Part shown: positions 1 through 64,000 of the stretch, in pieces
Position numbering within the stretch: the stretch's first letter is position 1
How the letters are laid out: the number at the start of each line of letters is the position of its first letter
Assembly: GCA_037951105.1 (NCBI GenBank)
Contig: JBAMJV010008915.1
Location: 239,439 to 303,438 of the forward strand
Direction: 5' to 3'
DNA: 64,000 nucleotides
Source: Echinarachnius parma
Taxonomy: Eukaryota > Echinodermata > Echinoidea > Clypeasteroida > Echinarachniidae
The notes under the pieces: generated by a model
What the model was told of the DNA's origin: nothing
What the model saw: the letters and a program-made list of their open reading frames with translations, nothing else
The model's database searches: none
Program-made: the position numbers and the translations under genes

Positions 1-455
1 TTTTAAATTTCAATTTACAATGTAAACGAGCAACCTTACTCCATTTGAAAATTTATTTTGCTCGAGCGCCGTGGGAGAAATTAAACCAGTCTTGGGGATA
101 CTGGGAAAAGAGATTGAATTATTTTACATACCGGGTATACTAATTTACATGATCCCCAGGTCTCGAAGAGGTGTCATTTGATAATGGGTCATAAAAATTC
201 AACGATCGGCCAGTTAACTCAATTCTTCACAGTTGCAGGCTGTACAAAGTGCATAGATATCAGGTCTGTTTGCAGCATATGCCCTACCAAACAGGGATTT
301 TCCCCCCAACGCGTGATTTATTTACTAAAAGACATCCCAAGACATGAGATTTCAGATTGCGCAAGTTATTAATTATTCCTTCTGCTGACCGCACTGCTGA
401 ACTGCGATAAAATATTTATACATTAAACTTGCAGACATGTAGTGGTATTTAGAAG

Positions 456-477
456 CCCCCCCCCCCCCCCCCCCCCC
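456..477 (+). repeat. Poly-C run of 22 bases
   Basis: Uninterrupted C run. It is the first of about 20 long homopolymeric G or C runs in the window. Confidence 0.95.
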
Positions 478-486
478 ATGATAATT

Positions 487-890
487 GGTGATGCATAATC
501 GGATGCATGAATTATGTGAATTTGCTACCTAAAAAACTCATGTCCTACATTCATGTAGTAAACTCTGACCTACATCCTATGCCTTATCTGTCAATATGTA
601 CTCAGGGTCAGAGCCTTCAGCCAGGCAAAACAAAAATAACACAACCACCAACAATGGCAGGGTCCAGAGACAGACAAAAATCATATAAATATGCAACTTC
701 AGTTGATGTTTTTCGATTTTTGAAGTGGATCTTAAAACATGATGCATGAATGATATGTCCTACAATAATGTAGTAAACTCTGACCGACAAAAATCGCAAG
801 TCGTTATCTGTCAACATGTACTCGGAGCCTTTCGGCCAGGCAAAACACAAACAACACATCCACCAACAATGGCAGGGTCCAGAGACAATC
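487..890 (+). repeat. Direct duplication of about 130 bp
   Basis: The block near 545-675 (CATGTAGTAAACTCTGACC, then AGCCAGGCAAAACA and CAACAATGGCAGGGTCCAGA) recurs near 757-887 with scattered changes. Overlapping open frames here are by-products and have no coding look. Confidence 0.8.
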
Positions 891-2689
891 ACAACAACCC
901 ATGGACTTGATGTCCCTCTCTTACCATGCTATGAGATATCCCTGACCTTTTCACTCCAGCTGTACAGTACACATGGGCGCACTCTATATTCTAGCCAATG
1001 GCTCCACCCTTGACCAGTGAATGACTGACTACCATCCCCTTTCCATACCAAAAGTCAAAACATGTTTTAAACGGTCAAGAAACGGTCTGTTCATCAATGT
1101 GAAAGCGATTTTCAGTATGATCAACTACATTTTAAAAGAAATGATGCAGGACTGGACCAGATGTGAAATGTTTTGGGAGTTCAAACCAGTCTGAAAGGAC
1201 TTAGTCCAACATTACCCACAACACTTCTGATACTGCTCAAATTTTCAAACCATGATATGAAAAGGGTCAGGCTGCAGTACTGTATCATTGGCTGAACTTC
1301 AAGGTGTGGTATGGTTTGTGAAATAACTTTGTCTTTTTCCCCCCTCTCTATTAACATTTTCACTAGCATGTTGTGAACTCTGTGACATTTTCTTGGCATT
1401 TTGACTGTTTCTTTTTCTCAGCTGAAGTAAAATAACTACTAGTACTTGTATCGGTATGAAGCTCAGGTAACATGTGCGTGCTTGCACACGAGAATTTCAA
1501 GAACCCCTATCCATTTTCCATGTGTTTTCATGAGTGATGCGACAATTACTCGACTGGCGACAATCGCTCTAAGGGTTGTTCATTATCATCATTCTTGTAA
1601 AAGTTAGGGTATAAGAAAAAGTTAAGTGTGGAGACTTGGACTGAGTGTATGGCTAGGTTTAGGTTTAGAATTATAGTTACGATTAGAGTTAGTTAACAAT
1701 GTAGGGTTAAGGAAGGGTTAAACAGGATCTGATGCTAGTTTATGACGTATTGATAGCCTTGCAAAATTCATGGAACTTGTTTCATGTTATTGTCAATAAC
1801 ATCATAAAAGTCAAATATGATGATTCTACTTTATTCAAATAGCAAAGAAAGATATATATCAAACATAATATTTGAAAGCATATTGCGAGCCTTGAAGTGT
1901 CTTAACAGATCATAAAGCATCCAAAAGTGTATCATCAAGAAAACAAATGATGACATATATTTCACTTCCACAACAATTTGGCCGATGTACATTGAAAAGC
2001 AATCTTGCAGTCTCTTTTTGATGGGATTTGAGCGCTGCTTATGCGCTACAGACCTTGAAAATCTATTGCAAATGTCCAGGCTAGGTGACTAGGCCCCTAG
2101 TACATGGACTTCTACTTGTCAACTTCAAGGATGAATTAGCTTCAGCTCAAGACATTTTTAGATTTTTTTTCACAGAAGCTAAGACTTGAAGGAGGTTGTG
2201 CCATTTGGTTCCAAGAAAAAGAATACATCGGAAAATATTTCTTTCAGATATAGTTTCAATAACCACAAATAATCCTGTATTGAGAAACTAACACTATAAA
2301 TTATAAACTTCTGATACCATATGCTGTTAATGTATATATCCTGAAGGGAAGCTCATTTGTGATATTTAAGTCTTGCACTAAGACTAAATTTTGGCATCAC
2401 CTAAAAATAACCCTCGTTGCCCCATTGGGTTGACATGGACAGTGCATTGCCCCTTGTGTACAAATGACTGTGACCCAAGCTGGGGCCATACCATGTGTAG
2501 AGAGAGAAAAGAGATCTATATCAAAGAAATATACTAATAGGTCAATACAAAACGGGACTAAAGTCTGTTCGAACCCCGCGGTTTATATCACAAATCCGGA
2601 ATTCCGAGGAGAAAAAAGGAGGCCCACAAAGTCTGTTTTGACTGTGTCTGTGGTTTTAATCGCAAATACAGAACTTTTAACAAAATGAT

Positions 2690-3460
2690 CGCATTGTTAA
2701 TCATTACGAAAACAGAAAATAGGCTGAAAAGTTTGCTTTGAAAGTGTAATAGCATATTCAGAACTTTAAAATTGATCGCATTGTTGATCCTAATGGCATA
2801 TTAATGGTGTTTTCCCCTTGCACAATCAAACGGTTAATTGTTATTAGAACAGTAGAAAACAGATGTGCATATCAATATGTGTGTAAATAAACAAATAGGT
2901 TTAACCAGTAAACCACAAATAATTTTTTGTAAACGATTAAATTATTAATGACGTTTTAGCTCGCACATTGAGTGAAATCAAAAGTAGTACAGTAGCAAAG
3001 AAAACAGATGTGTCAATCGATGTGTGTATACTGAATGAACTTCAGAATAAACAACTACATGTATGATGTATGTTAACCACTAAACCACAGATAATCATTA
3101 CAAAAATAAATAATGTTTTTAAAAATTATTAATGATATTTTCCCGTGCATAATTGAACGGGTAATTGATATTATGCTGGAGTGAAATCAAAAGTAGCACA
3201 GTAGCTGTCTCTCAATGTGTGTGTGTGTGTACATACTGAATGAACTTCAGAATAAACAAACTAGGTTAACTAGTAACCACAGTAACATTAACAAATAAAT
3301 AACGTTTTCAATCAAATGGTTAATTGATATTTTCTGGAGTGAAATCAAAAGTAAATAGTAGCAAACAGATGTGTCTCACAATGTTGGTTCATGCACTCTA
3401 TGAACTTCAGAATAAACATATAGGTTAACCAGTAAACCACATATAATCATTACAAAGTAA
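2690..3460 (+). repeat. Degenerate tandem repeat, about 4 copies
   Basis: The phrases TGAACTTCAGAATAAACA, TGGAGTGAAATCAAAAGTA, AACCACAGATAATCATTAC and a TTAATGATATTTTCCC-like stretch recur in the same order about every 160-200 bp. Copies differ by many substitutions and small indels, so the array is old. Confidence 0.75.
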
Positions 3461-3745
3461 GAAGGAAAAAGATAATCATAAAAAGAAAGAAAAAGAAAAA
3501 AAAATAGCCAGATGTCAAAACATGTTTTTAACATTCTAACTCAATTACGTTGTTTTCATTCCTTTGTGGGGAAAAGGGTCTCTCACCTTTGTTTTATACT
3601 TATAGAGCAGTTTTCTTGAATTTCAAATTAGAGTAGTTGATCTTCACAGAATAAATTACTGGAAAATGAATGCCTCTTTTTCTCATAAATGCAGGTCATA
3701 CACAATGATGATTTGTTTGTGTGGTAATATCCGGAATAGCATGAT

Positions 3746-4159
3746 TTAAAGGGTACCACCAGCCAAATCTAATATTCTTATTATAGAAAGGTAACATATT
3801 TAGTATTCCATTCCATCAACAAGTTCACAAAAATAGGTTTTCAGAAAAAAATATATAATTGGAAAACGCATCACCATTCTAAAGCATGCGTTCATGCGGT
3901 CTGAATTAGGTAGACTACTGCGTGTGCAGCAAGCGAATCGCCCGGGATTACATTGCCTACAAACGTACGCGTGAATAGCATTGGCGCACTCGCAAACCAG
4001 GAACCAGGAAATAGTAGTGGTTCCGTAAGTGGTGGAAATTAATTGGTTTGTTTATGAATTACACAACCCTTTGCAAAATGTTGGGTATCTATTTGATATC
4101 ACAAAACGGTACCAAAACATATAATAATGTGTTGTCCTTTGCCTGGTGGTCCCCTTTAA
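3746..4159 (+). mobile_element. TTAA-ended miniature inverted-repeat element
   Basis: The left end reads TTAAAGGGTACCACCAGC and the right end, reverse-complemented, reads TTAAAGGGGACCACCAGG. The element is 414 bp with no coding capacity. TTAA at both ends is the target site used by piggyBac-type transposons, so this is probably a non-autonomous relative. A second, truncated copy in the opposite orientation lies at 63732-64000. Confidence 0.8.
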
Positions 4160-5639
4160 GTTAATACACATGCATAATAAGTTACATGTAAATGGATGGA
4201 CCCAAGGGTATTGCATGTACAATATTGGCATAAACAAGTTTAGCCAGAAGTTTGATATCAAAACATGTTTTCTAACACTTATAGTTATTTTTCTCTTGGG
4301 AGGGTTATGAATGTCAGCTATGAAGGGAATTCTCTTTAAGTGCATCTTCTTTTAAAATAAATAATGTTTTTTTTTTATTTCATGGAATAATATGTGTTTG
4401 TACATAAATAACATGTCTTTCTTAACTTACAAATCACCCCATGGATACCTTAGCGGCTCACTCCATTCCCATGTATATACATGTATCTCATGCATTTATA
4501 TTTTATGTCGTGTATTATTAATTATTTTTGTATTAGTTTGTATGTATACATTTCAATTATTTCTTACTATATGATTTTTGTATATTTTTATGTGTTGGAG
4601 ATGAAAAATATATACTTGAAGCTTGATATGCTTTTTGCTTTTTTTTTGTGATGCCCTTTTTTTCCCCGATACAAATGAAGGAATGACGGAATGACATGAT
4701 AAAGTTTCTGTAATCTGATACACATTAGACATTACGGTCTGGCTTATGGTACCGAAGTACATGTATATACCTTTTATTCACTGATATCAGTACAATAATT
4801 CTGATAGTGACAAGGTGTATCAGGTTACTTTTTACGTCACTCTGAGCTGCAATATTCTTTTTCTCCGGCGTCAACAATGTACATGTTTGTATGAATTTAA
4901 TGCCACAAAATATTAACATAAAATCAATGTAATATAATCCTAATATAAAATGTGTACAAAATTACATTGCACATACACTTGATGAGAGTCAAATAGAATG
5001 TATACAATGCATACAATACAACTATACATGAACTGATCATGAACTGCATCTGTGTGTTTGTGTTTGGGTTATTTCTGTAAATTGATGTAAAACTACAATT
5101 TAGTAATATAGATATCTGTGAAACACAACTTTCAGTTTTAATTCAAAGTCTCATGGAGAAAAGTAAAATTTTCAGAAATAAAAATGTCATTCTTAGTTTT
5201 GAATAAATGTATTCAGACAACAAATCTTGCACAAGATGGCAGTTTTAGCAAAGTTGGGCCTACATGTAGCCAGGTAATGATGATTTCATTTTGATGATTG
5301 CAGAAAAATTAAGTATTATTAGTTTATCACAAACCTAAGGCTAACTGGCTATTGACAAAAAACGCTAGCGAAAGAGGTGGCAATTTTAGTCTAGTTTAGC
5401 CTGATCATAGATAGCCAAGACAAGTAAGTCCAAGGATCAGCCATTAAGTGACTGACTGCTACTGCTAGAATGCATGAGGGGCTATTTTAGGGCAGTCGTA
5501 TCAATTGATGAGCCATTGTCTATCACAATCAATTAGCGGGACAATCCCCGCGTGGGAGAGCAACCGATCGGGGCCTGCCACTGGCGTGACAGATTCAGGA
5601 TTTCTGGCTCACTTTAATCAAATTTCTGGCTAGCTCGCA

Positions 5640-6328
5640 CCACAGTGAAAAGGATATACGGGAGCTCAGGCCAATTTAGCCCCCGAAATGCCAAAAGGAG
5701 CCCCTGAAAGTCATAAGAGAGCCCCCGTTAATTTGTATAGAGTTCAATGCAAAACAAATTGTAGGGTGTTATTTTCATGCTGCAGGTGAGCTTGTAAAGT
5801 AGCCCCTCCCACCCTCCCACCCTCCCCCCTACCAATGCAGGAATTAATTTTTTATTTTAGGGAGCTGCTTTTCCAATCTGATGGATATCCAGAATTTTTT
5901 AGATAATTGTATGGGCTAACTACTGATTTCAGGGGGCTATTTTGAAAATTAGGGGGCAAAATTGCCCTAAGCCCCCTTATATTTCCTACCCTGCCCCCCT
6001 ACCCCCCCCCCCCAAAAAAAAAAGAAGAATAATTTGGGTTGTCCCTGTTGGAACGTGCCATGGGTTTGTACAGTTGTGCCTCTCCTATCCTAAATCAATA
6101 TTGACTGCCTCAACAAATGGGGACACATTTAACACTGTAGCATACATTACTGGGCAAATGGGGGAATTGTAACGTGTCGTAGTTAACATTACGGCAGTTT
6201 TTTGTCGCACAGGGAGAAACTCGGTCACGGTATGGTATGAGAGGGGCTGATCAATTGTCAGATCGTGTGTATGCCCAAAGATGCAATGACGTACATGGAG
6301 CCAAGGATAGGGGGGTAGAACCAAATGG

Positions 6329-6359
<31 letters not shown>

Positions 6360-6470
6360 AGAAATACTTGCCTCTCTGTGAATGAGAATAAGTTATTCTG
6401 TTTCAGGATCTCTTGATTTGGCAATTCTTGACATTTCCAGGGTGACAGAGCTCTGCCCACCCAACACCAT

Positions 6471-6502
<32 letters not shown>

Positions 6503-7310
6503 GGGGCTGTCAACCCAATGCCTACGGGGACTGGTGGGACCTCTATGGGAATTGCAAAATTTAGTAGGGAACATGCTGATCTGGTTACTATATCAACATT
6601 TAACAAACACTAAATGATTTGTTTTTCAATAATTTAAAAATTTCATGTTCACTGCACTTCTAAGTTAGAATCAGTTTCATTTCGTTGTCTCTTTTGTTCA
6701 CTAGTCAATGTTTCCAACTTCGTACTTTCAGTGGATAGAAGGAAACAGAACGAAGGAAGGGGCTGGGAAGGGGAGTAGGGTACAACTACAAGGAAATATG
6801 CACTTGACTAGCTTCCTTGTAGCGTCATCTTGTATTTAGCTTGTTTCTGCTGGTGCCATTGTTGTGTGTGGTGATGACCTTATGCCATGGCACACGCACG
6901 ACCTAAAGTTGACCCTAGCTTGGACCAGTTTACAACCATGTCCATGGGCGATAATGGGAAACCCCATGGACCGTGCCCAAAATACTTGAGTTAGGAGAGA
7001 GAACAATAACAATGTGAATATATGCATACTGTTTGAGCAATGTTAGAATAAATTTTTAAATAATTTTTTTACAATTCTCGTTCAATTTTACAGCATAATA
7101 TGAACCAATATAGGCCAGATAGCTGCACTAGGGATATGTGTACTGAATTGGGGGACAGTAAAACAATATAAATGGGACGTTAGGACAATCTAGCCCCCAA
7201 AATGCCCCCAAGTCAGCCCCTGTAATTTGACATGGAGTTTGATGTAAAAATGATTCTCAGTGAGTTTAAAATTTGATGTAGGCAAGCTGAAAAGTAGCCC
7301 CTCTGAAAAT
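5640..7310 (+). repeat. Dispersed repeat rich in AGCCCC words, two blocks
   Basis: A block at about 5650-5840 and another at about 7170-7310 share the order TTTAGCCCCC, AAATGCC, TTTG(T/A)ATGGAGTT-like and AAAGTAGCCCCTC. Related GGGGGCTAC words recur at 9180-9400. I see no coding content, so this is probably a dispersed repeat family with C-rich ends. Confidence 0.55.
6332..6501 (+). repeat. Poly-C (28) and poly-G (31) pair
   Basis: A C run at 6332-6359 is followed 111 bp later by a G run at 6471-6501. The two can pair as arms of a hairpin, and the G strand of each can form quadruplexes. Proline and glycine open frames across them are artefacts. Confidence 0.95.
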
Positions 7311-7650
7311 AATTGTTTACCCTGATTGGGTACAGAAGGTACATGTAAATGGAATTGGGGTGGGGATGGGGGGATGGGAGGGGGGGGGGGGGGGGGAAGA
7401 GAGGAAGGGGGAGAATGGAGATTAAAAAGAGTGGGGATGGGGTAGAGAGGGAGGTATGTACAGGAGCATAAGCACTTAGACTACATATAGCTTCTATGTT
7501 ACTGTTAGCTCGTTTATTGAAGGCGCCATTGTTGTGACTAGTGACCTTTGTGCCATGGCACACGCATGACCCTTAAGTTGGACCCTCGTATGGACAAGCT
7601 TACACCTTTGGCGATGACGGAAACCCCATGAATAGTGCCAAAAAATACAG
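6775..7650 (+). repeat. Direct duplication of about 210 bp
   Basis: 6780-6985 and 7440-7645 share the order GCCATTGTTGTG, TGCCATGGCACACGCA, AAGTTGACCCT, CCATGGGCGAT-like and AACCCCATG. The copies are diverged and separated by a poly-G stretch (7380-7396). Confidence 0.75.
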
Positions 7651-8524
7651 GAGGGTACAGGAGTCAATTGAGTTTGGATACCTTTCAGGTTTTTTATTTG
7701 GGTATTTATTTAATTTCTTTGAAAACATAATCCTGAAATGAATTGCACATTAGTAACATCATAGACATTGGCTGATACAGTGGCACGCACTTGCATTTCT
7801 TTATTGATTTAAGGGTTTTCCCCTAATACTAATATTTTTGCATTGTTTTTTATCGAATTATTGGGGGACACATGCCCTGTGTATCTATATCAAATAGGCT
7901 TGATTTATCAGAGAGAGAGAGAGAGAGAGAGATACCATTTAATATTTGCCATGTCATTAATATATACATGCATACAAGTGCAACACAATAAAAATGTTAA
8001 TACTGTAAGCGTAATCCCTACATCACAAATTTATCTGTTGGGTTTGCAGTAAAAACGGGACACGATTTCTTTGTTCGGTTCAACTTTGGAGTCTGCACAC
8101 CACAAAGTGACCTACAATACAGCAAGTTCGATCTAGTCTGTCTACCTCTTGTCCTATTTCATCATAATTTGTATCTTGTAATGTCCTTCTATCTGTTTCT
8201 ATTCTCCATTGAGACAGGTTTGACAAGTTGACATGATTAATTTGTAAAACAATATGTCATGATGATAAGCTTTGATCTAAATTTTCAACTTTTACATTGA
8301 TTTCAAATCATGCAAGTTTCTCTCTGTTGTGTACTGATATCCTTACTTTTTACAATGTACAACTGTTGGATTGTTATGAACAGGTACATAGTACATTAAA
8401 TATAATGCCAGGATTTTACATGTCTATAAAATGATTCCCAATATGTTTGATCTGCCTGGCCAAATTGCTCCACAATGTGTTACAGCCAGGGGACAAAAAT
8501 ATACATTTGCACATTTTACTTGCA

Positions 8525-8760
8525 ATACTCATTTTCTTTATTTCTCCTTCATTATTTCCTTATCCCTTTTTCCTATTTCTTTCTTTTATCTTTTCTCTCT
8601 CTTTCTTGGATCCTTTCTCCTCCATTTATTTCCCATTTCTTTTTTGTTTCTTTCTCTCTCTCTTACTCAAGTCTTTCTTGCGTCTTTCTCTTCCATTTTG
8701 TTCTTTCGTTCTTTCAATATTTCTTCATTGTTCCTTTCTCTCTCTCTCTCGTTCTTGAGT
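8525..8760 (+). repeat. Pyrimidine-rich low-complexity tract
   Basis: About 235 bp of TTTC/TCTC-type sequence. The long Ser/Leu/Phe frames over it are products of composition and are not annotated as genes. Confidence 0.85.
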
Positions 8761-11006
8761 CTTTCATCACCCCCTTCTCTGCAGCTTTACACAAGGCTGG
8801 TTGTCGTCAGCATCTCGTCACATCATCCATCACTTAGCAACTGCTCATTCAAGTATAAAACTGCAGTTCAGGACTTCAGATGCCTTCTCATAATGTAGCT
8901 CTTTGGTATTTTGGTAAAAGAGACGGGGGAAGATAAAGAGAGGGGGGGGGGGGGTGAGAGAGAACAGAGCTCTACAAACTAGCTTGCTCGCTTGCCCAGG
9001 GCAAGTTAAAAACATGGAAGGGCAAGTAAAAAATGTATTGAAGTTGCCCAACTGGGCAAGCAATATATTTGTTCTATGTGGATCCCTGGAGATAGTGAGG
9101 AAGGAGGTAGCAAAAGAAGTAGGGGGCATATAGGAGGTGGAAGAGGTGAATAGAAGGGGGCAGCGAAAAAATTAATATTTTTATTTCGGGGGCTCCATTT
9201 TTCGGGGGCTACTTTTCCAACTTTCGGGGGCTACAAATTTCCGGGCTCTTTTTCGAATTTCAGGGGCTACTAATAAGCTATTATGCTGTAAGTGATAATT
9301 TTATAAGCATTTTATCACAATCCAAACAGAAAAATCCCACAAAAAATCCCGAAAATCAAAAAAAATAAATACAAATTTCGGGGGCGAATTCGCCCGCCGC
9401 CCCTGTGTATTTTTTTCGCTGGAAGGGGGAAATAGAAAGGGTACAACTACAAAGTGGAGACGGGGGAGAAAGGAAAACAGGAAATATTTGGGGTTACTTT
9501 TTAGGTGTGTCTGAATGAAAAAAAAACAAACTATGAAATTTGTTTTACGTTGAAATCTTTTTTTTACGATACACTACAGGGGCAGTTTTAAGATAATAAT
9601 TTAGGATGATAAATGAGTTATATTTGTTCAATAATCAACTTGCAGCGTTATCTACTTCTATGATTTGGGCTCCCAAATTTCATATCAACTAGCTAATATT
9701 GTTATTACCTAATTACTTCCTTTAATGACTCATAATTTTCCTTGGCCCAGTAGGGCCTATTTGGCAAAGTACATGTATGAGTAAGTGTCATGAAATCTGT
9801 GCACTGAATGTACTTATACATATTAAAGAGCTTACATGTAATTCCGAAAAGGCGCTAAATCCACATTTTTAACTTAGGGGGAAAAAAGCAGGTTTCTTTG
9901 TCCAACTTTGTACACATGCCTAGATGGGAATGTGAGAATGGAATGTTGAATGTTCCATATTTTAATTGTTATGGTGTCATTTGTCCTAAAATTTGGATTT
10001 CTAAATAGCTACATTAGCTTATTATTAATAAACTGATATGGAAAGTGGATTTAGGGCCTTTTGGAACTAAGATATATGGTGCACGCTTACTTCTGTGCCA
10101 ATTTGTAAGGAAGGAACTATTTCATGAACTTTGGAAATGGATACAGATAGTGAACTTTTGAATGCTAATATGAAAGGATAGATGTTATCAGTCCCAGCTC
10201 TATGAATATGATACGTATATCAGATTTAATATGGGAACTTTGTTTCAACTATGACTGGATAATGATCTCAGCTTTGTGAATCGTGGAAAGACGGGTTAAA
10301 AATAGTTTTGTTATTTTATACAAACTATCAAATGCATGATTCTTCTCCTTATAAAGTATTTACAATGTAGCTCTATCTATGACTTATCAGATTTTTCATG
10401 GGGACCTTTGTTTCAACTATGAATATCTTCCACAGACCGTTTAGTTATCTCAACTTGCGTTATATACCGAAAATTCAATAAATTATCTGAGTACAAACAA
10501 AGATCACTTTATTCATGAGGGAAACCATATCAATAAATCATTATGTCATTCACTTTACTCATCATTTACCCAGATGATTTTTTTAATATTCAAGAGTTAT
10601 ACAAATATCATTTTAGTATTATAGTTCGCATAATTATTATGATTGTTACAACAACACGTATCTTCATATCAGTTATATTTTTTCGATTTTGTTTACACTC
10701 TGTATGCTACATATTGTTTAATGTTTTTAATTGCAGTTATCAGGGTGTTTTGATATAGCAAAGGTGAGTATTAAAAGGTGTGAATAATTTGAGTATTTGA
10801 TTTAACAGAAATCAGAAAGCAAGAACTAAATTTGAATATATACAAAGATCACTTTACTCTTGAATGTAAACCATCTTCAGTATCAACCCCTCCCTCATTC
10901 CTGGTTCTGGATCAGACCCATTAGTCCCATTTAATCATTCACTCTACATGAGACCATGAGGCTAATTAGTGCCACAATAGTACAATGGCTATGTGAAGAG
11001 GGAGGT

Positions 11007-11057
11007 GGGGGGGGGGGGGGGGGGGGGGGCAAGGGGGGATATGCCCCCCCCCCCCCC
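11007..11057 (+). repeat. Poly-G (23) followed by poly-C (14)
   Basis: A G run at 11007-11029 and a C run at 11044-11057 are separated by only 14 bp, so they can form a compact G:C hairpin. Confidence 0.95.
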
Positions 11058-11912
11058 TAATAAGAACCTAATAATAATTCCCTCTCATAAAGATCTATAA
11101 ACAATTATATGAAATAAGGGGAAATTGGGGGTTTATATTAAAGAACTACTCTTTGACCCATAATGCATCGAAATAGCATTCTGGAATTTGAATTGCATTC
11201 GAAATCGGTCAACATTTACATGTATGTAAGCTTTTTTAGTACCATTTTCAGTTATCTTTTGGGTTCACTTTGGGGTCTTAAGCACCCTTTTACAGTCCTG
11301 ATTTTTTCTTTCACTGGATAACAAAATTGTTGGTTTGTTTTGCAACTGCTGCCCCATCCCCCTTGCCCCATCCCCCTATCCCCATCCTTCCACCCCCCCC
11401 CCCCCCCCATATGAATCGACCCTGGCTTCACCACTTTCGACTGCGAGATCGCCCTTCACGTATCATCATGATTAGTTTTTCATACATGAGTATCATTTCC
11501 GGTCATAGGAAGTACATATTGAAGAAATGTTCTACAAAATTACGAAGAGCAAATTATTTTGCCATCCTGACTAATTTTTGGAATTGAGAGTATGTTGACA
11601 CTGAGAACTGTGCATGCTTAAATGCATGGTTAGTGTGGTTCATGAATGATTGTTGTTTTCATTGCCATGGTTATTACTTTATCTTGGCAATTCATGAGCA
11701 CGTATTATGAATAATTATGCTCATACTTGTTTCCAATACAGTTGCAAACAGTTGAATATTTCATAATAGCTAAATAAAGTTATCAAGTTATAAATAAGGA
11801 AGGCTTATGTTATAAGGTATCAAATTCAAATGTTTCTTGAAGAAAAAAAATACACACTGCTATAAATATCCATCCAGGGTAGGCAAACATACCTAATAAT
11901 GTATATAATAAA

Positions 11913-12555
11913 AATCGAAGTCCACATTGTGAACGAACATAACCATTCAAAGTCCTCGAATTTATCAACTCAAACAGTTATGAACAAATAAATCAATTCT
12001 ATTCAAACACCCTGCCAATATGCTTGTTCATATGTTTAATATTGAGGCCTATATCCCGTAGAGTGCGGCCCAAGTCGCTGATACCGACATGAGTCAGGGG
12101 AATATAGATGGACAATTCAAAATCCACATGAACTTAATTTATATTGATGAACAAAACCATTCGAATTTGAAATATAAACATTTATGAACAAATAAAACAA
12201 AAAACCCTGCCAAGATGCTTGTTCATATATTATAAAAGTTATTGAGGCCTATTTGGCGTAGAATTTCATGTGGAGTACGGCCCAAAGTTCCTGATACTGG
12301 AATGAGTTAGGGAGACAATTCAAAGCCACAAAAACTAAAATCATATTGATGAACATAACCATTTGAAAAAATTCAAAATATAAGCATTTATATTTAAACA
12401 ACTAAAACCATTCCATTCAAACACCCTGCCAAGAGGCTTGTTCAGAATATAAAAGCTATTGAGGCCTAATTGGCATACAATATCCTGTGGAGTGCGGCCC
12501 AAGTCACCGATATTGAAAATGAAATGAGTCAGGGGGATATAGATAGACGATTCCA
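11913..12555 (+). repeat. Tandem array, three units of about 210 bp
   Basis: Each unit carries, in order, GAACATAACCATT, AACAAATAAA, ACACCCTGCCAA, GCTTGTTCATAT, TTGAGGCCTA, GTGCGGCCCAAGTC and ATGAGTCAGGGG followed by GATAGACAATTC-like sequence. Units begin near 11913, 12121 and 12321 and are clearly diverged. No coding frame runs through them. Confidence 0.85.
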
Positions 12556-12966
12556 TCAGACAGCTGCCTTACTCATTGCACCCATTACCGATACAGGTCC
12601 CTACTAAAAGGCCAGCTCAGAGTAATAATGGGCCGGAGAATATTACAGTACAGTCAGCGTACATGATGTGTAATGTGTATTTACAGAGACTGTTCACACC
12701 AACTATAAACCCATATGTACAGATACGGGTCCGTATTTAAAATGCCCGCTAATTTGTATACATGTGTAAAATCACACTAGCATGCATTTCAACTTCAAGA
12801 ATAAAGATCACCAGGGATGCACTACACTGCGGCTTGCCATTTTAAGTTTGCTAGATCTTGAAGAGAAGTCAAGATGAACATATCATTCATAATATTCATC
12901 TAACAGTCTGAACACAAATGTAGATGTAGTGCAGTTACCATGTTTGGCTGGTCATATGCCCATGTA

Positions 12967-13244
12967 CATAGCTGCCAACATTTGGAATTTTAAATTAGTA
13001 ACATTTAAGCAAAACTGAATATCATGTGCGCGAAGCACACATCACGAGCGCGAAGTCCCTTTAGCCGGGGTCCAGGGCTCGCTTTAGGGCTCTGGACCGT
13101 GAAGCGCGAAGTCCATTGCGGCCGGAGTCCATTGCGGCCGGCGTCCATGGGCCTATTTTTCATCGTTTTTGCACAATTACTAGGTATGATTTGGTCAGAT
13201 TTACGTTTAAACATTGTCTCTATACGTTTAAAAACGTGAAAACG

Positions 13245-13277
<33 letters not shown>

Positions 13278-13393
13278 ATTTTTTTTTTTTTTTTTTTCAA
13301 AATTCGTAATTATAGAAGGAGTATTCGTAATTTCGTAAAGAGGGTGGGAAATTCGTAACAATTACGAATTTTTCGTAACAGTTGGCAGCTATG
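12967..13393 (+). mobile_element. Inverted-repeat element with A/T-homopolymer core
   Basis: Thirteen-base perfect terminal inverted repeats, CATAGCTGCCAAC at 12967-12979 and GTTGGCAGCTATG at 13381-13393, enclose 427 bp. Inside are a GC-rich half with GCGCGAAG words and a poly-A run followed by poly-T. Sequence flanking each side is itself duplicated (about 12905-12965 and 13525-13590). Confidence 0.6.
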
Positions 13394-13844
13394 CATGTAT
13401 TATACAAATTTGTTGGTTGTTTACAAGTACATGTACAGGTCCCTTCATCACAATGAGGCCTTTCATCATATTTAATTTGAGTAATTTCATTATCATAATA
13501 TTCCACAAAACAATAAAAGTTACAGATGGTCTGAACACTTGAAATGTAGATGTAGTGTAGTTATCATATTTGGCTGGTCATAGGCCCATGTATAATAACA
13601 TTCGTTGGTTGTTTACAAGTATTACCCTCCCTTCAATTACAATGTAGGTTCCCTACTTAAACCCAAGATGAGTCAAGATGACTTGGGCGAGAGGGGGAAA
13701 TGATCTGTTGTGTGACTTGTGGGGAAATGAAATTTGTCCTCAAACTCGAGAAGGGTTGTCCACATGATTCAATCCAGAGACTGCAGGGAGGCACTATGGA
13801 AGGCAATTTAGATCAATATTATTGAATCCTATCTGTAATCAGGG

Positions 13845-14105
13845 CTCAACACTAACTTTTTTTTCTACTCGGGCAAGTGAAATCATGGATTTTTACATTT
13901 TACTTGCCCGAACAGAAAATTTACTTGCCCGCTTACTTCCAGATGAGATTTATGACCTAAGGAATAACATTATTCTCTCATAGTTGATCAATAATTTAGT
14001 TGCCCGATCTGGCAACCAAACTAGGCAGGCCATTTACCAAATTGTACTTGCCCGACATAAATTTTTACTTGCCCCGAGCAAGAGGGCAATTAGTGCTAGT
14101 GCTGT
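13845..14105 (+). repeat. Dispersed repeat with TACTTGCCCG motifs
   Basis: ACTTGCCCG occurs several times in 250 bp, with CTCGGGCAAGT at the left and GAGCAAGAGGGCAA at the right. A shorter relative lies at about 8985-9065. It looks like a dispersed repeat, and I see no open frame. Confidence 0.5.
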
Positions 14106-15510
14106 AATGTAGCAAGCTATAAGAAGATCATCAAATTATCATAGTCACTTTGTGCCTGGGTAATACATACATACATGTGTACATGTACAGCAGTCTTTGC
14201 TTAATTGGATAGGCTTAATGCAAGGAATATTTTACCCCTTTGGCATTTAACAGGTGTATACCTAATTAAGTGGTGAAAATTTCCTTATGACAATATATAA
14301 GAAATATTGGGCCAAATTGGGTCTACCCTTTAACAGGTGTACGCCTTTAAATGTTACCCGATGAAGCGGAGACTAGTACTGTTTTGAAAGGATGTAGAAG
14401 GCACAAACTGTAGAAAGAAGATTTGTTAAATTCCTTAAATTTAAGTAATTATATTTTTCTATCAACTCCATTTAGAGTACAATGCTAAGCCTGCTGCTAA
14501 GGTCTATAAATTTGGATTTGTCATCGGGATTTTTTAACGTTCACGGCAAATAAGAATAATCTTCTTTGCTTAAGACACGTTTAGTACAAACTATCTTGTG
14601 CCCTCTTTGCTTGCACTTGATTTCATCCAATATTGTGCTTGATTACATCTCAATACAAAAAGGAAAAAAGAAATCTCGGTTATAATGTATGAAGGATACA
14701 CACCTAACATACTGTACATTACACGTACAAGCAAACATGTGTGTTTCTTAATAAAGTGAGAGTGTGTGCGTCTCTGTGAGAGAGACAGTGAAGGGGAGAT
14801 TGATAAGACACGTTAAATATGAGATCTAAGAATTAGGTCAGCTTGCCTTGCCGAACCCTCGATTCTACCCTAGCCAACGACGACGTAACAGTCGTAATGA
14901 CGAAGTCGGCAGTAGATGCACTGAGCGGAACAGGGAGAAAGCGACTTACAAAGCTGTACATGGGATACGAGCTTGCCTTAAAGGTTATTCAATTCTATAC
15001 TACGCAGAAACGAGGAATATAACACCACAGCTCCTAAGAAACTACTTTGGCCAACTTCAGAATACTGGGAAATGTTTATACCACACATACATATTAGCCC
15101 GAGGTGTCTATTCTAATGCAATAAGTTTAATTAAATTCAAGAAGCAAATATTAATTTCCAGATGTAACCTAAGATATACGAGTACTTCTATTTCTAAGTA
15201 AGTGCAAGAAATGTTGGGTGTTGACGGATGGGTTCAAATGAAATGGGCACTTGGATTTAAGTGAACAAATTGTGATGGTTTAGTTACATGATCTACATGT
15301 AGTATGTTTGATCTCGACATTTAAATCTTGATCATGTCATTATAATGTTTGTTGAGGATGAGCCAAACAAAATGACATCATATGCTATTGGATGTAATGC
15401 ACAGGCATGATTCATGTGTGGTATAGTTAGTCATAAAATAACAATGGACGTGAGCAATGTTGTATTAATGTAGGAACAACAATGTGATTATGAATATTGC
15501 TGCCACAGTG

Positions 15511-15793
15511 CCCCCCCCCCCCCCCCCCCCCCCGGGCCCATGCATGCATACATGTATACAACACACACATCATGTACTTGTACCCTGATATACCACAGTG
15601 TTGTACACTATTCTACAATTTATTGTGCACTTGCATGGTTGCATGATTATTATACCCTGTGGTCTTCCCACCTCTCTGGTTATTCATGAGGTAATGTGGA
15701 CATAGATAGATAAAATAGGACAATGTGATGATAAATGCAATAGCCCCCCCCCCTCCCCCCAGTGTCGCTGCCCCCCCCCCCCCCCCCCCCCCC
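15511..15793 (+). repeat. Two poly-C runs (23 each)
   Basis: C runs at 15511-15533 and 15771-15793. Proline-only or glycine-only frames here are artefacts. Confidence 0.95.
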
Positions 15794-16367
15794 ACACACT
15801 CACACACTGACATTGATATACTCAAATGGTTTACAACACACATACAGATCTACATAATGAATTATACACACACATGCAATAAACATACAGGCATTTATAC
15901 AAATAGAAAAACATAGAAAAATCTTTCTTTGGTTCTACTTCAGCAGATTATTCAGACTGTAACAGCTGCTGCCTATTTGACACATCATACATGAACGTTC
16001 TCAACAAAATAAAAAGCTAATCATTTAGTAGATAATCAATAAGGGTGGCATTGTTCTGTGTCTTATCCGCCACTACCATGGATATGATTTCCTGCTAGTA
16101 AAGCTAGCCATGCAAAGAGGTTACAAAGAGGGCTCAACCTCAAGACTAGTTTATCCCCAAATCCCAATCTGAACGACACAAATAAAATAATGACCCCCTA
16201 CCAACACACGGGCTGATTGAAAATTGTGAGCATTGCAGTTGTGGAACATGTATTTATACCCTGAATTCTTCCATCTAAATGACACCATAGACTTACTACA
16301 CATGATGACACTAACAATAATCCCCACTACAGTTGACATGCAGAGCTGATGATAATGCCTTTAAAAG

Positions 16368-16536
16368 TTAAAGGGATAGTAAAGCTCTGGTTTAGAGAAT
16401 GTTTCAAAAAATTATCATTTTGCAAGGTAGGAGAAAATTAAGTGTAAGAACTTGAGCAAATAGATAACTAGGCAGTTTAGTTACTAACTTACTAAGTTAC
16501 TAAACTAAAGTTTTACCAGGACTTCCTTCCCTTTAA
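16368..16536 (+). mobile_element. Short TTAA-ended miniature element
   Basis: Ends TTAAAGGGATAGTAAAG and (reverse-complemented) TTAAAGGGAAGGAAGTCC enclose 169 bp. The same TTAAAGGG end is used by several other elements in the window. Confidence 0.6.
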
Positions 16537-18241
16537 AGCCAAATAGCAGTTATGCGAAACGCCCAACACTCACAATATGAAATTAACTAATTGTAGGAAT
16601 TTCAAGAACAAATCAACTTAGAGACAAAATCAATGACAACTTGGAATGTTTAGTTCCTAAAATAAAGTTTTTACCTGTACTTTCCTTTTCCTTTAACTGG
16701 TAATATAAGCTAATACTATAGCACTGGTAGTGGTAATACCAGGGAATACCAAGGAGGTACTTACTACTACTACTAGTAGTGGGCTTGGTAATACCACAGC
16801 CTACTATTGCAGGCAGGACCTGCTTTTCAACTTTCACTTCAGTGGAAGAGTTCAAGGAAACACAGAGAACAAAGCCAGGTCACCTGGTCAAACCTCGCTT
16901 GCTGATTACTACTAAACTTCTTTTCTGAATACAACAAAAGAAAAGACTGGTAGTTTCCTGGATTCACAGAAACATTGTGCACTTTATGTAGATCAGCCAC
17001 ATTACAGTATAATCTATTATTATATGCTTGTCTTGCAATTGCATACGTTCTGTAATTCTATTCTACATGTACATGTAGATCTAGATGTGAACATTTCTTT
17101 GTCTATTCTTTCAGTCTATTGGATTTTGTTGTTGTTCATCTTTGTTCTCTCTCAAATCAAAGCAACTTTTTGTATACATATTGTGTTGTAAACATAGTCA
17201 AACTGGACTAAAATATATTTTAGGAAATATCAGAATCTACTTTCATCATTAATTGCATTTACATTTAATTTCTCTCAGAAATTGTACTTTTTCATACGAA
17301 AGAGTTGCAGTTTCATTTGATGATAACATTTGATGAAGCAACCCTGGAATCATTCCACAGTGGTGCATATTGGCTGGAATCTAATTTTAGAATTTAGATC
17401 ACTGAACAGGAGCAACTGACCATTATGTAAAATCTACATTCTACATGTATGTACCCACAACCCCAGTGGTGGGTTAAAATTAAAAACATAGGGCTGCGAC
17501 TGAGACTAACAGAGAATATTACAATCCTCACTATTGGATTAATTCCATGAAGACAATAATATTTAAAAACACAAAGTTCTGTAAATAGTATGTATCAATA
17601 AGAACTGGTTTAATGACACTGTATATTGTCAAGAATTCCAAAATTAAGTCAGCTTTATTTTCGCTGAACTTCAAGTAAGTTTATTGTTCAAAGTAGGGTT
17701 CTGTGGTATACCAAGTTGGCTATATAAAAAATACATACACTTTCAGGCACTATCTTGGCAATGTGTTATAGGCCCTTTAAAAAAAAAATCTTCTTTACAA
17801 TTATGTGGTCAGGAACTTACATAACAGTAAGCCCAATGCAAAGATTTTGCTGGGTGTTCTGCAACAAAAAATCATGGGGAAACCAGCATAGCCTTTTATC
17901 TTCTTTGTTAACATTTTGGTTTTCCAAAGCAAACAATGAACCTGCACATTATATACCAAATACACTGGGTAGAGAGATGTAAGTAAAGGGCTGGTTGATC
18001 ATGGCAGGGGATGTGGGGTCCAACAAAGAAACATGCCTACATGTAGGTCTATTCATTGATAGGGTTTGTTTATGATTGCCTTGTCTACACCCATTAGGTA
18101 TATGTCCCATTTGATGCCTGAAACTTAAATTTCCTGAACTAAAAACTTGACCCCAACCCCAAAACCTATCCCTTACTGTAAATGTAATCAAACCCCCTTA
18201 CCCTAATCCTAATATCTAATCCTATTCCTAAGCCACTATGT

Positions 18242-18427
18242 TCTAGGCCCCTTTGCAGAAAGAGTTGCAATCGATTGTAAAAGTTCTTGCAATTGACTGC
18301 AAATCAGATCATGTGACTAAATGTGCAAATCTGATTGGTTCAAATGTGCATACATGTATATATATCTGACTTGCAATTAATTGCAACTTTACAATCGATT
18401 GCAACTCGTTCTGCAACAGGGCCTAGA
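18242..18427 (+). mobile_element. Miniature element with 40-bp inverted arms
   Basis: The left arm (CTAGGCCCCTTTGCAGAAAG, then GTTGCAATCGATTGTAAA) is mirrored by the right arm with a few mismatches. The element is about 186 bp long, almost entirely palindromic and non-coding. Confidence 0.75.
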
Positions 18428-21373
18428 CCAAACGGGTGTAGACCGAACAGTCAGCTACCACTGATAGCACAGCAGAATGATGCAACACAAAGAAACACCT
18501 TTGTCCATTTACTAGTAGTGGATCCCTGCTCTCTTCTCTTCTAGAGTTCTATGCTCTCTGGGTCTTTGCTTTTCTTTACTTGACTGGGCTTGTGGTCAGA
18601 GATTGTGAGGACAAAGGGTGCAGAGAAAATAATAACTAACCTACCTTCCTCTCCAGGTGTTCCTCAACTATTGTGAATTGTTAGCCATGTGGAGCCATCC
18701 CATGTGCATGGAGAGCGATGGATTTAGTACCGGGAGCCATCCATGGTACAGAATATCATGAACCATATATATAGTTACTTCCTCACTACACTTTGTTAGT
18801 AAATAGTTATACCCGGAAAATTACAGTAGCGACCTATAAATACCTGGCAATTAAAATGTTTGGGCGTTAAAGCTTCACATCATCTACTTACAGTGTACAT
18901 GCGATCATTATCGTGCAAGAATGAATATCGGGTAGGCAACTGACCTTCTACACAAAACGTATTCTTTTGTTTCAGAGTTCAAATAATTTCTATCTTACAA
19001 TATTCCACCAATTATTTGAAACTTCTTTTTAAAATCTACTATTATTTCATGGAATCCTTAATTTTGTAATTAATATATAAAATGTAGAAATTAAACCTAT
19101 ACATGGACCACTTTCAGGCCCACAATTCTTTCATAAATGGTTAATTTAAAATTTCCACTTTTAAAATTACAATGTAGCTCATGCCCTGATAAAAAATAAA
19201 ATGAAGAAAACAAACTATTACATATTTACAGTCATTGGCTGACTCAATTTGTAACAAACTTTTGCACTTAAATAGCCAATGACCCAGTTCAACAATAACA
19301 GTCACAGAGTCTGACTCAACTTTCTTACTATGAAGTACCGTAATTTGTAAAGGTCTCCAAAACGATGACACAAATTTCAAGTGCCTCATAAAATGCATCT
19401 ACCCAGCAGGTTTCTAGTCATTCAATTAACAATATGTCAATAAACTTTTTGGAATGGTTGGCTTGACATCATTGTATTGTATTTGTATGCTTTATAAGCA
19501 CGGCTGAAATAACAAAGTACTATGAGACTGGCAACTGCAGTGTTTATTAATGATTACTTCATTTTAACCCTTATTAAATTAGAACAACTAAATTAATTAA
19601 ATAATAAATGAAATGTAATTATGAAAAAATCCTCACAATACAATATACTAAATTGCATTCTCTGTCTAATAATAAGTTATATTAATGTGTCAAAAACACT
19701 AACATTACTTTTTTTTCCATGATATGAAATACATGCAAGTTAAAATTTTAATTAACTATTAATGCATATCACCATAGTTCTAACATTTGATGACCTGACC
19801 TAATTACATGATTGTACATGTACATTTAAGTGTTCAGTTTGCTCCATGCAAAGTTGAAAACCCCAAGGGAATAATCACTATCTAATCTGCCAGTCATTAA
19901 GTGAGTAGCCTTCGTACAAGACCTTGATAAAGGGCCTTGATTCTAGAGGGTGAAAGGTATAGCAACAGGGACGGTTTCAAAACAAACACGTGTAGTGAAC
20001 AGCAAAACATCAGATTTCAAACTCAAGGCCGCCGCACTATATTGCTCACTGTGACAAACATGTCCTAAAACGTATAACCCTTTCGGCACAATGACACATA
20101 GCACATGTGTCATGTACATGTAAGAACTAAGTAGCCTTTTCATGGCATGGCATTGAATGCCCTGGCCTATGTACAGTACAATGTACGTAACTCAGTGAAA
20201 ACTACAGCGACCACCTAATGGAAACAGGAAAAGTGGCCACTGTAGACAGGTAACCATTTATAATTTCCTCTACAGAAGAACACTTTTGATGGCCACTATA
20301 TACACACTAGACAGGTGACACTAAGACAGGTGAGACTAAGACAGGATTGATTGTAGTCGGTCTACAATGTATTAAAGCTCTATTAACCCATTGGCACATG
20401 ATACTTTCCATGTTGTAATAACCCATTAGCCTTTTCATGGTATGACATTGAAAGGGTTATACACGTAACATAAGTATATGAATGAGTTTATTGTGACATT
20501 TGCCCACAGTGGGCTGAACACGCTACACTTGGCTTAGTCATCAATCACATTGTATTTGTAAAATTGCTGGTGCGTGCCAGAGGAAATTACTGATTGACAT
20601 TAATACTTCATCTAATATCAGCCGTAATAACTGTACAGAAGTAACTAGATGTAATTGCCAATCTGGTGTAATGTCAAACTTATGCTAATTGGATATATTG
20701 AATCTTGCATCAAGATTATATACACACCTATTATACATTTACGCACATAAATTTCCCTTTCCAGAAACAAGGATTCAAATTTGATTCATTTAGCTACATG
20801 TAACTTTTAAGTAAAACTTGTGTTTACACTTTATATTAAGTCCAATTATTAAGACATAATACTGTATTAAAAGTGAGAAATTAATTGTAATACAAATTAT
20901 GCAAATTGTAGTAGAGTAATGTATTTTGGACCAATTTAATAGTCAAATTCAAATGTAAAATGATCTGTTGTGTAGTAGCTGTCACACATCAATGAATTTA
21001 CAACTCCATGTACACACTACATCAAGCTCAAGAGTAGAAACTAAAACTATATATCGGCAATATCACTCAGCCACGCATGCTTTTATTACTACAGTTCTGA
21101 GCAAAGTCCAATACTGAACTCTCCACTGATATCACTTAAATCACCCCTTAAATAAGACTATAAACATATATATAGTTACCTGCAATAGATACTAATGCAG
21201 TAATGCATACAGTTTGACAATGCTGGGCCTGGGTAATTAGTAATTACTCAATGATAATTTATTAGGTAAATTGTCTAATGTACAGTATTGATTTATAATG
21301 AAAAAAAAGTTTCCTATTTCAATTCAAACTTGATAAGAAAGAAGGGGAAAAAAAAAAAGGACAGAAAGAGAGA

Positions 21374-21537
<164 letters not shown>

Positions 21538-22221
21538 CAAAATAAAAGAAGATATAAGTATATTATATAAAATAAATAATGTGATTAAAAATGAGCAAAG
21601 AAAATCAATCACATTATATATTTCTGGTCAGTAATTAAAATAAATAATGTCAAATTAGAGGAAGAAGGAAACAAAGAAAACTAAGGATCTAAGTTTTTAG
21701 TAAGTAGAACAGGGGGTGACCCAAAGAGGGACAAACAGATGTACAAGTATTATAGATATCCTTCAGATAACAAAAGGACCCAACAAGCAAGAGGCAACAA
21801 TAAACAATGCACTGAGAACACACAAAGCAGACCTCGCCTAGAACAGGCGTAAGAAGGTCACAATTGGGGCATGCCTTGAAATCAGCTGTGCTCCGCATAC
21901 GCTCACACCACACACTCCGATTGTCCACTACAAAAGACTGCCCAAGCAAGTGCGATGCGGCGGTGGGCATTTAAATTTTCCAAAGATAACAAAAGCTTTC
22001 TCATGCTTCGTGATGGGGGAAAATATAAACGGGGAAACATTGATGCAATTTAAGGAAATTAATAAATCGGGGAGATTGAGATGACACTAATAATATGGTT
22101 GAATATATATCTTTAAAATGTGCGTTGTTTTGAGGGGAAACGGTTGGTATTTTGAACCGTTCGATCGGGGGCAGCGAGGAATGTGGATGGGTGCATGGGA
22201 TGAACAAAGAGGTCGACTTAC

Positions 22222-22412
22222 CAGACAACGCCGAATGCTCCATATCCGATCGGTCGATCGGGCTCAAATTCTCTTCTAGGCACGGACGAGGCGGCAGAAG
22301 AAGGCTGATAATAGTTCTGAGTTGCACTGAGGATTGCACGGTCGTGGGCGCTGGAGGACCCGTTCGCGAAAGCCATCTGAGAATGAGGTATCCTGGATCC
22401 GCAAACAGCCAT
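22222..22412 (-). CDS. NLK: Nemo-like kinase, first coding exon
   Basis: The exon encodes about 63 residues starting MAVCGSRIPHSQMAF and ending in the kinase glycine-rich loop, PDRPIGYGAFGVVW, which matches the start of the NLK kinase domain nearly exactly. The last Trp codon is split TG|G at a strong donor (GTAAGTCG on the minus strand at 22221 and below). NLK is a proline-directed serine/threonine MAP-kinase relative that phosphorylates TCF/LEF and other transcription factors, so it tunes Wnt and Notch signalling in nucleus and cytoplasm. The region before the kinase is short, about 48 residues, and lacks the long His/Ala/Gln-rich tail of vertebrate NLK. The ATG was chosen because MxxCG at the start resembles known NLK N-termini. 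The remaining exons are not in the window. The 143-residue frame over the same DNA in another frame is a shadow. Confidence 0.9.
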
Positions 22413-22950
22413 ATCACATCGGAGGACGACAACCAGCGAGAAACTCGGGCGCAGGGACGCCTAGACTAGCCGGGTGGACGGGCAAGCTCGCTAGCATGGA
22501 TCGGTAACGGGGTATTAAGAAGACGCGGATCTAAATCCGAATATTTCTCAGCAAAGGCGAGGGTACATGCCTTGAAATTGCACAACAATGAAGAACGATA
22601 AGTAAATATGATGTTGGTAATGTTGCTCTTCGATTGTCAACTGTGGGACAGGAGAAATATTAAATTGTACACGGTAAGGGCAGCTCACACCACCGGTTTA
22701 ACTGAAGTACGGCCACCCTACAAAGCTGGCGAGGAAGCGATCGCTCAATGCGCTATGAAGAAGCAATGCGCTATGCAACGTCAACGCACAATCAACTGTA
22801 GTATCGCGCGATTGCTAGCAGACAGCGGAACAAAGAAAGTCAGCTTGAATCTCATTATGCGTACGTGGATCTCGTCATATACGAGATTCCGCTTTGCGGG
22901 CACGTGTTTGCTCACGGTGACTAAACTCAACGTGGCAACGAAGTATTGAG
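22413..22950 (-). promoter_or_regulatory. Probable NLK 5' UTR and CpG-rich promoter
   Basis: Directly upstream of the NLK start, CpG density rises well above the surrounding AT-rich DNA, with words such as GCGATCGC and TATCGCGCG near 22735-22810. No TATA box is obvious at a fixed distance. Placing the promoter here is inference from position and composition; the transcription start cannot be read from sequence. Confidence 0.45.
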
Positions 22951-24097
22951 TTATCCACTAAATTTAGTTGCTTATTCACCAATCAATAATGTTCGCTTTC
23001 GCAGAACAATCATGTTTTTCCTCCCGGGTTTTCCTTTTACTTTCCTCCTACAATATAATGTCCAGTGAAATAACAAAATTTTCACTTTTGATATTTCATT
23101 GAACGCTATATATTTTTTTTATTTTTTGTTTAATGCAGGGGCGTCTCCCCGGGGGAGAAACTTATTTTATTGGTTCGGGGCACACCTTTTATCATATTGA
23201 TAGAAACGCCCATCAACTTGTCACGAGAAAATGATTTATTACTCATGAAATATTATTGTGCGGGGAAATGTGCCTATATTATTTTACTGTAATAACAACA
23301 ACAAAAGTGGTACGTATATATTATTACTATTACAGTATCCACAATGAACCTTTATTTATATCAGTAGGCTTTTGAGGTCAACCCTGAAAAACGTATATCT
23401 GTTCATCAAATTATTTGGTTATATAGCCTAATAAGCGACGGTGTAACTATTGGGGGGGGGGGGGGGGGGCATGGGGGCACATGCCCCCTCATAATTTGGC
23501 AAAGCAATACAAGAACATAAAATGACAATTTTCTTCAAACATAAAGAAATACATTATACGTGCCCACACTCGCCGCGCACTCCCACCCTCCCCCTGGACC
23601 ATGCTACGCCACTGGCCATCATGTCCATTATTCCTGGCTTTATATTTTATTTCTTCTTCTTCTTCTTCTTCTTCCAATAAGTAGGCCTACATCAGTCTCC
23701 AAGAGAATTGTCGTATATACTTGGGTGCAAAATGATGCACGGTTACGGGAAATCGGGAATAGTGGTGGAAAGTGCAGTAGAACACCAAAAACAACAACAA
23801 CAACATCCACATCAACCTTTGTACGATCACTCTATAGACCTTTTTTTTTTACCAATCGAAGCGAAAGTTCTGCTCGTGTCGTTTTTAAACACACGTCATA
23901 ATCTAGCTGGAATAGGTTTAATTACGTCACGACATGTTCAACGCGACGAAAATGTGTGTCGGCACTCGGCAGAGGGAAACATTATACCGCAATATTGTTG
24001 TGGAATGAAACAAAATACTATTTGGCGAACAAATAATTAATGTTTTTGTTTGTGCAGATTTTCAAGTTGTATTTGCTTATTTAATCATTTGCTCGTG
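22951..24097. other. Intergenic, no gene seen
   Basis: AT-rich DNA with a G run at 23452-23469 and a short CTT microsatellite near 23652. Near the runs are words such as CTACGCCACTGG that recur beside other poly-G/C runs (for example near 43560) and probably belong to a dispersed repeat. No frame looks coding. Confidence 0.5.
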
Positions 24098-24310
24098 GAC
24101 GAAAGTGAAAAAAAGGTTACAAAAATCACTTACGGGGGTTCAAAATACAAAAAAAATTCGCCGCTTCGCGGCTCGTGGACGAAAGTGAAAAAAAGGTTAC
24201 AAAATCACTTACGGGGGTTCAAAATAGCAACAAAAAATGAAAGTGAAAAAAAGGTTACAAAAATCAATTACGGGGGTTCAAAATAGAAAAAAAAAATTCG
24301 CCGCTTCGCG
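24098..24310 (+). repeat. Tandem repeat with CGCCGCTTCGCGGC hairpin
   Basis: Three copies of GAAAGTGAAAAAAAGGTTAC followed by ACGGGGGTTCAAAATA start near 24101, 24181 and 24241. Two are followed by the palindromic CGCCGCTTCGCGGCTCGT. The same GC-rich word recurs inverted at about 43300 and 43395, again next to a poly-G run and TTTGACCCAAT. Confidence 0.8.
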
Positions 24311-24413
24311 GCTCGTCGATGATACTCGTCAATGGGTCAACCCCCCCCCCCCCCACCCCCCTTGGCAAAAAGCTAGATCCGCCTCTGACCACAACAGGTC
24401 TACCTTCATAGCT

Positions 24414-24809
24414 TTAAAGGGACTTAGTAACATTGTCCAAATCCTCAAAATAAAATTGTAATTCTAGCGGTTCCTTTATACCTTGTTGTATTCGTATTAA
24501 CAATAAAATCATGGGACAGCTTTCGGTTTTTCAAATTTCCCTTTCATTACAAAGATATGTATGATTGAAGTATTTAGATAAGAAAATCTCCGGGCGAGAT
24601 TTTCATCCCTGTACAAAGTGAATGCAGTGAGTTGGTGAATATCACCCAATATCACTTTGCATTTTCGCTCATTACTTGGCCATACATTGTCCATTTGACC
24701 TGAAATTTTCACACAATACCCTGAGGACATATGAGATAACAACAGTATACATTGCATCAACCATTCATCAGTTTTTGCACATCTCAACAAAGTTACTAGA
24801 TCCCTTTAA
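24414..24809 (+). mobile_element. TTAA-ended miniature element
   Basis: Ends TTAAAGGGACTTAGTAAC and (reverse-complemented) TTAAAGGGATCTAGTAAC, 396 bp. It is non-coding and resembles a piggyBac-type MITE. Confidence 0.75.
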
Positions 24810-24825
24810 GAATCCTCACAACATC

Positions 24826-24986
24826 TTAGGAGGAAGTTATATTTTCTAGGTTGACTTTTTTCATTAATTTGTACATATGTCATTTGGAGCAAACTAAATT
24901 ACGCACATTTTAGGAGGAAATTATACTTTCTAGGTTGACTTTTTTCATTAATTTGCACATATGTCATTTGGATCAAACTAAATTAC
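24826..24986 (+). repeat. Tandem duplication, two units of about 77 bp
   Basis: TTAGGAGGAAGTTATA, TTTTCTAGGTTGACTTTTTT and CAAACTAAATTAC occur twice in the same order with few differences, so the duplication is fairly recent. Confidence 0.85.
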
Positions 24987-24999
24987 TAAAAATCTGGGA

Positions 25000-26989
25000 A
25001 GTCATACGATTGACGCAAACAAACCCTAAGTCATTTAGGTGTGTGATCAAGCACGCCATGATAGAAAAGCGCTGCGGGGAGTAGCCAGAATTGCAGAAAT
25101 TACCTCTAAATGGAGGGGGTGGTAATGTTTTGATAAATTGCATAATACTTATCAAGGAATACCCAAAAAGGGAGTTGTATTTCTGTCCACAGTATGTGAG
25201 GGAGCGAGGAGACATGGCGTTCTGAAGTTTCAGCAGGAGTTTAAGCGCCTTCCCCGCCCACCCCCGCCCCACCCGTGACAGAAAACACTATAACGTTTAT
25301 TATTATAGTCGTGCATTGGGTTGGGGTAAACTTCTTGATAAAGTTGGCAAACATAAATATGTATATAGACGTGATATTGATTGACACGCAGAAAAATAAA
25401 CATTTATCGAATGTATCAAAATGTGTCTTTTCTTCCGACAAGGTGCATGATTTATGAGTAAATATTACGACGGCGAGGAGAGATGAGTTAGTGCAGACAT
25501 TATTAGCGAAATGTATCTTAATTATATATCGGCAGATCCAAAACAATAATGGTGTATATGGGGGCAACTATTTGGACTTTTATTACAGCCATACCAACAT
25601 TGTTAGGCCTTATATCGTATATACTTACATTTTTTTCAGCAGGGAGTATAAATTGGCGAGGCGGGAAAGGAGGGGGGGGGGGGGGGGGGGGCTGCAGCCC
25701 CTAAAAAGAACTCAAAACATATAACCGTATTATACGTACACCCCAAAATCATGAAAAATATAGACATTTCCATTCTTCGCTTTACTCAGAGACATCGATA
25801 AATTTCGTTTTTCATTTATTTCGGTCACGATGCAGGCGTGTATGTAAACGTGACTTTTTCTTTTATAGATGTATATCAGTTTTCTATCTGAGTGGCCTTC
25901 AAACTTGATAAACAATATATATTTGTTATACAGCCATCAGTATTATATGACTTCGGGGCAAAGGAAATTGTAAGTCGTCGAGTTTACAGTGTTTTTTTTG
26001 CAAGATAAGTGAAACGGTGAGACGTACGTATGAAATAGAAGCCATACTAGTCTATAATTATAAAAACCCAATATCGACGTTATCAATTGCAACATTATTT
26101 CTATTATAAAACAAAATTCATACAATTTCGCAGAAAACAATATACGTATTTAAGTATGACAAAGAACCTGTACAGTCTTTTTCACAAAATACGCACGACA
26201 TTGACTACCTTATTTGGAATTCAATCGTTGGCTTAGACTTCACCCCCCTCCCCCGCAGCGTTATTGGGTTGGTTAGGGGCACACCCTAAGTATTTATTTA
26301 TTATTTGAATTATATTCCCTTATGTTTGTACACTGTTTTATTTTGATACGGGGGGGGGGGGGGTGGCATGACACCACTGCGATATATTATACCCTCACTC
26401 TCAGTGCCCGAGTGAAACGGACTGACTATCATGGCTATGCCATTGTATTTCCAGGAAGTAGATTGGCATATCGCGAAGGTTTTCAAGGTATAACGACGTC
26501 ATTTGTTACGACAGAAGATAAGGGTAGGTGTCTAGGTGAATAATTATAGAGATTATCTGTTGTCAACCTGAATATCAAGCCCCGGATATATAATACTGAA
26601 TAGTTTGTGTTACTTCCGCGTTAAAGTAAAATGACGTATATATACGGACCTTGGTGATTTTGAAAGAAAAGGGGAAAAATCGGAGCCAAAACGCCAAACA
26701 ATAGTTTGTATATTTCCCTTTTAAGTCGCTTTTTAATCCCAATTTAGAACGGTCAAGTCAGTAAAGTAAGTGTGGGTGCGAGTTAAGACGTCTTTAGCTT
26801 ATGAGGAAATGGAAGGTGAATCACATTTTCTTTTCAGGCAACTAATATCATGAATATCTTCACTTTCTCATTTCATAATTTTTACCAGAATATGGTGCCA
26901 AATTTGTACGGATACGTATTTCCAGGACTCTCCGGGGCTGCAATTCGCCCTCTTTCTTCATCCATGCATATCGTCTTGTATACACACAC
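25000..26989. other. Intergenic, no gene seen
   Basis: AT-rich sequence with short open frames only. It contains G runs at 25672-25691 and about 26350-26363, each followed by a short dispersed-repeat-like stretch. Confidence 0.45.
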
Positions 26990-27553
26990 TTAAAGAGAAA
27001 GTTGAGTTTTGGTAGAGAGGGCGCTAGACTACTTAATTGGTTTGTGAGGTAATGAAAAACTGAGTGTAAAATTTGAAAGAGCATAATATTTAAACAATAA
27101 AATCATCTTTGTTTGATCAAAATCGGTTCAGAAACGGCTGAAATATCCATAAATATAACAATTTGTAATAAACCCGGGCCCCCGGGTTTATTAGAGAATT
27201 TTGAACCAGCCGTTACAAATTCAAAAAAATGCTTCCTCTTTTCAAAAAAGTTACAAAATAGGTATTTAAATAGTTGTTGGTTATTTCTCTATATAATCAC
27301 TATTTCAACAAAGCATCACATGCACAATATTTTATTCAAAATGGTTGAAACCGATGAGTGTTTAGAGAGCGCCCTCTTACGTTTTAACGGTTCTTTTTGA
27401 ATGATAACATGATCTTTACTACGTCATTTGTAATTTTGTGTTCCTTTCTAGTTATAACTATTAGTTTGTAATGTAATGATGCAGGTTTTGGTTACTAAAA
27501 TTCAGTTTCACTAAAACTGTACTCTCCTTACCAGAACTCAACTATCCCTTTAA
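26990..27553 (+). mobile_element. TTAA-ended element, 564 bp, copy 1
   Basis: The left end is TTAAAGAGAAAGTTGAGTTTT and the right end, reverse-complemented, is TTAAAGGGATAGTTGAGTTC. Inside, AATCGGTTCAGAAACGGCTG and GGTTGAAACCGATGAGTGTT are landmarks shared with the inverted copy at 28342-28843. The core holds a perfect AAACCCGGGCCCCCGGGTTT palindrome near 27171-27190. A fragment of the right end is also present at about 61379-61440. Confidence 0.8.
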
Positions 27554-28341
27554 CTGGATGCAAAATCGATGGCAAAGTAATGTTTTCTCTGCACTTGATT
27601 CATTATCTCAGCGTATAGTCCGTTTTAATTTTGACATGCATTTTTCCTATAAAAGCGCCTCAACTACAACCCCACCCCGAGCTGCACATCTCTTGCCGTA
27701 CGTACTATATCGCACCGGTATGTGGGCCAATGTACGTGTATTCTGATTGGTCAAAAGTTTCCCATTGTGACGTATGCCTACAAGCAACAGGTGCATCTTC
27801 TATCACGTGGTAGTATTTTGCTTTGTGACGTCATAATCGATTGTTGTCCATGCATTGCGCGTAGCGGTTGCGTAAGTAACGTAATGCCACGAACTACATT
27901 AATTTTGTTTTTCTTATGTACGTGTGTGGTTAACTTTGCTATTTTTTTTTTTGTATAAGGCGGGCTAACACAACAATATTGCTAATCGTAACAAAAAGTG
28001 GGCTTTACTTTAGGCAATCCATCATTATTTTCTCTTGGCAACATTTTGGCCCGCCGTTTGGTTTGTATAATACATACTGCTTTGTATTAGAAGTTCAAGA
28101 ACAAATGTTGATTGCTCAAAATTTTAATCGGGAATTCCTGGAACTATGGCTCTATAAACACAGAGTGATAAGGAGCAGCATTGAAAACAAAATGTAAGTA
28201 TATATAATGTATATAAATATATAATTATATAGCCACATAAATATACAAAAAGAGATAGATTAATAGGAGTCTAGATCTTCGATCGAGATATAAATCTATC
28301 TGCAATTTGCAGAATTAACCTCAGACGCTGTAACTGTTCAT
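27554..28341. other. Spacer between inverted elements, promoter-like words
   Basis: Within about 110 bp lie TGATTGGTC (inverted CCAAT box, near 27745), CACGTG (E-box, near 27803) and GTGACGTCAT (CRE, near 27825). A 72-codon open frame ends at 28197 where GTAAGTAT could be a donor. I cannot support a gene; this could be a cryptic promoter or transposon-derived sequence. Confidence 0.3.
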
Positions 28342-28843
28342 TTAAAGGGATAGTCGAGTTATAACTCCACCATGCTCGAAAGGTATAAACAAACAATACA
28401 CACGACTAAGAAAAAAGCCTGTTATCATTCTAAAGAAGCCGTTAAAACTCACGGGCGCTCTCTAAAAAAGTCCTTGGTTTCAACATTTTTGATTACAAAA
28501 ATAATTGTGCATGTGATGTTTTATTTACATAATGATTAAATAGAGAGATCATCAACAAATATTAAAAAACATCTTTTGTACATTTTTGAAAAGTGTAAGC
28601 ATTTTTTTTTTCGACGTCTAGTTCAAAATTATTGAATTATTGTTGGGCCCTACAATAATTAAAAATAGTTTTTATTTATGGATACATGTATTTCAGCCGT
28701 CTCTGAACCGATTTTGATCAAATTAAGTTTTACTCTGTCCTTAAACTTGTATGCACTTTCAAATTTGACACTCAGTTTTTCATTATCTCACAAAAAAAGT
28801 TTTGTGTAGCGCCCTCTATACCAAAACTCAACTATCTCTTCAA
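28342..28843 (-). mobile_element. TTAA-ended element, copy 2, inverted
   Basis: This shares the ends (TTAAAGGGATAGTCGAGTT at left) and internal landmarks (GGGCGCTCTCTAAA, GCCGTCTCTGAACCGATTTT, TAGCGCCCTCTATACCAAA) with 26990-27553, in the opposite orientation. The right TTAA is mutated. The two copies could pair as a large inverted repeat around a loop of about 790 bp. Confidence 0.75.
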
Positions 28844-29169
28844 GTCTGTAACTATTTAGATTTGTTGAAACATTGCAAAGTAAATGAACATGAAAAATAC
28901 CCAGGTGATAACGCTGACCCAGTGACATAACGAAACTCAGTACAGTTATCAAACATGAGTACATTCTTCTGTTTGGTGGGGACATATTTTGTTTATTATT
29001 TGTTTATACACAAAAAAAAAAATGCTTCACTTCGATGATCCCTCGCACATAATTATACCTAAGTGGATTTTGTTTATGTCAGGTTTAATATTATAATAGA
29101 TTCTAACCAATACGAACATTGAATACTAAGGGCTTTCAGGGGCAAATACAGCGTCAGGGTTATATAGCA

Positions 29170-29312
29170 AAGTTCAGTGGCGCAGCGTGGTCGGACAGCT
29201 GGTTGAGCAACTGTCTAGCAATCAGGAGATCTCGGGTGCGAATCCCGGAGAAACCCCATTTTTCTTTGCTACTTTTGTTTTTCATTTATATTATATATTT
29301 ATGGTCAGTTGT
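29170..29312 (+). mobile_element. tRNA-derived SINE, copy 1
   Basis: A box-A-like GTGGCGCAGCGTGG and a box-B-like GGGTGCGAATCCC lie about 60 bp apart, as in a tRNA head. They are followed by CCATTTTTCTTTGCT and ATTTATATTATATATTT. The same head-to-tail order occurs at 48029-48172 on the minus strand, so this is a SINE family and not a tRNA gene; the anticodon stem does not fold convincingly. Confidence 0.65.
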
Positions 29313-29711
29313 TTACGTTAACCATTTATTAATTTGTTATTTTTAAATATTGTGAAATTATATATTTCCCGGGATATTTCCAATAAATTTGTATTGAAAT
29401 ACTTATCCGCAGAGAACAAACAATGAAAGCAAGGAAAGGGAGAGTAACATCCAAAATTTGGGGGTATTATAATTACATTAAATAAACACCAGTATCATGT
29501 TAATAGGCTAATATAAAGACTGACATATTTCTCATCAACAAAACCAACTGTGTATGTCGATTTAAACAAATATAATTTATACTGGATGACAAATTATATT
29601 TGGGAATAAGACGGTATTTTGATGTCGTAGCCAAACCGAATCTACATTTATCTAGGTAATGATTCCAATTAGCGCATGTGTTTGCTAATAAATCTATCAG
29701 AATAAGGGGGT

Positions 29712-29734
29712 GGGGGGGGGGGGGGGGGGGGGGG
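29712..29734 (+). repeat. Poly-G run of 23 bases
   Basis: Uninterrupted G run followed by TAGGGCGATAC. Confidence 0.95.
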
Positions 29735-30779
29735 TAGGGCGATACTAACCACTTGGCTAGATATGGTACACACTCCCACTAGTCTATACCAGCCTCCCTG
29801 ACAAAGATTTTCCCCCTTTACATGTCAAATAAAAAAATATATATAACTGATTAATCCCCCGTAAGTAACAAGTGAGGGCGCTATTAATCAAACATCGCCA
29901 CGTCGCGCCTCCAGTTCGATCTCGATACTCATCAAGTGAAGATAACATAAATTAACTCTCATCTTGGCTAGTGTAGTTAAGGCAGCCAGCATTCCCTTCT
30001 TGTGGCAAAACTTGCTGCCCCAATCCCTCCTTGGGCGGCAATTATATACACCCAACTTGATTTTGGACACACGATTATACCGCCCCTATACCTCCTCCGA
30101 GCAGGGAAATGGGTGCTCCTCCGAGTCCGATTGAGAAATGTTTCGTGAATTCCTCTTCTTCGCATGGCTGCATTCCTGTTTGCTGCCATAAGGTCTTGGA
30201 TGCAACACTTTAGCACGACTAGTCACTGATAAAGACAAACTTTGCCCATGTCTTTCCATGAGAAGGCTGAAACATTGCTGAAATATCTTGGCAATTAATG
30301 TTTAGGCATGCACCTATAGGCTAAATGTTGTATATTCAGGACTTATGAAAGAGTTCTATACCTATCAGTGTTATTTTTCTCCTTTTCCTTATTCAACTAT
30401 ATAACTTTATTTCGGTTTAAAATATGCAAGTTACATGGTTACATTATTCATCAAAATAAAAACATACATACATAATTACGTAGTGTATTACGACTAAAAC
30501 AAAACTCATGTTTTACTTTGCTTTATAGCTTTATTGGAAAAAAAAAACTAATTGAGATAAAATATAAAATATCATATTTCAAGGCTCTTATGAATAGCAT
30601 ATTCAATATTCAATTAAACATTTCCTTGTTAAATATAAATTTCCTAAGGCCGGTATCAATTCAAGCTCTTCTTCTGCATGCATTCTCCCTCCCTCTTTCT
30701 TTTCTTTCCGAAATCATCATGAAAAGTAATTGCAAATTAGAATAGTAATATTATGTTATATTACTTACGTTTACCTTAT
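29735..30779. other. Intergenic, no gene seen
   Basis: Mostly AT-rich. About 29890-30200 is more GC-rich with short frames on the minus strand, but I see no conserved motif or splice pattern. Confidence 0.4.
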
Positions 30780-30872
30780 ATTATTGCTAAATGTTTTGAT
30801 CGTTATTTTTGTTGATTGATTGTAAATATGGAATTGCAGGAATAAAAACTGAAACTGAAACTGAAAACTGAA
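30780..30872 (+). other. Leader of the middle gene, or retroelement-like tail
   Basis: TGTAAATATGGAATTGCAG followed by GAATAAAAACTGAAACTGAAAC ends just before the ATG at 30873. It can be read two ways: as a 3' splice site at 30840 plus a short 5' UTR, with an in-frame TAA at 30843 closing the frame upstream; or as the simple-repeat tail typical of some non-LTR elements. The choice decides whether transcription starts upstream or within. Confidence 0.35.
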
Positions 30873-32081
30873 ATGTGCCCCTTATCGTTTTTAAAAACAC
30901 CATTCAGGTCACAAAAGGGGAACACGCCTAACTTAAAATCATCCATCAGCCCGAAAGCAGCTGACATCGATGATGACAAATCAAACAAATCAGATCCTGC
31001 ACCACAGAGTGAACACAGCAAGCCCCAACCTGATTCTCCAACTGATCTGGGCGAACGAGATGATCGTGGTTCGTCTTCCCGATCCTCATCGGCTGGAAGT
31101 CAGGGCAAAAGCTCGTCATCGCAATCCTCCATCGAGGATTTCTGCAATTCGTTCGAGCACGCGATGACTATCGCCCGACACGCCGAACGCGCGAAACGCG
31201 AATCACGGAATGCGCTCGAGCGCGCCGAGACGGCCCGAAATCTTGCTGAGCAGGCGTGGGAGCAGGCCATGTCCGCCGCCGAAGCAGCGCAGAGTATCGC
31301 GCGTTCGGGTCTGGCGGTCGCTAAGCTGTCTTTGGATGTTTGCAACCCGAGGTCGAGACCCAACCAGCCCTCCGCCTCTCTCCGGAGTGCCTACGAGCTC
31401 TTTGCGAGTCAACGAGAGCCGAGTATGAACTTCGAACGTTTCCAACAGGCCTTGAATTACGACGACCGGGAAAGGGTTCATCATCACGACGAGGATAATG
31501 ACGTCATCACACCCTTCGACTTGGATCGTGACGAGATCGAGTCGGAATATCCGTGCCATGCCATCCACTGCCAGACCTGTAACAACCGCCAGTTGGCGAA
31601 GAACTGGCGATTCTTCAAAGCGCAGCCTGAGCAGACAGCACGCGCCCCAGAGCAATCCGAGCCTCCAAGACAGCGCCTCGAGGAATCTCTCCAAACGCTC
31701 GCGAAGAAGCGGGAGCAGACGTCATCTTCGGGACAAGCCAACGACTCCGGAAATCGAGAAGACCGTGGAGCTCGAGTTCGGCAGCAGACCAACGTGCCGA
31801 AGTGCTTTGAGAAGTACTCGTCTCCGCTCGGACAGTTCTCGGCCGCTTCGACTCCACCGCGAGTGACGAAACCGAAACCGACCAATCAGCGGCCCGGGTG
31901 GCAAGGAAAAGTTAGCGTCCCAACAACCAATCAGGTTGCAGAATGTTTCTTCCAGCCACCGGCTCAGCCAATCAAACTGCGGCAATCTACTTCTGAGGAG
32001 CTGGAGTATCTAACTTTTTGGCCGCAGTACGGTGGGAATGTAGACATACAAAGACCGACGCCAAGGAAAAGGAATGTACAG
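30873..32081 (+). CDS. Middle gene exon 1 (403 codons)
   Basis: Starts MCPLSFLKTPFRSQKG and ends RPTPRKRNVQ at a donor ACAG|GTTTGT. The open frame runs 10 codons further into the intron, and I leave those out because the next exon joins cleanly in phase 0. It contains the predicted coiled coil and the Cys/His cluster. Confidence 0.65.
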
Positions 32082-33629
32082 GTTTGTAACATGTCTAATC
32101 AAGGCAGCCAGTAACATTAAGTTTGGGAGTGTTTGGTAAAAATAAACATGTTGCTCTTTCTTTGGAAATAATTAACTACAGTAATTGTATGACGAAAGAC
32201 AGATAAGGTATAATGTAGTGTTGTTATATTAATATTGTAATAAGACGAAGAAAACAATTATAATAAAAAGATACCATAGTCTCAAAATTAAATTGAACTG
32301 ATATATCTTTGTGTGTCAAAAGGAACAGGACGCATGTGAAATTGCCACAAAGCCCTCAATCAATGTAATGGTGAAAAGTGCAACACAATTGTAGATCCCT
32401 TGTAATTATTTTGCTCTTTATTAATGTCGTAAATTGGTGTGTACTTTTTTGACACTCGTTAATATTTTCTGGATTTGTTGAAATATGTTTTCATTAGTAT
32501 TATCTCTAAACGTAACGCACTAATAAAAAAAGAACATTTATGTAAATAATTGTTTACATTATACAAGGATATATAATGTTCAAATTATTACATTGCCTTG
32601 TTGGTATTTTATTGTTATTCATAATTTTTAAATCATAATTTGTATAATACAATTTGTATCAGATGGATGACGGTAACTGTAGCGACGACAGCTCGCACTC
32701 CGCACCCATCTTTGTTGGGGTGCGTAGCCGCGCGTCGGACAGCAACGAAGACCAGGGAATACCGAGCCCACCCCTCAAGCCACGCCAGCTCCAGCGGCTC
32801 AGCGACATGGAGCCGACCGAAGAGAACATTCGGGTGCGACTGCAGCAGGCCTACCAGGCGTGTGCGAGGCGTAGCCAGAGCTGCTCGAGCGAGCCGGGGG
32901 CGGACTCGGGCAGGATGCGCCCCTGCTCCCCGCTCGTACTGCCCGAGGTCGAGAGCGGGTCGAATGTTCAAGTAGGCACAAACAAACAAACAAACAAACA
33001 AACAAACAAACAAACAATCAAACATTGCATTTATGATGAAGACGAGGGCTATGAATGAGGTTATGGTTAATCTCTCTTTGTCATTAAATGTTTGAATATT
33101 TAAAAGCCATCTAGATGAAATTAACAAAAACGCAACCAAATATTTACACATGATGGAGCTGTCGAGCTGATATTGTTTTTGTTTGGTGATAGCAGATGTG
33201 ATTAGTCATACTGATGGATGGAATTAATGAAGGAAAAGTTTCATTAGCATTAATAAACTAAATGACCACCCAGGCCATGATACAATGATAGGCTGGAAAG
33301 ACCAACAGGTCATAGGGATAGGGAATTCAAGATTTCTTTTTTTCCTGCCAGGAAACTTGGGGAGGCTCACCAGTGGTGGTTTTTTGTTTTTTTTTTACTT
33401 GGAATTCATGTTTAATTTATATGCTTACTTTATACTTTGTATGAAATGCCTGATAAATAATAATAATAACAAAAGATGTTTATTATTACACAGAATTTTG
33501 TTCTTTGATCACCTGCAGATGCTTCCAAACAACGTTCAAGCCTTTCAGCCTCCCGTAACAAAATCAACCACGCCCCCTTCAAGTTACCATGGCAACGTGA
33601 CATCAGCAAAGGCCTACCTATCTGATTAA
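30873..33629 (+). CDS. Unrecognised 542-residue protein, three exons
   Basis: I join exons 30873-32081, 32663-32971 and 33519-33629; both introns are phase 0 and GT-AG, and the frame stays open to TAA at 33627. No family is recognised. In order there is a Ser/Pro/Asp-rich N-terminus (about residues 1-85), an Ala/Arg/Glu-rich heptad stretch likely to be a coiled coil (about 88-155, with AERAKRESRNALERAE), a Cys/His cluster YPCHAIHCQTCNN (about 226-238) that might bind a metal, and a basic, disordered C-terminal half with repeated PxxP-like and Ser clusters. Coding DNA is strongly CpG- and GC-rich against AT-rich introns. There is no signal peptide or membrane segment, so it is probably intracellular. 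The start is uncertain: CAG at 30905-30907 could instead be an acceptor. Confidence 0.65.
32663..32971 (+). CDS. Middle gene exon 2 (103 codons)
   Basis: Acceptor TTTGTATCAG|ATGG and donor TTCAA|GTAGGC. It encodes MDDGNCSDDSSHS, then a Pro/Arg/Ser-rich segment. High CpG content contrasts with the flanks. A (CAAA)n repeat follows just inside the intron. Confidence 0.65.
32980..33016 (+). repeat. (ACAA)n microsatellite
   Basis: About nine ACAA units directly after the exon 2 donor of the middle gene. Confidence 0.9.
33519..33629 (+). CDS. Middle gene terminal exon (36 codons)
   Basis: Acceptor CACCTGCAG|ATGC, then MLPNNVQAFQPPVTK and a Ser/Thr-rich end SAKAYLSD before TAA. Phase and a good acceptor support it, but it is short. 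Possible poly-A signals lie near 34215-34225. Confidence 0.55.
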   Translation: MLPNNVQAFQPPVTKSTTPPSSYHGNVTSAKAYLSD

Positions 33630-35193
33630 CTTGATGAGGGACGGAAAAGAGGAAACGGACATGCAGAAAATAATCAACTTATTGATTCTATAAAATGACG
33701 ACTGTCTCAACTCTTCAGTCTGATAATTAGAGCATGCACGGAAAATAGAATACATGTAGTATGCATGGGCAAACTTGCCAAGAGAAAAAGTAGTAGGCCC
33801 AAATTTTATGGCATATTTTTGTTTTTGATAAGTGTCAATATAATGGCAATATAACCCTTTTGATATACAAAGTAGACTATATTGACTAATTTTACATTTT
33901 AAAGACATATTCTTGATATATTTATTGTAAAAATCATTATTTGGTTTGTCAGAAAAGGTGAATATTTGGAAGATAAAGGGCTGACAAAATTCAATTATCA
34001 AATTAAAAAATATGTTAAGAGAATCATATATTGTTGGTAAAACCATTAGATTTGTTGTATTTTTAATTACTAATTAGCAGTATATTTTTAAAATGATGTG
34101 CTACAAGATTTTCAGAAGATTGAATTTCGAGTCTGAGGGTAACATTCTATATTAAAGTGTACATTACATATATATTTTGAGTTTTTGTAATAATCACTAT
34201 TTTTTCTTCTATAAATAAATGCAAAATAAATTGTATGTAAATATAATGCAACAACCAATATTTGTATGAAATGTGATTACGTGTTTATGTAAGATATTAC
34301 GGTTGACTTGCTTGAATGAGACAGTCATGTATTACATGCTCAAATAATTATCAGTAAAAATGTTATCATACAAATGTACAGAAAACATTACTTATTGTGT
34401 ATTGATTATATGTGTTTTATTTTGCTTTACTCAACAAAGAATGATGTAAACTTCAATTGAGATGTTCATGCAATGCATTTATTGCAACACATACATACAG
34501 AATTTACACAATGATATAAATACAATGTACATCATGCTGCATTACAAAGACTTTACTGCAATAAAAGTATATTAGAAACTGCATCATGCAGATTTGCAGA
34601 ATCTTCCTTATCTGAAATAATAATATACTTGATTTATATATAGCGCGTAATTAATATGAATCATCATCATCTCTAAGCATGTTACAATGATATTATTACT
34701 TATATTATTATAAAAGGGTTGCATAATGATATAATCTGGCAAGTATGGGGTAACCCCAAGATTAAAACTGGAAGTTAAAATGTGTGCATAGTATATTGAA
34801 TTATTAGTAGGTATATTACATAAACCTACATGCACACAAACACAGGCAAGCAGACACACATGCACGCAAACAGGCAGGCATGCACGCACGCACACACATA
34901 CACAAACACATCAGACACACATACAAACCCCCCCCAAAAAACACCATTGTTTAAAAACCCTCAAATTACAAGGCCCTGAACAGTTGATAGAGATGACACC
35001 CCCCCCCCCCCCCCCCCCCCCCCCAATAAGTTATAAACATAAATAAATACAAATTATTTTGGAGATGAAAAGCTGTTCTGCTCGCAATAGTAGTACTGGT
35101 CAAGGGTAAAGGGAAACAATGTCTGAACAACAATAAATATTTCTACTTTTTATGCAGCTTATGAGAAAAAAGTATAGCTCAAAAGTTTGTTTT
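33630..35193. other. 3' flank of middle gene, AT-rich, no gene seen
   Basis: Probable 3' UTR followed by AT-rich intergenic DNA. It includes a CA-rich stretch at about 34830-34925 and a C run of 26 at 34999-35024. Confidence 0.45.
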
Positions 35194-35245
35194 CTACGAA
35201 GCCCCATTGGGGACATGGATAAAAAAAAAATTCGCAGACGCTATC

Positions 35246-35576
35246 TCGTATGTACGACTTATTATGTCGTACGTACGACATATTATCTCGTACGTACAAC
35301 TTATTATCTCGTACGTACGACTTTTTATCTCGTACGTACGAGTGACTTATTATCTTGTACGTACGACTTATTATCTTGTACGTACGACTTATTATCTCGT
35401 ACGTACGACTTATTATCTCGTACGTACGACTTATTATCTTGTACGTACGACTTATTATGTCGTATGTACGACTTATTATGTCGTACGTACGACTTATTAT
35501 GTCGTACGTACGACTTATTATCTCATACGTATGACTTATTATCTCGTACGTACGACTTATTATCTCGTAAGACTTA
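35246..35576 (+). repeat. Left 21-bp repeat array of the foldback element
   Basis: The unit is CGTACGTACGACTTATTATC plus T, about 15 copies, with small changes (ATGTC for ATCTC) and one 3-bp insertion near 35341. The repeats translate as seven-residue periodic frames, which are artefacts. Confidence 0.95.
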
Positions 35577-35719
35577 AATGCATGCATGGTCAGTATACAG
35601 TCTCTGTGTGTACAGCGAGGCCACGAGGCAAGCGCTAAGCACTCATGTGATCCAGCTGCTAACGAGCAAGTGCATGGATGCAGTGCAGTGACAACCGTAC
35701 CGTACATGGCCCGAGCTTT

Positions 35720-36587
35720 GCTAAGCCAGCATGTGCAGAAATTGGATGGATACACGAAGACCATCAAGTGAGGGTAAAGACAGGAGGAGGGACCTGTCGA
35801 TTCTTGATTGACAGAAATGCCACATATGACAGCATTCTAGAGGAAGCCTCCAAATTGTTTTTCCCAGGAGGGGTCTCGAGAAGGGGTATCAAACTGAAGA
35901 ACGTAGATGTTGAACTCTGTGATTTCTGCATGAACAAACATCCAGCTACTCAAACTGTGGCCGAAACATATGAAATTTGTAAAACCGAACAGTATTCTTC
36001 GATGGTATATTTCCACCAAAAATAAGCAAAGTGTTCAAGTTTCTGCAGCAGTAGAAGTAGGGTCTGACATTCCTGAAAATGAATCCCAAACTACTTCTGA
36101 CACCTCTGACCACGCTGATCAGCCGGGACCTTCCAAAGACCCAGATTACACCGAAGCACAATGTAGGGTGAAAGACAAGTCTAATCACCATAGAATCCAT
36201 GAAATCCTACATGTAGATGCAGAAACACAAACTACCTCTTGTGACCATTCTAAGCCTGGACTCTATCCTGTGCTGGATGGAAACGTTTCCCTTTCTCAAG
36301 AGCGTATCAACATACTTTACACTAAACAGGAGGAGTCAATGTATAGTGGGCACACTATTACCGTGACAGGAAGCTCAAGATCTCAATGCCTATATGGACC
36401 ATTGGACGAAGATGGAAATCCATTAATAACAAATGACGACACTGATCCCCTCCAACACGGTTACCACGTTAGCGAAATTTCAAAAGGGAACGTGTGTTTT
36501 GTTCAGCACCACGCATCACACAATGCTATCGAAGATGAAGGACAATATGAATTTCCATCTAAATCAACTGCTGTAAACCCCGAGTAA
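35720..36587 (+). pseudogene. Captured gene fragment, HECT-associated N-terminal-like
   Basis: Reading from about 35720 in the frame of 35678-36025 gives EIGWIHEDHQVRVKTGGG, then LFFPGGVSRRG and VELCDF. This spacing (GGGTR-like, then LFFPxGxSxxG, then CDF) is the pattern I know from the N-terminal region of expanded uncharacterised proteins in fish, corals and echinoderms annotated as G2/M-phase-specific E3 ligase-like (HECT) proteins. The frame stops at 36023 after YFHQK. One base over, an open frame continues for about 190 codons to 36587 with acidic, Ser/Thr-rich sequence, so a single-base shift in the A run near 36015-36020 has broken it. No introns are apparent, and no HECT domain is present. 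The assignment is by pattern from memory. Confidence 0.55.
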
Positions 36588-36906
36588 TAAGTTGTACGTA
36601 CGAGATAATAAGTCGTACGTACGAGTTAATAAGTCGTACGTACGAGTTAATAAGTCGTACGTACGAGATAATAAGTCGTACGTACGAGATAATAAGTCGT
36701 ACGTACGAGATAATAAGTCTTACGTACGAGATAATAAGTCGTACGTACGACGTAATAAGTCGTACGTACGAGATAATAAGTCGTACGTACGACATAATAA
36801 GTCGTACGTACGAGATAATAAGTCGTACGTACGAGATAATAAGTCGTACGTACGAGATAATATGTCGTACGTACAACATAATAAGTCGTACGTACGAGAT
36901 AGCGTC
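36585..36906 (-). repeat. Right 21-bp repeat array of the foldback element
   Basis: Inverted copy of the left array, about 15 units reading AGATAATAAGTCGTACGTAC plus G on the plus strand. Confidence 0.95.
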
Positions 36907-36948
36907 TGTGAATTTTTTTTTATCCATGTCCCCAATGGGGCTTCGTAG

Positions 36949-38125
36949 TTTTCTATATGGTTTGTAGAATTCACAAGAACATAGAATTTTGTGCATTAAG
37001 TTATTTACACAAGACATAATTTACTTTGAAAGATGAACATATTAACGTTTTGTTCACTTAGTACATTAGCATCAACATAAACAACTATATAATATTCTAA
37101 TCTATACATTAAAATGCCAGGCCAGCTAGCTATTTCAATATTATGAAAAATAAAATATAAAAAGTTATAAAAAGAGATTATACAATATCTTTAATTACAT
37201 ACATGTTTTTCATGATTACTCTTTGTTACAAGTTAAGACTTGGATAATAATTCAAAGCGCTATGATATTCTATTTATGTGAATAGTGCTACATGTATATC
37301 CAATAATCATTATTACTATTACTATTTTATTATTATTAATATAAACTGAAAAGTCTATTAGGTTTATGATTAATAAAGATACAGGACAAAATGTAAACAA
37401 CACACACAAATGTGTGAGGAAATACAGACTTGAATGGAAATGCTAATGATGAAGATAAAATCGCAATGATGAGTGGTAAACACATACCAGTATAATCACA
37501 AATATATTTAACATATTAATAATTTATGAAATTTCTTACTTTCCTTTAAAAAATGTAGGTATTCAAACCGATCATATTAATTCAATATTTTCCACTTTCC
37601 TGAGTTTTTTGAATGCTGTGCAAGAAACACTCCTATACTTGTTAAATACATTGTGGAAAATATTAAGAATTATACAATGGATAAACAAAAAAAATCCCAT
37701 ATTCCACCAATGGTCCGGTCCTACAGGAAAAGTCAAATCATGACTGTTATACAAATTTGGTGGCCTAAAATTAGCACTAGATGGCCAAACTGGGAAGAAT
37801 AATTTACCTTAATTATTCAGAGACGGAAGTTTGGTTGCCCAATTGGGTGATCAGAATTCTGCATATTAAGTGATTTTTTGGCTTGCAGCTCATATTTGGC
37901 GGCCCCAAGGCAGTGCACATTTGGATTCATGATTATTTTCATTGCCTTTCATAGCAAAAAAGAGGAGTTATTAAATGAACACTATTCCTCTTCCCCATTC
38001 CCAAGTATGTAAATAATAATGAAATCAACCTGAGCATGTACAATAATTTGCATAAAAAGAAATTATCACCAGATATCAAATTCAAACAAAGAAAACATTT
38101 GATTTCATTTTTAATCAAACATTCT
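36949..38125. other. Intergenic, no gene seen
   Basis: AT-rich sequence with no coding frame or clear repeat boundaries. 37745-37880 resembles the GGGCAA/TTGCCC dispersed repeats seen at 8985 and 13845. Confidence 0.45.
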
Positions 38126-38204
38126 CCCAAACCTGCTATTTGGGTACCGAGTCATTTGAAGCAGCGACCACCAAATGACTCGGAACCCAAATAGCAGGTT
38201 TGGG
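38126..38204 (+). repeat. Near-perfect 33-bp hairpin
   Basis: CCCAAACCTGCTATTTGGG and its continuation (38126-38158) pair with 38172-38204 with one mismatch and a 13-base loop. The stem length suits a small-RNA precursor, but it may equally be the remnant of a small transposon. Confidence 0.85.
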
Positions 38205-38329
38205 AAAGTAAGAGATAATAAGCTTCCTCTAATGTTGGAAAATGAAAGCTAACCATAATCTACTTGTCAGTAAGCTGTGTCTGCTACTGTATTGCCAAAT
38301 TTCTCTTGCAATTACCTGTTCACAATATA

Positions 38330-39720
38330 CATACCTTCCTCTTTATGTCGTTTCATATGACCCAAATGGGGTTTGAACCTACAAACTTTTCATGAAGCAT
38401 TTAGTTCTAGAAAGAATGTGCATGCGTCGAGTCTGTTTGTGTTATCTTATGATCCAGTTGAGGATTGAACCCAAAACTTCCAAAGTTAAGATAAAAATTT
38501 ACTCTGGAAAGAACGAGCTTCAGTCAAGTCTCATGACAAGCTTCTTGTTAGTACATCATCGTCTTTACTGCTGTATTATGTAGGTCACCTGGGCAATTAA
38601 CTTCATGTCATTCTTGTAGCTTCCTTTTGACTAAGATTATGATCCCCTGGGCTTTGAACCCATGACCTCCCAACCATGAGACACTTAACTCTGGAAAGAG
38701 TGTTACAATCCAGCCAAGGTTTGAACCATCAACCTCTATCAAGAGGCATTTTACTTTGGAAAGAATGAGCTTGAGCAAAGATTTGGAAAATCATGAAAAT
38801 CATGAAAAATGTACTGCTGTATGGCCCAAGGTCTTTTGGCTAGCTCTGTTCTATGTCTGCATGGCATCTAGCTGAAGTTCAGTAGGTAGCTATTGTGACC
38901 CAGCTGGCATTGGAATCCTACAGCTGCTATAAAGGCACAAGGCACTTAAGTGTTTACTCTGAGAAGAATGAACTTGAGCCAAGTCTTGTGACAATCTTCT
39001 TGTGAAGAGTGTGCAGATCCAAAAATGGTCTCTTGCAATACAAAACCACATGTCATTTTCAAACTTCCTTGTTACTTTCTTTCATATGAACTCGATAAGG
39101 TTTGATAGGATGAGCTTGAGTTGGTGTTATCCAGCCAAGGTTTGAACTAACGGATTCCAAGTCATGGTTCCATTTACTCTGGGAAGAATGAGCATGAGCT
39201 CCTGTCTCGTGACAATCTCCTAGTCAGCGACTGGCCGTCTTTACTGATGCAAGGCCCTAGTCATTTGTTCCTTGTATGTCTGTGTGCTTAACTGTTCTAT
39301 TTCTGCACATCATCTAGCTGGAGACCAGAAGGTAGCTATTAACAGCGAGCAGACATTTGAACCCAGAACCTCTCAAGCGCAAGACACTTTCCAGTTTCGT
39401 CTTTACTCTGGGAAGAAAAACGAGCTTGAGCTGAGTCTGGCGACAATATTCTTGTCAGTGCGAGGTTTCTGCTGCTGTATTACCCCGTTCCTCTAGGCAA
39501 TAGACTGCATGGCACTTTTGTAATATACTTTTTATCACTATCTTCGTCATGACCTCATTAATTTGGGGTTAAACCCACAACTAAAAGGCACCTTATGTAA
39601 GTCTTTACTCTGGGAAGAACGAGCTTGAGCCAAGTCTTGTGACGATCTTCTTGTCGGTGCGTGGTCTTTGCTGCGTAATCGCCCATGTTCTCTTGCTGAT
39701 GAACTCCTTGGCACTCTTGT
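38330..39720 (-). repeat. Degenerate repeat field with tRNA box-B-like motifs
   Basis: Landmarks TTTACTCTGGGAAGAATGAG, AAGTCTTGTGACAATCTTCT and TCTTTACTGCTGTATTA recur many times. On the minus strand GGTTCAAACC-like words (near 38716, 38368, 38652, 39128, 39354) resemble tRNA B boxes. Copies are badly diverged and their spacing is irregular. It lies directly 3' of the UNC13D-like gene, and no frame looks coding. Confidence 0.6.
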
Positions 39721-39987
39721 CCGATTTACTCCTACTCCCCAGGATCTAACAAAATGTACAAGACCGGGAAGAGAGTGGTTATTGAACAGCAGCACAGAAT
39801 CTTCATACATTTACAAATATCAAATTTTTAACAGAAAAAATATAAATTGACTTCTAAATCTTACAGCTTCTCTCTATGAATATAAGTCTAATCACTTCCC
39901 TACTAACAGATGTGATGAGAAGAAAATAAATGATTTGAACCACACAAGCCGATCAGAAGTTTAAGAGTAAGGAATAGGATTGTAAGC

Positions 39988-40318
39988 TCACTCAGCTCGC
40001 AGGGCTTGTGCAATAACAAAACGTGAAACGAGAGCTAACGAAAAGAGGCGGAGCTTTAATTTTTCGGGATTGACATCATTGAAGGGAACCAACGAGATGC
40101 TCACCTCAATGTAACCCGGGAGACGGCCGGGCCTCTTCAGAGCGAGCATGATGGCAGGACACTGGTCTACGGTCTGCTTCTGGCTCAGCTGTCTTGCCTG
40201 GCATATCGGTATGAAGGCCTCCCCTAGGAAGCTGTTACACATCAGGGCGTTGTGGTCAATCACGGTGACGGAGATGATCACGTTGTCCGACTCGTAGGCT
40301 TCATGGGGCAATGCACCA
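39988..40318 (-). CDS. UNC13D: UNC13D E21: end of C2B and stop
   Basis: Acceptor TTTTTGTCAG (phase 2). Encodes DNVIISVTVIDHNALMCNSF then LGEAFIPI, and ends FVIAQALRAE before TGA. Loop 3 reads DHNALMCNSF where active C2 domains usually have several Asp residues. Confidence 0.9.
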
Positions 40319-43300
40319 CTGACAAAAAAAAGACAAAATTATTACGAAAAGTTATACATTTTTTGGAATTAAATAATAAAACAATCAGTCTCCTTTTTTC
40401 TTGGCTAAAATTATGGTATGAAGGGGTCCCCCATGTAGCCGTTTCACACCAGGGCATTGTGGTCAATCACGATAAAGGAGATAATCACGCTGTCTGAATT
40501 ACCCAACTAACTATAAATATATCTTTCACATGTACACTGCCTGAATATTTTCATGAGTAGTCTAAATAAAAACATTTTGATTAAGGGGCACATCAAAATA
40601 ACTTTTGAACTAAATAATTTTGTTGGGGGCATTTGACATTAGCTAATTTTCGTTCCTCATAAACTTTGTGAGGTGTCCTTGTTTATTTGATGTTGTACCA
40701 GAGAAAATGAACAAGAATTAAAACAATATTCAAACTGAAAGACCTTATTGAACACAGAGTTCAGCTCCCTGAAGATGACATTTGCCTTGATGGACACATC
40801 CTTTTCAATTCAATAACAAATATCTCCGTAACTGAGGAGACATTTGAAAACTCAGATCCCATTTCATTCTTCAATTACCATAATCTAAACACTATGGCAT
40901 AAGAGAAATTTGCAAGCTCCAAGTGATTTTGGTTCAATTTGACATAATTAATGGATCACTTCATGATTACAAATATCTCCATATTCAGGTAGACATTTAA
41001 TAATTCAAAACCTGTTACCATAAGCCAACCAACAATGCATAAGAGAAGTGTGCAAGTTTCAATAAGTGATTTTGGTAGAATTTTACATAATTATTGGATC
41101 ACTTTAATTACAAATATCTTACTATTCAGGTAGACATTTAATCAATCAAAACCTGTTACCATAAGCCAAACAACAAGGCACAAGAGATATTTGATAGTGA
41201 TTTTCGTAGAATATGACAGAGCTAACGGATGGATCACTCTAATACTCACAACTGAAAGACCTCGTTGAATACAGGGTTGAGCTCCCTGAAGATAGCCTTG
41301 GTCTTGAAGGACAGCAACTTGTTGAAGGTCGTTTCAGGACTGATCGCAACGGTTACTTGGGGATCACTCAGGCCTAAAAGAAAGAAAGAATAAAAGGGCA
41401 TTAATTATTCAATCATATACAGACTATCAACGCGACATGATTTTTGTGACAATGCAATGAATGTTCAATGTTTTTATTTGGGTCTTTCAACTATCTTAAA
41501 GGACAGTACCCTGATTTCAGGACAGATAGTCAAACTATTACCTAAAACAAATCAATTAAATATAAATACATTCATCAATTCATATCACACTATTAACCCA
41601 CTTAGAAACTCTATATTAAGCGCTATTATTTGTATTATTATTATTATCATGGTGGGGGGGGGGGGGGGGGAAGTGCCCCTCCCCACCTCCTTACCATAAC
41701 CTTAGCCAACAGTAATTTCCAGAACTACCATATCCACGAAATGATGATTTTCCGGACTAACCGATCCCTTCCCTTTCCTACATACTGCTACTGCAAAACC
41801 ATTATTATCAAAGTTAACAAATATATTTTAAATAAAATGTAACTCACCATTTTTGTCTACTCCGGGTAGATCCACTGCATTGCACACTGTAAGGATTAAT
41901 ATTTAGAAATAATTATTTAAACAACAAAATGTACAAATTGGAAATTTGTATCTCAAGTATTAAATTTGGAATTAAGGCTCGTGCTTCATCTTTATTTGGT
42001 GAGAGGTTTGGTAAGGCTTGATGTAACATACGCATGTAAAATTGTGGATCATTGGATTGGGCTCAAGTCTTGTACGGGTTGGAGGTTTGAGCTTGTGCCA
42101 CTGTAATATGGATAATATTGCACCTAATTAATATTTTATATCATGATTTTATCATTGAACAATTGAAACTTTGAAATACAATCTTGTTTCATACGTTTCA
42201 CAGAGTACCATTGCTACATTAAAGGAAGTCTGGATGGGTAAACCAGACGCGCGGTGCCATCTTGCGAACGCCCTGCACAAGCTGCGTAATAAACATTGGC
42301 TTAGTGTCATGGAGTGCTAGCAAACTAGCCTACATGTATTTCAAAATGGCGACCTGTGGTGAAGCATGAATTCCCACGCTTGATGATTTCTAAGACTGAC
42401 CTTTGACCGAGAGAGACCTCATTCCCTCGGCGACCTCGTGGTAGGCCATCTTGATGCTGACGTGGCCCAGGTAGACTGCGGGGGTCGTCATGCACAGGGC
42501 CAGGTCCCGGTAGTAGTCCACCATCAGGCTGTGACTGGACCGCATGTTAGGTGCCAACTTCTCCCGAATGGCGCTGTACTCCGAGGTCCTTGTCTCGTTG
42601 GTCGTTAGCCCGATGCTTGGATTTTGGAAGTACTCTTCTAGCGAGTCAAGACTCTGTGGGAAATTATAAAGCAAACATCGATATTACAATGAATTGTGAC
42701 CTTTTGGTTAAAGGGGGTGTCTTCTGTTTGTTTCTCTTATGGTTTTTTGTTGTTTGTTTGCTCGATGCTCGGATGTTGGAATAGAGTGGAGAAGTGTGAT
42801 GTCATCTATGATGTCATAAACACCTTTTTTTTAGAATTTTCAAATTTGAACTTCATTTTCAGAAAGAGCATAACAAATAATGTCTAAATACTGAAAATTA
42901 ATTGAATATGTTAAGTATTGGCTGAGATATGCCCATCCAAATGATTTTTTTCCAATAGGCAATCAGTGTTCATAACTTTATGAACCAGTGCACTATAACA
43001 CTGATTGCCCATTGAAGTAAAATTAATTTGGATGGGCATATCTCAGCCAATACTTAACATATTCAATTGATTTTCTGTATTTAGACATTATTTTTCATGC
43101 TCTTTATGAAAATGAAGTTCAAATTTGAAAATTCGAAAAAAAAGATTTTTATGACGTCATGGCTTCTGTACTCTATACTCCTCTAAGGAGTCTAGACTCT
43201 GCAGAAAATGAGGAAATGTTGATGAATTTTGGCACAAATAGTTGACTTGATTTGTTAGGGGGGGGGGGTTTGACCCAATGACGATGTGGAGCATCGTCCA

Positions 43301-46300
43301 CGAGCCGCGTAGCGGCGAGGCGATTTTTTTTGTTGGCTATTTTGCTAAGGGGGGGGGAGTTTGACCCAATAACGATGCAGAGCATAGTCCACGAGCCGCG
43401 TAGCGGCGAGGCGATTTTTGGGGAGCTATTTTGCTAAGGGGGGGGGGGGGGTTTGACCCAAAGACGTTATGTTATGTAATTCTCCTTATATTTTTTGATA
43501 TCTCCGTTTGTTTTTGTTTTAATATTGTTTTTAGGGGCACGTGCCGACAGCCCCCCGGTCGCTACGCCACTGATTAGTCTGTAATGTTTAGGCATTCATG
43601 TATTATATTGATTAATCTCACTTCAGACAAAATATACAGGCACATATATCATAACACAAACAATAGTACCTAAATATAAAGAAAACGGTGTATATTAGTC
43701 CAATTTGGTAGCCTCTTCCACAATTACATGCGCCAGTATACTTTTTTTTTTTTTTTTTTACCCTCCCAAATATTGGGGGGGATGATAATACAGGCCATCC
43801 CCCCCACCTCAAATATTGGGGGGGGGATATATCCCCCCCATCCCCCCCGTGATCGACGCCCCTGCACTCTATTAACTACATTATCGTACATCATTTAAGT
43901 TTGTAAAACAAAATGTAAAAGAAAATGACAGATCTTACCTGCTGCAGCCTTTTGTAGTAGCCTGGTGGTCTACCGTCCTGGATCCTGGACTTGATGCTGG
44001 TCAGCAGGGTGTTCCAAAGGGCCTGGATCAGGCGTGGATAGATCTGGGGCATCAGCTGCTTATACAGGGTGCCCAGGTTGTCATCTATGTAGTCAAGGAG
44101 GCTCTCCATACACTGCAAATAAAGAGAAGGTTGAAAAGCTGGTATGGGACTATCTACCTGTATTAACCGATTGCCTTTTACATTCTGAAATATTCATAGA
44201 CTAGTTTGTATATACTGTAAGCCACCGATCTCCCCTTAGCAGCAAGTTAATATAGTATATGGAACTACCATCAAAAAAACTTTGTATGGGACACGGGCTA
44301 GGGAAAATTAACTGGTCTATGTGAGTCTGCAAGGTTGACCTACACAATTATGTCGCTAGCTAAAGTTCATCCTACCCCAACTAGCCCTCTAGAAATCCCC
44401 TAGGTACTAAAGAAGATCCCTACTCAGATGGAAGCTGGGGGACCATGATGATGAATATGATGAATCATTACGTTTCTCAAATGTTTATTTCAAATTGACA
44501 AAATGTTAACGGTTTGTACCTGTTCACAAGACACTCTCTTGTTGGGGTTGACAAACTTGTCCAGAATCTTGTTGACTTCCTGACTCATCTTGAAGGCAAT
44601 GCGTCGCTCCAGGTGAGACGACTTGTAGTGGATGTCCTCGCACGCCCTCGCTGTCAGACGATGTAGCGACGAGAGCGTAAGCGTGCCAGCCCGCGTGTTG
44701 CCGTGGTAACGCACAAGGGCCGCGCAGTTGGCCTCCCACTCCAGCAGGGCGGGCAGGTTGTCAAGGTAGCCACGCACATGCTCGATGTTGTTTAGGGTGA
44801 TGCAGAGCTGGAACAAGGAGGAAAACAAGTCTTATGAAATAAACCGGCTCATCAACTTCTCCAGGGATGTACTTGTGACTTGATCTACAATTTTTGGTCA
44901 ACTAGCAAAATCAGAATTTAAGATTAGGGTTAAGCGTTAGTGTAAGGGTTGGGTTTAGGGATGGGCATCATTTGAAGTTGTACAATGGAAATGGTAGACT
45001 GAATAAGATGTACTGGTAGACAAAATCAAATTAGACTACATCAGAAGAATATTCTAGACTATATTATTCATACATTATAGTTGCTTACCTTGTCTTTGAT
45101 ATCAAACTTGCCGGACCTGCTAGTCTTGTAGAAGCCATTGGCCTCCAGGATCCAATGAATCTTGCTTCGTCACAGATCAACTGAATAACAACACTGTTTT
45201 TTTTCTTCAGATTAAGCCCCTCGTAGGCCTAGTATAGACTACTTTGCTCTCATCTATAGTTTTAAAACCTATCCTGTCTTTGATGTAAAAAGTGCCAGTC
45301 CTCCTAGGCTTGTATAAAAACCATTAGCCAACAAGACAGTACTATTACGACGAAGACTATTCTACATCCCAACACTGGTGTTATTCTTGTTTATTGCTTA
45401 CCTTGTCTTTGATATCAAACTTGCCGGACCTGCTCGTCTTGTAGAAGCCATTGGCCTCCAGGATCCAATGAATCTTGCATGCGTACAGCTTGGCTCCATC
45501 ACAGATCAACTGAAGTGGAGATAAGTTTAAAGGGTGAGTTCAGTTGAGATTATTTTGTTTGATTTTTTCCTGCTATGCCGAGGGACAATGATTGTATGAT
45601 TGACATAAACTAGTCATATAAGCCCTTGGGCTAATATAAGTTCTAGGGATTTAATACGTTCCACACTAATATTGTGTGCATGTAGGAACAAATCAATAGA
45701 TCTAATTGTAAGAGTATTGGGATAAGAGTTGATTATTACACTCAAAGGGTTACATTTCCTTTAAAAATGGCTCATTTAACCTGTTACCTTTGAGAGTCGC
45801 CAAGGGGCTAATTGGTAAAATAAACTTACATCTGTGAGTTTGGTGATGGCCATACAGCGCGTGTTCGGGCAGTTGTATCCAATGCTTTGCCACTCTTGGG
45901 TAATCTAATATACAGATAGAGAAATACCAAACAAATAAGTATTAAGAACAAAGAAAAATAAGCAAACAGAATAAACCTAGGGAAATGGCACAAGTAAAAA
46001 AAAAAATAAGAAAAAGAATCCTGAATTGCTCATAAATTTGTATTGATAGCATACAAAAAAAGCATATATAGAAACAGTATCATCATGAAATCACTTTACC
46101 TTTAATCGATTTCAGGATAAGAATAAAGTTGTCAATTAAATTATGATATACATAAGCAACATTAAAAGAAATTTATTGGAAGGGATAAGATCATGAATTG
46201 ATAATAATAAGATGACATAGAGTGGTGAAGTGTGACGTCATCAAAAACCTATTTTTATAATTTCCAAATTTGAACTTCATTTTCCGAAAGAGCATAACAA

Positions 46301-49300
46301 ATAATGTCCAAATGTTGAAAATCAATCAAATATGTTAAGTATTGGCTGAGATATGCCCATCCGAATGAATTTCATTTCAATATAGGAAATCAGTGTTGTT
46401 TGGCTCTGGTTCATAACGTTATGAACCAGAGCCAAATAACAAATACTGCAAGGCGCATTCGAAGGAAAACGTGGCAGAGGTCATCCACCGACCTGTTGGA
46501 CTGATGATATCACGAAAGTGTCTCGGAAAGGAATGAAGGGTGCAACACACTTGGCAGAAGATATAGTTGCATGGCGTGCTCTCGTGAAGACCACAGCAGC
46601 ACTTTGCAGCGCCACCTGAGCTTGATGATGATGGGCATTATTTTGTATGCTTTTTTCGGAAAATTGAGAAATTCTAAAAATAGATTATTATGACGTCACA
46701 GCTTCAGTACTCTACAGGCTTACTGGAACAGTATAAATTACGGCTTTAATGGTTTATCAAGGGATCCAAAATAGACCCCCTCCCTCCTCCTCCCCCCCCC
46801 CCCCAATAGAGATTCAGCTTATCTCAGCAAAACAAAAAATGGAGAGAGATTAAGTTTACCTTGGCGAAGCAAGCCTGGACATCTACAGCTGAAGTGGAGT
46901 ACTTGACCACCTCGTGCACCAGCTGGACATCCTTGTCAAGTTCCAAGGCTTTGTTGACCCGACTAAACGTCTCATGCTGGAAGGTCATCAGCCAATAACC
47001 CAGGGGGGTTTGGAACCACACCGGGTACTTATTGATGTCCAGGTCATCACTAGAACAAAGAAACAATAACAGACAGATACATTGTAAATAATAATTGGAA
47101 GTTATCAGGCAACATGGACATCCTTGTCAATATCTAAAGCTGTGTTGACTTAACGTCCAGTGCTGACTTGGAACCACACTGGGTACTTACCGATATCCAG
47201 GCCATCACTGGAAATATAAAACAAGGAAACAATCTAAAATAATTTATCTGCATATCAAATAAACAATTAAAAAACTCATACATAAACACATATACAATCC
47301 AACAACTCTTTACAAGACTTTTAACTATTTGCTAGGCCGAGGTTCACAAAATAGATATAGATTAAACCTTTCTTCCATGTTCTTGCTAAGAGTAGCTGCC
47401 AGCTGGTTGACTCAGCAATATTCTGGGGGAAGTGATGGTATCGAAATGCGATAACCCTACTTTTAAGTTGGACAAAATTATTGAGAATAAAGCCCACAGA
47501 CGGACGGACAGACAGCCACAAACACTGATCCTTACATGGGGGACAAAAAGTGCTAGAGATACTAAACAGATATATTGGATATATATATACATACCTTTCT
47601 TCCATGTTCTTGCTAAGTGTAGCTGCCAGCTGTTTGACAGCCATGAACAGAGACACGCCAGCCCTGGTCGACTCGGCGATGTTCTGCGGGAAGCGACGAT
47701 ATCGGGCCTGGTACTGGTTCAGCCTCATGAGGGTGACATCGTGCAGAAACTTGGAGACCTGTCGATCGACCTCCGCCGAGACCGTCGCCGAGAAATCCAC
47801 ATTGAATCTGCAGAGTTGGGACAAACAGTGAAACCTTGGTATACATAACAAGAAGCTTAGAAGCAATTTAACAATTACCTTGCTATATCACCGCGCTTGT
47901 CCTTCAGCAAGACAATTTAGCCACTATTGCTGCTCAAATTTACAGTCAAATTTACAGTATTGAACAATATGGGCCCTAAGGTCCAGCTAACTATGTAAGT
48001 AATTGTTATGACTTATTCAAACATATAGAGAAACTGACCAGAAATATACAATATAAATAAAAAAAGAGCAAAGAAAATGGGATTCCTCCGGGATTCAAAC
48101 TCGAGACCTCCATATTGCTAGACCTGCGATGCGCTCTACTAGTACTGCCTGAGCTACATATAGAAAATCCTAATGCGGTGCTCATCCCTGAAACCACATT
48201 TCTTTTCAATGCTTATGTGTTCAGAAGCTATTATGAACCTGGCATAAACCCGAAGGATAGAAATCAACTTGGCGATATAAATGTATGCGAGGGATCACTG
48301 AAGTGATGCAGCTTTTTTGTATAATCAATTCAAACATCTAGAGGACTGACGATACATACCTGGAGAAGAAGTTCTTGTAGTCTTTCTGTGGCTTACAGTG
48401 GTTGTTGATCTTGTTCAGAGTATTGGTGGTCGACTCCAGAAGTTCAACCAGCTCTCCAGGTTTCTGGGCAGGGTGGAAAGAAGGGACAAATATATTATTT
48501 CAAGCAGCTCTCCAGGGCCCATATTCATAAAAAGCACGCTAGCTTATAAGTTCCACGCTAAATGTATTTCAAATGATACGGTTTATTTAGTGAGCAAGAA
48601 ACAGTATTCCTAGTCCCCAAGTAGGGTTACCATAGTAAGCTTTAGGTACCCACTTAGTTAACACTAGTTAGCAACTACAAGATCGATCATGTGTTTAATT
48701 CTCAGCCACACCATCCAAAACTGATTTAGCATGAAGCTATAAAGCTAACAGGCTTTTATGAATATAGGCAAAGGTTTCTGGGCAGGGTGGAAAGAAGGGG
48801 AAATATATAAACTACTTTCATGGTTAAAACTATACAATCAGCGAAAGTAATGGTTACTGACGGAATAGGAAGTGCAAATCCTAATGCCTAAAATTTACCA
48901 GAACATTTAGCAATCATAATTACAACAATAACGAGGACAATAGCAATTACAATAATAAGGTTGATGTTGATGACAATGACATTGACGATGACAATGACAC
49001 TGACAATGTTGATGTTGAAGATGATGATGATGATGATGATGATAATAGTAGTAATAATGATGAAAATAATAAAAGCAGTTCGAATTATAACCATATTTAA
49101 CAATTTCATCAAACCAAAAATGATATATTAACAATAACATTGACAATAACCAGCTGGGTTAACTTACAACAGAACCATCGGGTACGGGGATCAGGTCAAG
49201 CTCGTTGAGGATGTCCTTCCTCGTGTCGTTGCGGAGAACGGACTCCAGTAGTTTGCTGACCAGTCGATGGACCGGCGTGTTGTGGTCTCGCCAAATGCGC

Positions 49301-52300
49301 ATGGACAGCAGATTTTGGAGCAGTTGTAATCTAAATAAAATTTATGTCAGTAAAAAAGTTTCACATTTTAGATAAAAATTGATACTTTTCATTACCGTAA
49401 ATACCGGCGTAATCGCCGCATACTTTTTCCTCGAAAAAAACCTGCAAAGTCGGGGTGCGGCGTGTACGCGGAGACAGTCAAGATGTCACTCTTGACCGGC
49501 CTCAAAACAACACATTTCAGCAGGTGTGGGACTATTGGTTGTATTGCACTGTATTGTATTGCGTGATAACACATTATATAGCCAAATTGTCTACGTTTAC
49601 CCTGGCCTAGAATGGTTTCTCACCTTTTTTTGCTGATATTTGCGAAATCTGATACGTTTTAACTTCAAAGTTACGAAACACATGCACACTGCCAGCGCCG
49701 CGCTCGCCTAGCTGTCATCGATCTAGCTACGTGCGTTATGAATGCATTGCATTTGCACGTACGTACATCTCAGTACCTGGTTCTCTGTAGTACCGATTTC
49801 ATGCTAAAATTTGGCACATTTTCCCAGCCGATTTTCTTGTTTCCCGCTGTTATTCCCGCTTTTTTTGTCGCCAGATTTCCTAGCACACTTTTCTCCCACA
49901 TTTTTTTTTTTCAATTTCAATGCCCAAAGTCGGGGTGCGGCGTTTACGCGGGTGCGGCGATTACGCCGGTATTTACGGTAATTGTTTCCCATTTTTGTAG
50001 AAGACAGACTCCAGGAGCTTGCTGACCAGGGGAATGTTTCACAAAGATCCTAAGATGAACTTAACTCTAAGTTGGACTTAGAAATTATGGAAAGCTGTTA
50101 GTTTCTTTAAAACAATTTTGTAAAATCTATTTTAAAAGGCATAAAATGTTGATTCAATTCATTGATATTATCTATTATCAAGGGGATTTCATGTTCTTGA
50201 TGTAAAATTTATGAAACATCTAAAATACTTGCTTTTTTTGCTTTTGAATATATTTTATTCCAAGGCTACAATTGGCTTTCCATAATAGTTAAGTTCAACT
50301 TAGGATCTTTGTGAAACACCCCCTGTTGATGGACCAGCGTGTTGTGGTCTCAACATGAATGCCTGGATTAAAGATATTGGAGCAGTTGCAACCTGGATAT
50401 AGTTATAACAAATACAAAATTAACGGTGTAACATTTAGATTCAATGGTAATTATTTCACAGCCTAATGACGGAGGACAGATTAAAAAATCTTGCTGACCA
50501 GTCGATGGATTTTAATGATTTTTGGGCAATTTTGGAATTACCAATAGTGTATCAAATTTAACTCTCTGACTAAAATAAATTCATAAACCTCTGATGAGAA
50601 TCTAGGCCAATAAACTTACTTGCAATTTTTGCTGGCGTCCTCTAGACAGGGGAGGTTGTTCGGAGGAAAGAATGGCTTACAGTCGGGCAGGTTTGCAAGG
50701 CATTCATAGATGTAGCTGCTGATGGAATTCTCCACTATAGCAGTCTAAAATCAAACATACATTAACCCAAAGTTAGCCAACATCTAGCTTTCTTATACAA
50801 TCAAATTATTACACTCATCAATAAAGACAATATTACTGTGAAAGACTATATGATTATTGAAACAAGGGTCAATACATAAGCTGACACATAAAGAGCTACA
50901 TATGAAGTAACAGCTAACAATTTGCCTTTGAGAAAAATATTAACAATACGCATATTTTGGATTGACAATACATAGGAAAGCTATATAGTTTCCATAATTG
51001 AAAGAAAACTTATGATACAATAATGTAATGCACTTTATGAATTATAAGGCTTTCATCTTTCAAAATTTGATAAAATTTATGCTTTATATCTATGGCACGT
51101 TAACCATCACATTATTGTTATGCACTGGCAAAGACTGGCAAGTTATTTATTTTGTTTTGTTCAATAGGGATGACCTACATGTATATTCATTCATCCATTT
51201 ATTTTTACCATGGGAATTTCAGCAAATATGCTCCAGCGTAATATTACGAGACTCTTGTATGGTCATAATTTTAAGAAATCTTACATAGTGATAAGGAATA
51301 TAATACAACCTGTTTCAACCTCTCACAAATACTAGTCTTTAGACTGAGTGGGGGGGGGGGGGGGGGGGGCTCTTTAGCTACACCACTACCTGAATAGAAG
51401 GAATATAATACAATCTGTTTCAACCCCTCACAAATACCTACATGTAGTCTTTAGACTGAGTGGGTGTGAATTTGCCATATCAAGCCCAAATATGATCGTT
51501 ATACGCAAACAAAACTCTGCTAATGGACATGCAAAGCATATATATACAGACAAACAATACAGAAAAGGTCAAAGGTTCAATATCAGCAAAAAAATAGGGT
51601 TGCCATGATTTGTGTTTCAATATTTACACAAATAGCCAGATACAGATGTAAGTAAAATATGAAACAAATCCACAAAATACATAATTTAAATGTAAAAAAA
51701 TGCTGAAAACTGCATGTCCGCTATAAAGGCAAGTGTAATAAAATGCAAATCAATGAAGCTGTGCAGCTATCGAATCTGGCAGATTCTTCTTCAGGCAAAA
51801 CATAATTTAATTAGTGGGTTACAGCGAAACAATATTTGTTCGTGCATTATGCCCCATACATTTCAAAGAAAAGTTACCTCAGTAATATTTTATTCTGATC
51901 TTTAAGAATAGAAAATGGAAAAAAAATGGTTGATCTATTACGCCACATACAGTTATCCATTCACATGCTTAATGTGTGTACAGCATATTGAAATTAATAA
52001 AGTATAAGAAAGGTAACAAGTTTGACTTGCATGTATAAAAGGAAATAAAGAAACTGGAAATTGTGCAAACAATACAAGTTATTTATTACAGCACAGACAT
52101 TTTAGAAATATTACCAGATTATTCCATTCTGTTGCATGAGGCAAGAGAGAGAAAAAAAATAAAAATATACACTGGAGGACATAATTTTGAAAGGAATAAA
52201 TCAGTACTGAATATACTTCACAATCACAGTATGTTTTACATTCAGTTTTAAACATTGTTTATGTATTAGGTTGCTAATACACATAGTAACAAATACAATT

Positions 52301-55300
52301 ATCAAGATTTCCATCATTAAAATCGTTGCCATCATCATCTTCATCATCACAATCATCAACATTATCATCTTCACCATGACCATCATCATCATCATTATCA
52401 TCATCATCGTCATCAACATTACTACCATCATCATCATCATTATCAATCATCATCCCCATCACCACCAAAATTACTACCATCATCAACCTCATCTTCATCA
52501 TCATCGTCATCAACATAGTCATCATCGTCATAATTATCAATCATCATCCCCATCACCATCATCATCATAATCATCATCGACAAAATCATCAACAAAAACA
52601 TCAACAAAATCACTAAGTTACCTCATATCGCAGCCAATCGGGTCTCTTCTCAAACAGCATCTGGACTCCCTGCGGGTTGCTGCCGTAGATGGTCACGGCA
52701 GACTCCGCCATCATCTCGGCGTGGATCTTGTAGAGGGCCTCCCGCACCATCCGGTCGTTGACCACCACGGAAGAAGACTTGCAGGCGAGGTCGGCACCCA
52801 AATGTGCAAAGTCCTCGGCCACGTCCATGCCGTGGTCGAACTCGCTCGCTCGCTGGAGGGCCTTGATCGTCCGCGGCGAGGACACCTGCATCGCGTTACA
52901 GTTCTTCTCGTGCGTCACCGCTGGTTGCGAGATGATCCCGAGTACCCTCTCAGCTTTAGGCAGGTCTCGTTTCTCCTTGGGGCTTCCAGCCGCTTGGGGT
53001 GTGCCCAGCTGTTGTCCACTCTGCATAAAGCAGGGAAATAGAAACATACTGATTAGCTTTCATCCACCTCTGTCGACTTTGTCAAGCCAATTGACAACAT
53101 AATTTCCTCACAGTTGCTTGTATGCTGCACTGAGATCATTGGAGCGTAAATTGGTGACAATGCGTATCCTGAATCTCTATTCAGCACTGGATTAAACCTC
53201 TTAATCCAAACTGCTTCTTTATAACTTTCCTAGGCCAAAAAAAATCTGTCCATCATTCCATTCAATCCCCATGGCCATGAGAGCATGATTAGCTACAGCT
53301 GAATGGTTTAGATAATTGACTCTAAGGACTCCTTTGTCTTCTTTTAGTCTATCATTCAGTGTTCTCCCTGTGTCCACAATAGTCGGTGACACACTGGGGC
53401 CATTTATCTAGATAATTTGTAGCATGTTTGTCACTTGTCTGTCACATATGTAGGTAAATTATCTAGATTATTGTGTGTGACACCAGCTATTCTGTATGTT
53501 TTCCCAATCTCTACAAATTACCAAATAAATAATCTGTGTTCTTTCTTCAATTGATGATTTGTCCTTTGGGTGAAACAACTTTCTCCTTAATGTATTGGGG
53601 CTTTTGGAAAAAAAAAACAGTGTTTCCTTGATAGAGAAGGCACATTAGAAAAGGTAGAATCACTCTCTGTGCTTTATTGTCAGAATGTTATTTTCATTTT
53701 GTTCCACAACTTGTGTTGTGCTCTGCCCTCTTCTAGGTCCAACATGGGTCACCATATTCTGTAAGTGCATAATTGTCAATGTTTTTAATCTTTGGCAAAT
53801 CTTGTAATTTAATTTTGATTAAAGTGACACAGGTAAAGTGTCTAACTCCACGAAAAATACTTGGAGCTTCCTCGTTTCTCTTCAGCCGTGTTGTTTAGCT
53901 TATGGTAAGAGAAGAATAAAATAGGGTTCGGTTTTTTCAAATGTCCCTTTAGTATGAAGATAATTATCATTGAAAATCATTATTTCAAAAGCGTTAGCTA
54001 ACGGTACTGATAAAAAGTACAATTGATGTCGCTGAATACGTCCTGCCAGCGCGCGTGTGAAATTTTCCCGACCCACTGAACTTTGAGCCTAGCGTGCGCA
54101 AATTCCATGAATTCCATACGTCTGTAACTGTATACACGGGTGCGGATATTGTCAAGATCAAACGGATGAATATTACTGCAACAAATCTACAACAGACCAT
54201 CAGTATTCGGTGATAAAATATGATCTCAATATTCGTTTTTTCACTAGGTAAACAGTGTTCGTTTTCTTTCAAACTTTCACAAATCTTTCAATTCTATTTT
54301 ACAATGATATTGATATAGGATTGAAGTCTCAAATGTCAGTTTGTGCAATATCTGACACTTTACACGGATCACTTTAAGCTACACAAATGTTTAGCATAAA
54401 TAACTTAACAGTACATTATGGAAAGGCATATGAAAAATATATTTTTTGTTGTATTATCCATATAAATGAAACTGAATAATCCATTTACTACACATGAAGC
54501 GATGATATGATTAGACCAAAGGTTCTAATTCCAGCTGGTTTGTTCAAGATCAAGCATTTCATCTCATTTAAAAGGTCATGTGGTGTACAGCAAATAATTT
54601 CCATTAAAAGTCATTACCCAAATGAGACAGAAAGTTTGATCTGCCCATGAAGCCATAATCTGAGTGATTGACAGGTTTTAATCCCAGCTAGATTAATTTT
54701 TGAACAATTGTGAATTCCATATAATGTTATATAACATGAAGAGTACACAAAATAAATTGCAATTGTTTGAAAATAGTGTGAATCTTTGACAACAGTTGAA
54801 AATATTATTTACCCATGCATGATTCTGACCACCGTTGCTAGCGCTATTGCTACTGCTGTTGTTGTTATTGCTGCTGCTGCCCTGCATCCTGTCGCTAGGC
54901 AACGGATGCATTGCCAGGATGGAGGCCGAGGAGGGAGAGGTGGAGAGGAGATGACCAGAGCCGTCGGTTTCATCCAGACCACCACTGACCAGCAGCGACG
55001 GATTGACCATGAGGTGAGGTTTTAGCTCGGCTTGTTTGCACATTTTGTTGAACTCCAGTTGGAAATCAAGCATAGCTGACAGATATCTGCATGAAGATTT
55101 TGAAAGAGGTGTTAAATCAATCTCATTAGCTTGGCTTGTTTGCACATTCGGAGGAGGTAGATGAGGAAAGGAGGGGACGAGAGTCCGTTTTATCAGGACC
55201 GCTACTGACCAGCAGAGACGGGTTGACCATGAGGTGAGGTTTTAGCTCGGCTTGTTTGCACATTTTGTTGAACTCCAGTTGGAAATCAAGCATGGCTGAC

Positions 55301-58300
55301 AGATATCTGCATGAAGATTTTGAAAGAGGTGTTTAAATCAATCTCATTAGCTTGGCTTGTTTGCACATTCAGAGGAGGGAGATGTGGAAAGGAGGGGACC
55401 AGAGTCGGTTTAATCCAGACCGCTACTGACCAGCAGCGAAGGGTTGACCATGAGATGTGGTTTCAGCTCAGCTTGCTTGCACTTTCGGTTAGAAAATCAG
55501 TTAGAAATCGAGCAGACCTGACAGATATCTATATGAACATTTTGAAAGAGGTGTTTAATTATAATTAAATTGCTTTGCAATTTCATCTACAATTATATAA
55601 TATACAGACTTATCCAGCTAATTTCAGCTTATGACTAAATTATAACCATGCATTTTCAGCAGAAGATATGTTGTCATTGGGGTTATAAACATCTTAAATT
55701 GTTATCATCAACACGTAATACTTCTAATATGAGAGTACACATATCAGTGGTTCAGGGGGTTAAGGGAATAAGTAAGGAGATGTTGGTACATGTACATTTA
55801 AGGTTCAAATTGACAGCATACAAAGTATCAATTAGTATAGTTCTTAGCAGTTCAGGACGATGTTTGAAAGAAGTGAGACTGATTGGTTCAACTTACATAA
55901 TGTTTTGCGACAGCCTGCTAATGCCGTTCTGGACAGCGTACTGGTTGAGAATATTTTGGCTCAAAGCACTCAGCTTCCCATCCCATGGTGTGTCCTTGGA
56001 CTGGATGAAAGTAAATAAAAGAAAACAGTCAACATTCTGTATTAATTGTTATGAATAACACTGATGCATTCTTTCCCCAAATATTTCAAGAATTGTTTTA
56101 AAGCTACTGTCAAGTTCTTGAAGAACATTTTTGTTAAGCCAGAAATGGCACTGGAAACATTATTTACTGGGACACTGAATCATAAAGCCCCCCAAAATAG
56201 TAGAAACTAATACAAATTACATCTAGAATAATGTTTACAAAATTAATTTAATATTATAAAGATATATATACGAAACGTACCCTGATGTGCTTGCCGGCAT
56301 CATGCTTCTGTGCCGCTGTGACTATCTGGTGGTAGTAGGACAGTGCCTGCTCACTTCTCTCTTCTTGATTATCCAGCTGAAGAAAAAATAATAATATTAT
56401 GAATTGACAAAATAACATGATCATTGATGTATGGTATAATTTTCAAAAATATATAATCCTTTAAACAATAAATGTCCATACACATTTCATAACTCTCTTG
56501 ACATAATCTTGGTAATAAATTTGTAGGAATAATTAAATATAAGAAGTAAAAATGTATATGCGCTATATGAATTTAAATTATTATCATTATCATTATAAGT
56601 TGGATGTGTTACACCTTACCCCTTTCCTGATATACTGCATCTTGAGGTGGAGCCTGCCGGTCACCTGGGAGCTGATGACCTTTGCATGACCTCTCTGGAG
56701 TCGGTACCACTCCTCCGTTACCATGGCAGCCTCGATCTTCTCCAGGGGGATGATGACCTGGCCGAGAAAGTCGTCCGTGCACTTGTTGATCCCGTGCTTC
56801 ATGTGACGGAAAATGCTGCAGAGATAGCATAAAACAGGTATCTTAAATAGTAACTGATGAAGGAACAATTCTTTCTTCCACATAACTTGAGCTTTTATGA
56901 ACATCCAACTTTTATAGGACATAAAAAAGATAAACCTCTATGTTCTTCCTTCAATAAGTAATAAGTCACATGCAATGAGCTCCATATCTCTCAGTTAAAA
57001 AAAGAGAGATTTCATCCAGGCACCTTTGTGATACAAAGGTCAGTTGCCATTTTGTTCAATTTTGGAAACGGCAAAAGGCAACGATTAACTCACAGAGTTG
57101 AGATCGTGGACTTACTTCTTGATTCCAGCAATCTTGTGGTCTGATTCCATGCTCTTGCATGCATCCCAGAGGCTAGTCTCCTCATCCCTGTCCCACATGG
57201 TGATCCTCAGCTCTCCATCAACGTTGCCCAGCTCCCTACACATTTATGAAAGGAAAAACAGATGATAAACAAGCACATTTGGGTTGGAACTTGACCCAGT
57301 TTTTTTAATGAGATTTCATGGAAAATTTGAATATCTATTCATCCCTGTCCCACATGGTCATCTGTAGCTCTTTATCATCAGCTCCCTACAGATAAATGAA
57401 AGAAAAACATGATTATAAATGAGGAAACATTTGGGTTAGACCAACAAAGAGGACTAGACTACTTCTTGATTCCTGCAATATTGTGGCCTGACCATATGCT
57501 CTTGCAGGCATCCCAGAGGCTAGTCTCCTCATCCCTGTCCCACATGGTGATCCTCAGCTCTCCATCAACATTGCTTAGCTCCCTACAGACAAATGAAAGA
57601 AAAAACATAAGATTATAAATAAGGAAAACCTTTTTTCTAAAACAAAGAAGAGAACTAGCCTACTGCTTGATTCCAGCAATCTTGTGGTCTGACTCCATGC
57701 TCTTGCAAGCTTCCCAGAGACTCGTCAATTCATCACTGTCCCACATGGTGATCCTCAGCTCTCCATCAACATTGCTTAGCTCCCTAAATACAAATGGAAG
57801 GATAAATGAAGGTTAGTCAATTTATGTGTGTAAACAGAAATCTAAAATTATATTTCATGATATTTATATTAATATTCCAAATATGCGCTACCCACAACAG
57901 TATGATAATCTCTGTATAATATACTCACATATCAAAGGTCTCATTCCACACAGGGTGCAGTGTGGCAGTCTGACATGACGTTCTGTGGAGTGAATCCGCA
58001 TCCATGGAAGTACTGTGGGCGAAGATGGGACTCGCACTCGAATCAAAACTTTTGTGCCCCTTGTAGGGCAACTTTGGTGCCGCAAGGAGGAGGTCTTGCT
58101 GGATGGTCTGGTTTCCCGTTCCTGAAAAATGTATGCAAATAAAGAGACGAAATCATAGTATTTGTTGTATGACACATTACTCTCCTTTTCAAACTCCGAA
58201 CACCACTAACTCCCGGACAAGCCCCCAATATGTTACGGGCCAAGCCGTTTAATGTGCATCCCATGTTCTTCTTTGAATCAGAAACATGTACTACCATGAA

Positions 58301-59182
58301 TGTTCAAGAGGTCTTGCTGGATGATCTGATTCCCTGTTCCTGCAAATTAATGAACATTAAGATATGATAATATTTGGGGGTATGACACATTACTCTCTAT
58401 TTTTCAACACCACTAACTCCTGGACAAAACCCATTATGTAATGTGCAAAGCTGTACGATATGCATCCCATGTTCTTCTAAACAGATAACAATGCTATAAA
58501 TGCTCATGACACCATTTGGAATACAAATTTGCTGTATATTAGCTGGACAAATCATTTCCTGCGTCTTTCCATCGGGCTGAAACCCGTTTCTGGATATGTT
58601 CCTCAACACAGAAGCTACAAGAAGACCTCTGGAGGCTCCTGACATGAACATTATCTGACTCGTGTAAAATGATTTTTGTTATAAATTGATTTTGTTAAAA
58701 CTTAGTTGTGTACCACTCACCCATTGAAAGGTTTTCCAGAGACTTCCTGCGTCTGTCCTTCCGGCTGAAGCTCCTGTTCCTGGATATGTTCCTCTGGAGG
58801 CTGCTATGCTGCTGAGAGTTCTCTGGAAGAGACGTCTGCGGTGACAGGAACTTATTGCTACCAAGGCTTCCGGCAGATGTCTGCTGGGGTAAGGTGCTGG
58901 CTTTGCGCCTATTGAGGTCACCGTTACCCGTGGACTTGGGACTAACGTTCACTGAGGTGGGCTTAGAGCCATTGTTCGTTGTGGCTGGCGTAGCCCTGTT
59001 GTGTTTGGCAGGGAGCTTCGGACTGTGGTGTCCAGCGGTGGTGTTGGGCGAGATGGCACTGTAGTCTGAGCTGTCCCTGCGACTGTGCCCGTGCTTTGGG
59101 GTAATGTTGAGTTGCTTTAAGGGGGAGTGGCCATTAGCACTCTTATTGCACAACGTCAGGATGCAGTATGGATCACTCATGC
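39988..59182 (-). CDS. UNC13D: Munc13-4 (UNC13D)-like protein, 21 exons, 5' incomplete
   Basis: I spliced 21 exons (listed below as E1-E21); all GT-AG phases agree and the sum leaves one open frame of about 1343 residues to TGA at 39988. Munc13-4 primes and tethers secretory lysosomes and granules by engaging SNAREs and Rab27. Order: C2A (residues 1-324, split by a long Ser/Asn/Lys-rich insert), a linker, the MUN region (about 745-1100) and C2B (about 1180-1330). Signature stretches are HPVWNETFDM and RITMWDRDEETS in C2A, TPWDGKLS after it, KYSTSAVD and CFAK in MUN, LDNLPALLEWEA, and NGLSDP and NPVFNEVFQ in C2B. KHSTSAVD, KLPAQLAWEA and STSWDGSLS of vertebrate UNC13D, as I remember them, fit better than the sister BAIAP3. 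The protein is longer than the human one (about 1090) through disordered inserts. N-terminal exons are right of 59182, probably outside the window. Confidence 0.85.
40415..40497 (-). pseudogene. Decayed copy of part of E21
   Basis: TATGAAGGGGTCCCCCATG, CAGGGCATTGTGGTCAATCA and GGAGATAATCACG mirror 40210-40285 in the same order with substitutions and small gaps. Confidence 0.8.
40740..40800 (-). pseudogene. Decayed copy of part of E20
   Basis: GAAAGACCTTATTGAACACA and TCAGCTCCCTGAAGAT mirror 41255-41295; the rest of the exon is not recognisable. Confidence 0.75.
40830..41232 (+). repeat. Three degenerate tandem units in UNC13D intron
   Basis: ACAAATATCT(C/T), CAGGTAGACATTTAAT, CCTGTTACCATAAGCCAA, CAAGAGA and AGTGATTTTGGTAGAAT recur about every 125 bp. 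The unit shares TACCATAAGCCAAACAACA with the element at 62967-63356, so it may be transposon-derived. Confidence 0.7.
41250..41373 (-). CDS. UNC13D: UNC13D E20: C2B
   Basis: Phases 1 and 2, acceptor TCTTTTAG, donor CAGTT|GTGAGT. Encodes GLSDPQVTVAISPE and RELNPVFNEVFQ. Confidence 0.9.
41848..41886 (-). CDS. UNC13D: UNC13D E19: 39-bp exon, C2B loop 1
   Basis: Phases 1 and 1, acceptor CCTTACAG, donor AATG|GTGAGT. Encodes CNAVDLPGVDKN; E20 completes NGLSDP, the C2 loop 1 signature. Confidence 0.85.
42401..42653 (-). CDS. UNC13D: UNC13D E18: end of MUN and first C2B strand
   Basis: Phases 0 and 1, acceptor TTTCCCACAG, donor AAAG|GTCAGT. Ends YLGHVSIKMAYHEVAEGMRS, the first beta strands of C2B. 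CpG-rich. Confidence 0.9.
42782..43175 (+). mobile_element. Palindromic TA-flanked MITE in UNC13D intron, copy 1
   Basis: The arms are inverted copies almost to the centre (for example TTAAGTATTGGCTGAGATAT on the left and its complement on the right), giving a hairpin of nearly 200 bp per arm. Ends TAGAGTGGAGAAG and (reverse-complemented) TAGAGTACAGAAG, flanked by TA. A CRE-like TGACGTCAT lies in the right arm. Confidence 0.85.
43255..43470 (-). repeat. GC-hairpin repeat next to poly-G, two units
   Basis: Two tandem units of TTTGACCCAAT(G/A)ACGATG, CCACGAGCCGCGTAGCGGCG and a G run, related inverted to the repeat at 24098-24360. Confidence 0.7.
43939..44112 (-). CDS. UNC13D: UNC13D E17: MUN, second homology region
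   Basis: 58 codons, phases 0 and 0, acceptor TTATTTGCAG, donor GCAG|GTAAGA. Encodes IYPRLIQALWNTLLTSIKSR, matching the LW helix of MHD2. Confidence 0.9.
44520..44807 (-). CDS. UNC13D: UNC13D E16: MUN core
   Basis: 96 codons, phases 0 and 0, acceptor TTGTTCCAG, donor ACAG|GTACAA. Encodes LCITLNNIEHVRGYLDNLPA then LLEWEA, which is MHD-type sequence conserved across Munc13 proteins. Confidence 0.9.
45091..45184 (-). pseudogene. Shortened, frameshifted copy of E15
   Basis: It has acceptor-like TTCAG, the ATTCATTGGATCCTGGAGGC core and donor ACAAG|GTAAGC, but the stretch encoding GAKLYAC is mostly deleted, which shifts the frame. Confidence 0.85.
45402..45509 (-). CDS. UNC13D: UNC13D E15
   Basis: 36 codons, phases 0 and 0, acceptor CACTTCAG, donor ACAAG|GTAAGC. 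Encodes LICDGAKLYACKIHWILEA and SGKFDIKDK. A shortened, frameshifted copy lies at 45091-45184. Confidence 0.88.
45830..45904 (-). CDS. UNC13D: UNC13D E14
   Basis: 25 codons, phases 0 and 0, acceptor TATATTAG, donor AGAT|GTAAGT. Encodes WQSIGYNCPNTRCMAITKL. Confidence 0.85.
46218..46714 (+). mobile_element. Palindromic TA-flanked MITE, copy 2, with LINE fragment
   Basis: The left arm matches copy 1 at 42782 (GAAGTGTGACGTCATC, CCAAATTTGAACTTCATTTT, TTAAGTATTGGCTGAGATAT). The centre is a perfect 38-bp palindrome at 46399-46436. The middle of the right arm is replaced by about 180 bp of unrelated sequence, then the arm resumes at GGGCATTATTTTGTATGC. TA flanks both ends. Confidence 0.8.
46464..46619 (+). 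pseudogene. C-terminal fragment of a LINE reverse transcriptase
   Basis: 52 codons to TGA read GRGHPPTCWTDDITKVS, then HLAEDIVAWRALVK. The order GRPPTxWxDDI followed by AxDxxxWR is the conserved end of the second ORF of many non-LTR retrotransposons. Only this tail is present, lodged inside the MITE. Confidence 0.65.
46860..47049 (-). CDS. UNC13D: UNC13D E13: MUN region, STSAVD block
   Basis: Phases 2 and 0, acceptor TTTGTTCTAG, donor CCAAG|GTAAAC. Encodes YPVWFQTPLGYWLMTFQHE and HEVVKYSTSAVDVQACFAK, one of the best matches to Munc13-4. Confidence 0.9.
47105..47215 (-). pseudogene. Decayed copy of E13
   Basis: ACATGGACATCCTTGTCAA, GGAACCACACTGGGTACTTA and CCAGGCCATCACTGGAA mirror 46925-47050 with a large internal deletion. 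Confidence 0.8.
47365..47455 (-). pseudogene. Decayed copy of E12 3' half
   Basis: CTTTCTTCCATGTTCTTGCT, GTAGCTGCCAGCTG and TTCTGGGGGAAGTGATGGTA mirror 47595-47700, with about 30 bp missing. Confidence 0.8.
47595..47807 (-). CDS. UNC13D: UNC13D E12: MUN region
   Basis: Phases 2 and 2, acceptor AACTCTGCAG, donor GAAAG|GTATGT. Encodes FNVDFSATVSAEVDRQVSKF and later SLFMAVKQLAATLSKNMEER, a helical part of MUN. Confidence 0.85.
48029..48172 (-). mobile_element. tRNA-derived SINE, copy 2
   Basis: On the minus strand: TATGTAGCTCAGGCAGTAC (box A region), GAGTTTGAATCCCGG (box B), CCCATTTTCTTTGCTC and ATTTATATTGTATATTTCTG. Same order as 29170-29312. Confidence 0.7.
48360..48463 (-). CDS. UNC13D: UNC13D E11
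   Basis: Phases 0 and 2, acceptor CCTGCCCAG|AAAC, donor CTCCAG|GTATGT. Encodes ELVELLESTTNTLNKINNH then YKNFFSR. Confidence 0.85.
48485..48800 (-). pseudogene. Copy of E11 boundary split by a miniature element
   Basis: AGCTCTCCAGG at about 48505 and TTTCTGGGCAGGGTGGAAAG at about 48776 are the two halves of the E11/intron junction (48451-48485). Between them (about 48514-48772) is an element with ends GGGCCCATATTCATAAAAAG and its inverted counterpart TTTTATGAATATAGG. Confidence 0.75.
48905..49045 (-). repeat. GAT-type trinucleotide repeat
   Basis: Imperfect (GAT)n and related triplets. Open frames over it are artefacts. Confidence 0.9.
49168..49330 (-). CDS. UNC13D: UNC13D E10
   Basis: Phases 2 and 0, acceptor ATTTTATTTAG, donor TGTT|GTAAGT. 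Encodes LQLLQNLLSMRIWRDHNTP then HRLVSKLLESVLR. Two decayed copies lie upstream. Confidence 0.85.
49392..49981 (+). mobile_element. Element with perfect 28-bp inverted ends in UNC13D intron
   Basis: TTACCGTAAATACCGGCGTA and eight further bases at 49392-49419 are exactly inverted at 49954-49981. The word AAAGTCGGGGTGCGGCGT occurs near both ends in direct orientation. No transposase frame. Confidence 0.85.
49995..50400 (-). pseudogene. Copy of E10 split by a miniature element
   Basis: 49999-50030 (GACTCCAGGAGCTTGCTGAC) and 50327-50400 (GATGGACCAGCGTGTTGTGG, TTGGAGCAGTTGCAA) are the two parts of an E10 copy. Between them lies an element with ends TGTTTCACAAAGATCCTAAG and the inverted TAGGATCTTTGTGAAACA. 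A third, shorter E10 piece is at about 50470-50515. Confidence 0.8.
50620..50744 (-). CDS. UNC13D: UNC13D E9
   Basis: Phases 0 and 2, acceptor TTGATTTTAG, donor TGCAA|GTAAGT. Encodes NSISSYIYECLANLPDCKPF, helical, in the stalk leading to MUN. Confidence 0.85.
52300..52612 (+). repeat. (ATC)n-rich low-complexity region
   Basis: About 310 bp of imperfect CAT/ATC triplets directly downstream of E8 in the transcript. Open frames here are artefacts. Confidence 0.95.
52622..53020 (-). CDS. UNC13D: UNC13D E8: 133-codon linker exon
   Basis: Phases 0 and 0, acceptor CTTTATGCAG|AGTG, donor TGAG|GTAACT. The first third is basic and variable; then RTIKALQRASEFDHGMD and REALYKIHAEMMAESAV, predicted helical. 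CpG-rich relative to its introns. Confidence 0.85.
53819..54377 (+). mobile_element. TTAA-ended element in UNC13D intron
   Basis: Ends TTAAAGTGACACAGGTAAAG and (reverse-complemented) TTAAAGTGATCCGTGTAAAG, 559 bp. It shares AGTCTCAAATGTCA and AGTGTCAGATATT with 62967-63356, so the two are one family. Confidence 0.8.
54813..55086 (-). CDS. UNC13D: UNC13D E7: helix then Ser/Asn-rich insert
   Basis: Phases 2 and 0, acceptor TTCATGCAG|ATAT, donor CATGG|GTAAAT. Starts YLSAMLDFQLEFNKMCKQ (conserved helix), then a low-complexity Ser/Asn tract likely to be disordered. Two truncated copies of its first half lie just upstream. Confidence 0.85.
55140..55520 (-). pseudogene. Two truncated copies of E7 5' half
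   Basis: TGAGGTTTTAGCTCGGCTTG through GACAGATATCTGCATGAAG is repeated at about 55200-55320 almost unchanged, and at about 55410-55545 more diverged. Both keep the acceptor and first helix but lack the E7 donor. Confidence 0.85.
55897..56000 (-). CDS. UNC13D: UNC13D E6: linker with TPWDGKLS
   Basis: Phases 0 and 2, acceptor TTTCATCCAG, donor ATTAT|GTAAGT. SKDTPWDGKLSALSQNILNQ matches the Trp-Asp-Gly block after C2A in UNC13D and BAIAP3. Confidence 0.85.
56281..56376 (-). CDS. UNC13D: UNC13D E5: linker helix
   Basis: 32 codons, phases 0 and 0, acceptor TTTCTTCAG and donor CAGG|GTACGT. Encodes ERSEQALSYYHQIVTAAQKH, corresponding to the helix after C2A in Munc13-4. Confidence 0.85.
56620..56815 (-). 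CDS. UNC13D: UNC13D E4: end of C2A
   Basis: Acceptor CTCTGCAG|CATT and donor AAAGGG|GTAAGG (phases 2 and 0). It encodes FRHMKHGINKCTDDFLGQV then IIPLEKI and EEWYRLQ; DDFLG is the conserved end of C2 loop 3. Last strand GRLHLKMQYI. Confidence 0.9.
57116..57235 (-). CDS. UNC13D: UNC13D E3: C2A calcium loop 3 (best copy)
   Basis: 120 bp, phases 2 and 2, acceptor GTGTAG|GGAGC, strong donor AAGAA|GTAAGT. It encodes ELGNVDGELRITMWDRDE then ETSLWDACKSMESDHKIAG. D-R-D after MW are the loop 3 calcium ligands. Two more open copies lie upstream in the transcript. Confidence 0.85.
57463..57582 (-). other. Tandem copy of E3 (open; donor weak)
   Basis: 120 bp, same phases, AG acceptor (GTCTGTAG) and donor AAGAA|GTAGTC. 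The frame is intact and differs in a few residues (ACKSIWSGHNIAG for ACKSMESDHKIAG). The calcium loop MWDRDEETS is unchanged. It could be an alternative exon or a dead duplicate with a damaged donor. Confidence 0.6.
57664..57783 (-). other. Second tandem copy of E3 (open; altered loop 3)
   Basis: 120 bp, same phases, acceptor GTATTTAG and donor AAGCA|GTAGGC. The frame is intact. Loop 3 reads MWDSDELTSLWEACK instead of MWDRDEETSLWDACK. A shorter broken piece of the same exon lies at about 57340-57390. Confidence 0.6.
57929..58121 (-). CDS. UNC13D: UNC13D E2: C2A middle strands
   Basis: Acceptor TTTTTCAG|GAAC and donor GATAT|GTGAGT (phases 1 and 2). The correct frame is set by phase: it ends TATLHPVWNETFDM, the conserved strand before C2 loop 2. 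The longer open frames over this DNA are in wrong frames. Confidence 0.85.
58290..58350 (-). pseudogene. Decayed copy of E2 5' end
   Basis: AGGTCTTGCTGGATGATCTG and TTCCCTGTTCCTGCAAA mirror 58091-58128. Confidence 0.7.
58555..58645 (-). pseudogene. Decayed copy of part of E1
   Basis: GCGTCTTTCCATCGGGCTGAA and TCTGGATATGTTCCTC mirror 58750-58795 with small changes. Confidence 0.75.
58721..59182 (-). CDS. UNC13D: UNC13D E1: C2A loop 1 and long insert
   Basis: Acceptor ATCATCCAG|GC and donor ATGG|GTGAGT (phases 1 and 1). It starts GMSDPYCILTLCNK, the C2 calcium-loop-1 signature, whose preceding strand must be in an upstream exon. About 130 Ser/Asn/Lys/Pro-rich residues follow, an unusually long insert within the C2 fold. 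Confidence 0.85.
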
Positions 59183-59259
59183 CTGGATGATAGGAATGAA
59201 TTAAATAAATGTTTATTTGTACAACAAAATTAAAGATATAATGGTGATGTGGGCGCGAT

Positions 59260-59400
59260 AGCACTGTATTCAGAGCTGTCACAGCGACTGTCCCTGAGCT
59301 TATAGGGGTTATATGTTAAGTTGCTTCAAGGGGGAGTAACCACAAGCAGGCTTATTTCACAATGTCAGGATGCAGTATGGGTCACTCATGCCTGGATGAT
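59260..59400 (-). pseudogene. Decayed copy of E1 5' end
   Basis: AGAGCTGTCACAGCGACTGT, TTAAGTTGCTTCAAGGGGGA and TCACTCATGCCTGGATGATA mirror 59065-59195, including the acceptor. A frame-breaking deletion removes the Ser-His segment. Confidence 0.8.
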
Positions 59401-60350
59401 AAGAATAAGGGGAAATGTGCGTTTATTTGAACACATGTAGGTACAAATACTGATAATATGAATATCAAGAATAACACAAAACGAATGTGTTTATTTGCAT
59501 GTACAAATACAGATACTGATATGAGCAATAATATTAATGTGTACATTAAGGCTTCTGAGCCATGTAACGTAACAAATGCATGCATAAACAAGAGACCACA
59601 GAAAATCAGTTTATAATTGGACAGTCACTCTACAAGCCTAGCTGCCAGCATCTCTGACTTTGAATGTTCTTATAATTGAATTTAAATCTATTAATCTATG
59701 ATAATTGAAAGGGCCAAATGCAATTTTGGGGAGCTTATTCAAGGCTTTTTATTTAATTTTTTTTTTTGTTTTTTGGGGGGGGGGGGGGGGGGGGGTAGGC
59801 AAAATTACCCCAAGCAATCAAATATTGTTTAACTGATTTAAAACACTACTATGGAATACAAATGGTACAGTATTACAAGACACTTCTGTAATTCATATTC
59901 ATATTATATTACATTCTATCTTTGAACAAGTAGGTATATACAGTATTTTGTAAAATAGTGCATAGTTTAAAAGGCATGAATTCATAACACTTTTTTTTTT
60001 CAGCATCAAAGTCCACTCTATAAAAGGTGAAGACCTGATAAACATTGACTACAAGTTTATTCTTTGCACTTCAGCAGACTGCTTGTCGACTACAAGTGGC
60101 CAAATATTTGGAGATGGTAATTTGGAATGTAACAAAGTTCATACATACTGTATGTGTGTATGATCGCACTTGTTTACTGCTCAGTCTACACTTAAGAAGT
60201 TTTTCTAAATTTCTTTTCATACAGGGCTCTTCAAAACAGGAAAACAAAATACTGTATCATGTATCAATAATTCAATGGAATAAATTATCACAATTGGCTG
60301 GGCACTCCCTACTCCGCAAAGCTGGAACTCTATCAGATTCACATCTCTGC
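59401..60350. other. Probable UNC13D intron, no exon seen
   Basis: AT-rich, with a G run at about 59776-59795. I searched by eye for an upstream C2A exon ending in an Asp/Asn-rich loop before a phase-1 donor and found none convincing. Confidence 0.45.
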
Positions 60351-61014
60351 AATAAGGGAGTTCGTAGTTACAAACTGCGCATGCGCCAATTTCTGAGACG
60401 AAAATTCACTGTACCAAAAACATCGATATTGCCCGTTGTCCCATAGACCTTCGTGCAATTATTGTCACATTTGAAACGTGTTTTCACGGGAAATTTGGCT
60501 CGAAGTCATTAATGTTTTTCTGAATTAATCATAATAGACATCTCATATACATAAGACTGATTTTTTAAATTATTTTTTTCTATTTATTTTCGGATTTTAA
60601 CAAAAATGTCAACGTTCGTATCTGGGCTTTTATTGAAATCGCAAAGGCCCCATGCGTAGATTTGTGTGTACTGTTTTCTTTTAAGTGTTGAAAACGGGCA
60701 AAGATGTGATTTTTATTCAAATTTTTTTTTTTAGCCTGCTTCAAGTTTGAGAATTCAAATGAATGGTTACATTTATTCAATTTTAAATATTTTAGGATTA
60801 AGGTGATTTTTTGGGGGTCAGGTCTTTCAAACGTAATGAAACACAAGGAGAATTCACGCACGCACGTGGAAATTCTGCATAGAGCTCCTGTACTTTAAAT
60901 GCGTGCATCACAGGCTTTGCCGTAAACGTACGCGTAAAGCGTCAATTTTGGTACAATCTTCCGAAAACCCGGTTATGTCCGTTGCTCCATGGGCTAACTA
61001 CGAACTCCCTTATT
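60351..61014 (+). mobile_element. Element with perfect 20-bp inverted ends
   Basis: AATAAGGGAGTTCGTAGTTA at 60351-60370 is exactly inverted at 60995-61014, enclosing 664 bp. Sequence on both sides (GGGCACTCC..., GCAAAGCTG(G/T)AACTC) is related, so it sits in or beside another repeat. Confidence 0.8.
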
Positions 61015-61378
61015 GAAAAATACCAATATATCCCTCCTCTTTGAATTATCATAAAAAGACAAAACATATATATATGCATTTTTAACAAACAATTTGTTTT
61101 AGCAGGCACTCTGCAAAGCTGTAACTCAGTCAGATTTAATTTAGAAATTTCACAAATAGTGCACAAAACTTCTGTATTTTTAATAACATACATAAAAAAA
61201 CAGAAAATATTGGATTTGTTTTCACAATCGGGCACTCCCACTAATACAAAAGTTTAAATCTGTCAATACACTGTCCACTATTTACATTATGTGTTTATAC
61301 CATGCCGTTGCACATTTGCTCATTGTGTTTTGTGCATTGAACTTGAACTTGAAAAATATTCTGTCTCTTTGAATCACT

Positions 61379-61471
61379 TTAAAGGGGTAGTACAGTTTTA
61401 GTAACCAAACCTGCACAATAACATTACAAACTAATAGGTGACAAAGAGGATGGAGGGGCAAGGTTTTCCAT

Positions 61472-61500
<29 letters not shown>
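61379..61500 (+). mobile_element. Fragment of TTAA-ended element and poly-G (26)
   Basis: TTAAAGGGGTAGTACAGTTT, TTAGTAACCAAACCTGCA and ATTACAAACTAATAG match the right end of 26990-27553. A G run at 61472-61497 follows; another G run is at about 61669-61685. Confidence 0.6.
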
Positions 61501-61502
<2 letters not shown>

Positions 61503-62139
61503 TCTGTATTCTATACCAATAATTATAATACTTTAACTTGTTCTTGTTTTTATTGTGGGGTTTGGCATCCATTACAATTGAAAGTTTGCCATCTATAACA
61601 AATAATTTAAATATCAATTATGCTTATTATTTTTTGTTTCTTTCTCTATTCCTATTATAACTTGGGGTGGGGGGGGGGGGGGGGGCAGGGGGAGGGTAGA
61701 AATTTATCATAAGGGGATAGCGAATAACATGGTGAAGGGGCACATATTTCTCAGGGGCGGGTTGAGGTCTTTTGCTCGAATAATTATCATTCCTGTTTTT
61801 CACATGACAAGCACCAAATAAAAGAACGATAGGTCTTCCCGCTTCTTTGATGCCTGAATATGACATTATTTTGCCTAAATATTACAACTTTTTGACTGAA
61901 TATGACAGGTTTGCCCGAATATGACATGGTTTTGCACCAATATGACATGTTTTGCCCAAATTTGAGGTGCTTTTTGCCCGAATCTGGCCATTTTCAAAAC
62001 TCACGGTGGGCTGCACCCCCCTCCCCCCCAGCCCCCTGCCTTAATCTCACATGCCCCCTGTTACACCACGATTGGCACATTTTGACAGTTCACCTCACTT
62101 TAACACGTCCTGTCCTTCACACATCTACTTAACATTGTC

Positions 62140-63600
62140 CGCTTTCTGCCTGGCTGAGTCTTAATATCAACTCGACAAATACATGTACATCAAACTTTCC
62201 AGCAAGTTTGAACAATGCATACAAAAGCATACCCATGGTGAGCCACATCGTATACAAAACTCTGTATTGAAATTATTTTTTAAAATAGAAAACCTTGGTT
62301 TGCTTTACAAATGGTGCATAGCGCCATAAACGCACCCTACTTATTCACACTTTATTGACATCACTCATTTATTGCTTGGCAGAGTCTACATATTGACTTT
62401 CAGACAAATACATCAATCTACAAGCAGTTTTCCAGCAAGTTCAACCAGTGATCAAAGAATGCCTATGATTAACACATTTTGTCCAAAAAACAAACACCAA
62501 CGCTTGCTTTTCTGCTGGCACATGGAGGTACTAGTACCTCCTTGATGCACCTAACTGTACTTATTTCTCACATGTATTTTATCCGCTACTATTTTTCTGC
62601 TAGGCCAAGTCTTAACATTGACTCATCAAATAAATAAATAAATCTACACTCAATTCTCCAGCAAACTTGAACTAATGATCAACCCATTCTTAGATGATGA
62701 TCGAACCACCTTGTATCCAGAACTCTTAATATATTAAAATAAATTTAGAAAACATTGGCTCGCTTATTAAACTAATGGCGCATTTGCACCTAACCCTTAC
62801 TAATTTACAAATTTTGATAATTGTTTTCTGCTTGGCCGAGTGTTAATATTGACTCGACAAATATATCACACTACAACAAATTTTCCAGCAAGTTTGAACA
62901 GTGATCAAAAGCATTCCTTTGATGAACCACATTATATCTGAATTAGATTATCTGTAATAATCTATATTAAAGGTGCTCCTCTAAAGTGTCAGATATTGCC
63001 CAAAATGACATTTGAGACTTCAATCCTATACCAAAATCATTGTAAGATATGTCCGAATGATGTGTGAAAGTTTCATTGAAAAAGAACACTGCTTTCCTGG
63101 TTAAAAAAGCGAAAATTTGTGTCAGCTTTTACAACTATAATTACAGTATGACATTTATGACGTTTATGACCGTTTATAAACGCTCTTGAGCTGAATGATT
63201 ATCAATTATATATATTGTCATACTAAAGGGGCATTTGAAAAAATCTAACCCTATTTTAATCTTCTCTTACCATAAGCCAAACAACATGGTAGAAGAGAAA
63301 TGTGGAAGCTCAAATTAATTTTTGTGGAGTAAGACATTTTACAGGTGCACCTTTAAATTGAATTTAGAAAAAAATTGGCTCGCTCTACTAATGTCACATA
63401 GCGTCATAAACGTAACTTACTAACTCACACATTTATGTATGTATTTTATTCATCACTCTTTTTTCTGCCTGGCAGAGTCTAAATATTGACTTAACAAATA
63501 CATCACGCAACAACAAATTTTACGGCAAGTTGCAACAATTATACAAACATTCCTCTGGTATGATGAGTTACATTGTATCCAGTGCTTGGTATTAACATCA
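62140..63600 (+). repeat. Degenerate tandem array, about five units
   Basis: Each unit of about 220 bp has TCTGCCTGGC(T/A)GAGTCT, ATTGACTCGACAAATA, TTTTCCAGCAAGTTTGAAC, GATCAAAAGCAT-like and CATAGCGTCATAAACG. The fourth unit is split by the element at 62967-63356. Confidence 0.8.
62967..63356 (+). mobile_element. TTAA-ended element inside the tandem array
   Basis: Ends TTAAAGGTGCTCCTCTAAAG and (reverse-complemented) TTAAAGGTGCACCTGTAAAA, 390 bp. Same family as 53819-54377. It interrupts a tandem unit, so it is younger than the array. Confidence 0.8.
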
Positions 63601-63731
63601 CTGAAGAAAACTAGAAAATAAAACCGGACTTAGTGTAAAGAATTAAAAAATGAAACTTACAAACCTTATTACTTTCTTGTGCATAACTATATAGGTGCAT
63701 TAATGTATTTAAAACAATCACAAATCTCTCT

Positions 63732-64000
63732 TTAAAGGGAACCACCAGGCAAAGAACAACACATTATCATATGTTTTGGTACTTTTGTGTGATATCAAAT
63801 AGATGCCCAACACTTTGCAAAGGGTTGTGTAATTCATAAACAATGCAATTAATTACCACCACTTAATACGGAACCAGTATTGCCTATGGTTCCATACGTG
63901 CCAAACGGCTGGGAGTGCGCCAATTCTATTCACGCGTACGTTTGGAGACAATATCTAGAGTCAAGGATGATGCTTTCGTCCTAGACAAAAGGTAGTCTTC
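63732..64000 (-). mobile_element. TTAA-ended element, cut by window end
   Basis: TTAAAGGGAACCACCAGGCAAAG, GTGTGATATCAAATAGATG and GGGTTGTGTAATTCAT match the right part of 3746-4159 in the opposite orientation. Confidence 0.8.

Follow-up and report, generated by a model that had tools for sequence, protein, structure and literature searches.

The window, i.e., the whole stretch of 64,000 nucleotides of Echinarachnius parma DNA analyzed here, contains a complete element at 35195-36947, with matching ends, about 15 repeat units in each arm and about 1 kb of other DNA inside (Table 1). This element is a foldback-type DNA transposon. The 21-bp tandem arrays of the two arms are oppositely oriented, and the foldback element with 21-bp repeat arms that an earlier note had proposed is real. 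Its borders had been placed nearly right (35194..36948), the true ones lying one base further in on each side. The terminal inverted repeats do match, but the description of them as exact over 57 bp was too strong: the outermost 35 nt are the same at both ends, and further in the two sides show an A-run of unequal length and single-base differences.

The ends of the window element follow the family form TACGAAGCCCC...GGGGCTTCGTA. When the arms were aligned end to end, 342 of 367 positions were identical, with 8 gap columns, and the element contains inverted pairs of 235 nt and 219 nt with 94% and 96% complementarity, respectively. The consensus of the repeat unit is ATCTCGTACGTACGACTTATT. Its core, TCGTACGTACGA, previously noted as nearly palindromic, is a full 12-bp palindrome, and the least conserved positions among 380 units (3, 16, 17, 20, and 21) all fall outside it. 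Elsewhere in the window, tandem duplications of about two copies each are located at 40875-41187, 43258-43461, and 57380-57800 (units of 141, 91, and 201 bp, respectively). Rfam and tRNA scans of the window produced no match.

Table 1. Coordinates of the features of the element, given as positions in the window.
Feature	Position	Strand	Remark
Left copy of the target-site duplication, 6 bp, GTTTTC	35189..35194	.	Single copy retained in the query of joined flanks, which matches C3808 across the junction
Left terminal inverted repeat, starting TACGAAGCCCCATTGGGGACATGGATA	35195..35241	+	Outermost 35 nt the same as at the right end
Left arm, array of 15.4 units of 21 bp, core TCGTACGTACGA	35242..35569	+	
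Inner family segment, about 77 bp, 84-97% identity to other copies	35570..35647	+	Found only at the left in this copy
Gene fragment with one frame break	35735..36584	+	Part 1 to about 36003; part 2 open over 217 codons
Right arm, array of 15.3 units of 21 bp, inverted orientation	36581..36901	-	
Right terminal inverted repeat, ending ...GGGGCTTCGTA	36902..36947	-	
Right copy of the target-site duplication, 6 bp, GTTTTC	36948..36953	.	

A Family of Ends in the Genome

Searching the genome (1.2 Gb in 14,790 contigs) with the whole element gave at least 88 matches (40 of 103 candidates scored). We then defined an end pattern of 27 bases, TACGAAGCCCCRTTGGGGACATGGATA, allowing up to two mismatches, and used the same pattern read backwards as a control. 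The end pattern was present at 66 places, including the two of the window (35 on the forward strand and 31 on the reverse; 56 exact), vs. none in the 1.2-Gb genome for the control. The ends are thus not due to chance, and the further copies that the earlier note suggested looking for do exist. Some of these 66 places may correspond to the two haplotypes of a single insertion; C2470 and C2967, for instance, share 98.9% identity along 3.6 kb.

All 36 ends that could be read inward, in the fetched stretches and the window, carry a 21-bp array of 3 to 23 units (380 units in total), a count that is partly due to selection since most stretches were fetched for matching the arms, and from which more diverged units are missing as the unit search tolerated five mismatches. 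Nine copies with two ends were read, including that of the window, with lengths from 1,342 to 25,414 bp; two-ended copies are also located at C1827:12242-14291 and C12513:15150-17961. The foldback build, with long inverted arms of tandem repeats around a variable middle, is found both in the window copy and in the family. The largest of these stretches (25.4 kb between paired family ends, C2492:66338-91751, with five of six bases duplicated) may be a very large element or the result of nested insertions. The 9,060-bp two-ended copy on C9292 contains a reverse transcriptase frame of 594 codons, which is a nested insertion. On C3756, the same left flank and left end are present twice (232094 and 238764), the second time near the end of the contig, probably by assembly duplication.

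Target-Site Duplications and Uninterrupted Sites

Exact 6-bp duplications are located directly outside TA...TA in seven of the nine two-ended copies, including that of the window (GTTTTC, CTTCTG, GACACT, CTCTAC, AGAATC, CGTAAG, and ATTATG). Five of the six bases are duplicated in the C2492 copy, and C3294 was the only one of the nine compared for which no target-site duplication was detected. TA..TA termini were recovered in eight of these nine copies, C3294 ending in TT. We dropped the possibility that TA itself is a 2-bp target-site duplication, as in Tc1/mariner elements, because six further bases are repeated outside of it.

After removal of the element and of one duplication, the joined flanks of the window matched C3808 over query positions 1-260 with 98% identity (259 bases of C3808), the match crossing the junction at 170/171. 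A search for empty sites had been put forward in the earlier note. C3808 carries an uninterrupted counterpart of this insertion site (around 197,150-197,400), most simply the other allele, although it may be a paralogous segment. C3808 also exhibits 465 bp of extra DNA (C3808:196673-197137) about 90 bp to the right of the insertion point (around 37041-37043 in the window), where the two matches overlap by 3 bases; this corresponds to a second insertion/deletion difference.

The C9316 copy sits in a multicopy repeat, a putative LINE-like element, whose frame is continuous once the flanks are joined. These joined flanks matched across the junction with 95-96% identity at all 40 scored places (of 563 candidates), 39 times over positions 1-300 and once over 1-299. 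The uninterrupted counterparts of both copies indicate that the borders are right and that insertion was precise. The window element seems to have been inserted recently.

Affinities of the Ends

IS3EU elements are described as having TA..TA termini and, usually, 6-bp duplications (PMC10045372). The window family resembles the IS3EU/GingerRoot group in both respects (PMC10045372) but differs from it in that no transposase was recognized in the family, and in its arms of short tandem units, a feature that the available part of PMC10045372 does not mention for this group. From their sequence, the ends of the family appear to be of IS3EU type, which does not prove membership in IS3EU.

No transposase was detected by Pfam in the two frames of the window copy, in two of C9316 or in seven from the C9292, C2492, C14087, and C14704 stretches, and no autonomous partner was recognized among the copies that we read. 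A frame of C9316 had at first been considered a possible transposase C-terminus; it matched only itself in the genome and was not used. Besides the reverse transcriptase of C9292, Pfam identified a RING/B-box frame on the C14704 contig, perhaps outside the element, and an SRCR frame to the left of the C3294 copy. The genome contains 34 matches to the rva_4 integrase core, which we take to be a marker of IS3EU; none of them is on a contig with a family end, the contigs being short and most ends not having been read inward.

The DNA Between the Arms

The two long adjoining frames previously reported in the approximately 1 kb between the arms do exist: frame 1 has 120 codons from 35663, and frame 2, of 217 codons, ends at 36584, just inside the right array. 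Among 2000 shuffles of the cargo that preserved dinucleotides, none had a stop-free stretch of 217 codons (the longest was of 206), but 270 had one of 120 codons, so that the length of frame 1 alone is no evidence.

The cargo DNA (35640-36586) matched three places in the genome, i.e., itself and, over 266 bp (35738-36003) with 95% identity, C5573 and C4389. The latter two are 98% identical over 5.8 kb and may be two haplotypes. Their 266-bp relative has sharp edges and is frame-broken. The surrounding stretches (C5573:390500-399500 and C4389:56500-65500) hold, within about 4 kb, a frame resembling the N-terminus of a transposase and a C2H2 zinc finger below the cut-off, and this locus is perhaps a mosaic of fragments.

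At the protein level, a search of the genome with frame 1 recovered 13 matches, all 17 candidates having been scored. They comprise frame 1 itself, a pair of matches on either of C5573 and C4389, and eight matches with 37-38% identity. Frame 2 used alone as a query recovered only itself. The relative on C554 (601 bases read) aligns with frame 1 and then directly with the start of frame 2; the two frames thus belong to the same piece of a gene, about 850 bp long and interrupted by one frame break. Counting its own contig, five contigs (C554, C573, C13618, C315, and C11761) carry this relative with at least 97% identity across 199 aa, in frames of 414-696 codons. These copies may represent a multicopy gene, a transposon-borne gene or, in part, haplotypes. 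Pfam gave no name to the cargo frames or to the part of the C554 relative that was read, and no solved structure matched frame 1 up to E = 1. The structure predicted for the C554 relative from a two-row alignment (mean pLDDT 54.9, pTM 0.46) was too weak for a fold search.

One of the frames had been said to display a pattern of HECT-associated N-terminal regions. This was not supported by our results: HECT (PF00632) has at least 134 matches in the genome (129 of 226 candidates scored), none of them on the contigs of the cargo relatives. Among the candidates scored, these relatives are not joined to a HECT domain. An rva_4 match and a weak HECT match are both present on C5134 (66939-67463 and 84394-84603) and on C3521 (14918-15445 and 28694-28942), 13-17 kb apart; this co-occurrence neither supports nor excludes a link between them.

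Among the matches listed, six of the nine two-ended copies (C5620, C1928, C8817, C9292, C2492, and C11924) share longer inner stretches. The window copy retains about 77-95 bp of family inner sequence on its left, shared best with C3294 as judged by eye, and the inner motif of the family was not found on its right side. The cargo of the window copy is private to it among the family copies read and, except for the 266-bp stretch of C5573 and C4389, in the whole genome. Pack-type elements have ends in common with other copies and lack a transposase; the same holds for the window element, whose two long frames between the arms have no Pfam match.

Origin of the Cargo

The earlier note regarded the element as a non-autonomous transposon that had picked up a piece of a host gene. 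A transposon in which no transposase was recognized and the presence of coding-like DNA between its arms are supported; the fragment may come from a host gene or from a transposon-borne one. No intact parent gene was detected: the frame-broken 266-bp stretch is the closest relative at the DNA level, and the next protein relatives have about 38% identity. The case for capture is based on the sharp borders of the cargo and on its privacy, not on a donor site.

The cargo could instead be the remnant of a transposon-borne gene, i.e., an accessory gene belonging to an autonomous element, either of this family or of a different one, which we consider rather unlikely. The relatives are multicopy, as indicated by the five contigs of the C554 group, although such near-identical contigs could be haplotypes. 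About 2.7 kb separate the best DNA relative, on C5573, from an open frame. Relatives of this frame with 48% identity are found on C3561, C5134, and C5440, where an rva_4 core follows on the same strand after about 1 kb. An rva_4 match and a cargo relative also occur together on C13618, at a distance of about 11 kb. However, no family end (up to 5 errors) was detected in the 9-kb stretches read at C5573 and C4389, the window copy is the only bearer of a cargo relative on a contig with a family end, and neither the other family copies read nor the genome-wide search revealed a second family copy sharing this cargo. We retain a passive gene fragment as the preferred reading of the cargo.

Predicted Pairing of the Arms

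It had also been suggested that the arms, if transcribed, would form long double-stranded RNA and could feed small-RNA silencing of the parent family. Arm-to-arm pairing is predicted for 351 of the 375 bases of the left arm on one strand and for 340 of them on the opposite strand, which is consistent with the first part of this proposal. The predicted energy of the arms folded together was -587 kcal/mol; replacing the right arm by three shuffled versions gave -246, -242, and -244 kcal/mol. The second part does not follow, since the cargo is located in the loop whereas the pairing is predicted from arm to arm: RNA from the arms would address the transposon family and not the parent of the cargo. 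A role of the element in supplying long double-stranded RNA to small-RNA silencing appears improbable. Both the extent of the predicted pairing and its gain in energy over the shuffled arms would fit such a role, but the same is expected of any long inverted repeat, and the cargo, present in the loop in a single orientation, would not be double-stranded.

Discussion

We consider it probable that the window element is a non-autonomous cut-and-paste transposon of foldback build, mobilized in trans by a transposase of IS3EU/GingerRoot type, with a replaced middle and a gene fragment as passive cargo. A DDE transposase of this type, supplied in trans, would bind the ends, cut the target with a 6-bp stagger and insert the element. 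In Galileo, the THAP domain of the transposase is reported to have sites in the internal repeats (PMC3688188). By analogy, the palindromic 21-bp units would be extra transposase binding sites raising affinity and specificity, and we infer that the arrays are putative sites of this kind. The original middle would earlier have been swapped, through repair or paired insertion, for about 0.9 kb of foreign DNA including the gene piece, which would make the element a Pack-type one. This middle could have been gained by repair, or by tandem insertion and re-mobilization as proposed for Pack-type elements (PMC8903248). The frame-broken fragment would then be carried passively.

Foldback arms are described mostly from Mutator-type elements, with exceptions such as Galileo, a member of the P superfamily (PMC4079207). 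A Mutator-type (MULE) foldback is very improbable in our case, as the duplications are of 6 bp instead of the 9 bp of the Mutator-like foldback Tm1 (PMC3169594) and the termini of the window family are TA..TA. Finally, an assembly artifact, in which one array would have been self-folded or mis-joined, can hardly explain the element: some contigs do stop inside or near arrays and C3756 has the same left flank twice, but there are 66 ends in the genome, seven two-ended copies have differing duplications, and the window arms differ at 25 of 367 positions.

The preferred reading, a non-autonomous foldback transposon with a gene-fragment cargo, makes the window element a variant of foldback and Pack-type elements that are already known. 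In sea urchin foldbacks, the arms are built of units of about 15 bp. Together with Drosophila FB, Tetris, and Galileo, these foldbacks share with our element long inverted arms of tandem repeats and a variable middle (PMC4079207), but their ends and units are different. The likeness to Galileo would extend to internal repeats with transposase binding sites (PMC3688188), those of our element being proposed by analogy. Tm1, a Mutator/Foldback element of root-knot nematodes whose inner DNA can be transcribed, also has foldback arms with short internal repeats and a low copy number; it differs by its 9-bp duplications, its repeats of about 14 bp and its Mutator-like affiliation (PMC3169594). Pack-TYPE elements (Pack-MULE and Pack-CACTA) are likewise non-autonomous, with a coding fragment between terminal inverted repeats, but they are described as found in plants (PMC8903248), and in our case the parent gene was not found and the fragment is present in one copy alone.

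No foldback or gene-carrying IS3EU family was found in the literature searched, which is weak evidence as this literature did not include Repbase, most subscription journals or preprints. The one paper found to contain both “IS3EU” and “foldback” has these terms in a table and in the title of a reference. We tentatively raise the possibility, without favoring it, that the family is the first foldback, gene-carrying lineage of IS3EU/GingerRoot, i.e., a still-moving animal family in which 21-bp arrays would serve as a multi-site landing pad for the transposase and the middle would be swapped in a Pack-like manner.

If the family is indeed of IS3EU type, the foldback build would have arisen again in another superfamily and would be associated with a gene-fragment cargo outside plants. 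The presence of the insertion on one contig and its absence from another provide a direct test of recent movement, and the copies with 3 to 23 units per end could be used to test whether the length of the array matters for movement. More generally, transposons carrying gene fragments illustrate the way in which parts of genes can be shuffled by mobile DNA.
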